Position numbers and translations under genes: made by a program. Positions 1 through 64,000 of a DNA stretch of 64,000 bases are shown here, piece after piece. Origin of the DNA: Adineta ricciae. Its lineage: Eukaryota; Rotifera; Eurotatoria; Adinetida; Adinetidae. The stretch is from NCBI GenBank assembly GCA_905250025.1, contig CAJNOJ010000045.1:372001-436000 (forward strand). Direction: 5' to 3'. The notes under the pieces were generated by a model. It was not told where the DNA came from. It saw only the letters and a program-made list of their open reading frames with translations, and ran no database searches. Numbering within the stretch: position 1 is the first letter of the stretch; every line of letters starts with the position of its first letter.

Positions 1-302
1 GACGGGATCCGTATATTTTGTAGGTTGATAAGAAGGTTTGTGACAGATGAGTTGCTTAATTTTCGTTGAGAAAGACGTCGACCGCCATGAGATCGTGTAT
101 AATCGTTGAATAAAACTGAACTTTCCGACATTTCGGATGAAGCTGAAGCAGTTTCGCTACGTGCCGGTCGACCAGTACTTCTCAATGACATTTGCATCTA
201 TAAAAAAAGCAACGAGTACATGTCCACATGAATACACTCAGTTATGGATTACTTTTTCTGCTAGCAATTGATCACTAACAGCTCTAGGGTCTTCGATTGT
301 CC
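1..302 (-). CDS. Partial unidentified protein (two exons, runs off left edge)
   Basis: Two exons can be read on the minus strand. The first (302 to 253) starts after a good acceptor (TTTGTTTGTTATAG) and ends at a GTAATC donor. A 55-bp intron (252-198) ends in CTTTTTTTATAG, and the second exon (197 to 1) stays open to the window edge. The spliced reading contains TIEDPRAVSDQLLAEK followed by a Ser/Thr/Arg-rich stretch (RPARSETASASSEMSES) and a less polar segment. The first exon of the gene and its start codon are not resolved; they should lie between 303 and 580, because the next gene begins at 581 on the same strand. I do not recognise the family. The intact frame across a consensus intron is the only evidence that it codes. 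Confidence 0.5.
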
Positions 303-580
303 CTATAACAAACAAACGCATTATTGAAATGCTTCGCCATAGAATATCATATGAGGGATTGTTGTAAGACAAATCGATTCAATCATTACAAATCATGCGT
401 CTTTCCGTCTTTTTCACAGAATGCTTCAACAATCTGTCACTCTCGAGACATCTATTTCAATTTTTCGTGGCTAGAATCCCGTCACCGATTATGATTTATT
501 CTTTATTAAAACAGTGATCAAGTTTATTTCGAGAATTACAAAGTGCATCTGAGAAGGCAAAGTTCGTTTCCTAAGTGGAT

Positions 581-1545
581 TTACATATGTCGTGAGAGAC
601 CAAAGTTTTGGCCTGATTGATTCGCACCTTTACTCATGCCTTCGTTGAGTAAACCGAGTGTAGCTTGTCCGGCACGTAATTGATCTTCGCTAAATTCTCG
701 GACATTTACATCGGACATTTTCGGACCGAGTGTTGGCCCATTGAACTTTTTTTTCTGTGCCTGAACGAAAACAAATACATGCAATCAAGATCAACATTTC
801 AAGATATCAAACAACACTCACATTGCGACCGAGTGCAAAGATGCACTGGGTTACTTGAGGAATATTATGTTTTTCGAAAAGATCAATCGTTTGGAAAAGT
901 TCCGCATCGCCTAGACCATAAGCACGCGCAGCATTTTCTATAAAAGGAAGTCGTAAGTATCGAAACAATGATCAGCGAGAACACTTACGAAAAAGTGAAA
1001 TATTTTCGCGGAGTTTAAATGAGCCACCTGATGTCGCATATTTAGGAATAGCACCTGGTTGAAGTTTGTTCATTAATCTGATACATATTTATATAGAAAC
1101 ATAACTACTGACGAGTGAAATAACTAGACGAAAACATACTTGCACAAGATGACACCGTCCTTGAGTGCATCTTCGTAGGAACCGCTCGGGAACTTCTCTC
1201 CGATTACTGCTTCTATCCACTCTTGTGCTTCTCGATCGATGTTCGGATCACGCTTTGCTGCGATCTAAACAATCAACTATCAGTCAGAAACAATCCAAGG
1301 ACGAAAAATAAAGGATATTTATAGACATTAAAAGACCTATTTAGTCATATCCCGGGGATTTTCTCGCACTGACAAACGATGATATCGATCTGATAATGCT
1401 TTGCTCGAATAACAAATAACCGACATCCCTCAATCTCATCGTCAAAATAAGAAAGCATATAAATAGGTGCTTCGATGTAGTATATCTATTTCACCTTTGC
1501 TTTATTAGCAGCCAATGATCCATACGCAGGTCCGACGAATGACAT
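581..1545 (-). CDS. Calponin/transgelin-family muscle protein (Mp20-like)
   Basis: A five-exon gene of about 186 residues encoding a small actin-binding protein of the transgelin/SM22/Mp20 type. It starts MSFVGPAYGSLAANK. Exon 2 carries the start of the calponin-homology domain (REAQEWIEAVIGEKFPSG, then DGVILCK), exon 3 LINKLQPGAIPK, and exon 4 the end of the CH domain (TQCIFALGRN). The last exon holds a single C-terminal calponin-like repeat (GLLNEGMSKGANQSGQNFG). One CH domain plus one calponin repeat is the normal layout for the family, and length is typical. It is expected in muscle and cytoskeleton, stabilising actin filaments. Introns are short and GT-AG. An AG lies close before the ATG but has a weak pyrimidine tract. 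Assignment to the family is firm; the exact paralogue is not. Confidence 0.93.
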
Positions 1546-1796
1546 AGTTCTTCAATTGAATATACGTGTTCACCGCACAGAAAAGAATGAGAATATTAAG
1601 GAACGCGAGTGTGTGTTTATATATTTACAGTGGCTAGGAAAGAGAAACAGAGAGGGAGAGAGAGGGAAAATATCGATATGAATAATTTTTCTCTAGTGTT
1701 GCAGTTAATGTGAGCGCATAGAAATCAATATTTTCCTGTAAGAAAAGACTTTTCTCGAACAACTTGTACCATAGATATACAGCAAGAGAGATAGAC

Positions 1797-1819
1797 AGAA
1801 GAAGAAGAAGAAGAAGAAA
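1797..1819. repeat. (GAA)n microsatellite
   Basis: About seven perfect GAA units inside a longer purine-rich stretch, non-coding as far as can be seen. Confidence 0.9.
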
Positions 1820-2058
1820 ACATGAAATATAAACAGACATTTCCTTTAATCAAAACATGAGGAAATCAATCATTTCTCTATGTACAAACTGTTGAAGTTA
1901 TTAGTCATCATCATTATCCTGTAGGCGGGCATCGGATACGACATCCACGCTCTCGCTCTTCTCTAATTATACGCGAGACTATTTTTCGTAATAGTACACT
2001 TCACGTAGGCGCAGTTCTTGTGAAAGAGAAAGAGTATGATTAATCCTCGTCACTAACG

Positions 2059-2247
2059 ATGAATAACATCAACTTCGTACTAATCATTTTGTTTTCCCTT
2101 TGCCTAAATCTGATCATTACATCTCATGCACAAATGTCTTTTCAGCAAAACATGCAGCATGACATTCTTTCCTTTACCTTCCGATTGAGAGCGATGTCCA
2201 TACCATACGCCGGCATTGTTATCTTGAGTGATGAGAAATCTATGTAG
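2059..2247 (+). CDS. Possible small secreted peptide
   Basis: A 62-codon ORF begins with a convincing signal-peptide-like stretch (MNNINFVLIILFSLCLNLII, then TSHAQ) and about 37 further residues. It sits alone between two minus-strand genes. There is no recognisable domain or dibasic neuropeptide processing pattern. It may be a real short secreted protein, a first exon (a GTAGGTGC donor-like site follows the stop), or chance. Only the signal peptide supports it. Confidence 0.25.
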   Translation: MNNINFVLIILFSLCLNLIITSHAQMSFQQNMQHDILSFTFRLRAMSIPYAGIVILSDEKSM

Positions 2248-2726
2248 TTCTTACGGTAGGTGCTTACATGAATGTAATCTGAACCGAATGTTATCGATGT
2301 GTATGTGCACAGTAAAATGAAGCAAGAAATAGAATCATAGAAGATGATATGAAAGCTTGCAAATATTGTCGTCCAACTAACTAACTCGAGTAACAGGACT
2401 AATAAATATCTCTTCTTTCTGGTTCCATCTTCCCTCTTTTTTTTTCTTCTTGTCAGCTGAGATGAAAAAATAATCATCGGAGGTTGTACGAGGAGAAGTA
2501 CAACACATCCTTGACCGAAGGAGACAAACTGATAATGGAATCCAATTATCATTATCCACATGTAATAACAACATCATCCTTGTACGAGCTAGTTGAAAGA
2601 AATTTTCTCGAGCTCAACATAGAAATAACCTTTGAAACTTGGTAATTAACAATGGCAGAAAACAAAAGTTCATCGATCGAATACTTCGGTTTTTTTTCTT
2701 TATTTGGAACATCATTTTATAGTAAA

Positions 2727-3629
2727 TTATCTTAGAGAAAATTCTTTTAACTGCCGGACAATGTCTGCTGCGTTACCGTCGAATCCGATGGCTCGCTTCT
2801 CTTTTCGAGCATGAATAGGCACATCCGGTGCATGCATATTTACACGAATTAATCTGACGTGTGGAAATCTGCTAACCAACTCATCCATGGGCCAACGGAG
2901 TACGCTTGGAGTATTGAAACCAACACCGATTTCGATAATTGTGCACAGTCCTTGTTTTTGATCGATTGCACGGTGAATAAAATCATGATAACGCTTTCGT
3001 CCGACAGCAAATGCCGATTCAATGAACCAATCTCCACCGCGAACACAAAAAAACATGGGGCCATGGCAACGAGGACATCGCGGTACAAATTCCGATGGCA
3101 CTTCCATCGTTTGTTGGTCAACGTGCGGAAGCCCATGATCAATAAATGGACGAGCGTCATACACAGACTCACGTGAACACGGTTTCAAACATTGAAGGAG
3201 AGAATAGTCTCCTTGCGTACTCAGAAAACGACTCATATCGAATTTATTCTGCTCAAACATGCCATCTGCATTTGTTGTGACAACAAACGAATCAATGGAT
3301 TGATTCGATATGATCGCTTTAAGATCTTGATAAACATCTGTTGGCCCCCAATTGTAACGGCATTTATTAACATGTGTAAACAGGTAGCCCCACATCAACT
3401 CGGGCGACCAATCATGTTTGCCAATAGCGTCATACATACATCGCATAGACGAGACTTGAGTCATCCGAGGATATAGCTTACGAAATGCAGCAACAGATGT
3501 GTAATCAAGACCAACATTATAATGCGGATTAATTGCTGAAGCGGAGAGACCAGCACCGGCAGCAATTAAGATAGAAGAAGAGCTTCGTATCCAATTTGCA
3601 GCTAATGATAGATCAGTAGAATCAGCCAT
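2727..3629 (-). CDS. Class M sirtuin (SirTM-like), NAD-dependent
   Basis: A single-exon ORF of 300 residues from MADSTDLS. The reading frame stays open upstream to 3800, but that extension is hydrophobic and unlike the family. The NAD-binding motif GAGLSAS is at about residues 25-31. The usual sirtuin TQNID is TTNADGMF (118-125), and the usual Q-HG segment is TQGDYSLLQC (138-147), the form seen in class M sirtuins. Cys147/Cys151 and Cys185/Cys188 (CPRC) fit the zinc site, and EIGVGFNTP (233-241) replaces the common GTSL motif. Characterised SirTMs, in bacteria and some fungi, act as protein ADP-ribosyltransferases rather than deacylases and usually sit beside macrodomain, GcvH-like and lipoate-ligase genes. 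None of those partners is seen here. The lack of introns beside intron-rich neighbours and the microbial family suggest horizontal acquisition. Confidence 0.85.
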   Translation of the reverse strand: MADSTDLSLAANWIRSSSSILIAAGAGLSASAINPHYNVGLDYTSVAAFRKLYPRMTQVSSMRCMYDAIGKHDWSPELMWGYLFTHVNKCRYNWGPTDVYQDLKAIISNQSIDSFVVTTNADGMFEQNKFDMSRFLSTQGDYSLLQCLKPCSRESVYDARPFIDHGLPHVDQQTMEVPSEFVPRCPRCHGPMFFCVRGGDWFIESAFAVGRKRYHDFIHRAIDQKQGLCTIIEIGVGFNTPSVLRWPMDELVSRFPHVRLIRVNMHAPDVPIHARKEKRAIGFDGNAADIVRQLKEFSLR

Positions 3630-3789
3630 CGATGTTCGAATATGAGTAAGTATGTGTGTTAAACGGTATAAATATGAGAGAGACCAAAGGAATTCTACAA
3701 TGTCAGTAATGACAGTGCAAATAAACAATAGGGTGGCAAAAACAACAATTGATGACGAAGCAGAAAACAAAACGTTTAGATTTCTGAAT

Positions 3790-5934
3790 TCATGTAACAA
3801 AATAACTGAATTTGTTAACCTTGCACCACTGACATAGTTTATTTAATGAATACAAAGAAAAATTTCTATCGTAGGTCATGAAGTACTTGATGCCGCTTGT
3901 TTTGCAAAAAATTTCTAAAGGAAACACATCAGTGAGCTTTTGGTATGAATTTAGTGCATTTACTTTAAATGGCGAAAATTCATTGACAAAACTAAGACCG
4001 ATACTTCGAAGTGCAACAACTGGTGTGAATTTCGTTGAATACAAACGGTTCAATGCATCAATGGATAGTAATCTAGCTAAACATTGAGCTTGACGCTGTC
4101 GTTCGTAATCGACCAGATAAGTTAAAGAATCTAGATCATTATTTATTCGAAAAAATTCATTGGAAAGTTTGAAGATTGCTTACTAAAATCAGCACCATCT
4201 CGAACAGCTTGTTCGAGTACTTTAACGAGACATTCGACATCACCAAAACCCATATTTACTCCTTGACCAGCCATCGGATGAATACGATGTGCTGAATCTC
4301 TGAAAAGCATCGCAAATCGATCGCTTTTCCCATTCTACGGGGTTCATCTTACCCGACTAGTGCTAGACGTGGACGAACGTATTGATTTGCATTGAGCAGC
4401 TAAAGACATTTCAAGATTCGAACGAAAAATTCAACAATCAACGTTGCCTACCGATAAAGGAAAAGCAGCTCTGGACCTCGGTTCGATATTGATGATCGTT
4501 GGTGGCCATTGGGATATCGTTGGTGAAGCTAAACGAATAGACAAAGGAGTCGAAGATTCTTTCAACTAAACCAACAAGACTATACCTGGTATAATTTGTT
4601 GCCAATACGATCGTAAACGATCTGTCATCGAAACAACCACATCTTGCTTGTAAGTATCAGATGTCTAAAGATAAAACAAAAAAAATGACCGAAGTATAAG
4701 TTTCGATTTTCTTACAAAAGCTTTATTAATTTCATCAACAAATTGCTCATCGGTTAAGTTCATCATTGACTTATGCATCGACTTTGGTACTGTCCATACC
4801 AGCGAACTGTGTGTATTACTTAACTAAAAGAAATACAAGGCGTGGTGGATAATCTATCGTCAAATTTACTTACCGGTAGACAAGCGATTGGACCTGTAGG
4901 TAAAAATCTTTGCCAGGCAACAACGTTATCTGGCGTCTAAACATCTTCAATTGGAAATCAAGAATATCTTTTAAATTCAACAAACATTATCTGCTAATTG
5001 TAAGGTTGCGACAATACCGAATTGATCGTAGTTCCATTGAATTGTTGAAATCCCCGCCATCTCACGAATACTTGACTGATACCCATCAGCTGCAATCTAA
5101 ACGAAATCCATTCGTACTATAAACTTCCGTGCAGAAAAAAAGAACGCACTTACCAATAGTCCTGTTTGAAGATTTACTTTCTCGTCTTGTAACTGTACAC
5201 GAATAGAGTTTGGATTATACTCAAACTTTTTCACTCGAGAATTTAATCGTAGTTCAATATTGAATTGTTTTAGTCGTTCGAGTAAACATGCTTGTATTAC
5301 ATCATTTTCAACAATGTAAGCAAGAGAATCTTCGCCCGCTTGATTCGATGGATCAAAAGCAATCAACGAATCCGAACACGCATCCCAAACCCGAACAGAA
5401 TCAATAGAAATCACTCATTTGAATGTTTTTTTTTCGCCGAAGATTCTACCTGCATGCGAGATACTTTTTGAACACGAACCGATTTCATCAAATCCCATGC
5501 GCCCAGTTCTAGAGAAAATCAATTGGAATGAAATTATTCATCTTTTCATTCAATACTTCGAAACAGATTGACTGATTGAGTGTTTAGAGCACAAACACGA
5601 TTACTGTACGGTTGATTTTTGGAAACGTTCGGTAACTTGGATTGAGATTCCAAAAGGACTATTTTACGGTTTTTGAAGAATGGAGATGCCGCTGAAAAAT
5701 ATTCGTAATGAATTTAAATCGAACAAATGAGAGATTTTTACCAAAGGCGAGTGCCATGGCACTTCCAACGAGTCCACCTCCTGCAATTGTAACATCAACA
5801 TTTTCAGCAGGCACAGGTGGATTTGGCCAGTCATGGCTCACCGTTGCTCCTGATGATACGGAATACGAAGAGAATCGTATTGATACTAATGAACGACGTA
5901 GAGACAATAATTGTCTCATTCGTAGTAACTTCAT
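3790..5934 (-). CDS. COQ6: Ubiquinone biosynthesis monooxygenase COQ6, mitochondrial
   Basis: A multi-exon FAD-dependent hydroxylase for C5-hydroxylation of the ubiquinone ring, on the matrix side of the inner mitochondrial membrane. The N-terminus is basic and Ser/Arg-rich (MKLLRMRQLLSLRRS), as for a mitochondrial targeting peptide. The Rossmann FAD motif is VTIAGGGLVGSAMALAFG. Family blocks follow: YSNRVCALN, MQVWDACSDSLIAFD-like, YIVENDVI, ADGYQS-like, WQRFLPTGPIA-like, and after an intron the second FAD motif GDSAHRIHPMAGQGVNMGFGD. The C-terminal family block (RLYSTKFTPVVALRSIGL) is present. It is followed by about 50 extra residues before the stop at 3790, which vertebrate COQ6 lacks; a missed intron or later-evolved tail are both possible. 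The stop is 160 bp from the sirtuin start on the same strand. Confidence 0.93.
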
Positions 5935-6476
5935 GATATGATTGAATTTTGATGTGTAGATTGGTAGAGCGATGATTCATCATCAACTCTAAAAGCTCAG
6001 GATTATAGCATACTTATGCACTTTGAAATACTTCTATTTTATACAGAAATTTTTCGCATCATGAATAGAACTATTTTGGTTGTGTCGGAGAAAAAATAAA
6101 ACATAACTCAGAACGCATCCATTTCCTATGAGCTCATTCTGAAAGTGATTGAGTTTGATTAATGGTTTTAACGGGTGAGATACTCTCTTCTCTCTTGAAC
6201 CATTAATGCGAAAAGGTCGTTGTGAAATCAAAGATACTGATGATTTCGTAAAAGGATTCATTTTGTTTTTACATGTCAACAGTTATATTTTAGCAATTAG
6301 TTGCAGTTTAAATAAAAAAGAGAGTCTGCATAACATGCAAATATGTTACAGTGAACCTTCGTACCATCAATCGGAATTTAGCGGATCGTTCCAGATAAAA
6401 GCCCTTGGTATTTTCCTATTAGTATATTTGAATTCCAAATTGCTTCAAACTTTTTTTGGAAATGGATGTAAACGCA

Positions 6477-7119
6477 TCAAGTGTATATTAGAAAACAACG
6501 GTTCGTTTTCCACTCAGTAAATTGTTTAAACAAACAGGTTTTTCGAGAAGTGATAGTTGGTTGACCGGCTAATTGAACTCTGTCTTCAATCGAGGGACAA
6601 CAAGATTGAATAATGTTATGAAAATACATTGTTATCATTTCAATGAAGGAATAAGCAGGTGAATGTGCAACATTGAAATGTACACAAAATCTGCATCAAT
6701 ATTCGAAAATGTCAACGTTTTTCTGGTGAGAATATTAAGTCATTTGATCTGGAGTTGATCGCTTAGTTGAAAATCTGTCTCGTTTCTTTCCTTCCGATCA
6801 CCGGATGTTCAAATTCTAGATAAACATACTGACGTAGACGTTGTAAACATTTGAACCGGCTCAACTCGGAACAAATGAAACTCAGATTTAAATTCGCCGA
6901 TATGTCTAAAGCACAAAGTGATCGCTCAGTAGAGCTATTTGTAGAAGAGTCTCCATCGCTGGTAGTATTTTTCGTGGCCCTTCGATATGAGAGATGATCA
7001 TTAGCTGACATCATGCAATTCTTATGTGAAAATGGTAAAAAAAATAGATCTTTGTCTCTTTTTTCAATACTTAAATCTAATTTCAACTTATCATTCAGGA
7101 ATGGTTGATGATCTTCCAT
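6477..7119 (-). CDS. Hypothetical two-exon protein, about 167 aa
   Basis: Exon 1 (7119 to 6830) starts MEDHQPFLNDK and ends at a CA|GTATGT donor. A 139-bp intron (6829-6691) ends TTGATGCAG, and exon 2 (6690 to 6477) continues the frame (FCVHFNVAHSPAYSFIEMI, then an IEDRVQLAGQPTITS stretch) to a TGA. The two exons sum to 504 nt in frame. No known domain is recognised. Further coding-looking pieces lie downstream on the same strand (around 6380-6440 and 6190-6260), so the true gene may be longer with other introns. No signal peptide or membrane segment. Neighbours on both sides are on the same strand. Confidence 0.45.
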
Positions 7120-7524
7120 AAGGCTTTTTAACTCGTTGAGTTAAAATTTTCATCTGAAAAACGGCTTTTCAATTGCCTTTAAGATCTTTCAACGCTAAAT
7201 TGGATCAATTAGTTGCAATTGTGAACTACATCAAGAAGATCTCTTTATCATTGTCACAATAAATCCTTTTTGTTGTAACACATACGTATTCGCCAGTAGA
7301 CAACGATTTGCTAGTTAAAGCTCGTTAAAGTCTTTTTTTGTCCATACCAATCAGATAGATTTCAGTAAAATGTTTTGTAAACTTGTGCTTTCAATGGTTA
7401 GCGATATTTCAAAGGAAAAAATCCGACAAAAGTAAACTTCCTGTACTAAAAAATTGAGTCCACTGACCCCTAGACCCGAGTGTGCAGAAAAACCATCGTT
7501 GTATCGTTCTGTGACATGTTCATT

Positions 7525-8253
7525 TCATTCGGCCCGCTGAAATTTTTTCTGACAATTAGTATATGTGCAGGTCACAATCTGCCCTTGTTTGTAATCAGCG
7601 TTTTTCCATATTAGCGAACCCAAGCAATGCGGACACATGATCTGGTGAAATTTTTTCTGACAATTAGCATATGTACAGGTCACAACTTGTCCTTGTTTGT
7701 AATCAGCATTTTTCCATGTTAGTGAACCATAGCAATGTGGACACATGACCTGCTGAAATTTTCTCTTACAATTAGCATATGTACAAGTGATAACACTCCC
7801 TTCTTTGTAATCAGCATTCTTCCAAGTTAGCGAGCCGAAACAATGCGCACACATAATCTGGTAGAATTTTCTCCTACAATTGTTATATGGACAGGTCACA
7901 ACAGCTCCTTCTTTGTAATCAGCATTCTTCCATATTATTGAACCAAAACAATTCGCACACATAATCTGGTTAAATTTTTTCTTACAGCCGTCATAGGCAC
8001 AAGTAATAACACTCCCTTCTATGTAATCAGCATTTTCGCAAGTACTGGAGCGAGAACAATGAGGACAACTCAATAATGCATCTTTCATATTTGTGTCTAA
8101 AATTAAAATACGAAATATATAAGAGTACAGTCTTTCATTTATGGCAGTATCATCCATTGCTATTGTATGTATAAACCTCAATTTAACTGGATTAGAATCA
8201 ATTCTTAGAGAGCAGACTCTAACAATAAAACAATCAATCGATTTTCGATACAC
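7525..8253 (-). CDS. Five-repeat zinc-ribbon protein
   Basis: A 242-residue ORF whose last 180 residues (63-242) are five contiguous 36-residue repeats. Each has the pattern CPHCxGSLxWKNADYKxG then a VTCTYxNCxKKFxQxM tail, that is CxxC-x18-C-x4-C, giving four cysteines that could form one zinc ribbon per unit. The first unit is most divergent (WKNADY replaced by CENADY) and the last ends the protein, so the array fills the C-terminus exactly. The 62-residue N-terminus is non-repetitive; starts at Met33 (8157) or Met56 (8088) are equally possible. Function is unknown; nucleic-acid or protein binding is plausible for tandem zinc ribbons but is inference. The next gene on the same strand is ApoL-like. 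Confidence 0.75.
   Translation of the reverse strand: MYRKSIDCFIVRVCSLRIDSNPVKLRFIHTIAMDDTAINERLYSYIFRILILDTNMKDALLSCPHCSRSSTCENADYIEGSVITCAYDGCKKKFNQIMCANCFGSIIWKNADYKEGAVVTCPYNNCRRKFYQIMCAHCFGSLTWKNADYKEGSVITCTYANCKRKFQQVMCPHCYGSLTWKNADYKQGQVVTCTYANCQKKFHQIMCPHCLGSLIWKNADYKQGQIVTCTYTNCQKKFQRAE
7528..8067 (-). repeat. Intragenic 5 x 108-bp tandem repeat
   Basis: Five head-to-tail copies of a 108-bp unit encoding the 36-residue zinc-ribbon repeat. Copies differ by scattered substitutions with no change in length, consistent with older duplications under constraint on the protein. Confidence 0.85.
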
Positions 8254-8411
8254 GTAGCATTGCTCAATTCCTGTCGTAATTTTACGAATTTTCTCATTGA
8301 GTCTTTTGTATGTCTTGAGACAAATCTATGTTGTTACAATCGCTAAGACTCATTGTACAATTCTGTGCACAAGTGAAAAAATTACCCAATTGCACGCCCT
8401 CCTTCGAATTT

Positions 8412-9393
8412 CTATTTATCATACTCACCATTTGCAATTTCCATTGCAAGTTTTCTTAGTTCAATTGTTTGATCTAACTCTTCGCTCATCTGATCAATCG
8501 TTTTAGAAACAGCATCTGCAGTTGGATGATTGCCTGTAATCCTGTTTATCAAGGACCAAACATCAATGATCGCAAAAATTCCACTGAGTAGTGCTGTACT
8601 TGTTCTAACCACAGGCATAGCTTCGGTTTTTCCCACATTAAAACCAAATGAATCGAGTACTTTGATTAATGTTTCAGGTTGCAGTCTCATACTCTTCCAA
8701 AAAGCATCTCCACCACATAGAAGCGTGGAAGATGATTCACGTGCCAACAGTGTACATTTGCTGAGCTGTGTTATATTTATATCGGATGTTCTGATGCTAT
8801 TACCTTTGAAAACTAAGTTTCGTAGAGATAAAGCATAAGCCGCTGTTTCATCAACATTTAATCGTCGTAGTTCATTGGTCACGCGTTCTAGTTCATCAAA
8901 ATGTATCTGCAATTGGGCAGCCACAACATTTCTTGTGGCACAGATACTTTCGATTTCTTTGTTTTCCAATTGCGTGGTTATCAAGTCAGCTATACCAGTT
9001 GTGAGATTTACAGCAGCTCCTGCTGTACCTACTAACAGACTACAACCACTTGCGGCTACAATTGATGCATCACCTATAGAAACAATCGAATAAAAATGCA
9101 ACCACTATAGAATTCTCTTATAGTATTTTATTACCTGTAAATGACGCCACTATAAGTGAAGCTGCCATAAAAACTCCACCGGCTACTACTGCACTGGTAC
9201 CCACTGTCTTAGCAGCATTACATCTTGCATGATGTTCATGAATCCAATCTAATTCTGCTTTTAATGTTCCAATGATTTGATTAGTTACGTCTACAAAATT
9301 GTCTAATACAACCAAAAAACCATCATCATTCATTTGAATTATATAAAACCTTAATGGCGGCTCGATGTTTATATCTAGAAATGATAAAAACAT
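8412..9393 (-). CDS. Apolipoprotein L-like protein
   Basis: Two exons (9393-9135 and 9073-8412) joined across a 61-bp GT-AG intron give 306 residues. The centre holds two Gly/Ala-rich hydrophobic stretches (GTSAVVAGGVFMAASLIVAS and, after the intron, GCSLLVGTAGAAVNLTTGIA), the hallmark of the ApoL pore-forming-like region. These are followed by amphipathic helices and a third hydrophobic segment (ALLSGIFAIIDVWSLINRI) before a charged C-terminal helix, as in ApoL proteins. There is no obvious signal peptide, so an intracellular or membrane-associated form is likely. Vertebrate ApoLs bind lipids and can insert in membranes; a role in the present organism is unknown. Family call rests on arrangement and composition, not on a close sequence match. 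Confidence 0.7.
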
Positions 9394-11132
9394 CTTAAAT
9401 CAGTCATCCTCAATTCCGTGTCAGAATAGACTGAGAATGGGGATTTTTACGGAAGAGATGTATCCGATGATGGAAGCATCAATGTACGTAGACCTTCCTT
9501 ACGAGGATCGTATCATTCTCATACAAAAAATATGCCTATATATCCATACACCAGAGAGGAGAAAAGAGAAAAAACGATGTCGAACTATATCAGAATAGAC
9601 TAAATAAATATATGAATGGAATAATCCAGTACATCAGAAGAGAATCAAAATGGCAAATATCATGAGTACATTGTACGTAAGCAAGAGCTTCATATTAGCG
9701 GATTAAAAGCAGGCGCTCTCCTGAGTGTCCGTAACGATGTCAAAAGCGAAGTAGAAAAGAGATAAATAGTGTAATAATGTCAAAAGATATTAAGAAGCAT
9801 ACAACGACATAAAAGTGTTAACAAAACACATTAGCAGACAATGGTCATAATGGAAGTGAAAATATCATGAGGTACAAATTACATATAATATATTTCCTCT
9901 TCTGAAAGAAAGATATATATAGAGATTAAATCTACGGCTTAAAGTACTAAAAGTTTGTCTGTCAGTCCAAGCCAATCAGATTGCAGCATATTGTATATCC
10001 AAGAAAAAATCAACAATGATTGACCGAAGATAATTAAGGTCGAAGAAGACTTGCAATCTGATGTTAGTTTTCTAAAAGTCTTTTGTCCTTTTTCTGAAAC
10101 AAAGAACTAATCCCTTCAAAAAATGGTTGATCAAAAGATAATTGAGAGTATGATCGATGTTCTTTTAGCCTGTTTTGAGTCGTATTTCAGAGCACGAGAC
10201 TTTCCTCTGGTGAAAAGTTCATGAAAGAGTATGATTAAAACCGAATGTAAATGTGAGGTTATCTTGTTTGTATCTCTCTTCGACAGATTAATATAAGTGT
10301 CATCGCTTGTTCAAATTCTAGTCGAAGGTAATGAATTGAATAGCGTTTCGTAACTCATTTGCATGCGATTCGCTGCATTTAGTGGTTCATGTTTTCGGCT
10401 TTATTGATTGTTCGACAGCAGTAGGTGTACTTTTTCAGTGATTGAAAGGCGGAGGATATAACACTGTCAACTTTGATTAAACGGTTTTGCGTTGTTAGCT
10501 ATCATACGTAGTATCTTTCGAAAAAATCCGAAAAGTATCGAGTGAGAATTAGGTTTCTAATTGTGATTCGATTACTGTATCTTCATATGTGTCAATGGTA
10601 TAAATAGTCGTTCCGATATGTGCCAACCATTGTCAGATGAATACGCTCTATCTGTAACGACTCGTAAAGGCGTACAAAATATCTTTTTTGAAAAGTGCTT
10701 GATGGCATAAACTAACGAAGATCTTTATCTGATTATTTCAGTAGGTAATTAGTTTCAGTTGTACTGCATTCGTGTGATTCTTTCACAAAAGGGCCAGTGA
10801 GTGCGAAGGGTGAATGTTAATAGTGGATATATAGAAGGAAACATTCGTTAGTCTTAGTCTTCGATATATACGTACATTGAAGTCACAGATGTTGACGGTT
10901 TCGTTCTAGCATCAACAAAGATTTTCCCAGTCTGTAGCTGCAAGAAAAAATTCACCAATCAGACAAAGCGATAGTAGAGACCTCACTTGCTGGATTTAAT
11001 TTCGAAATAGTCAATGCTTGGTAGATGAGTCAATAAATTTGATTTCATCAGAAAATTACCTAATTTATTTATCTTCAATAAATACCGATAATATCTTCAT
11101 TACGCTATATTTTCGTCTTGCAGCAAGATACA
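9394..11132. other. Intergenic, no gene seen
   Basis: About 1.7 kb of AT-rich sequence between the divergently transcribed ApoL-like gene and eIF2-alpha. I see no ORF with family features, no tRNA and no repeat array. Promoters for both flanking genes are expected here. Confidence 0.6.
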
Positions 11133-12603
11133 ATGAAACTAGCGTGTCGATTTTACAAAAATCGTCTTCCCGATGTGGAAGAACTGGTGATGGTGAACGT
11201 AGCTAAAGTTGAAGAGTTAAGTGTTTATGTGAATCTCCTTGAATACAATGACATACAAGGTTTGTTCGTTCGGAAGGATTTTTCTTGTTTTTTCCTATAT
11301 TGACAAGTTTTGCGCAGGTATGATACTCTTATCGGAGTTGTCACGTCGTCGAATACGTTCGATAAATAAATTGGTTCGCGTCGGTAAAGATGAAGTTGTT
11401 GTTGTCACTCGTGTCGACCGCGAAAAAGGTAATGCTGTCACTACTGTTGCTTTTAAAACGAACAAAGACTTGATGGGTATGTTTTCTCATTTAAAGGTTT
11501 TATTGATTTATCGAAATGCCGTGTGTCATCGGACGAAGCAGTGAAATGCGTGGAAAAGTTTCATCGTGGCAAAGCCGTATGTTTCGTTTTTGCAAAAGAA
11601 CAAAGTGGCCCATTTACACATTGTTTTTGCAGGTAAATCATATTCTCCGCCTTACGGCTGCGGCGTTAAAATTGACAAGCAATGATGAGTTCGAAGAATT
11701 GTATAGCAAAACCGCTTGGTTTTACGATGAAAGACATGGAAGAAGAGGTATTGCCTATGATGTTTTCTCTCATGCTAGCAGGTAAATTCCGCTTGAAATA
11801 AAACGAGTATCTAACGAATGTTTGTATAGAGATGAAAGTGAGCTAAAAGATTGCCCAGTTGATGCGGATACCAAGAAGGCTCTAGTCGATAGCATTCGTC
11901 GTCATTTTTCTGCTCAATCAGTCAAATGTCGAGCAGGTGAGGAAATACACTTTCGATTTTCTTTTTCTTTCATTCCTTGCGCTTTACAGATATCGAAGTG
12001 GCTTGTTATGAATATGAAGGTATCGACGCAGTGAAAGCAGCATTACGCGAGGGTTTAAACCAATCCACGGAAGATATACCGATCAAGGTAAAAGATTTCA
12101 ACTTGAGAGGATTAGTATTAAATTTTTTTTTGGTTTTTTCTTCAAAAAAGATCAATCTGATTGCTCCACCACTTTATACTATTACAACGACGTGTCTTAA
12201 TGGCAAAGAAGGTGTCCAAGCATTGCAAACAACGATTCATAAGATAAAAGAAAGCATCGAAAAGTATCGAGGAGTATGCAGAGTCAAAATAGAACCACAA
12301 GTCTTCACTGAAGCTCATGAAAAAGCTCTCGAAGTAAGACAATGAACAAATTCAAAGAATAGATATTGCCTTGACAAAAAAAAAACTCGTTTAGGAAACA
12401 AGAGCAGCAGAAGAAAAATCCAACCGAAAATCTTATCATGAAGATTCCGATACCTCGACAGGTTCGTTTTGACTTGTGAGACGATATCGTATCAGTTGAG
12501 TCGTATGTTTATAGATGTTGAAAGCGAAAATGAATTATCGGACGAAGATGATAACACAGCAACAAATGGGTTGGTGATAGACAATGGTGTAGAAGAGGAA
12601 TAG
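11133..12603 (+). CDS. EIF2S1: Eukaryotic translation initiation factor 2 subunit alpha
   Basis: A multi-exon gene for the regulatory alpha subunit of eIF2, which delivers initiator tRNA to the 40S ribosome. It opens [17 protein letters not shown] and carries the S1 RNA-binding domain ([19 protein letters not shown]). The regulatory serine lies in the conserved [12 protein letters not shown] context phosphorylated by PERK/GCN2/PKR-type kinases. Later blocks are [33 protein letters not shown] and [14 protein letters not shown], ending in an acidic tail (VEEE). Introns are very short (for example 11260-11317 and 11429-11496). A clear acceptor (TTTTCGTCTTGCAG, ending 11123) lies 9 nt before the ATG, suggesting a spliced 5' leader. 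Family length is normal. Confidence 0.96.
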
Positions 12604-12653
12604 ACCTCCATATTGATGTACATCGTGTAAATTTAATTAGATTTCTCTATTTT

Positions 12654-13034
12654 TTATTCAAATAAACGGGATGACACAATCGATAGCGATTGGAGAAGAA
12701 ATAATGTGTGAATATATGCACATTTTTCATCAGTATCAGTAATCGTTCGATTTAAATACAATTCCAGACGATAAATAAATTGTTCCAATATCGAGTTCTT
12801 CAAATCGATGTTTTTCGTTTTCGGCAATTGTAACCATGTCAATTTTTCCTTCTCGGATGAAATCAGAATCAAAAAGGTAACATCAATCAAACGAGAGAGT
12901 GTTTGTACAGATTCGTTGAGTTTGCCAAACCGTTCTTCAGTTTGACAGACACGTTGTTCGACCTGATCGCATCGTTCTATGCCGCGATGTAGACGTGCCA
13001 TAAGTCGATCAATCTTCATTTGAGACTCGTTCAT
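12654..13034 (-). CDS. Possible small coiled-coil protein
   Basis: A 126-codon intronless ORF, convergent with eIF2-alpha (50 bp between stop codons). Residues 1-45 are highly charged with heptad-like spacing (MNESQMKIDRLMARLHRGIE), predicting a coiled coil reminiscent of BLOC-1/BORC-type small subunits, but no specific family is recognised. The second half is less regular and may include intron sequence. It could be real or chance. Confidence 0.45.
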   Translation of the reverse strand: MNESQMKIDRLMARLHRGIERCDQVEQRVCQTEERFGKLNESVQTLSRLIDVTFLILISSEKEKLTWLQLPKTKNIDLKNSILEQFIYRLELYLNRTITDTDEKCAYIHTLFLLQSLSIVSSRLFE

Positions 13035-13789
13035 TGTATCTAACTTGGCGCGTATTAGTTATATCTGTCTTGGCATTCCGAATGACGTACAGAAGGACAC
13101 TATTGATGGTAAGATCGGAGAATATGGTGACACAAAAAAAAAAGAAAGACGAGAAGCAGAAGAAGAAGAAGAAGAAAGATAGTTCGTTAGCTTGTCAGTT
13201 CTTATATCGGTTTTTTCCTTCTTTCCCGAAGGGAATACCATTACTAAGGAATAAATGACATGCATATTTTAGCTCGTAATTGTGCGCCGGCGAAGCACAA
13301 TGTGATTAAACTCATTGCAAAGATAATTTCTCGTGTTTCATCATCGACGATGCACCCATTGGACAATGGTTCTATTGTTCTATATGTTAACCGGAAAAAA
13401 GTCATCAAAGGAATCACTAATGATGACGACGAAATTATCTCTGATGACGGTATTTCTATGAAAAGTTTATCTCATTTGAACGGAAATCTATGTTCTAGTA
13501 TAACCGCTGATTGCCCTTTAAGTGTTTATTTATTGATTGAGATGAGTAGTAGATTATTATTTTGAAAAGAAAAAAACACAAAACAGTATCTACAAAGATC
13601 ATTTTCACATTGAGTATGAGAAAACACGAATCGAGAAAGATTAGTAAGATTAATAACAAAAAGCATTACAAAATTCGCTATAACTCATTGAATATAAAAA
13701 GAGAAGTCTGGGTGAGTAATTTGTTTTGTATCAAAAGATATCACTGTTTTCCAATGATTGCTAGTTTGCCATTAGATGTGAGCAGATTC
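13035..13789. other. Intergenic, low-complexity
   Basis: Contains a short AGA-rich microsatellite near 13156-13178. A plus-strand ORF at 13260-13565 has no recognisable features. No supported gene. Confidence 0.5.
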
Positions 13790-14437
13790 TTATTCGTTAT
13801 TGTTAGTGTCACCGTTATTGGACTCTTGATTGTCCTCGGTGTTATTGTTGTTAGTTTCATTATTGGTATTTTCTTCATCCGGTGTCTTTTGTTCGTTGTT
13901 ATCGCTAGCAACGTCCTTTTCATCGTCATGCTCAGTCTCTTGTTCGGTATTCGTATTCGATTGTTGTTGAACATCTGCTTCGTCGTCGTGCTCTTCTTCA
14001 TTATCGCGATTTTGTTGACTTGTAGCATCGATCTGAGCCTCGTCATCTGCTTCGACTTCGTTATCTTTGACTGGTTCTTGCTGTTCATCTTGAGTGTTGC
14101 TCGGCGGATTTTCTTGTTCGACTTGTTCACATTTGGCATTTTCGATTCCGATTACTTCAACAGATGATTTATACAAAGCGCATTCCCATTTTTGCTTCTC
14201 GAGACTAAACGTTAACTTGATATGTAGGCCATTTTCAAAATGTGTTTCGCAAGCAATATCTGCTACATCGGTTTGCGAAAGATCGACATTCTGCTGAATA
14301 CTAATACTTTTCAAAGACTTTTTCAACGCTTCTTCAATCAATGCTTCATCGGTTGTCGGATTCCAATCCTCTAAATATCGTCCGTAAGAAGCATGAGCGA
14401 TGCACAGTAGGAGCACGAAATTCACAAGATTTTTCAT
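13790..14437 (-). CDS. Secreted cystatin-like protein with acidic Asn/Glu-rich tail
   Basis: A single-exon ORF of 215 residues. The N-terminus is a clear signal peptide (MKNLVNFVLLLCIAHASYG). Residues about 20-105 form a compact domain with two cysteines (IACETHF and KWECALYK) and an extended strand (GLHIKLTFSLEKQKWEC) that resembles the cystatin/monellin fold, but the QxVxG inhibitory loop is not evident. From about residue 106 the protein is low-complexity and very acidic, rich in Glu, Asp, Gln and Asn, ending in NNNE. It is presumably extracellular or vesicular; calcium or cation binding by the tail is possible but unproven. Overlapping plus-strand hydrophobic ORFs are antisense shadows of the acidic tail. 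Confidence 0.65.
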   Translation of the reverse strand: MKNLVNFVLLLCIAHASYGRYLEDWNPTTDEALIEEALKKSLKSISIQQNVDLSQTDVADIACETHFENGLHIKLTFSLEKQKWECALYKSSVEVIGIENAKCEQVEQENPPSNTQDEQQEPVKDNEVEADDEAQIDATSQQNRDNEEEHDDEADVQQQSNTNTEQETEHDDEKDVASDNNEQKTPDEENTNNETNNNNTEDNQESNNGDTNNNE

Positions 14438-14625
14438 TGTATATAAATCTAGAAAAAAGAGTATAACTGAGACGACAAGTTCATATTTACAGGTAATGAA
14501 TTCATTGGTATCAAAGAAAGAAGAGAAAAGAAAATAACAAGGCCAGATAATATATATATATAACCGAAACTTGACAAGGAAGGAGCATCTCCGGTACGAA
14601 AGAAACAGAAAACATTGAAGTGAAA

Positions 14626-16851
14626 TTATGCTTGTCGATCACGCTTTTTTAATGTAGATGTTTGCGACGAAAGAGCTCGACGTTTTCGTTCCTACAAGCA
14701 AAGAAAAAACAAGAAATAAGTAATGATTCATTAAATATATATGGAAAATGTCCAATCGCTGTTCGAACGAACTGTACGTATCAAATTTCCAAATTTCTTT
14801 TTCTGCAGAAGGGCAAACAGACGTGTAATGATATCTTAACTGTGTTATACGCTGTAACTTATATTATTTTTACATTGAATATCGAAAAGTAATTGGCTAG
14901 CCTCTCTCTATAGTCAACGAACCGATATATACGGGTACTTTTAATTGCCAGTAATTCCTATCTTATAAATAAAAGAAAGAGAAATCTTACACTTGTGCTT
15001 GAACGAACATTGTTCGATGGTTCAAACGAATCGGATAGGCGTGGTGATGTAACACTATCAAGCGGTGTACTTGGCTGTGTTAAGAGAAAATCGAACTAAT
15101 CAAAGAAATGATAAGATTTGAATTTCTAATAGGAACAAATGCTTACTGTTTTTGTATTGTCTGCTGAAGACGCACTGCCGGAACTTAAAGGTTGCGCTGA
15201 TGTTGGACCGGAGCTGAGAGGTCCATTTTCACTCTTCAGTCGATGCAATGACGTTTGTAATTCATATTCGGCTGAATTCAGAGCATTCTTAAGATCGAAG
15301 AGAAGAACAATATCCGAACGTAAATCGTTGAATTCTTCGACAACTTCTTCACAAGCCATGGGATTGCGTTCTGAAACGAAAGATGAATTGATATCTGATG
15401 AGTGATAAAAGATGCTCGACATACCTAATTGACACTGTTTCAAGACTTGATCGATGACTACAGCTTTTTTATTTGGAATCGATGCTGGTAATATCATCTA
15501 AATCGAAGAATCATTCATAGATGATTTACATCGTTTAGAATATGCTTACACGTTGACTACGTAGAAATACACCGGGACGTTTAAATTCTGGAAATTTGAT
15601 TCCAACTGGAGGCTCAAATGTCGTCTAGAACAGAGAGAAACAATCAAAGATAAAATGATGTCATCATTAGCATACAGTTCGTTGTAATGTTGGAGTTCGA
15701 TTTGTCGAATTGTTGAGACGTTGAAGATATTCTTGATTAATAGATGATCGTCTCGACGACGATGGAGTCGTACGTTGGGTAGGAGTTGTTGCAGTAATCG
15801 TAACATGCGGATCTTGCTGTTGAACAAATTTTTGAACATCATGGGAAATAATACGTTCGCGTTCTTTGCGTTCACTTTCGATGCGTTTCAATTCGTTCAT
15901 CAAGTACAGCTCTTCTTCTTCCTGGAAAAAAGAACAAATCGATATCGATCGAATCATTTGGATCATTCGAGTTTCTTACTTCTGCTTTTGTTCGACTTAG
16001 TAGTTTATTTAATTGTTCTTTCCGTCGTCGTTCATGCGCCGCGTCGAAATTATACTTATCCGTTTGTCGTTTTGTTCGAGCATATTCAAGCGAAGTACAT
16101 ATTGTGTAATATCTTTCTTTTAAATCTTCTACAGACCGATCCAGATAGAGAATATTATTCCATCGATCATGTATGATCAAAAATTTTAGTTCAAACTGTC
16201 GACATAAATCAAACAAAGCATCGGTCTCGACGCGACTCCAATCTTTATCTTGCAAATATTGTTCATACTCCGTATCTGTGTATGTTGGAACATCTACATG
16301 CTAAAAAATGGTTTGACGAAGACGATTCAACTAAACGAAAAACTTCTACTATTTACTTTGTTGAACTTCGCAAAAGGATATTCCGGTGCTGGTTCATTCG
16401 GATCAAGTTTGTGTTGCCAATGGTAGAGAACGAATGTATCGTTTGGACCACGAGCTGAATTCGTGAATGGAGTCCATTGCCATGGACGAACTGTCATCGA
16501 GGAATGCTTGATCCATCTTGCATAAGAGTTGCCACCGGATTTTGTATCTGTAGGAACAATGGGAACACTTTCACTAAAGAACAAAGCGACGATTTTTTCG
16601 TTGATCGAAAAGATACTTTTGCAATCATACCGATCATCTTGATTGATAAGACTCCACACTTCACGTTTCATTCCTTCTGGACGACGTATACTCTTCTTTG
16701 GCCCTTTTTTCTAAGATACAAATGGTGTCGATGAGTGTACACTAGGAGAACGACGTACTTTTTCTCGTATAATTTCATCCTTATTCGCAGATCCACGATT
16801 TCCTGATGTTAAGGTATCCGAAAGGATATCGAGTACATCGGCGTTTGCCAT
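14626..16851 (-). CDS. DMAP1: DNA methyltransferase 1-associated protein 1
   Basis: A multi-exon gene for the DMAP1/Eaf2-SWC4 family, a nuclear subunit of the NuA4/TIP60 acetyltransferase and SRCAP remodelling complexes. It begins MANADVLDILSDTLTSGNRG. Family blocks are RRPEGMKREVWSLI, WQWTPFTNSARGPND, LYHWQHKLDPN, then the SANT-like domain (YTDTEYEQYLQDKDWSRVET and LCRQFELKFLIIHDRW) and a long charged coiled coil (ERRRKEQLNKLLSRTKAEEE). A Ser/Thr-rich linker precedes the C-terminal DMAP1 domain (GIKFPEFKRPGVFLRSQRM). The last exon is basic (ERKRRALSSQTS). An acceptor-like CATTTCAG ends 31 nt before the ATG. CTR9, also a transcription factor, lies directly upstream on the same strand. Confidence 0.93.
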
Positions 16852-17009
16852 TGTAAAATAAAGAAATATAGTCTAATCTAATCTGAAATGTATTCGAAAG
16901 AGATGTGAATGGTTTTTTTCTTTCCATACAGTATATTGTCTTTAAATACGAAAAAAAAGAAATGTACAACAAACAATTCATATCATCTAGGCGTCTGATT
17001 GTAACCATG

Positions 17010-20000
17010 CTAATCTTCATCACTAACTTCCAAATCTTCAGGTGCTTGCTCTTCTTCTTCTTGGCCCTCAGCTGCTGCTGCTGTTTCTTCTTCTTCTCCT
17101 TCTTCCTCCTCCTCTTCTTGTTGTTCCTGTTCTTCTTCACCCTCAGCAGCTGGTGAGCTAAAACAGAGAATGCAACTGAAATATCCGAACAATTACCACT
17201 AATACTTACCCTTCGTTATCGTCTTCAGCTGCTTGTTCTTCTCCTTCTTCCTCATCCTCCTCCTCCTCTTCTTCTTCTTCTTCTTGATCTTCGGCTGGTG
17301 GAGCTGCTGGACGCGATGGCTCATTATCCGAATCATCGTCGCTACTCGATATCGTCGCTTTTGACTTGTATCGGCCAGCGGGTTCAGATTGTCGATGTGA
17401 TGTCTAGACATGCAATGTTAATGAAGCCTTTGTCATCAGACAGAAGTAGAATAAATACCTTTGATGAACGTTTCGATCGATTTGCCTAGAATGAAATCCA
17501 AGAATACATTCATAGACAATCCTCTTTGTTTCTCTTACTGATTTTTTAGATGTTGACTTTCGTGGAGATTTTTCATCATCACTTTCTTGCTCATCAGCGG
17601 ATACCGGTTCGTCGTTGTCTTGAGAAACCTCCTCATCATTTGTTGTAACACGACTAGATCGTTTCTTATGGCTTGATTTCTTTTTACGTTTAACATTTTC
17701 ATCATTTTCATTTTCACTATCACTTCGAGCGATGGTTTTCCGTTTCCTATTCAAATGCGATCATGTATTCGTTTTGATAATGAAGATCAACCTACTTCGA
17801 TGATTTTCGTTCACGTTTATCATCGTTCTCGTTCGATTTTCGTGCTCGTTTCTTCTGAAGTTTGTCGGTGTTATTAATAAGATCAGTGGTATCGTTGATA
17901 AACTCCTCTTCATCTTCGCGTTTTTGTCTCTATTTTAAAAAAAAAAGAAGAAGACGGCGATGCAACATTCTTGTACTGGAAGTGGTAAATGCGATTTGAA
18001 AAAATACCTTTTTCGTTCCACCAGTTGCGCGTTGGCTTTTCTCCGATGTAACTTGCGGTTCAGCAGTAAGTAGATTCTTGGTACGTTCAACGAACTCTTG
18101 ACGTTTTTCGCGTTCCTTTTGACGACGCTCATCCTCTTGTCGACGTCGTTCTTCCTAAAACAGGAGAGAGTTTTGTTTGAAAATGAATACAACCCATGAT
18201 TCCAAAATGTTTACCTCTTCTTGAAGCTGTTTCTCTCGTAACTTTCGTCGCTCTTCATCTTGTTTTCGTCGTACGAGTTGCTCTTCTTCGTCCTTCTTTC
18301 GTGCACGAATCTCGTGGTAAGTCGATTGAGATAATAAATCCGAACATTGTTGAGCCTCTTGCGTAGCTTGATTCAAATCTAGTCGGTGTGGGTCACCATG
18401 TTTACCAAGCCATGTGAATGACCTATAGAATCGAATGAAATCATCTTCTATTGTGTGTGTGCGCGTCTCCCAACTTACTTTTGAGCTATTCGCAATTGAT
18501 CAATTGCTTGAAGAACAGATGCTAATGTCGAATTTTCATCCTTTAAGATTTCCTGTGCTAATTTCTGTTGTACTAAAGCAATATTATACATTAGTGTTAA
18601 ATCATGAGGTGCAACACGTCGAGCATTCAATAGAGCATTGTGCGCTTCGCTTAAACGATTGCCTTTGACAAGCGCACGAGCAAGATAAGTCAATACTTCG
18701 ACGTTGTTATATTTGTAGAATTTTTTCAGACAATTTTCGTACATTTGCACGGCAGGAATATATTGTTTCTGTTCGACATAGATATGTGCGATATTGAGCC
18801 AAACGTCGGGCATGTCGGCAGTGGCTTCGCGAACTTGAGCGAAAATATCCCGAGCTTCGTTTAAATAACCCTTGTGAGCTAGAACACAACCAACGCCGTT
18901 CGCTGCCCATATGTTACGATTGTCGTTTTTGAGGACAACTTTGTAGACTTGAAGAGCACGCGCTTGATGACGTTTTTCCTAAGCATAGAAAAATACACAA
19001 GTGATACTTGAGAAAAAGTAATTCATCAACCATCTTACTCTCTCTTTATCTCGAGATGGCATATACAACGTCTGTAACCAAATATTTCCCAAGGAAATCA
19101 ACGCATAAGAATCATTTGCCGTTTGTGGATTATGTAAAATGCGCTCGAATTTTCTCTGTCCCGGTCTCCATTCTTGTTTGGCTGCATGTAAATTTCCGAT
19201 CATGGTCCATGCATCGGGAGAATTATGATTGATTTCCAAAGCATCTTTAAACCAATCAGACGCACTGTAAATTTGTCCACGATCACGTGCCATACAACCC
19301 AAACGAAGTACACAATCGACGTACTTCGGATGTTCACGTAAAATTTCTTTGTATAATGTTTCAGCTTTATCAAATTCGAACGATGCTTCACATACACGTG
19401 CCAAGTTATATCTCATAGTCACAAGAATCGAATTCGCATAGGCAGGTTCGGCTTCACAAGCCTGTTCGGCGTAGGATATTCCCTTTTCGAAACATTTTCG
19501 ACTTTCTTCATAATTATTCAAACGGTAATGCAATGAACCCATGTTGTTCAACATTTCTATAGGTGTATCTCTACCATGGACTTCACGAATTAATCTCGAC
19601 GCTGTCAGATAAGCATCCAATGAGCCTAAACAATAATAGATGAAAACTACGTTTGATCAGCAAGCTTTTATGCATACCTTGTAGATCGACACCTTCGAGA
19701 ATTTCTGCCAATTGAATCCAGGAATCGATATCATGTTCATCGTGTTGTGTTACTTTTTTCAAGAATTCACGAGCTTTGTCTCGTTTATCTTGATCGGATG
19801 ATTCGCCATAGATACTAGCTAGGATTTTCATCGATTCATGATCATTGGGATGAATTTTCAAGATTTTTTCAAAACAATCACTTGCATTAGCCGTATCTTC
19901 TCTTTGTAAATACATCTGTCCAAGTCCGAATAGAGGTAGAACAAATTTTTCCGGTGCTAAATGAGTCGCTTGATAGTAATAACGAAATGCTTCTTCGTAA

Positions 20001-21092
20001 TCGCGTTCAGCATGATGAGCTCGAGCTAAATGATAACAACTCTCCGCTCGCATCGCTTCGTTTTCTGTATAGTTCAGTGCATGCATTGCTAATTGACGCA
20101 CACGAGTATATTCTTTTTTGAAGAAGAAATGATTAGCCAAATGATTCAAAACCATTGGATTCTGTGGATCGTATTGATAAGCGCGCGACAATTTGATGAC
20201 ACCTTGTTTGATGGATTCAGGTGCTCGCATATTCAATTCGAGTATAGCTAAGCCGACTAATGCTCCGACGCATTTGGGATCGACTTCAATGGCACGATTG
20301 AATGCTAACTCAGCTTTGTCTAATTTGTTCAGTTTGGCAAATGCATTTGCGAGACCAACACGAATGCCGGCGGAATTTTCCGGTGAATATTTCAATGCAC
20401 GTTTATATAAATTCAAAGCTTGTCGATAATCTTTCTTGTTGAATGCAATACAAGCTCGTCCTAGCAATGCAGGAATATTATTTTGCATTTGATTAAGTAC
20501 GAAATTGAATTGTTGTTCAGCTTGATCCATTTTATCACCCTCGAGTAAACAAATATAAGCTCGGCCAAGTAAATGATTGAGATCGTACATGAGAATTTTA
20601 TCAGCGTGAGTATAAAGCAATGTTGCTTGGGTGAAAAATTCACGTTTTTTGTCTTTGGCTTTCTCGCGATGACCACGTTTGACGTAATAAGCAGCCAGAG
20701 TATCTAAACAACGCATTTGATCGGTTTCTTGAGCGCGATGACCAGTTGTTTGTTGTTGTCGTTGATTGTTAATTTCACTACAGGCGGATTTGAGAATTTC
20801 CACAAAATCCTTTTCTTTATCTTGACGATAATACTCTAACTGAAAACGATGCTTTCAAAAAGAAGAAAATCATCAAGAATACTCACAGCAAGTGTCACCC
20901 AGATATGTAACGGGCAGTTTTCTTGCTGCAGAATCGCAAGTACTTCCTGGCCATCGGGTAATTGATCGAGACTGACTTCGATGACCTGTGCGTCAAGAAA
21001 GCGTTCGAAAGGTACGAATCAATGCGAACAAAACTCACTTCATCACCGGAATGCAATGGAATTTCAATGGAACGATGACCTAGTTCAGTCAT
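17010..21092 (-). CDS. CTR9: RNA polymerase-associated protein CTR9 (PAF1 complex)
   Basis: A large multi-exon gene, similar in size to human CTR9 (1,173 residues), for the TPR scaffold of the PAF1 elongation complex in the nucleus. The start is [18 protein letters not shown], matching the family N-terminus, and exon 2 continues [17 protein letters not shown] long array of tetratricopeptide repeats follows with near-identical family blocks ([71 protein letters not shown]). Then come a highly charged coiled coil ([20 protein letters not shown]), Lys/Arg-rich nuclear-type sequence and an acidic Glu-rich tail ending [29 protein letters not shown] acceptor ends 14 nt before the ATG. The stop codon is 158 bp upstream of the DMAP1 start on the same strand. 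Confidence 0.97.
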
Positions 21093-21373
21093 ACTCACGA
21101 TACTTTCTAATGAAAATGAAGAAATTATCAAACAAAACCAATTCTTTTATGATTAAGCAACACGAATTACTATTGGTTTAGAAGAAACTAGCAAATCCAG
21201 CACTGACATAGATGTCACCCTTGTCAATTGAAAGAATTTTTATTTCTAATCTTTCGACTGTCATCGGATTCGATTTCTTTGAAGAAGTGTCAAACAATAC
21301 AACACGTATAATGTACAAGAAAAGAACACGAATAAATAATCACAGGGTTAAACCACGAAAAGGAAGAAAAGGA

Positions 21374-22588
21374 TCAAGAAGAATTGAAATCCTTATTCGT
21401 TGTCTGTATCATCGGCTGTAATTCATACAGATGTTGATCGGTTCGAAGATGACATGTACATTGATGTTGATAAGTCGACTGAATGAGATTTGTATGATGA
21501 TAACTTGCGCATTGACGACAATAAATCAGACAATAGTTCTGTAATGCACTATCGTATTTGATTTGCTCGTATTCATGTGGATGATCGTTTGCTAAAAGTG
21601 GTTCAATAACCGCGCATGGATATTCGCTTGGATGCGTACTCGATGTCTGATCACTACTGCAGCTATCACTTAATTTCTACAAAAAAAAAACAAAGAGAAA
21701 CAAAGTCAAATCACGAAACGAAGTAACCGGCTATTCGATTATATTTGCGTGTTGAATCTCATGTAAAAATGAAGACTTACTGTCCAATTATGATGATGAT
21801 GACGATGATTATGTCCATTGAATCTGTCCACTGACGAACTTTGAACATATCGTTGTTGACGTTCTTGTCGTCGTTTGATCAATCGATTTCTAAAATTATA
21901 CATATGAACGTCGATGAAATCTGTCGATGTTTCTTTTGTTTATTCAGCATGTCGAATGAATTAGATCAATATTTTTGTTACCAGCAATACTTCGATATGC
22001 ATGCTGTGCTAGCTTGTACGAATTCGGAAGAAGAACAAATTATGTGGACTCGTTATGTTCTCCTACTGTGAGAGACAAATGAATGTGATTATCATTTGCT
22101 CATTATGCAAATTAAATCTTCTGTGTCGACACCTGAGAAATTTTAATTAACAAAGAACACATTATTTACTTGATAAGACAAATAGTACTGGAGAAGATAA
22201 GTAAAACGATCATGATTGTCAGAGAAACAGATAAAAATAATGTTGCTGATGATGAATAAGTCAATTTTTGATGTTGTGTCGACGATGAAGGTGATAGGAA
22301 ACGCGATGAACATCGAATATCAATAGATAAGAGACGCGGTGGTGGACCGATGGTGAACATAGGTGGAGGAGGGAGTAGTGGAGAACAATGTCGACACGGC
22401 GAGATCCTCGTCATGTTGGAAGATGAATAATACAGATGTTCTCTATTGAAATTTCATTTGCTTGTATAATCTAGAAGAATGTAAACAAATAGAGATGATT
22501 TGAACTTGTACATAGAACTTATATCATGGAGAGATTCACTGGAGAGAACTTACGAGTGACCTCGACTAGTTGAATATTGATGAAGCAT
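21374..22588 (-). CDS. Unknown single-pass membrane protein with His-rich cytoplasmic segment
   Basis: Four exons (22588-22554, 22442-22170, 21889-21781, 21676-21374) splice in frame to 239 residues. The N-terminal part is short and rich in Ser and Pro (SPLLPPPPMFTIGPPP) with a few Cys, without a classical signal peptide. One strong membrane segment (SATLFLSVSLTIMIVLLIF and on) is followed at once by a basic stop-transfer stretch (NRLIKRRQERQQR), so the C-terminus is probably cytoplasmic. That tail has a His-rich patch (GHNHRHHHHN) and a Cys-rich region (YCLIYCRQCASYH, QCTCHL). No family recognised. An acceptor (CTCTTTCTCAG) ends 21 nt before the ATG. It lies 281 bp upstream of CTR9 in the same direction. 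Confidence 0.7.
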
Positions 22589-24303
22589 TTTCTTTTTGCG
22601 TCAATCTCTCTGAGAAAGAGACAATATGCTCAATCAGTGTATGCCAGGGTCAATCAGACTGGATTGTGTAGAGCGATCGAAGAGGAAGGGGGGAGAGAGA
22701 GAGGAAAAGAAAAAGTGGACAATCTTGAATCGTTAAAGAAAAGCGAAAGAGAAAGAATGAGAGCGAGGGAGAGAGAAAGCGAGCGAGTGATTGATGAAGA
22801 ATGTCGAGACATGGATAGTCTTGTTAATACAACAAGGAAGATGACCTGTTTGCATTTGCTAGTAGACCATTTAGTGCAAAGATTGACATGTCGTTTATGT
22901 TTTCTCTGATCTTCTAATCATTGGAATAAAAAGATAGAATAATCAGATTAGTTGTGATAAAAGCCACAACGACAAAGTCAAGTTGAACTCGTCACAATGT
23001 TTCGAGTCCGTTTATGCATGTCATCGTCTATTTCTACATGCCGGAAACAGATTTTGACCTAAGACAAAGTTGTTATATATGTATCACCATTGCGCGCAGA
23101 CGCGAACAAATCTAGCACTAATTGTCGCGTGTCCGGATATCTGTCTATGTTCTTTGTATGTCGTCTTCTCGGATTTTTTTTCTCTGTGCAAAGCATTCAA
23201 CATGAACGACGAGCAAATAACTGTTTATAAGAAAGCAAAACAAACAAACTGGAGAATGTCAGGATCATCATGTGTTTTGATCAAACAGACGCTCCTAATT
23301 GAACATTGATCATGATTAATGAGCAATAAAAGAAAAGATAGCAGGTAATATCTCGAGAGAAGGCGCAAGTGCGTGTTCCCCCCTAGCGAATGGAATGAAC
23401 AGAAAATACGATTAGGCATTCTAATGAAGAAAATAGCTAACTCAATCGAATGGTTGACCAAGCAATCATGTGTCCATTTGGTGGTAACAGGTGTTACTCA
23501 TTCGAAAGAATTACGTCAAAGAAACTCACTAAATCATGAAATAGATTATTTCAACTTGAACGAACAACGCTATGCGGAACGATAAACTGTTCCTTTTCGT
23601 TTCACACATTATGAAAAATGTTTTTGTACGAATGATAAACGACGATTGTCTGTTATAATAAATGAACCAAAGACAAAGCAAATGTTTGAAATCGATTATA
23701 TCGCTTATCAAAAAGCTCGAACCAGTCAATTCTCTCTCTTTTTTTTTATTGCCCTACCTTCATCGATAACAGACGCGATGCATTTCAATATCTTTTGAAC
23801 TCGATGTATGCTGCTCACAGCTGTTAGAAAAAGTACATACTTATATTTGAACAATGATCTGTCTGTCGTTCTTTTCTGACTTATTGAATGTTCAACTTTG
23901 ATGATGTTAACTATTTATTGTCCAGTCGAGTGTCACCTTGAAGTGGAACTAGGAAGAAAGATGAAACCTTTCTCTTTTAATCTTCTTATCAATGACATAT
24001 GTGCATACGTTTGATTTTTGTCGTCGTTAGACCGGCTCGAAGATCATCTGATGTGCTGAATGTATATGATCGAGTCATGCATGGTGAAATATTTGTTTAT
24101 GTTTAAGATCAGATGATGTCCATCCAATGAAGATAAAAGCTTTGTCGTACGGATGAGTAGAAGAGAATGAATGGCAGTCAAAAATAATCTTTATTTGTTC
24201 AAGAAAACGAAAAAACAGAACAAAACACACACTTTCGAATCGATTTCATCATACAAGTACAGAGAAGGAAAGCAAGAAAATGAACGTTAACTATACATTA
24301 TAT
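22589..24303. other. Intergenic, no gene seen
   Basis: Head region of the minus-strand membrane protein gene and tail region of the TFIIS-N-domain gene. A GA-rich purine tract lies at about 22680-22800. ORFs here are short and without features. Confidence 0.55.
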
Positions 24304-25248
24304 CTATCGCACTTTTTGAATATGAAAACTATCATTACTATTCACTGTTTTTGACTCAAATATTTCTGATCGTACACTGACATCATCATCGTCATCGTCG
24401 TCATCATCATCATCTTCTTCAGCCCAAAGATCATTCACTTTTGGTTTAGGTTGTTCAATATTTGTTCGTTTGGCAATGGAATCAAGTCGATTGTCGATTC
24501 GTTTCTCGGTTTCGATCAGAGTTTTGTTGACAATCTTGGCCAGATCAGGAACACTAGCGGTTAGTTTTTCGGTTGTGGCTTTAAATTGTGCATTGATGAT
24601 TTCAATCTGAGTATCAGTTAGTTTATTTTGTCTAGTCTCATTCAGAAATGCTGTCGTTGTTGTGAGTGATAACGATGATGATGATTTGGTCGACCGTGAG
24701 ACATGCTTTTTAGTTTCTAAGTATTGAGCGAGAGAAAGAACTTTACGTTTCTTAGTATCATCAGATGTTGGAGATTCACTAAAAACAAGGATCGAATATA
24801 TTTTTGTGTGAGTCGATTGATGCTAAGATCGAACCTTGATTCTTCGAGTCTCTTTTCGTTGGCTGTAGTATTTGTGTTAATCGTTGATTTCGGAGGTAGC
24901 AATCGTTTATGATGCCATTTCTTTAGTATTCTTCTTGCTGATGAGCTATAGTTGGCTGTTTTATGCGATGCAAGTCGTCGAAGAAGACTATCAATTCTCG
25001 TTTCCTATAACAGAAAACCGATGATTTCACTTTATTTGTACTTCTTCTTAATCATTATACTTGTATTAATGAAGATGTAACAGATGTGTGGTACAGTTTT
25101 CGAAGATATTCTTTCACCTAAATTACAACACTAAAAGAAGTTTCCGGAAATGACTCATGCTTACTTTTGCTGGCTCTTTGAGGGCTATATACTTTTTCAG
25201 CTTCTTTTGGACTGTTTCAACAGTAAGAATGACTGGTTCATTGCTCAT
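24304..25248 (-). CDS. TFIIS N-terminal-domain (TND) protein, elongin A/MED26/IWS1-like
   Basis: A minus-strand gene of at least four exons. Exon 1 begins MSNEPVILTVETVQKKLKKY. Exons 2-3 give VKEYLRKLYHTSVTSSLIQ and ETRIDSLLRRLASHK, then SSSARRILKKWHH. That is the four-helix TFIIS N-terminal (LW/TND) pattern, with the 'ET-I-L-R-L-H' block and the closing KKW. The rest is Ser/Thr-rich with a central amphipathic stretch (LIETEKRIDNRLDSIAKR) and an acidic run of about a dozen Asp near the C-terminus (DLWAEEDDD). TND proteins are nuclear factors of RNA polymerase II elongation or Mediator, so a similar role is inferred. Which TND subfamily it belongs to cannot be decided from these motifs. Confidence 0.65.
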
Positions 25249-25568
25249 GATTATTATTATTCAATACTAGGAGATTTCCAATACGAATTAACACAAACAA
25301 AGAGAGCAAGAAAGACGAGTGCAATTCAAACGAAGAATGGGATTTGTTGATCTATCAACAAATCAGACTAGAGAAGAAATGACAGACAGACAGACAGGCT
25401 AGAAGTATTCATGTGAGGTCGCTGGCTGTTTACGAGGTTCTCTTTCGATTCCCATCAACTGACATTTTAAAATAAGAGTTAAAAATATTCGTCTTCTATC
25501 TTTTTCAATATACTTTTATTACCGGTAGAAGATCAATGTAAAACAAAAAGTAGAACAAAATAATAGAA

Positions 25569-26952
25569 TCATTGTGTTTGTTTACGAGGTGCCTTTTTTT
25601 CATGTCCGCCATGATCACTATCTACAGGCCAAAGGAATAGTGATGGTGAACATGGTGGAGTAGGTGGATCGAACCGAACGCCAACGTAGGGTTCTTCCCA
25701 GTTGATTCGTTCGTACTTTGATCGAGATGTTGTTGTCATTACTGTCGATAAAGGATGTTTCGTTTTAATGGCAGTAGTAGCTGTTGTTCGTTGTGATCTA
25801 TTTGTAGATATTGATTCTTTCGTTTTTGCTATTGACGAGGCTGTGAGCACTTCTATTTGTTTACTCTTTGGTTTTCGCGTGATTAGAGTTTTGTTGTTCT
25901 GGGTTATATTTGAAGGCAACGGTAGTTTATATACTTTGGCCTTCACGGTTGTCGGGTTATTATTTTCGGCGGTGGAATATTTACTTTGTATAGGTGTGAA
26001 AGTTTTTTCTTCTGACAGTTTGAAAAGATCCATTTTAGCAAGACTCGCTGCCGGTAGATTATTTACTGCAGATGAAATGATTGGCGGTAAAAAAGGAGAG
26101 TTTTCTTTCTTGATGATCAGGGATTCACTATCGGAAACTTGTGGCGAGAGAACTCGAGAGAACGTCGAATAATTCGATATTGACGGTGATTTGGTCTGCG
26201 GGATACAATCTTCAATAACATTAATATCTGATGGAGTAGGTTGCTCAGAAGGAAAATTTGTGGCAGCTAAGAGCGGTCCCCGATCAAGTTTCGAACGATG
26301 TGAAGTAACTTCTGATTCGTTGGATTCTTTTCTATCAAAAGAAAAGAAGTTGTAATGAAAAACTAATGTATTTCAATGTAGGTTATTACCGTCGTCTTTG
26401 TGTATATGTTGATGTCCAGTACTTCTGCCAGGATGATAGAACTTTCTTTGTATTATTTACCAAGAAATTTGTTTGTCGAGTAGGTTCTGCTTTAATTGTA
26501 ACATGTTTTGAGGGTGTATTGAATAGACGGGTATTTTGAGTATCACCACTCGATACGTTCGGCAGCGGTGCAACAGTTGTTGTTGTTGTTCCTACGGTTA
26601 CATTTAACGAGTCTTTATTGCCGTTCTTTTGCTTGTATTGTTGCTTGATTTTTATCAACGTCGAGTTCGTATCTGTCGTGGCTGCTGGATAGAACTGCGA
26701 TAGTTCATGATAGATCGTTTTCCGATGAATAGTATATGCTGCATGACAGCTGTCAAGTTGCGGAAGTGTATCTCCAGCACAACGGCCGATCCATCGTGTT
26801 GTATCCTGTAAATTTTTGACTCGGCCATACGATGAAGGACCGTCGATAGTTGTGACTATTATTGGTAGAGTAACTTGTTTTTTATCTTTTCCATAAATCT
26901 TTGAAGTGAACAATTTGGAAGGTGATGAAAAAGTTTGAACTACTTCCACCAT
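25569..26952 (-). CDS. Unknown low-complexity protein, possibly PNRC/Edc-like motif
   Basis: Two exons split by a short intron near 26330-26390, joined in frame (QRRR then KESNESE), give about 440 residues. It starts MVEVVQTFSSPSKLFTSK. Most of it is Thr/Ser/Asn/Lys-rich and predicted disordered, with one more ordered N-terminal region (SYGRVKNLQDTTRWIGRCAG and DSCHAAYTIHRKTIYHELSQ). Near the C-terminus is YVGVRFDPPTPPCSPSLFLW, which resembles the Y-G-x-F-PP-P-S-LP motif of PNRC/Edc proteins that bind decapping factor Dcp1. That likeness is weak. No signal peptide or membrane segment. The function is unknown. Confidence 0.6.
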
Positions 26953-27262
26953 CGTTGCATTAAGAAATGGTAAAAATTAATTTAAAAAAAAAGTTACTTT
27001 TGTTGTCATCTTTGCAAGTAATACCTTTCAAGTTCATTACTTGTTAGTTAACAGTATTGAAGAGGATTCGAAATGTTTAATGCGTTTGCATTTATGTGAG
27101 TACACACTTACTATTGGAAAGACACGAATGAAGACGTATATAAATAGACTAATTATGTTTTTATGTTCTCGATTCGTATGCTATTTTTAATCACGCGCAC
27201 GAATGATTCAAACAACAAAAGTTGAAGGAATCGATTGAATAGGAAGTAACAAAAAAATTATT

Positions 27263-27912
<650 letters not shown>

Positions 27913-28614
27913 ACTAATCCGTTGTTGGATAGTACGAAGTGTTTTCAATGATGTATTTCCAATGGTTATCTGACCGACAAGCAAGATCTTACAGAAGAAA
28001 ATCGATTATATGTTGAAATTTATCACTAATTTACTATTGGTTGCGCACGAAAACCAGTCAAAAATATTTTTCATCATTCATTCATTCTTTTTGAAAATAA
28101 ATATATGCATCATCCAGAGCATTTCACTATTTATACATAAAAAGAGTTTATTGTAACTAATAACGAAGCGTCGTACTTTCATGTTCTACTTTTCTTTTGT
28201 GACACGATATTCCGCAAATTCAAATGTCAATATCCTTTTCTTATTATAAATATTAACTTCGTATGACGTAGTTTTCCAAAGCCAGAGGAGAAAAACGATC
28301 TCTTCCCTATACTATGCACTAGAACCGACATAAATAGATTTAGAAGGAAAAAGTACGAAGACAATATAATGTGATAAATAAAGTCCAAAAATATGTTAGG
28401 TCGAATATCTCAAGTAAGCTTTTTTTTAAACGCGAAGACGTCGTGAATATTAATACGATAATTTATTTTCATCTTGCTGCATACTTGTTGAACGCAAAGA
28501 GCATAAAGTAAGAACATAGTTTGATGAACTCGAATAAGCACTTCCTTTCCAATTGCCTTTGATTGGTTCCGAAAGTCATATCACAAGCGTTGCAGTGCCA
28601 GGCGATTTGCTGGA
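27913..28614. other. Intergenic, no gene seen
   Basis: AT-rich region between the divergently transcribed ADAT2 and GPCR genes; no supported ORF. Confidence 0.55.
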
Positions 28615-29721
28615 ATGAATGATGTTGAAAACAACATGAAGCAGTTTTTTATTAGAAATATCATGGATTATCAGACTAGTCTGGGGGCGATCTGGGAACG
28701 AAATATCAAGTTTTGCTTGATAGTTATGCTTCTTATTCCATCATTTTGCTGCACAATATTTTCGTAAGTTGTATAGGAACAGAATTGATTAATGAAATGT
28801 AATACATCTTTTTAGCTTGTATCATTTCAATCTGCGTCGCTTTCACAGTCAAATCTATGGGCTTCTTCTTCTGGTTAACCTCCTATTTTTCATAACAGAT
28901 CTACCATTCACTCTGGTTTTTCTATACTTTGGATCGATTCCTGCGAGCAAATGCACTCTATGGATTTTCTTCAACTATCTTTTAGCCACTCTAAATATTC
29001 TCTTGATGACATGGGCGTCGATCGAACGCTATTTATTTATCTATCATGATTCATATATTCTCAGACATATCTTTGCTCTACATTATATGCCTACGATTGT
29101 CATCATTCTCTATTCAATTGTATACTACGTCGTGGTAATTCTATTGAATTCATGTCAACCATTGTATAGTACATACTTATACGTATGTGCGGGAGCTTGT
29201 TATCAGTATGAATTTAAATTCGGACTGATTGATGTATTCATTCATGGGATTCTTTCCGTTTGCATTATCTTCATTATAAACCTGATTCTCATTCTTCGAC
29301 ATATCGTTCAGATTTACCGAAGAAAACTACGAGCTATTCAAATAAAGAAATCTCATCACTGGGTAAGATTACTTGAAATGCTTGCTATTTACTCATTCAA
29401 GAGCTTCTTTCGTTCCTTTAGCGACGTTCGATTAAGTTAACGGTGCAATTACTTTCCATTTCAATACTTTATCTTATCGTTTGGATACCATATACAACCG
29501 TAGTTTTCTTGCAGATGTACAACAACACGCCATTTCTGACGTATCTCATGTCAACTTTTATTGTCTATTTGCCTTACATAATGTTTTTTTCTCTACCGTT
29601 CCTATGTCTTCTCGCGATGCCGGATATAAAGAAGAAATTCTTCGGTTTGGTGGATTCACCACCACGAGTGATCTATAACCGTGGAAAGTTCGAAATGGTC
29701 GTTATTCGAAATGTACAGTAG
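28615..29721 (+). CDS. Orphan rhodopsin-like G protein-coupled receptor
   Basis: Three exons (28615-28763, 28816-29362, 29422-29721) join in frame to 331 residues, a normal length for a short class A receptor. Seven hydrophobic segments can be traced: about FCLIVMLLIPSFCC, GLLLLVNLLFFITDLPF, IFFNYLLATLNILLMTW, TIVIILYSIVYYVVVILL, FIHGILSVCIIFIINLILIL, LLSISILYLIVWIPYTT and FLTYLMSTFIVYLPYIMF. The end of TM3 has WASIERYLFIYH, a variant of the E/DRY motif, and TM6 has IVWIPY in place of CWxP. The NPxxY motif of TM7 is not seen. The start chosen (MNDVENNMKQFF) is the first Met in frame. Ligand unknown; orphan receptors of this shape form large families in rotifers (general knowledge, not checked). 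Confidence 0.75.
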
Positions 29722-30930
29722 CTCATTTTTGTGTTTTGCTTATAAAAAAAAATTATTTAATCTGATTTATTTGAATGAGTCAAATCAGTTTTTCATGTCT
29801 GTACAAATGTGTTGAAAAAAGTTAGCGTGACATTTCATTTAAAAATCTACTAATTGAATATTCTTGTAGATGAAACATTAGTCAACAGTATTTTGTTAGG
29901 AAATACGATATTGATAAGGTATTTTATCTCGAATATTTGGATAACCTGATGCGCTTTAGATCGGCTAACGGATTAGGTATAACAAATGATACAGAAAGTT
30001 CGCTGATACAAGGAAAAACGCATGTTTTTCAGACATTGATCAAATTTCATTCTTAGATGCGGCAAATATAATCGTTGATGATAGTCAACTTTCGAAAAAT
30101 GTTCCACGACAGTGAGCCTACCTCTCAGAACTAATTCTACATACAATGAATTTACTTATCGCATGGAATTTCAAATGTTTATTCTACTTTGTACTTTCTA
30201 TAGTTTAGATTTGTAAATGAATTAAATAAAACGAGCTTGGAAGTATAATTAGCAATATCATGCGATAGTATTCATTAATATTTAATGAAATTTACGGTAT
30301 CACTGTAGCCAAGGATGCAGTGCGCTTGAATACACATCTTAGTTGTGAACAGGATTCATATTTACATCAAGTCAGAGATGAGAGTATTTCACGAGTTCCA
30401 CACTGATGTGACTGAGTAGTAGCGGATATCCTGAAGCATCATTTGAAAAATGATCATCATGTTTCATATCTGTTAATGTAACAGTTTGCTGGAAATTGGA
30501 ACTGCATCGTATTTTTCTTGGATATTTGTCAGACTTTATTTCAATACAATGAGAAGCAAAACAGATCAAAAGCTTCAATTAGCGAGACAGATATGTTCAA
30601 GGAGGACGTTTTCTTTAAAAAAAAAACAGGAAGAAATATCCATCAGTGAGTGGCCTACATTCATGCTCGCCTAATTCGTTTTATTCATTGTTTACGTCTT
30701 ATTCTGGCGCTGAGATTGAATGTATTCGATAACTTAGTGGAAATTCCGTACAAGGCCAATTCTTGAATAGGAACCGTTAAAATGAACAGAATAGTATTCA
30801 ATATCATTATCGGTTGTTTACATATTTCTTCCTAAGAAAATAGTTGAGCGGCTGTGGTTGGAGCTAACGAAAGAAAAGAGCTGAATGACATTCAATGATT
30901 TTGTCAGAATATACGTCGGTGTACTGTGTA
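29722..30930. other. Intergenic, no gene seen
   Basis: AT-rich region between the GPCR and the decayed secreted-protein gene. A short minus-strand ORF at 30372-30578 has no recognisable features. It may include further remnants of the decayed gene. Confidence 0.5.
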
Positions 30931-30939
30931 AAATTAAGG

Positions 30940-32350
30940 AAAATCTGAAAAATCTCTTCTTATCAGCTGCTGTAGGAGGTGAAGTTGCCGGAGTTGTTGC
31001 ATTCATCGTAAAAGGAACTAGTTGTGACTACGATACCGGTTGTTGTTAGCTAAAATAACATTACCAATGTTCGAAATGAGTGCAGACAAATAAAATAAAC
31101 TCACGAGATTATCGATAGACTGGTTGTCAGTGTTAGCTTTGTAGTCACTGTAACTGTTGTGAAAGGAGTCGTAGTTGTGGTTGCTGTCGACGATAATGCT
31201 GAATTCCATATACTGTATACCCAGAAGGTGGGATCAGTCACAGATGCTGACTCGGGATCTATATTTGTTTACTAGTTCACTATCAATTATTCTTTTAGTG
31301 AAAATCGTACTACTGACCACAGAATTCAGTACTGTTCGCCACACCTACAAAAAAAATATAAGATCACATCAGTCAGGTATGTTGTATATCTCGCACATAT
31401 CACGGTCAAATGTAGCATAATAGAAATGCCTAGGAACCCATGGGGTAGTGGGAAAACGGATGACTGTTGTGAAGCCTGTATACGTTACTTCTGGTTCCCA
31501 ACCGCGATCATACTTTTGAACGAGCGTGTTACCAGCAGTAGAACCCCATAAGTGGATATGTGTTCCGTTGCGAGTCGGGCAGTTGACTGATTTCATCGTT
31601 TATTTTTCAATAAACGCTTATTAGTTCAATTTCTGTGAAAACGTAATGGAAAGAGTGCGACTTGGAATAGAGAATAAGGTATGGTTTTGAAATATAGTGC
31701 CGACTGGTGATGCTGAGCCTTGAGCAAGTGTTGGCCGGATAATATCTGGCGATTCGAAGCCAACTAAGAATGTAAAACACCATTGATTCGATTGAAGATT
31801 TGCATTATCGATAGCTCTAGCACAGAAACTCTGTGAACGGTATTGATCACCTATTGGGATCCCACTGAGAATGAGATGGAACAAAAAAGTTTAAACAATA
31901 ATGCAATCAATGACGTTCGAACCAATATGCGTACGAATGCAAGCTCATGGTATCAATGACAAGAGAATGATTACTTCGATTGGGCCGACTAGCGATAATG
32001 GCTGGTGACGTTGTGCAATCTGATGGTGTTGGATAACCATAGAATAGGAATTACAATGAAACAGAACTCATCGGGGTTGTTGCTGAAGAATTGTAGTAAT
32101 CTTCGATTTGTAGTGCCACTTCTGCGTACCAGTTTGCAGTTGTGGGAGTGAACACTATGGTACAATTTGGTTGAATAAGGTTAGCACCAGGAACTTCCGA
32201 ACATATACCGCCACACTGATGAGAAGAATTAATATTAGAAGATGTAGTCGACCATCGACAACTCAAATGATTTAGGATCCCGTGAGATATATGATTGTTT
32301 TTCCATGTGAATCTTCGGACATTCTTCAAAACTTTGTCTTAGATCATATT
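30940..32350 (-). pseudogene. Decayed secreted or membrane protein gene with Thr-rich region
   Basis: Several coding-like blocks lie in order on the minus strand but do not form one frame. First (32330-32000) comes an extracellular-type block with CGGICSEVPGANLIQPNCTI and YYNSSATTPMSSVSL; here a TAA at 32051-32053 interrupts a frame that reads on as FLFYGYPTPSDCTTSPAII. Next (31880-31620) is GIPIGDQYRSQSFCARAI ending with ITFSQKLN and two stops. Then (31600-31370) NGTHIHLWGSTAGNTLVQK and TTPWVPRHFYYATFDR. Finally (31210-30970) Thr/Ser-rich mucin-like pieces. Together these look like a secreted or type I membrane protein with a mucin-like stalk, of a kind I associate with rotifer genomes. The stops suggest a pseudogene, though unrecognised introns could rescue some breaks. 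Confidence 0.5.
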
Positions 32351-32813
32351 TTGTAATATAAATAACACGAAGGAGAACAGCAAATTTTGTTCGATAGGTG
32401 TGGCATATATATGCATAGAATAAATGCGTCACACAATTGACGATGATACCTTCAAGCGAGACCACTTGAAATCCTTTCATATTCGAAACATGACCCACAC
32501 CCACGAATCAAACATACTCACCTGATTCTTTTTTTTTTATTCATTCATAGAAGTTCTCTCAGATTTCTAGCAGTTTTCTCATGGATTCCTCTCCGCCCAC
32601 ATGCGTATCCATCAACAATAAATATGATCTTCGAAGCAAATAGATTAAAGAATTCAAAACCATGTTTTCAATAACAAAAACGAGGAATGACTAATTTTTG
32701 TATTTATCGGATACGAATACAAGTATATCGAATATCGTTTCGGTGGTGTTGCTTCGTCTTAAATAGCAAGGAAGAGAATAAAATATGCTATAATCAGTTT
32801 TATCCACATCGAA

Positions 32814-33893
32814 ATGAAGTTACACATTTGGATATCGTTATATTCTTTCCTCGCTTATGAAATTCACCATGTCTCATCGATTACCTATTCCTGTAACCGT
32901 GCAGCTGAATGTGGTTGTTCAAAAAACAATGCGGTTTTGACGAAAATCGTCGGCGGCGAATCAGCCGTTGAGTCAAGTTGGGCATGGGCTGCATCATTAC
33001 AAAAGCTAACTGCAGGACATTTCTGTGGCGGTACAATTATTTCAGCGTCACATATTCTTACAGCTGCGCATTGTGTGGAAGATACTTCTGATATTGTTCG
33101 AAATGTTAAGGTCTTTGTTGGTATCGATAAATTATCGAATATACAGGTTCCAACGGCTCAACAGCGGTCTATTGTACGCGTCTTTTCTCATCCTCAATAT
33201 AATCCGCAAACTCATGCTAATGATATCGCTATTTTGCAATTAGATAAACCATTGAGTATCTCGAGTGCAAACGGTACTCCACGAGTATGTTTACCATATG
33301 TTGCTCCAACAAGTATGACTGGTGACTATCCGTTCCTTCCATCGACTCTAGTTGCAATTGGATGGGGCGTATTAACATCAGGCAGTTCATCAATATATTT
33401 TAATCAACATTTACAACAAGTCACATTAGCTACGATCGGTTCGGATCATCGTATGTGCAGAAGTGTGATTCAGAATCGTCGACTTCAGTTCTGTGCTGGA
33501 GTTGTAGGCGGAGGAAAAGGTAACTAACAATTTGTCTACATTCTTCTGTCCATACATATCCAAAATTATCTTTCAGATACATGCCAAGGCGACTCAGGAG
33601 GACCACTGATGCATTTCGATGACAAAGAACGTCGATGGGTACTAGTTGGCGTAACTAGTTACGGAATCCGATGTGCTGATCCAAATTATGCTGGTGTTTA
33701 TACGCGTGTATCAGTTTACCGCGATTGGATTCGATCCATTGTTGGTAGCGGTTGTGCAGAAATTCCAATTAATGGCACTGGTCGTGTGACAACAAACTCG
33801 GCACAAAACGTATTAATGCCTTATTATTCATTAACAGTTTCATTATTTTCTTTCATGTGCGCGATCTTTTTTAATAACATTAATAAATGTTGA
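32814..33893 (+). CDS. Trypsin-like serine protease, possibly membrane-anchored
   Basis: Two exons (32814-33519 and 33577-33893) give 340 residues. A hydrophobic N-terminal signal region ([20 protein letters not shown]) leads into a Cys-containing propeptide and the activation site [20 protein letters not shown]. The catalytic triad is complete: His in TAAHC, Asp in [10 protein letters not shown] and Ser in GDSGGP. Asp six residues before the serine (DTCQGDSGG) predicts trypsin-like cleavage after Lys/Arg. The domain ends [11 protein letters not shown] tail of about 45 residues follows, ending in a hydrophobic run ([17 protein letters not shown]) like a GPI-attachment or membrane-anchoring signal. 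The enzyme would act at the cell surface or outside. The gene has no close acceptor before its ATG. Confidence 0.92.
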
Positions 33894-35490
33894 TAACTTG
33901 GCCCGATATTAGCTAGTATCATGTGAAGAAGTAGACTAGATTAAGAACGTCACGGCACGTTTACAATATCGTTTAGCTAGAAAAATGAAATGTGAGACGA
34001 ATATTCATCATTCAGTTTGGACAACGAAGCCAGGTGAGAAGAATCGAATAAAACTGAAAAGTGGTTTCACTTGTCAGAAATAGTAATCAAGAATTGCTTT
34101 GAATTCTATCATGTGTTCGTTGATTTCGTCCATTGTTGGATGTATTTTTCTTATTACTGGTTTCATAGCAACGAATGACGTGTGAATACACACTACATCA
34201 TAAGGTTATGTTATCGTTAATGGTTGAACCACCGGAAGACCTATTCTTCGTATAAAAAAATACCTTTTCAAGAGAATCCATGTTGATCATCGTGGCATAT
34301 GTACTATATGCATTCAAGTCGCAATCTAGTCAAGTTACGACTGTATACGTGTATATTACATCTCTCTAATCGATAATCGATGACAGTTCATTCAATACAT
34401 GTCTCACTTAAACGAAAAAAAAAACGTGTAAATTTCATTTTGTGATGATTCGTTTATCGATATATAATGACTACACTTGTTGTTCATGCTTGACATTCAT
34501 CAAACATTTGTCAAGATAAGGCTTGACTTATATATATATGATGATTAAAGTAATACACCACTTTTCATTTTATCAATACAGGTAACAAAAGTAATGTCTA
34601 CGCAACACCATGGAGTCCAAGAAGTAAATGAGACGAGAATGGATTTGCCAATTTTCATAGGAAGTATACACTGGAAATAATCAATCTTTTGTTATGACTA
34701 TACAGAAAAGAAGTATACGTGTCACCAATCGTTCTTATTGTCAATGGCTTCCAGTACGATGGATTATTAGTATCATTTGTAGTCAAGGTCAGTAAGCTGT
34801 TCGATATCTTCCAGATCAATCTATATGTTTACGATCTTGCAATAAAAAAACATCATCGATAATCTTACTATGATATCTTGATAAGCGTGTTTGACTACAA
34901 TGATATTTTGACATATATATATTCGGTTTCGTTCGACGAAAACTTAATTAAAGTTTAAAGAAACACATAAATAAACAGAAACTTGATGTTGTTAACTAAT
35001 AGATCTAGTCAAGACTCTACACAACACACTTCTATTGTCACGTGTAAACAAGCTCTCTCTAAAGAATATTTTCAAGGCTATGTTTTTGCCTGACAAGACG
35101 ATTATTCGTATGTCTGTCAGCCTTGGCATACTCGTAAGATAGTACAACTCGACTGCTACTTTGTTTGTCTGCCAACTGCCTTTTCTCCTATTCTTTTTTT
35201 TCTTCTTCTCTTCCGCTTCTCGCTCTCGCGTTTACCAGGAAAGTGTGTCGTTGTCAAACGAAGAAATTCGTTATTCCTCCTCCTCCTTCTCTCTTTCTCC
35301 TTCATCTCTTCATCACTCTTGCACGAGAAAACTCCATCTCCTCTTTTTTCCTAGAATAGAAAACTTTCCTTCCATTTCTCCATGCTGCATGTGCTTGTAT
35401 AAACACAGCAAATCAACTATTGATCTTTTAGATGACTCCGAATCGTAGGAAGATATTCAACTGAACGTTCGCTGTATTCTGATCTTATCA
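33894..35490. other. Intergenic, CT-rich stretch, no gene seen
   Basis: About 1.6 kb. A pyrimidine-rich tract at about 35180-35350 yields overlapping Ser/Leu/Phe-rich ORFs that are low-complexity and not supported as genes. Promoter of the next plus-strand gene is expected near 35400-35480. Confidence 0.55.
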
Positions 35491-36588
35491 ATGCACTCCG
35501 ATACAAGATTAGTATTCCTTATTAGTATTATCTTCAACGGTTTTACACCATATTTTTGTCAATATTCTGATCATGAAAGTTATTTGTCCTTAATTGAGTT
35601 TAATCGAGGTGGTAGCGCAACCAATCTGATCTTATCATCGCCACATGGCGGTTTTCTCGGTGCGAATTCAACTATCAAAAGCGCAGGAAAATCTTTTCGA
35701 GGCGAAACAATCAGCACCAAACTAGAACAATTACCCGTAGCAGGCTGCTACAATGATACTTTAGATCGATGCGTATATACAATACAAGATTGCTTGAAGC
35801 ACGATGGAACGAAAGTATTTCATCGTTCTGATGCACGATGCTTGACAAATCGTGGGTCAAGTCTATCAATGTATTTATTGACAAAAGCTATTTCGGAAGC
35901 AATCGCGTTACCTTATCGTCCATATACAATTTTGAACAAGCTAGCTCGACAATATGTTGATCCGGCTGAAGATTTACTTATCGGAACATTCTTAATTGAA
36001 AGTGCTACACGTGTTTATAGCGATTATCATCGTTTGATTGCTATGGCTAAAGAAGCGATTCGTGCGCCATTGCGAGGTCTTTTCATCGAATTAATCTTTC
36101 ATCAACACTCACAAACCGTACAGCTTGGCTATGGTTACGATCCATTACGTTCATCTGTTGTTAACAAACCCACTCAATCGACAATAAATGAGCTTGTCTC
36201 ACGGTCTGGACCTAGTATTATTTTAGGAAACAACTCTTTTGGCTATTTCTTACGTCTCAATGGCTTTCCGCATATTATTCCATTGGAACAAGCACAACAA
36301 CAAAGACAAAATAGTTATCGTGTATCTACGTATTCAACTCGAATGCATGCCGATCAGCGATTCAATGCACTCGTTCTTTCTTATCCAATTGAACGTTTAC
36401 GAACGAATTCGATTCAATTAGAAGCCAAGCGTATCGCCAAAGCAATCGAACAATTCATGCTAAAAAATAATATTAAATCTCTTTCGTCCTCTTCTTCTTC
36501 TACATTATTTCGATCATACACTGTTACGTACAATCTTTTCTTATTTTGTATATTTAGTTTATTAACTGAAATAAATAGACATTATTGA
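35491..36588 (+). CDS. N-formylglutamate amidohydrolase-like secreted protein, divergent active site
   Basis: An intronless 365-residue ORF. A signal peptide (MHSDTRLVFLISIIFNGFTP) precedes a domain with the family-like opening NLILSSPHGGFLGANS. Later blocks are CLTNRGSSLSMYLLTKAIS, KLARQYVDPAEDLL (usual form has Asn-Arg here) and GLFIELIFHQHSQTVQLGYG, where the usual Asp-x-His-Gly-His is altered. The 'PHGG' metal/substrate motif is kept but the later catalytic positions differ, so activity is uncertain. The C-terminus has a Ser run (SLSSSSSSTLF) and a hydrophobic tail (VTYNLFLFCIFSLL), fitting a GPI-anchored surface protein. In bacteria this fold hydrolyses N-formylglutamate in histidine breakdown; here an extracellular role is inferred. 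The adjacent upstream protease has a similar tail. Confidence 0.65.
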   Translation: MHSDTRLVFLISIIFNGFTPYFCQYSDHESYLSLIEFNRGGSATNLILSSPHGGFLGANSTIKSAGKSFRGETISTKLEQLPVAGCYNDTLDRCVYTIQDCLKHDGTKVFHRSDARCLTNRGSSLSMYLLTKAISEAIALPYRPYTILNKLARQYVDPAEDLLIGTFLIESATRVYSDYHRLIAMAKEAIRAPLRGLFIELIFHQHSQTVQLGYGYDPLRSSVVNKPTQSTINELVSRSGPSIILGNNSFGYFLRLNGFPHIIPLEQAQQQRQNSYRVSTYSTRMHADQRFNALVLSYPIERLRTNSIQLEAKRIAKAIEQFMLKNNIKSLSSSSSSTLFRSYTVTYNLFLFCIFSLLTEINRHY

Positions 36589-36635
36589 TCCAATTTTCCA
36601 TCTGACAAAATGTGCAAAACTAAAAACTTTCTATA

Positions 36636-39600
36636 TTAGTTCAGATCGCGTTTTTCGCTATTACAGATTTCCCCGGATGGGCAACTCAAAAATTTACACG
36701 ATGAACATTTGAAGGGAATGGTATAAAAAAGTACAATCAACGAAATGAATAGTGCGATCGTCAGCGCTAGCGATGTGCTTACAACTACCAGTCGGCGAAT
36801 GTTTTTTCGAAAACTAACATCGGGAAAAACGATCATGTTCAACAGAAAACCAATCAGAAAACCAAAGCATTGAGAATAATTATCAACTAATGGAAGTAGA
36901 CCGACAGTAAGGAGAAGTATTGAACATATGAGAATTTTGAAAAATGGAACCCAAGGTCGTTTTAATGAACGCCAACCGAGAAACAATTCACTTAAATAAC
37001 AAGCAAGAATAGCTAATTGACCACCGCCAGGTCCAACTTGAATGGAATCGCGTAAAAACAACGCACTTGCTAAACTACCCACGAAACCAGAGACCACATA
37101 AATGATCATAACACGAATACAACCGGCTAATTTCTCTAATGGACGCATAATTAAATATTGAAATATGATAGTAATTAGTAGATGAATCAAACTAAATGAA
37201 ACATATAAATTGCGTTGATTAAGAAAAAAATGTTTACCCAGCATGAATGAAAATAACTGTCCAGAAACGATAAACTTGATCAGGAACACGAACTAAAGAG
37301 GAATAGCTTATGAATGAAAAGATTTCGTGTATTTGATTCTTTCGCTTACCGACAAAGAATTCTAACATTCCACAAACACTTTGTATGCAATCAACCTAAA
37401 CGCAATCATCAAGTTTTATTTTGCTGATTATTGGATAATTGTGATCTAGTTACTTGGGAACAGAGATGAGCGCGTGGATGAAATATTCCACGTCGACGTT
37501 GACAATCATCTTTTGACGTCAATAGACAACTTCCCAGTACTCCCGTACAGCACGGTCTTGCTACGAATGGAAAATATGAATTATTCCATTAGCAACTCTT
37601 TCATTTCAACATACCAAGATTTATACATTGCATATGCGGATAAAGTGATGCATTGCCTGCAATTCGACTATGATCTTGCTTCAGACAGACCTAAGGAAAA
37701 ACATCAGAAGAATTTAAGAATGAATATCGAACTTACTGGCCATTTGGCAGCATTCGAAGACCATTTCAAAACTTTTGAATCAACGACGGTCGATGCCCAT
37801 GATCTATCATCTTCACGTGGTATATTTCCAACTGATTGTTTCGTACAAATTCTACAAGAAAATAAATCTCGTTCACAGGTACATATCTTTCCTACTCACT
37901 CTGGTGTTAGTCCGCAAACAGCTGGATAGATAACATTATGTTGATCTCTCAAACTTTTACTTTTGGTCGCAAACCGATGCCAAACTAAACCTGCTCGTGG
38001 CTAAATAGTAGAAAAGTGGTAACTAGTTTATCGATTTATCGAATGTGAAATTCATACCAAACATTGTTGTGAAATGGTTTGCATACATCGACCTGTCGTT
38101 GAATCGATACAACAGCCCGACATACTTTCTAATCTCGCTTGTTTTTCATATCGACCCTCAACTTCATCGTGCCGTCGCATACATGGAGTATATTGTGCCC
38201 CTAAACGAATTAAATCAGCAGGATACGGGCCAAACCATGGGTTCATTGTCAAGTCTTGTCGTTGATGTTCGAAAATGGATGTCTTTTTCTAAAAGAACCT
38301 CGATCATCGAAAATGTTCTTGTGCTATTTCATTTAACCTACCGATTGTGTCGATGTTAATGGCGCATAGCCATAGACAATCAAAGAAACAATACAAACAA
38401 AGATTTGTACAAATGTCACCCAGTATGTAAAATAAGGACGATGGCATCGATAGGATTGTTGAATATCCACTAATTTCTTCGATCGAGGTTGTTTCCGAAG
38501 AAAAATTTTATTCAACAGACGAGGTCGAACGAATTCTAAACAAATCATTTGCTTTTATGAAAACAAACGGCGTATAATGATCAATTACTAGCTTTAGGTA
38601 TTGAAGAAAGATCATTATCAGTTTGCGTATACTTTGTGCTGAAAATTTATAATGAAAACAAAACTCTGTTGACATAACAGAAAGATTTCTTTACCACAGG
38701 TGTTTATCTTTCGTGTCATATTCATCCATCTTAGTTGACTCATCGACTTTAGGTTTAGTTAGAACAATATTTTTCAGTGATATCTCATTCTCGTTCATTG
38801 GTTCTTCTTTATCCGTTTCCTGCAAATGAAAAAGCAAAATCATCGTAATCTTGCTTCAGATTATCGTCAAAAACAACAAAGATATAAAGAACAAAACAAA
38901 TAAGCATATCGATATATATATATATGTTCTTAACCTCATGATGTGACATGGATGCACGCATAGATCTTCTACGTGTCATCTCGTCTACCTTGAAATAATA
39001 ATAATCAATAAGAAAAAGATGAAATATTTTCTGTCGATGTATCAAAACTTACGACTAGAAAATTACGAACACCTGACACAGCCATTCCCAATACTGACTC
39101 GCGCTTGGCATTCGAACCATCTGATTCCATGCTACTCGATGGTTTCATTTGTGATGCGTTCATAATCGGTCTAGTGGAGATGACGTTTAATGGAGAGAAA
39201 ACATTCGCAATTCTAAGTTCACCTTTGTTCGGTTTCTGTGCCTATTTCGTTCACCACTTCATTTTTCAATTCGCCAGCGAACATACTATTTTTACTGAGA
39301 AAATTGTATCGTCGCTGTTGCCAGTTGTCTCGATGTATCACTGGACTAGCGGCAGGCGCTAGGATTGGACTAGTGTTGAGTTGCATGGCACTGAAGCAAA
39401 AAGAAGATAGGATTCGAGAAAAAAAGGATTAACCACATCGAAGAAAAAGCTGTAAATAATTTATTTCATTTATCTACCGATCGTGAAGGTCGATTTGTTC
39501 AGAAACAGTGCGTCTCTTTCTCGTTGGAGATATTGCAGCCCAGCCTTCAGGTGATTGTTTCACAAGTAAACCGTTAGAGGGTAATGGAACATGTGATAAC

Positions 39601-41073
39601 TGTCGTTTCCTAGCGCTAATTGAACTGTTCAGTTTTCGACATTGTTCATCGTCGTAATCCATCATTAACTGTTTCGCTTCGTTACATCCGTACATCTTGT
39701 GAAAGAGTAGATATATACTGAAGAAAACCGTTTCGCGTTATACTCTCAGCTGATAAAAAGTTAAAAGAGAGCATCTTGTAACTCTGCGTTACCCTAAGGC
39801 AAACGTTTCGAGATAGATGATAATAACATTCTCAAGTCAGTCGATAGCAGAACACGACAGACTAAATTGTTAGAAATATCTCATTGATTGATCGTCTATA
39901 TACTCAATCTTTTCTTCGACTCAACATAGAACATATCTCACTAAACTATGCGCTGTATCTCAATCTATCCGTGTCCTTGTTATAAGAAGAACTAAGAGGA
40001 TAGAAGATAACTCGACGGATAATTGTGTACTAATAACTAAAAAGGATTTGGTTGTCAAGTCATACAATGACATAGTAGGAAATTTCTTGTTGGACACTCG
40101 TATTTACGATAACGTTAATGAAGAATTACTTGTAAAGTACTAATAAATCATTTCTCATATTTGTATGACATAATGCAATAAAAATAAATATAATCATTCT
40201 TACCTCGTTGACTCGCATATCAAATCACTATTATTAATAATTGCTGGAGCTGACGACGAAAAATGGGAATGATTAAATTTAGTTTTTCCATGATTTCGTT
40301 CCATCAATCGGTTTCTGTCAGCAGATAATGACGAACGGAAGTCAACAACGATGATGACAAATCATCAGTGGCGAGTATTTCTATCTGGAACTAATCAAGT
40401 GGTATTAGTTTGCTTTGCTATTAACTTGCATGTTCGTTCATCGGCGCAAAAAAACTTTGTTCTTATTCCAATTTCTTTCTAGTGCATGCGGGTAAGTAGA
40501 CAAACAACTGCTTGCTTAGACATTTTTCCTTCTCTTCTCGTTTTTTTCCTCTTCATGTCCTTGCTTGCCGTCGACAATCAACGTTATCATATCGGTCTTT
40601 CACTCTCTACGCTTTCTCTTTCTTTTCATCTGTTCGTTTACTCTTTCTCATAGATGATCTATGTTATGAAGTCGGATTTCCCTTCGGAATTCAAGTATTA
40701 TACAGATTATTACTCTGATCTTTTCTCATATACACTGTTTCCGTACAAACAAAATGTCAATCGAAATCTTTACCGTTTTGCTAGATTGTACCAGCCAACT
40801 GGTTTCTGTTCGGTAGTAGAAGAAACATTTTCATGATTGAGTACACCATCGATCGCGAGATTCCATAATTGTCGACTGCGAGTACTGCTAGTCGGTCGAT
40901 TTTTAGGACTATTGGTTAGTGATGATGGTTTGTTATCTTGTAAAAGCGACAAATTCGCTAGCGAATCAGCTAAATATACGTAATGTTTTTATTCAATGAG
41001 AAAATTCAAATGACTAATGAACATGTTTACATATGTCAATTGCATTCTGCCGAGAAAGACGACTATCCACCAT
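36636..41073 (-). CDS. RHBDF: Inactive rhomboid protein (iRhom)
   Basis: A long minus-strand gene of at least ten exons for an iRhom, an ER/Golgi pseudoprotease that in animals controls trafficking of ADAM17/TACE and EGF-family ligands. Exons upstream of the membrane region (41073, 40985-40820, 40320-40205, then 39720-38690) encode a Ser-rich cytoplasmic N-terminus. TM1 follows CHRPYFTYWVTFVQIFVCIV. The iRhom homology domain in the lumen has NPWFGPYPADLIRLGAQYTP, SGCCIDSTTGRC, KWSSNAAKWP and RPCCTGVLGSC. The rhomboid core runs to the end: LEKLAGCIRVMIIYVVSGFV, SALFLRDSIQVGPGGGQLAI, LLPLVDNYSQCFGFLIG. The serine position is Gly (GPGGG) and the histidine position is Gln, so both catalytic residues are missing. 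Exon joins in the N-terminal part are my inference. Confidence 0.92.
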
Positions 41074-43562
41074 AGTATTCAGCGTTATCTCGATCGGGTC
41101 CACATATGCTGATGTTTATGTGATATGATGACAGTTGTCGATTGTATAGGTATAGTTTGTAAGTAAACATGGAGACGTTTCGAACAGCTTATACATAGCA
41201 TTCGAGACAGATGACGCTCGAAAGCGAATCTCATGAGCGAGACTTGAGTTTCGCTATTTCATTTCATTTGCATGAACCGATATGAAATCGTCATGGGCAC
41301 TTAGATATATATGTGTTAAAAGTTTGTTTTATCTTATCGCTCCGACGCTTTGCTTGTTTTTCTCATAAGAGGAAAAAAAGATGATTTAGTTGATATCTGA
41401 TTAAATAACAATATGTACGCAATAGAAAAGCTGCTAGGATCTTCTTCAATTTACTTTAATTCGATAATAAAATTAGTGGTTTTATCTAATCCCAAGTGCA
41501 AGTGTTCTCGTTCTATCGCGAATCAGACAGACACGTGACAAAGTATGCACATGAATCTGATGGCATAGAACAACATCATCATTCCAATAGTAGTAAACGA
41601 ACGGATATGCAAATCTTGCATTGATGCTCTGTTAATTGTAACGGAAGCTGTTTGTCGATATTCACATCATGTTCGATTAGGGTTAGTTATCCATGAAAGT
41701 CTCATTCAAACTGCTGTAAATCGTTCATTATGGTGCACTATGGCTAGAAAATTTAACTAATGACGACAAATAAACGATCCAATTAATCTCGTCGAATCAT
41801 CAGAAGAGAATCAGAGTTGTTTGCAGTCATAAAGTAACCTGCCTCGAAGCACCAGGGTGTAGAAATGAGTCGAACGACTTTTGACGTATGTGCCATTGGA
41901 ATATGTATGGGATTGGAGAGGATAAGATCGAATGTTAATTATTGAAAATATCGAACAGTTTTTCTGGTGATTAGCATTGACGTTTGATTGATATCTCTTG
42001 ATAAAATATACATGCATTTTCTCTCGTGTGGAAGATTTTCTGTATTAATACCATTGCTAAATACGTACTCCATCTATCGTGACGCAAGTAAAATGAGTAC
42101 TCGATAGACCACCACTTACTGTTCTAAAACATCAAACAGATAATCATCCAAAACGAATTTTACACGATCCCATAGATGTTGAGTAGTCTTGAACACAATC
42201 GGGAAACTATCGGTTAATTGCTTGAGATATGCGGAATTCGGATAACAACACAGAATGTGTAAATATGTGAAAGTTAATTTACTGATTGAATGTAAGATCT
42301 GTTGGACTATATATATATATACATGGAGACGTGCATGCCTGACTAATCGTCTAATCTCGTGTGCATAGCAGCTAGAGTAGAAAACTTCTTCTGAGAAGAA
42401 GAGATTTCCTTGGAAAGTAAATTCGGTAACAGTTTGATTGATTGTGAAGCTATAATCGTTGACGTAACGAAGTTCGATGAAGATGCTCGAATTTGTGCAT
42501 TTGGAAAATGAAAGAATTACGAAAAGGCAGTATAATGAATGTGAAGAACTATACTTAAATAATCGCTTGATTTTCTCGCGACCTCATCGATAGCCAAATG
42601 CCTCAAAATGTTGATCTGGTGACAAAAACCAATGTTAATCTTGTAAACCTCTTCTATCGATTTCAGAGTATTCATCAATATTGATCACATGAACAGTCTT
42701 ATTCAATTTTGATATATCAAAAGATCGATCACACCATAGGTATCGCCGAGATACCATCGATCTACCTGTTAAAATTCTCAACAGTCCCAGATATGATCAC
42801 GTTGTACAGCGATACTTGTCATCGTAATACTCGAGCAAAATATTCCTACAAACACGTAGACCGATCGGTTCGCCATCGGCAGCGAGCTAAATGATCTACA
42901 AAAAGGCATGCGCAGCTGTTTTCATAGCAGTGGAGGAAATAACTGTCAACATTACTTATGGTTCTTACTTATTGCACTCTTGTCGCTGTCGATCTGAATC
43001 AAAAACGATTCGATTTTATAGCAGTTTTATTAATCTACTTGTCTCTTCTTTCGTATATATGTGTAAAATATTTGACTGAGGTCATCGAATCAAAGTGTTT
43101 GTTTTGTTGTTACGTTATATCAATTAAAATGCATTGTTTTGCTGTCTACATATCAATGTGTATTCAAAAGGATTACTTCGAAAAATATATCTCAATTTAA
43201 TTATGAATTTTTTGCTATTGACATCAGATTTATCAAGATAATATAATTACTTCTCATGAAAAATCGAGTAGATTGTATTATCATCCATGCACCTGTGATA
43301 AAACATATAAACAACAATGAAATCTACCTAGGCGTATACTTTGTGAAACCTGAAAAGATCGTATCATTAAAACCCGACGTCTGACATCATTTATATCCTT
43401 ATTAAAAAATGTTTATGATCAAGTTTACAAAAGAAGACAAAGATAAAATCGAAAACAAGGAAAAGAAACTGTGCTCTCTACATGTACGTATGTATACAAG
43501 AAAGAAAATAGAATGAAATAAGAAATCTTTTGCCGTTCGTTTATCCAAATATCCAGAGGATT
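41074..43562. other. Intergenic, no gene seen
   Basis: About 2.5 kb of AT-rich sequence between iRhom and the CCDC9 homologue. It holds a few short TA runs (for example near 42310) and short featureless ORFs. No tRNA or mobile element seen. It may carry iRhom promoter elements. Confidence 0.6.
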
Positions 43563-46500
43563 TCATTCGACAACAATCGATTGATTTCGATTGCCTTGGT
43601 TTTCATCGATTGTTAATTTGTCATTAAGATCATCCTCAAGGGCGTCCATTGATTCAACAGGTTTGCTTGCCGAATGAACTTTGTCGTCGTCGCCGTCGTG
43701 CTCTTCATCATCATCCGTTGTCACAGCATCTTGTTGTTCAATTTCCTAGGAACGAAAAATTTTCAATTTCATTCGTATCGAAATTAGAATGAAAGCCGTG
43801 CAAAACATGCGAAAAGAAGAATATAAACGTATGAATTTTTGATGTTTTTTGGTTCATTGACATGCTCTTTTTACTGTCATACCTGAGCAGTAAGTCGACC
43901 TGCTAATTCCTCTCTAAATTTTTCCTTTGCCCATTGCATGAAATGAGCTGTATCGTACGGTGTTGGCTGTTAGATAAGATTCAAAATTTAGATATGTTGT
44001 TCATCAATGAAAAATATGACCTACTTCATTATTCAATTGGCCTTTATTGATTTTAATTGGCTCGTTGTTTGCCGATGCTAATCGTTCATCGACAGCTTCT
44101 TCTAATTTCAATTGCTGTTGAAGTTTATCAAGAGATTCGATGATATTACCTAGAAAAATCTCCTTGACAAAGCGAGATTTCGAACACGGTGTTACATACT
44201 GTCAGTAGTTGAGATATCCGATGGTGGATTCATCGGATCGTTTGCCGAAGAATCATCAGATATCGATTCTTTTAAATGCATACTTGTTGATAACGAACTA
44301 TTTCCACTATCATCAACTGCTGCCGTTATTGTCTGTTTCATATCTGCATTTGTGATTGAGGAATTCGGTGCGAGTAGATCGATATTGTCATCCTCCCACC
44401 ATTCTTCGATCAGATCGGTGCCATTTGAATTGGACAGATCGTTACTATTAACACGATTATTGTTGATTAGATGTCGTCGATTAGTATGTGTACCAGTATT
44501 GGAATTATTTCGTCGTTGATAATTACTATGAAAACCATATTGACGAGGATCGTAAGATGATAATGGAAATTGATGTTTATCTTGATTATGTATTCGTTGC
44601 TGCTGCGGTTGTTGTTGTTGTGGTGGTGGTGGTGGTGGCGGCTGCTGTTGTGTCGATCGACGACGTTGATATGATGTTCCCCAATGATTATTATTGTTTA
44701 TATTTTCATTTTCATCTAATGAGTCATCCGCATTCATGTACGCAGAAAGTGGAAGACTGGTATTATTGTTGTTAAGATTATTATTATTGCTGTTGTTCGT
44801 TCGTTGAAAGCGATTCGTATTGGATGAACGGAAGAAGTTGTTTGTACTTGAAGAAAAATCGTAGAATGATTGTGGTCGAGATTGAAAACGATTTTCGTTG
44901 TTGAACCGTGAGGACGAATGATGAGCGTTGTGTAGACGTTCGAAATCGCCAGACATCGGTCGTTGATGAGAAAACTTATTCTCGACATGACGAAAACGCG
45001 GCGGTAAGTCGATTGGTGAAGTGTCTTGCGATGGTGGTAATGTAGTTAGTGGTGGCTGAAAGAGAGGAGATGATTGAAAGGTAGGCATATGAAATTGATG
45101 ATGAGTTGTAGTTTCATATGGATGTGTTGAATGATATTGATGGAAATGTGTCTGAGATGTGGCTGGTTGAGAAGTTGAAGGATGGGGTGGAGCTGGCTGA
45201 GCAAAATAAACAGTGCCATTTCCATTGAATGACGATGCTTGAGCTGGAGGTGAGTAAACAAAATTATGAATGTAGGCAGATTCTATGATGTAATTAAAAG
45301 ATAACAAGTTAGTTAATGTTCTTCTTTCGAACGGTTTATTTACGATCTATTTGGTCACCGTGATTGCCATGTGTATTCATCAGATTATCGAGCTCTGTAT
45401 GATGGTGATGATGATGATGATGATTGGAAAGATTTGCTGGTACAAGTTGGATATGCATTGGACTATTTTGCCATAATGGCATTGGTGGCACGTCAAGATG
45501 AAATTCATTAGTAGAGCCTCCTGCATGCCCATTATTTTGTACTGTACATCGACGCATTCGTTCTATAAATAGAGCAATTAGGATTCAAGGTGGTCACAAG
45601 ACAAAAATTAACCTTCTCGTTTACGTTGTCCGTGTTCTTGAGTACGTTGTTGTTGAGTGAATCGACCACTACCAATTCGATCAGCTTAAACACAGTAGAG
45701 GGAAAAAAGTGAGATCATTTTTGCTTCATGAAACTCATACTAATATTCACGCAATCACAATCAAATCTTACATTTACTTACACTTTCAAATCAGTGGTCT
45801 ATAAAGAAGTGTATATTACTTCGTTTCGTGTAATTCTATATCATCTCTCTCGATCCTTCGCCGTCATGATCCTCTTCTCTTCTATTCTTTTCAGCGATCG
45901 ATCATCTAGGTATGCTTCACATTCGTTTTTCAAACGTATGTATGTCGAGTGCATATAGAATTATGTACATAAGCAGATTTTACATGACTTTTGTCATATG
46001 CGTGTGTATTCGGGGACATTTCATCGGCTGATTTACAAGCATTATCAATGACACCCATGACATGCAAGAAAATAGGTGCATAGAGGCAAGAACTCAGCTA
46101 CATACCTTTGTTATTCACAATGACAAGTCTTTTTGCATTTGTTGGTTCGTCCACATCTATCCAGAAAAGTGTTTTAGGTTAGGTTCTCTCCTGCTGTGAT
46201 TTCTCTTTTGTAAATGAAAACCGAAAGATAGCGTAACGTTCATCCTACCATTAGTGTTCTCCGATTGATTTTGGAACGGAAAGGCATATTGGTGTAATTG
46301 AGGATTAATCAGATTATTGCTACTATTATTGTTATTGCTATTTCCTTTTGGATTATTGATCTCTTGTGCACGTTCGCGTTTTAAACGATTGTAATCAATA
46401 CGCTGTGCGCGTTGCGGTTGAGCGTCGTTACGAGCCTTGAATTAGAGAATGATAAACTTTTCAGCTGAACTTGAATACTTACGTTTTCAAATTTGCGCCG

Positions 46501-47331
46501 TGTCGCTTGCCGTTGACTTCGTTCAAGTTGATTTTCCTCAAAGGAAAATTAAAAGATTATTCGATGAAAAGACAAAGCGTCGCCGTACTTGAAAATGTTG
46601 ATCATTAACGTTGATACGTACGCGATTTTTGGCAGTCTATTAACAAGAAAATCATTATGCATGCGTATCTTTTGTTTAATATCACATACGCCTCTCATCA
46701 CTTTGTTATCTGTTTGATTTTCAGTAGTTGTCGTTGTGGCGCCCGTTCGAACAGCAAATTGACGATCTTCTTCGATTTCCTACGAATAGAAAAAAGAAAT
46801 GCCAAATGCAAATTTCTTCGCCCTCTTTTTTTCTGAAATGAAACAAAGTCGATGATTATAGGACACAAGAGAGATTCAGAAGAAAAAAAATATTATTCCA
46901 CGCAAATAATCACAATAGTTACTAATGTCTAACGTATTCTTGTAGCAAATGCTGAAACTCTATATCCTTCGATCTATATGTGTATACATAGGAGTGTGTG
47001 CGCATGCGTCGTCTATGCATGTTCCTTATTAGAAGCGAGGAAATGCATAGAGAGCGAGAGAGAAAGAAAAGGGAGAAAGACATTGTCAAAAAAATCTCTC
47101 TCATTTATTGTAATGACATTCGAGAGAATATAGAACATAGAAGGCAAAGAATAGGCCTTTTACTTGATAAATATCAATCGTCGACTATCTTCTTCTGTCT
47201 ACGTACGTTGCAAACAAACAATTAGTGTGTATTCAAGTGCAAACCTGATGACGCTTAAGTAGTTCCAAGTTCTTGATACGCATTTCGGCCATTTTCTGGT
47301 CAATTGTCGACAGAGATGTTAATTCGTTCAT
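43563..47331 (-). CDS. CCDC9: Coiled-coil domain-containing protein 9 (CCDC9) homologue
   Basis: A multi-exon gene starting MNELTSLSTIDQKMAEMRIK, then KNLELLKRHQ joined across an intron to EIEEDRQFAVRTG. This matches the conserved CCDC9 N-terminal helix (KNEALIRRYQEIEEDR in human). CCDC9 is a vertebrate protein linked to the exon-junction complex and splicing, so an RNA-related role is inferred. Later exons include a basic Arg-rich coil (ENQLERSQRQATRRKFEN), a His tract (SNHHHHHHHHTEL), long Asn/Gln/Pro low-complexity stretches, and near the C-terminus TPYDTAHFMQWAKEKFREEL and an acidic end (DALEDDLNDKLTIDENQ). A TGTTGTGATTTTAG acceptor ends 29 nt before the ATG. The long middle exon (about 45307-44192) is weakly conserved. 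Confidence 0.72.
45400..45428 (-). repeat. Trinucleotide run encoding a His tract in CCDC9
   Basis: A GAT/GGT-type run on the plus strand encodes eight consecutive histidines on the coding strand of the CCDC9 homologue. It lies within one exon and is likely length-variable. Confidence 0.7.
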
Positions 47332-48452
47332 GACAATTCTGTTCTTTGACTTATGATAATCTAAAATCACAACAACAAAACTCACTCGAGATAATAGAGA
47401 GATTCGTGTGTATATATATACACACACACACACGCACATATGTAAACTTGAGTATCGAGATAATTGATAGGAATAGATGTAAAATAGCGAGGTCATTAAA
47501 AAGAAACTGTCGTCCAATTTACCTTGCAAAGAAGATGTGCACCTGAAATTTGTCTTTTTCTATGCATATTAGCTGTAAATGATTGAAAATGTGTTACATT
47601 CATCGACCTCACAAACTTCAAATGCCTGTTATTTGCTTGTGTGGACCGACAGAAGTAAACGATCAGACGATTCTTTACGATGAATCTAGGAACTAATCGT
47701 TTCCTGATCGATAATATACAACAATTTAGTTGCCGATAGAAAACAATGGAAAGAAAGAAATAATCCGATAGCCATTGATACCTAAGTGAATCTTACTCTT
47801 GCATTCTATGTAAATGATGTGCAACGAATAGCATATGTGAATATCTATGTGGCAAAGATATGTATTCTTAACATAAAGGGAAAGACGAAGAAAAAGAAGA
47901 AAGAGAAAAGAAGTGCCATATCAGAAGAAGAAGCTCTTATTAATAGTAACCGAAAAGAAAATGAGAAGAATGTGCTGATGTTTTTCTCTTTTTCTCATCT
48001 ATAAAAACATCATATCAACAATCAACACTCACAATTCATTACGACGTTTGTCCGATCAAGTCATCGGTATATGTATAACAATGTACAATAGAAATAAAAC
48101 AAGATCGTTTCTTCTCTCGTTCTTTCTTCACCGTCGTTGTACGTACTTGTATCATTGATTGATGAGAACAGCGAAGTGTTATATTCAATTGTATATAATC
48201 AATCTTGACAGGACAAAAAACTCCTCTATCTCTTTCTTCATTGTCTTCTTCTTTTTCTACTACGGTATGAGTAAATATCCATGTAAGCGTGCAACAATCA
48301 GCTGTTTACTTGTGCTTTCGAAGATGAGACATCAATCTCTTTCTTTTCTCCTTTATTTTTGTACAAAAGAAAAACAATATACGCACGCACATACAGAAAA
48401 AGACACCAAGATTTCGATTTCAACATACAAACGAATAGACAAGAAAAATATA
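47332..48452. other. Intergenic, simple repeats, no gene seen
   Basis: Holds a TA/CA dinucleotide run near 47408-47433 and an AAG-rich stretch near 47880-47910. ORFs here are low-complexity. The 3' end of DHX38 and the 5' leader of CCDC9 flank it. Confidence 0.6.
47408..47433. repeat. (TA)n(CA)n dinucleotide repeat
   Basis: Run of TA units followed by CA units upstream of the CCDC9 start, in non-coding sequence. Confidence 0.85.
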
Positions 48453-53069
<4,617 letters not shown>

Positions 53070-54199
53070 CTAAGAAATACGAAAAGAATGAATTACTTTG
53101 TAAAAACACTCAGTGTTTCTTTGTATAAGTTGAGAAAATTCTATTCCATTGAAATTCTGTCAGTGTAATTGCCGGCAGTTTCCATTGATGAGTGTGTAAA
53201 CGAATAAATATGCGTCGATAGATGTCGCATTTGCACAATGCACTTACTGATAGTCGATCGAAAAGGAAAATGCGGAATATAATCCCGTGCCGCTTGAAAT
53301 CTACGAGTTCCAAAATCGGTCAATCGGACAACTTTTCCCTCTTTATCACTTTAATATACGTATATTACAGAGTAAAGCCAGATGTTTGTCATAGTATGTA
53401 ATATTGCATGAAAATATATCTCTGCTAGCTGTTCCCACTTAAACTCGTTTAATACATCCTTTCGTATTCTTAAGCTGTTTATTCAGTTATTCTCACGATC
53501 TACAAGCACAAAGTTCTTGTTTTTTTCCCTCGAATCATCTTGCAAACAATAAAAATGTTCCGAAAATAACTCTTCAGTCCAAATGTTAGTCGTTCTCTCG
53601 TGATAAGCCTATATAATGTGTTATCTATCGAACACGCGTTTTCATTTTCAGTAACCTTTCGTAATCATCAGATGTTGAAGATTTTCGCGAGGATGTTTTT
53701 CTCATTTAAAATGATTTCTTGTTTACAAACATCAGATTGATGATTGTCTGTTGATAGCTTGTCATCATCTTCTACTGACAAAATCCGACAGCTAAGGACA
53801 TGTATATAAAACTTTTGGCGGACTTTCGTAATATTTCATCGCTGATAAATCAAACTGAAGATTCTCTCTTTAATCGACTGCTGATCGGATAAGAAATCAC
53901 ATGAATAATTAAGCATGGAAAAATGCAAAACGATTTTTCATATTGTCTCGTACTTGTCCTCATCATAACTGATGACATAGAACTCGTATTATTCTAAGCA
54001 AATACGATGTTTATTTAACGACTAACTCATGGTTTGAATAAATAAGATGTGTTTGACGAATGCTGTTCTGTTCATTGTTTTCGAATCGCTTCAACAGAAT
54101 TCCAAGGCAAAGACACGCATAGTATTTATGAGAATAGTTTTATAAATAAGAAAAAAAAGGAAGAATTTCAACGGAACAAGAGAGAAAAGCTTATAGACA
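53070..54199. other. Intergenic, possible coding remnant near 53110-53350
   Basis: Just upstream of DHX38 on the minus strand, a 60-codon stretch (MTDFGTRRFQAARDYIPHFP) reads like part of a real protein. Its open frame extends a few codons upstream and then has no clear acceptor. It could be a remnant or an exon of a gene I cannot complete. The rest of the interval is AT-rich with no gene seen. Confidence 0.35.
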
Positions 54200-55208
54200 T
54201 CACCGATTTGTCATATTAGTTGCAATAGGCATATGTTCATTAGCATCAATATTAAGATTATCAAGATTATTTTCGGTACGACGACGGTTATTAGTCCAAT
54301 TATCAAATAGACGATAGCCTGTGCTTGTTGGTGGTTCCCAATCGTCACTAGTTGATTCGAGTGAATAGGTAAATTGTCTATTTCTTTGATGTTTTCGACG
54401 AATGTAAACAAAAACAAGTGCTATGCTAACCGAAGCAATAATAAGTAATAGACCAAATACAATTATTGTCGTAACAATTCCACCCCGAATAGTACGTTCG
54501 ATCTTCGGAGATGTTGACTTTGATATTGATTCTAATTGAAAGAGAGAAAAAGAAAAAAATGCGTAATTATATGTTGGAATAGCTATTGAAGAATTATACT
54601 TGTACATCCATCTTCATCCATTCCTTGTGGACATGAATGATAGCCATCACAATGATGAATTTCATCGATACACCATTGACTGTTATTTGTTGTTAGACAA
54701 CGATACTGATTCGCTTGACATGGACCTTTCGATATGTTTGTAATGAAAATTTCGAACGATTGCTGATTGAATTGGCATAGACTGAACGTGATGGGTAAAT
54801 TTAAAATGCCGGACTTGAGATATGCTCCATTGGATGTTGTGTATGTCGAAAACTCGATTAGATCGGACTGTTTATTTGAAGTTTTCAATAAAGAAGGCGT
54901 TTTTGTTGACATGTTTAGAATATTAATTGTTATTTGTTCCGAAGCATCTGACGACGATCTTATTAATGTAAGATTACAGCACGATGAACGTGATGTCATT
55001 GTGTAAAGAACTGATAAGGACGACGAAGAAAAGTTGAGCGTTTGACCACAAACCGACATGTATTGAACTAGGTTTGGAAAAAGAAAATAGATTCGTTTTT
55101 CGTCTTGTGATTGGTCATACCTTGCAGAGGGGTCGAGGAAGTATTTTGAATAAGTGTGAATATCCACCAACAGAGTACCCACAAACTTCTCATGATTTCA
55201 ATATACAT
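54200..55208 (-). CDS. Type I membrane protein with CUB-like ectodomain and LDLa repeat
   Basis: A signal sequence (MRSLWVLCWWIFTLIQ; MYIEI just before it is an equally open start) is followed by a short intron and an ectodomain starting VQYMSVCGQTLNFSSSSL, with paired Cys (SSCCNLTL) and several N-glycosylation sites, CUB-like in outline. It ends in one LDL receptor class A repeat (GPCQANQYRCLTT through CIDEIHHCDGYHSCPQGMDE, with the acidic calcium cage DGYHSCPQGMDED). A second intron precedes a membrane segment (GGIVTTIIVFGLLLIIASVS) and a basic stop, then a cytoplasmic tail of about 65 residues with STGYRLFDNW. LDLa modules bind ligands through calcium. The first exon is present twice because of the assembly gap at 55239-55248; the start given belongs to the left copy. 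Confidence 0.75.
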
Positions 55209-55238
55209 TTCTTTAGCAAACAAAATTTTTCTCTCATT
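55028..55238. repeat. Left copy of exact 211-bp duplication flanking N gap
   Basis: Identical over 211 bp to 55249-55459; it covers the first exon and intron of the LDLa gene. The only thing between the two copies is the 10-N gap. Confidence 0.95.
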
Positions 55239-55248
55239 NNNNNNNNNN
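55239..55248. other. Assembly gap (10 N)
   Basis: A run of ten N with the same 211-bp sequence on each side. The natural reading is two contig ends that overlap and were scaffolded instead of merged. Confidence 0.98.
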
Positions 55249-55459
55249 GAAAAGTTGAGCGTTTGACCACAAACCGACATGTATTGAACTAGGTTTGGAA
55301 AAAGAAAATAGATTCGTTTTTCGTCTTGTGATTGGTCATACCTTGCAGAGGGGTCGAGGAAGTATTTTGAATAAGTGTGAATATCCACCAACAGAGTACC
55401 CACAAACTTCTCATGATTTCAATATACATTTCTTTAGCAAACAAAATTTTTCTCTCATT
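55249..55459. repeat. Right copy of exact 211-bp duplication flanking N gap
   Basis: Identical to 55028-55238. Beyond 55459 the sequence continues into the presumed upstream region of the LDLa gene. Confidence 0.95.
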
Positions 55460-55590
55460 CAGAGATGTCTTGCACCGTCGCTCTGAATGTTGCTTCTGCT
55501 TGATTGTCAAATCGGCTGCGCATGTTACTCTCGTTCTCTTTTTCTTTTCCGTCGTACTAGAAGCAAAGAAAGAAATACATCGGGCAGACT

Positions 55591-55610
55591 GTCTTTCTTT
55601 CTTTCTTTCT
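55591..55610. repeat. (TTTC)n microsatellite
   Basis: About five TTTC units in non-coding sequence to the right of the N gap. Confidence 0.85.
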
Positions 55611-56396
55611 TCATTTTCTCATTTTTTTTTCGAAGATGATGATGATGATGAATCAGCACCGAAAATACGACTCCGATGCTGACGAAGAAGGAAAAAAAGA
55701 AGAGAACAACGAAGTATGTAGTACGTGCTGCTCTGTTTTCACCTTCGACATTTTCTATCCTTTAGTTCCAGCATCATCATCACTATTAATAATGGCATTA
55801 AGATGGAAAGAAAGAAGAAGGAGAAAAAAAAACGCAACGGCTTGTGTGTGTGTGTATATATACATGACACGGAATGCCACTGACGTACAACGACCATGAG
55901 AAAACAAAGATAGATGAAAAAAAACTGGGATGCGAACAGCCCGAGGAACAGAAAATGCCGACAAGAACACTAACTTGTTGTCTATATGAAGAATTTGATT
56001 AACCGGTACCGATCTACTATCGATTATTCCACTAATTGTCATATTACATTGTTGCAAAGAGTAAAAATCGACATTGATTATTTGAAAAAGGAAATTATTG
56101 TGTGCGTACGTAAGAGTATCCCGCTGTCAACAAGGCCCGCTTCAGATTGCCTAAATACGATATATTTTCGACTATGATACAGTATTACTGATGGATATAG
56201 TTAACATTGTTGAGTTGTACTCAAAATTCGTTTTATACGAGCTAAAACGAGATCAATGCGAACTTTTCTTTCTGTAACCCCAGCGCATTTATTTTTAGAC
56301 GTGTATTTAAATGTTTTTATAATCGACAAAAAACGATATCGTTTGACATAAAAAACAAACAGCGGAATCTCGTAAATACTTCTGCCAAATCTTCCG

Positions 56397-56839
56397 ATGT
56401 GAATAAACATCTCTACCGAAGAATACCAATCGTATTACGCATGTTGTCGATGAGATTTCATCGTGATGAATCAGTTAACATGGCACTTGATTGTCATGGG
56501 ACTGGTTTTTATGTTGATTACACTATTCCGCAACAGCACTTCGTTCGTATGTATGACAATCAAATCCGATAACGAGCTCAATAAATCTCACTAAGTTATC
56601 AGGCACGTGCTGATGAANATGTGAATAAACATCTCTACCGAAGAATACCAATCGTATTACGCATGTTGTCGATGAGATTTCATCGTGATGAATCAGTTAA
56701 CATGGCACTTGATTGTCATGGGACTGGTTTTTATGTTGATTACACTATTCCGCAACAGCACTTCGTTCGTATGTATGACAATCAAATCCGATAACGAGCT
56801 CAATAAATCTCACTAAGTTATCAGGCACGTGCTGATGAA
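56397..56839. repeat. Exact 221-bp direct duplication around a single N
   Basis: 56397-56617 and 56619-56839 are identical and separated only by one N at 56618. This has the same form as the duplication at 55028-55459 and is read as an unmerged contig overlap. Confidence 0.95.
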
Positions 56840-57872
56840 TAATAAAAAAAATGAATCGACGAGTACATTTTCGATCGTATAAGAACAAGTTTGTATCAAC
56901 AATCATAAACGACGGAGAAGAAAATGTGTACTTGATTACGCAGCATCTCATCAATTGCAGAATTCCTCACTACAAACGTAATCAAGCGTGTGTATGAAGA
57001 GCGTCTATTGACGACGAATTCTTTCATCTTGAAAACAACAGAAATCGATGAAAACGGAAGATATTACCGTATATTCCAAGGCTAATATAGAACATGTAAT
57101 TTATCGCGACGTGCAAACATCTGCACAGAAATACAGTCAATCTTATCTGTTTGTATTGCTTCGAGTTATTGGCAATATGGGTTATATATGCTCGTAAATA
57201 GAACGAATCCTTGTATTTCTAAGTAAACAAAAGACTACTACTAGGAATACAACATGATGTTCCAATAGATCTATATGAAAATAGTTCTGTGCTTGAAGAA
57301 GATTCTTCATGGATGTTGTTTGACGATTAGCTCAGTATCGAACAGTTTAAATAATACATAAAGATAAATATGTATGATTTCTTTGAAGTTGGTTCATCCG
57401 ATCAAAGAAATTCAATGAGACCTTGACAGTTATTTCTTGATCAACGACACGATAAGCATTCTTGTTTCTAGTGATCCAAATATTTTGAACTATATGATGG
57501 CAAAATCTTTTACACTAAAAAAATATTTATTTAGATGTCAGCGAATATTTTACTCCTAAATTTTGTTTGATAAATAAACTCACTCTTCCAATACGATATC
57601 TGTTCATTGACCGGTATACTGTTGAGTTCTAGCAAACATTGTACAATGATACACCTAGGTGCATTTACAAAATATAGATGTTTTGTGAAACATTGCTCGA
57701 TTGTATCATATTTTACCTTCAGTTCATTCGTTTACCTGTAAGATTCATTCAACCGTGTCCTACCTAGTCTACAAAATACACTATCGTATCTTCACATTAC
57801 TGTAGCGATGTATAACCATTCATGACATTTTTCTCATAAACAAACATTGCTAAATTTCTTCGTTTTTCAATC

Positions 57873-58994
57873 ATGTCGCACGAACAAACGAAGAAAATCT
57901 TATCAAATCTTCTCGGCTATTTCTGTATGTTGATCTTTTTCTCTCTGACAACATACATTGTCTACATATTCTACTCTACAATCGCACCCGTCGTCCTTGA
58001 AGAAAAGCAGTATGGCAAATTTCTATTTCACTTCATTTTCGGCAATTGGCTTGCAATAAATATCTATTTCAATTACATCATGGCGTGTTTCACATCACCT
58101 GGCCTCGCTAAAGATTATCAACATCTAGCACGGCAATATCCTACATGCAAGAAATGTTCAATCAACAAACCGCCAAGAACGCATCATTGCCGTTGGTGTA
58201 ATGCTTGTGTGTTGAGATTTGATCACCATTGTCCATGTAAGACAGGACGTTTGAGAGCACTCGAAGAGTTGATATGTAATTGAGAATTTTAGGGCTGAAT
58301 AACTGTGTTGGCTTTTATAATCATCGATATTTCTTTCAATTTTGCTGTTTTATGTCTATTGGAAGTTTTTACGCTACGATTTTCGGCTTTCGAGAATTTC
58401 AAATCAGTCGTTTGGGTATACAACTGTATGTTAAATTTATCTTTTGTTTTCAAATCGTCACATGTTTTTCTTCATAGATTTCGACATATTGACGCATTCT
58501 ATAAAATACCAGATATTCTAGAAGTCTTGGGCGTTGACGGATTCGTGACGTTCTACATATTCATTTTGGCATTACCAGTCGCTTGCGCTTTATTTGGTAT
58601 GAGCTGCTGTCATGGGCATATGATTAGTCAAGATCGAACGTTAGTGGAAAGTTTAGTTAATGAAAAGAGTGACGATAGTTTGACAAGTAATAAAAAGACA
58701 AGGATGGACAATTGGAGACAATTTCTTGGCGTCAGCACACTTTCTGAATTTATCGGACGAAATCTCTTCCCGAGCACGCACAAACCAAAAGGAAATGGTA
58801 TCACAGCAACGAACTATTATGATGGCAATGTCAATTTACTTTCCAATCACGATGAACACGGTTCTTATGCATCGAATATCTACAATCGTATTTCGGATAA
58901 TTATTTGGTTAAGAAATATCATTCGGAATTGTCGGTATGGAATAAACCGCAAGTTTTGTCAAGAGAATGGAGAAGTATTGTACAAACATGTTGA
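57873..58994 (+). CDS. ZDHHC16: Palmitoyltransferase ZDHHC16-like
   Basis: Three exons (57873-58236, 58293-58425, 58478-58994) give 337 residues, within the normal range. It is a membrane S-acyltransferase that palmitoylates cysteines on ER/Golgi-type membranes. TM1 ([19 protein letters not shown]) and TM2 ([18 protein letters not shown]) precede the zinc-binding cysteine-rich domain ([20 protein letters not shown]), and the catalytic motif [20 protein letters not shown] is rebuilt across the first intron. TM3 ([16 protein letters not shown]) and TM4 ([19 protein letters not shown]) follow, then [10 protein letters not shown] and [13 protein letters not shown]-terminal blocks typical of ZDHHC16. 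A longer cytoplasmic tail after them is unusual. There is no acceptor next to the ATG. Confidence 0.93.
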
Positions 58995-59887
58995 ATCTTG
59001 ATGCATATCAATAAATAGTGCTTCAAAACTCTCATGCCAACGTTTATTCAGTCAGCTGCTGATAAAATCTGTCGCAATCATAGTGAAGTCACATTGTATT
59101 GCATTTCTCATCTATATAGAAGTCATATTTAACGTGTGCCCACAGGTAAATCACTCACCTTGCCGAGAAATAAAACTTGACTGTCAGATAGAACAATCAG
59201 CGTATCTGAGTTTGGTTTTTAACATTTTTCTATCTTACACAAACATTCCTCTACTCGTTGACGAATATCATCAATCCATTGGAAAAACAACTTTCCAACA
59301 ATTTACTAATTTTCTATCGAAAAAACACCGATCACCTGTACGTTACATAGCTAGCATAAAATGTACTTAAAGTTTCTTTCATTTCCGTCGACATACTTTA
59401 TAAAATATAACATATTCCTTATGTATTCTGATTTCTTACGTCTAATAGTCTCACCCTGAAAACTCAGTTGTATTGAAACTGATACAAAGAAAACATCATC
59501 CATATAACATACCAAGATATACATTCTCGAACTGTGTAACTACGTCATACAGAATGGACATCTGACGGATCTTGACAACATTCCCAACCGTGTTTAACTT
59601 ATCCTAACTGATTCTATTCACGGCAACGAGCGGATACATGTACATACATTTGTTTATTAGTTTTTTTACCGATTTCAATCGTACGTATATACAAAGAAAA
59701 ATAAACAGATGTTTATAATAGATCATCTATGTACAAATCTGTTAAAAAATGATCGATATCATCAGAGCAAAAAACTAAAATAAGTGGAAATCATCGCAAT
59801 TATCTGAGAAAATGCTCTTCTATGTACAATATTTATAGAAGTTTTGACTGTTTCTATTGCCTCCGATTTGGAAACACGCAGTTGACT
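58995..59887. other. Intergenic, no supported gene
   Basis: Convergent tail region of ZDHHC16 and TMEM86. A 95-codon plus ORF at 59083-59370 has no domain features. Confidence 0.5.
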
Positions 59888-61011
59888 TTAATCACCTTTT
59901 GGCCGTTGGATCGGCTTAATAAACAACACAATCGGTGTACGATTGAAGAATAAAACAATATTTTGACCAAGTTGTACTTTTTTCTCCATTAAAATCGTTA
60001 CTATTGGCGTATTTGCTACTGTTTGTTGAATAAATGCACGTTTAGCCGACACCAATGCGATTAAATCATCACAATGAATTTGAGAGAGCCGCTTGCCATG
60101 CTCTTGAACAAGTTTGATAATGTCGGTTTCTTGAATAACACGAAAATTCATTTCCGTATCTTCGCGAGAATCAACCACCGAGAGGGCAATAAGTAATTGC
60201 GCCGCGTAATATGTAGTCATAACAAGGATTTGGGAATGTGTTAATGGTGTAACAAAGCGATCTAGGGCAAGAAGAGCATCACTAGTTGCAAAAAGTATAC
60301 CACCTAATCGAAATGAATGAAAAATAAAGAAATCGGTTCGTTAGTTGCAAAATTTATCCTACCGAGAAAACTGTAAAACCGTGTCCATGTCCATTCATTG
60401 TTATCAATTTTAATTCTTGCCATTGCTCGCCAAATCATAAACATTGTCAGACCAATGTATGCATAAATCTATGCAAATACAAACTTTCATATTTTTCATT
60501 CGAACAGATAGATTAACAAACTTACCACATACGATAGCGGTTTATAGAGAACACCGGACAGCATTAGGTAAATAACAATCATTGGTAGAACCATAAAGGG
60601 TAACATGAACACTCGTAATGGGCGCATACCATACGCCGTCGCATAGAGAACATGTGATATTCCGAATGCGACAACTCCATGAATAAAATAGGCGTGATCA
60701 TAAACAAGTAATGCATCACCAAGTAGAGAAAATGCTAAACCAGTTAAGATTCGTCGTGAATAAGAATATTCGAAACCTCGTAGATTAATTCCATGTAGTA
60801 AAATAAATAAGATTAAAGAGCATATTGGTAAACATTTAAATACTAGATAGAACATATCAGCGGTTCTGTATTTCGCTTTGGGAAATAGGATGAAGAAAAT
60901 GGCAACAGTTTTGAAAAACGGTACTAATTTAGGGCCATTGCATTTCAATACGCTCGGCAATTTAGTCAATATAGTCGTCTGTGTGACGAATTTAAGCTGT
61001 GTTGAAGTCAT
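59888..61011 (-). CDS. TMEM86: Lysoplasmalogenase-like protein TMEM86 (YhhN family)
   Basis: A three-exon multi-pass membrane protein starting MTSTQLKFVTQTTILTKLPS. Hydrophobic segments include TVAIFFILFP, FKCLPICSLILFILLHG, LPFMVLPMIVIYLML and YAYIGLTMFMIWRAMA. The YhhN-family acidic motifs are seen in SLLGDALLVYDHAYFIHGVV (GDALL) and, after an intron, GILFATSDALLALDRF. The family hydrolyses the vinyl ether bond of lysoplasmalogens, and TMEM86A/B act in the ER membrane. After the last membrane segment (YYAAQLLIALSVVDS) the protein has about 85 extra residues, rich in basic and hydrophobic residues, which is longer than the vertebrate proteins. A CATACTTTTAG acceptor lies 1 nt before the ATG. 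Confidence 0.88.
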
Positions 61012-61653
61012 TCTAAAAGTATGTTATGAAAATGTTTATTTTTGTTTTGCGTTATATATTTATTAGCACTTTTGGTCATGTGAAAGAATAAGATCACAAG
61101 ATAAAATCTTGTCATGTGACAGAACGAAAAACTGCATGAATAAATCAACGACATCAATTTAGAAAAAAAAAAGAGGTGAATTTCGAGTCGAACAAAAGAA
61201 ACTGCGTCGTTTCGATTGACTGACATGACACTTTTTGTTACATAGGTAAACGATAGTTTCGCTTCGGATTCTATAGGTTGGAAAAATTACTAAATTTACT
61301 ATGCTACTATCTGAACTGAGGAACATGTGATCGGCATGAGTAATATTTTCTAAGGTCAGTGATGAATAACTCATAGAGAACTACTAGCGACAATAGATTT
61401 TCGATCGAAAACTTCTGTCTCTTGAAAATAATTTAGAAAATCGCGTCTTGATGGAAATCACATGAATTTATATATGCATCTATATGAAATTAACCAACGA
61501 CTACTGACCTCTCTCAGAGTTGCTTGATACTCGAACCGTTCATTTGACCAACACGAAAAAACTCGTTCCTATTATTGACACATGATGACGAAAAAGTAAA
61601 TAAGAAAAGTTTGAGTTTACCAGTTGCATTTGTCCTCGGATGATTTATCAGTG
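61012..61653. other. Divergent intergenic region, no gene seen
   Basis: Between the divergently transcribed TMEM86 and RNF13-like genes; AT-rich, no supported ORF. Promoters of both genes are expected here. Confidence 0.55.
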
Positions 61654-63475
61654 ATGATGATCATTAATCTATTTCTATTGTATTATTTGATACAAACAAC
61701 TCTATCAGATGTTAATGTGGTAGGATAAGATCGTAGTTTATCACCAAGATGATTCTTTTTATTCTATTTCTTCTTAGTATAATATTACCAGTGAACTACT
61801 CAAAATTTTCGATGATCAAAATGCTCGTTTTGGTCCAGCGTTGCCCGCTGCAGGATTGAAGGTAGAATGAGATTCTAGAACGAGATTTACCCTATTGCGC
61901 ATTTACGCTGACAGGGCTATATAACAACGACGAATCCACCGAACGGTTGTCATAAAATGGATCCACCACCATTTGGTATTCATAAAGATGGATACCATTG
62001 GATTGCACTTATTCCTCGCACAAGTGGTACAGATTCTTGTGAATTTGTTGTGAAAGTAATATGCACATATTAGATTTTGAAGAAAAATGTTCTTTTCCTC
62101 GAACTTTCAGGTCGAAAATGCTCAACAAGCGAATTTTAGTGCGGTGATTATATATAATTATGAAGACACCTTACTACCAATGGGATCATCATCAAAAGGT
62201 GAGCAGAGAAAGAGATCATATCTAATACTTCTCTATTATGATTGTAATTTAGATGTTCATATTCCATCAACAATGATTACACATACTGATGGCTTGTTCC
62301 TGATTTCGCATTACTTGTATAATAAAACAACAGTGAATGCTACTCCAATGTAAGCATCCGCTTCTTCGTAGTGTAAAAGAATTCTTCAATGTACATAATA
62401 GGTATTATGTCAAATTAATTCCTGAACCACCATTTAAACTTGGAGTCTACATGATACCATTTATTGTTGTTATAGCTGTTTCATTTCTTGGTCTCGTTGG
62501 TTTTATTGTATGAATTCCTTTTATTGCCTGTTGATATTGATGTTGAAGTGAAATAATGTCCTTTTTGTTTGTTTAGTTGGTGAAATGCCATTTGGAACGA
62601 CGTCGAACGCGTCGTCATCGTTTGCCACGATCAGCCCTCAAACAGTTGAAAGTGAAAAAGTTTGTGAAAACTGACCCGTGGGAGGTGTGCATTATTTGTT
62701 TGGATGAATTTGAAGAAGGAACGAAGCTACGTATTCTACCTTGCGATCATGGTCAGTTACTCTAGGTTAAAACCATCTCCATAGATTGATTTGTTCGTTT
62801 ACAGCATATCATATGAAATGTATCGATCGTTGGCTCATTGACCATCGACGACAATGTCCAGTGTGTAAACGCTATGTCTTTCCTAATCATGATCATTCTG
62901 ATGATGAAGAAAACGGTGATCGTCCACAACAAAGAGCATCTACAGAACACACACCGTTGATAAGTTCAAGTACCACCGATACCATTAATACTCCATCAAA
63001 TCTTCATTATTTGCCTCGTACGTGTCTTTACCTCTCACAACAATCATTGTCTTTGTGTCTTTCAGACGTTCGTCGCATGCTCAATCCGCTACAGAATGAT
63101 GTTCGCAGGATTTCAAATGTATCAAGCAATTCATCAGGTAGTATCGAAAATCTGTCTTCGTCGTCGCGACAAACTGCGACAACCACAGAAATCATATTCA
63201 ATCAACCATCAATCAATTCTCGACACTATGGTAGCATTGATGAGTCGTCAAGAACGGCACAACGTCGTGCTCATCGTTACTTTGATACATTCAATGAAAC
63301 AACGAACGATATTACGACATCGATGCGTTCAATCGTCGACCAGACCAATGGTATCGAAACAACTGATGAAGAAGATGACCAAATGCATTCAGTTATCACA
63401 AGTTCGGAAGATAATCCATCTTACGTTCCTACTGACGAAGAATCGGCTAGAGACACGACTAACATACATTTGTAA
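61654..63475 (+). CDS. RNF13: PA-TM-RING E3 ubiquitin ligase, RNF13/RNF167-like
   Basis: A multi-exon gene for an endosomal/lysosomal ubiquitin ligase. A signal peptide (MMIINLFLLYYLIQTTLS) leads into a protease-associated luminal domain (FGPALPAAGLKGYITT, WIALIPRTSGTDSCEFVVKV, AVIIYNYEDTLLPMG). TM (LGVYMIPFIVVIAVSFLGLV) is followed by a basic stretch (CHLERRRTRRHRLPRSALKQ). The RING-H2 domain is complete: CIICLDEFEEGTKLRILPCD, HAYHMKCIDRWLIDH, CPVCK, with all eight ligands (C3H2C3). The C-terminal tail is Ser/Asn/Thr-rich (SNVSSNSSGSIENLSSSS). A possible 5' acceptor (TTTATCAG) ends 2 nt before the ATG but is weak. A short in-frame intron-like segment (63019-63065) could be spliced or retained. 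Confidence 0.93.
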
Positions 63476-64000
63476 AATTTGTTCATTTCTGTATGTGAAA
63501 GAGTATACTGCTATTTCGCTTTTGTCGCTCAACTGTTTATTCTGTTTAACTATTAAACGCAAGTATACTTGAAAGTGAATACTGTCTGGATAATCTGTTA
63601 CTGACTATAGCGTTTTTCTCGTCCTTATGTACGTGTTTACATTTGTGATACAATTTTCTGGTTTTTGTCTTTTATATTTCAATAATATATAAAATTTGAT
63701 TTTTTTCAATAACTAACTCAAATCGATGCTAAACAACCTTCAACGACACCGAAAACAAATACAAGGTACACAGTACACGAATTATCGATACAGGCATGTT
63801 TGTCCATACATACGTCCGCAACACGAACAGTATCATCCAGGGGTATACATATAAATTCTTTGTCTTCGCTGCGGACGCATCACTCTCTAGCAGTATATAT
63901 TTCGTTCGTCCGTCTGTAACGACTATATAAAATAAGAGATGATCTATTCATTTATTCATACTTATTCTGTGTTTCCGTCGATGTTGTCGTATACAAATAT
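63476..64000. other. Downstream region of RNF13-like gene, no gene seen
   Basis: AT-rich flank with no ORF or repeat of note. AATAAT/AATATA-type signals near 63680 could serve polyadenylation, not certain. Confidence 0.4.

What the first reader, a model, noticed from the sequence alone, without database searches (positions are those of the whole stretch)
2727..3629. Intronless class M sirtuin (SirTM) in an animal genome
The protein has the SirTM hallmarks seen directly: TTNADGMF in place of TQNID, TQGDYSLLQC in place of the Q-HG segment, a CxxxC/CxxC zinc site and EIGVGFNTP. SirTMs are known from bacteria and some fungi, where they ADP-ribosylate a lipoylated GcvH-like carrier in operons with macrodomain hydrolases. 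Here the gene sits between COQ6 and calponin on the same strand, has no introns while neighbours do, and has no macrodomain partner in the window. Horizontal acquisition, common in bdelloids, is the simplest reading.
Basis: partly seen in the sequence, partly recalled or inferred. Interest (0 to 1): 0.75.

Follow-up and report, generated by a model that had tools for sequence, protein, structure and literature searches.

The report
Microbial-type ADP-ribosylating sirtuin in animal
An animal chromosome carries an intact gene for a kind of sirtuin enzyme otherwise described from microbes, which tags proteins with ADP-ribose instead of removing acetyl groups; it was most likely taken up from a microbe long ago.

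Summary
Window 2727-3629 (-) is an intact single-exon ORF of 300 aa. In the PDB it matches only the two class M sirtuins held: the Fusarium macrodomain-SirTM fusion (8rsn, E 9e-52) and S. pyogenes SirTM (5a3a, E 2e-22). The key residues are kept: N120, Q139 (replacing the sirtuin His), R197, four zinc Cys, GVGFNTP. AlphaFold gives a confident model (pLDDT 91.6) whose best PDB matches are the same two. It lies between COQ6 and calponin in an animal genome, with near-host codon usage and no Zn-macrodomain found in the window. In all five trees holding both rows it is sister to Fusarium Mfs1, with moderate support, among bacterial SirTMs. Horizontal acquisition is the best reading; the donor is only moderately resolved, as one fungal sequence was available. 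'Bdelloid rotifer' could not be tested. Most likely it is a stand-alone protein mono-ADP-ribosyltransferase with unknown substrate, erasure being left to host hydrolases (inferred). A 7-residue insert in the NAD-loop region is unique (0 of 96 relatives) and is the main doubt about activity.

The parts
2727..3629 (-). SirTM-like gene, single exon, 300 codons plus TAA
3210..3278 (-). active-site segment: T118-T119-N120-A121-D122 ... Q139-G140 (Asn118 and Gln137 of S. pyogenes SirTM)
   Evidence: alignments; residue roles from PMC4518038 passages; coordinates checked
3066..3191 (-). structural zinc site, C147/C151 and C185/C188
   Evidence: each of the four Cys conserved in 96 of 96 relatives; coordinates checked
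3039..3041 (-). R197, equivalent of catalytic-pocket Arg192
   Evidence: Arg in 92 of 96 relatives; PMC4518038 passages
2907..2927 (-). [quoted passage not shown]
3513..3533 (-). 7-residue insert I33-V39 (INPHYNV) after GAGLSASA in the NAD-loop region
   Evidence: absent in 96 of 96 relatives; low model confidence there (block 31-40 mean pLDDT 58)
2699..2704 (-). AATAAA 22 nt after the stop codon, likely polyadenylation signal
   Evidence: sequence
3790..5934 (-). COQ6 gene (ends approximate; the 3' exon is assigned by recalled resemblance), multi-exon, upstream neighbour
581..1545 (-). calponin/transgelin-like gene (ends approximate), multi-exon, downstream neighbour

Best explanation
A functional class M sirtuin (SirTM) that an ancestor of this animal acquired horizontally, more likely from a eukaryotic microbe with a Mfs1-like gene than from a bacterium, long enough ago for codon usage and signals to become nearly host-like. 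It binds NAD+ in a Rossmann fold. Asn120, Gln139 and Arg197 position the nicotinamide ribose. Because the deacylase histidine is Gln, it should transfer ADP-ribose to a protein side chain and not deacylate. It lacks the eraser macrodomain that accompanies it in fungi (fused) and in most of the bacterial loci examined (neighbouring gene), so reversal would fall to the animal's own ADP-ribosyl hydrolases of the MACROD/TARG1 kind. Shown here: sequence, predicted fold, active-site residues, locus, tree position. Inferred: activity, direction and age of transfer, cytosolic/nuclear site, erasers. The substrate is unknown; a stress-related role is a guess from fungal and bacterial relatives.
For: phmmer hits only to SirTMs. 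Active-site residues kept. AF2 pLDDT 91.6, pTM 0.90. Foldseek: 8rsn 3.6e-25 and 5a3a 1.3e-23, then canonical Sir2 at 8.8e-12. Canonical sirtuins fall outside with support 100. Sister to Fusarium Mfs1: SH-aLRT 96; UFboot/SH-aLRT 94/88, 95/96, 96/96 with L-INS-i and 93/95 without the long SpySirTM row. AU tests against grouping with Competibacter, two myxobacterial sets and actinobacteria gave p 0.028, 0.035, 0.034 and 0.022. Mean log codon frequency -1.05, inside the range -0.92 to -1.12 of the eight window ORFs used as the reference. GC3 0.34 against 0.26-0.51 for the other long ORFs listed, some of which may be non-coding. Animal neighbours.
Against: The unique 7-aa insert sits in the NAD-loop region and could impair or change catalysis. 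Only one eukaryotic SirTM (8rsn) was available, on a long branch, so the sister relation may be partly long-branch attraction; the supports are marginal (two of the five trees starred only just, one by SH-aLRT alone, two below the star). Identity to the best bacterial relatives (38-42%) equals that to the fungal one (38-41%). The AU tests named groups after the trees had been seen. Codon usage lies about 2.4 SD below the simulated host expectation (-0.987, SD 0.027), though far from uniform choice (-1.30). No expression, population or sister-species data.
Confidence: 0.72

Rival explanations
1. Vertical inheritance: SirTM was present in early eukaryotes (it is known in fungi, Phytophthora, Entamoeba) and was lost in most animals but kept here.
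For: The closest solved relative is eukaryotic and the two are sisters in all five trees that hold both. [quoted passage not shown]
Against: It would need repeated loss. The eukaryotic SirTMs described in the passages read are fused to a macrodomain, this one is not. The opisthokont sirtuin survey recovers the four major classes and seven known families and discusses a few further ones; 'class M' and 'SirTM' do not occur in it, and it set aside a clade of microbial-like animal sirtuins as probable contamination (PMC9486876, passages and section 6). That survey concentrates on early-branching animals, so this is weak.
Confidence: 0.12
2. Direct transfer from a bacterium of the Competibacter/myxobacterial/actinobacterial clade.
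For: Identity to these reaches 38-42% over most of the protein. Bacterial genes are intronless and separate from the macrodomain. With the Fusarium row left out, the gene's nearest rows by path are Competibacter-type.
Against: AU p 0.022-0.035 against four such groupings; sister relation to Fusarium.
Confidence: 0.25
3. A diverged or repurposed enzyme: NADase, NAD sensor or inactive binder, altered by the loop insert.
For: Insert in 0 of 96 relatives, at the pocket loop, low pLDDT there. The position of nicotinamide-contacting Phe42 is Leu, though so it is in 22 of 96 relatives, Fusarium included.
Against: N, Q, R, zinc Cys and GVGxNTP are kept; the ORF is intact.
Confidence: 0.15
4. Microbial contaminant or chimeric assembly.
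For: Read support could not be examined; a sirtuin survey dismissed microbial-like animal sequences as contamination (PMC9486876, section 6).
Against: No N between 1 and 55238; host genes within about 160 nt and 1.2 kb (ends approximate), near-host codon usage, AATAAA after the stop; no closer microbial match than 42% in the searches made.
Confidence: 0.03

Closest known systems
Foc1Mfs1, macrodomain-fused SirTM of Fusarium oxysporum (PDB 8rsn)
   Same: SirTM half aligns with residues 6-273 at 38-41% identity; same fold, Q for H, zinc Cys, GVGxNTP
   Different: Fused to an N-terminal Zn-macrodomain; the crystallised sequence reads Ala where the animal gene has catalytic Asn; no 7-aa insert
S. 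pyogenes SirTM (PDB 5a3a), extended GcvH-L/LplA2 operon type
   Same: N118, A119, D120, Q137, R192, GVGx[NT]TP all have counterparts
   Different: 26-28% identity; operon with Zn-macrodomain, lipoyl carrier and ligase (PMC4518038, PMC11490716 passages); no insert; Phe42 is Leu here
Candidatus Competibacter and myxobacterial SirTMs (L005, L095-L099; L007, L106-L109)
   Same: 38-42% identity by the search scores; separate SirTM gene
   Different: Zn-macrodomain match in each of these loci; bacterial; no insert in those aligned
Canonical sirtuins (SIRT1-7, CobB/PF02146)
   Same: Rossmann fold with zinc module (Foldseek 8.8e-12)
   Different: HG with catalytic His; other side of the tree with support 100

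Membership tests
class M sirtuin (SirTM) | QG instead of the catalytic HG | tested here: met
   Q139-G140; Q and G in 96 of 96 relatives aligned
class M sirtuin (SirTM) | Asn118 and Arg192 equivalents needed for activity | tested here: met
   N120, R197 (roles in PMC4518038 passages)
class M sirtuin (SirTM) | GVGx[NT]TP class motif | tested here: met
   GVGFNTP 235-241
class M sirtuin (SirTM) | four-Cys structural zinc module | tested here: met
   C147, C151, C185, C188; metal binding itself not testable
class M sirtuin (SirTM) | falls in the SirTM clade apart from other sirtuins | tested here: met
   100 SH-aLRT split from nine canonical bacterial sirtuins (one of them trimmed badly, 38% of columns filled); closest solved structures are SirTMs. 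Human SIRT1-7 were not in the tree
class M sirtuin (SirTM) | genetic linkage or fusion to a Zn-macrodomain | tested here: not met
   None found in the 64-kb window. The trait is not universal: 12 of 84 microbial loci showed none in the fetched stretch. The rest of this genome could not be searched
class M sirtuin (SirTM) | protein mono-ADP-ribosyltransferase activity | not testable with these tools
   needs protein
Mfs1 (macrodomain-fused SirTM) | Zn-macrodomain and SirTM in one polypeptide | tested here: not met
   ORF starts at the SirTM domain; about 160 nt to the likely COQ6 stop; no macrodomain match
lipoyl-GcvH-L SirTM operon | GcvH-L, LplA, Zn-macro beside SirTM | tested here: inconclusive
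   Neighbours are COQ6 and calponin and no Zn-macro was found; GcvH-L and LplA were not specifically searched in the window

The most novel reading that the evidence does not exclude
An animal lineage domesticated a fungal-type SirTM by discarding its eraser half: a free writer of ADP-ribose with a remodelled NAD loop, working on a new, non-lipoyl cytosolic or nuclear substrate and reversed by the animal's own MACROD/TARG1 hydrolases, so that a foreign modification was wired into an animal signalling system.
Probability: 0.3. Interest if true: 0.7.

Novelty: new member of a known kind. Interest (0 to 1): 0.45.

Why it matters
SirTMs are described from bacteria, archaea, fungi and a few other eukaryotic microbes. 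No held paper contains both 'SirTM' and 'rotifer', and no animal SirTM showed in the listings seen (21 of 21 papers; only the top rows). An animal copy without a linked eraser asks whether a sirtuin-based ADP-ribosylation system can be grafted onto animal ADP-ribose signalling, and gives a tractable way to look for SirTM substrates outside the lipoyl operon, which Ariza 2024 calls elusive (PMC11490716, passages). It also bears on whether microbial-like animal sirtuins set aside as contamination (PMC9486876, section 6) were in part genuine.

Tried and rejected
Viral source: two scans of viral contigs gave no relative (no pattern match; 151 pattern matches, none confirmed), and the phage collection gave one 5.5-kb Staphylococcus record covering 57% of the query. 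Anti-phage defence models: none. Canonical sirtuin assignment: rejected; human SIRT1-7 themselves were compared only as structures. Fused macrodomain exon upstream: rejected, there is little room and no match. A micro-intron in place of the 7-aa insert: rejected by eye, no GT..AG in those 21 nt. Identifying the host species: no suitable collection; Rfam gave no match. Published bdelloid transfer papers: in PMC3499245 and PMC4632278 a term search of the main text found neither 'sirtuin' nor 'Sir2'; supplements were not available. More eukaryotic SirTMs: none obtained beyond 8rsn. Rows dropped: the 41- and 42-row trees use hand-chosen subsets (31 of the 87 SirTM rows plus ten new ones; the same plus L115; 41 of 87). 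L100-L104 (27-28% identity) were left out. The canonical row L088_sir2 was the right frame but cut too early, so only 38% of its columns were filled; it stayed in that tree. L094 gave no usable row.

Full report
What is there. The minus-strand ORF 3629-2727 encodes 300 aa without interruption. Pfam finds no family up to E 10 and NCBIfam only a weak generic sirtuin match (E 3e-4, 19.7 bits against a cut-off of 243). Against all PDB sequences two and only two distinct chains match at E up to 10: Fusarium Mfs1 (8rsn, 8.9e-52, residues 6-273 on chain 315-574, the SirTM half) and S. pyogenes SirTM (5a3a, 1.6e-22).

Active site. From the passages of Rack 2015 that I read (PMC4518038), SpySirTM Asn118, Gln137 and Arg192 are needed for full transfer activity, Ala34, Phe42, Ala119 and Asp120 touch nicotinamide, and GVGx[NT]TP is class-specific. 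The counterparts here are N120, Q139, R197, A121, D122 and GVGFNTP; the Phe42 position is Leu41, as in 22 of 96 relatives including Fusarium. In an alignment of 97 SirTM rows (some near-duplicates), Q139, G140, the four zinc Cys and the GAG motif are identical in all 96 others, N120 in 95 and R197 in 92. The one exception at N120 is the crystallised Fusarium sequence, which has Ala; I could not tell whether that is natural or engineered.

One oddity. Seven residues (INPHYNV, 33-39) are inserted after GAGLSASA, just before the position of the nicotinamide-contacting Phe42 of SpySirTM. None of the 96 relatives has anything there. It is the poorest block of an otherwise confident AlphaFold model made with 33 relatives (mean pLDDT 91.6, pTM 0.90; block 31-40 at 58, the other blocks 83 or more). 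Foldseek ranks 8rsn (3.6e-25) and 5a3a (1.3e-23) first and canonical sirtuins well behind (8.8e-12 and weaker).

Surroundings. Upstream on the same strand is COQ6: hand-joined exons match TIGR01989 at 4e-102, below that model's full-length cut-off, with nine gaps between exon peptides, eight of 47-64 nt and one of 126; eight of the nine show GT..AG ends by eye. Downstream is a calponin/transgelin gene. A further gene in the window is CTR9, matching entries named CTR9 homolog (human, as I recall) at about 1e-159 and the Paf1-complex entry 7xn7 (yeast, as I recall) at 8e-20, so the chromosome is very probably an animal's. I could not test that it is a bdelloid rotifer. There is no N from 1 to 55238. 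The gene's GC3 is 0.34. Its mean log codon frequency under the usage of eight window ORFs is -1.05, within their own range of -0.92 to -1.12; a host-like draw of the same protein gives -0.987 with SD 0.027, so it is slightly off the host optimum, while uniform codon choice gives -1.30. AATAAA lies 22 nt after the stop. The distance to the likely COQ6 stop is about 160 nt, close enough that a shared, trans-spliced transcript is possible (inference). 'Intronless' fits transfer but is weak, since other long uninterrupted coding stretches lie in the window.

No partner in the window. A profile from 72 Zn-macrodomains found in microbial SirTM loci, run with all filters off over all six frames in pieces of 20 aa or more, gave nothing better than E 0.23; the SirTM profile found only this ORF (5e-81, next 2.1). 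Very short exons could be missed. The whole genome is not held, so a macrodomain elsewhere is not excluded. In microbes the link is common but not absolute: 72 of 84 loci had a Zn-macro match in the stretch fetched and 12 did not; some of the 12 are cut by contig ends, others were fetched with full flanks.

Relatives. The plasmid collection gave 28 records, all under 60% identity. Searches with the protein in groups around known loci (group names are inferred from the centre, the tool gives none) gave: order of Competibacter 9 of 40 genomes at E<=0.001, five of them at 1e-57 or better, the centre included; and at E<=1e-30 its class 1 of 369, the centre itself; the phylum of Corallococcus 5 of 195; the class of Herbiconiux 3 of 394; the phylum of a Marinifilaceae bacterium 1 of 375, the centre itself; a verrucomicrobial phylum 2 of 288; each of these counts includes the centre. 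The best identity reported was 42% (G480). No recent donor is visible, in keeping with an old transfer or an unsampled donor.

Trees. With 96 rows including nine canonical bacterial sirtuins (one poorly trimmed), class M separates with support 100, and the animal gene and Fusarium Mfs1 are sisters at 96 SH-aLRT, inside a set of Competibacter, myxobacterial, actinobacterial, Vibrio/Shewanella, one Marinifilaceae and some Bacillota SirTMs. Careful trees of chosen subsets give 94/88 (41 rows), 95/96 (41 rows), 96/96 (42 rows, L-INS-i) and 93/95 without SpySirTM. With either of the two left out, the other has Competibacter-type rows as nearest by path, so the neighbourhood does not depend on the pair. 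AU tests gave p 0.028, 0.035, 0.034 and 0.022 against joining the gene to Competibacter, two myxobacterial sets and actinobacteria; these groups were named after the trees were seen. The two branches are long and Fusarium is the only eukaryotic comparison, so I read this as moderate support for a Mfs1-like eukaryotic donor and good support for origin within the microbial class M.

Mechanism. Most likely it is a protein mono-ADP-ribosyltransferase. NAD+ binds between Rossmann fold and zinc module, nicotinamide leaves, and ADP-ribose passes to a protein side chain (Asp27 of GcvH-L in S. pyogenes, PMC11490716 passages); no deacylation follows, since Gln replaces His. In microbes a Zn-macrodomain reverses the mark. 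Here it would have to be a host MACROD/TARG1-type hydrolase (recalled knowledge, not tested). The N-terminus MADSTDLSLAANWIRSS has two Asp and one Arg and does not look like a mitochondrial presequence (inference, no predictor run), so the mitochondrial lipoyl proteins of animals are not the obvious targets; Zn-macrodomains of Mfs1 and minimal-pair type also fail to demodify GcvH-L, which hints that those systems have other substrates. The substrate is open.

Literature. The term SirTM occurs together with sirtuin in 21 held papers (listing) and with rotifer in none. [quoted passage not shown] The opisthokont sirtuin survey found little evidence for transfer and set aside a microbial-like animal clade as probable contamination (PMC9486876, section 6). 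Rotifera top a compendium of animal gene transfers (PMC13342648 passages). Term searches of bdelloid HGT main texts found no sirtuin (PMC3499245, PMC4632278), nor did one in the A. vaga radiation paper (PMC10809525). The A. vaga spaceflight paper lists one gene labelled sirtuin-2, by its label not this class (PMC12220480 passages). Only open-licence PubMed Central text was searched, and no supplements.

Verdict. A real, intact class M sirtuin in an animal chromosome, very probably an old horizontal acquisition. Known kind, unexpected host, eraser not linked, with an unexplained loop insert.

Noticed in passing
window 3513-3533 (-): Seven-residue insert INPHYNV in the NAD-loop region of the SirTM, present in 0 of 96 aligned relatives; origin and effect unexplained.
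   Followed up: partly
window 18478-20854 (-): CTR9 gene (Paf1 complex); its 19586-20854 ORF was used here as evidence of an animal genome.
   Followed up: partly
window 32763-33524 (+), 36639-37292 (-), 59891-60340 (-), 62771-63472 (+): Trypsin-like, rhomboid, YhhN and (below cut-off) RING-finger ORFs by Pfam.
   Followed up: no
PDB 8rsn SirTM domain: The Fusarium Mfs1 sequence has Ala where the other 95 of 96 relatives have the catalytic Asn; natural or engineered is not stated in the passages read.
   Followed up: partly
L012, L015, L019, L020, L021, L035, L045, L049, L059, L067, L072, L080: Microbial SirTM loci with no Zn-macrodomain match in the fetched stretch; some are cut by contig ends, others may be true stand-alone SirTMs.
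   Followed up: no
L100-L104: Sirtuin-like ORFs in the Competibacter order at only 27-28% identity to this protein, perhaps another subclass.
   Followed up: no
G999 (genome of L045): One small genome holds two SirTM matches.
   Followed up: no
window 55239-55248 and 56618: Short runs of N, the only ones in the window.
   Followed up: no
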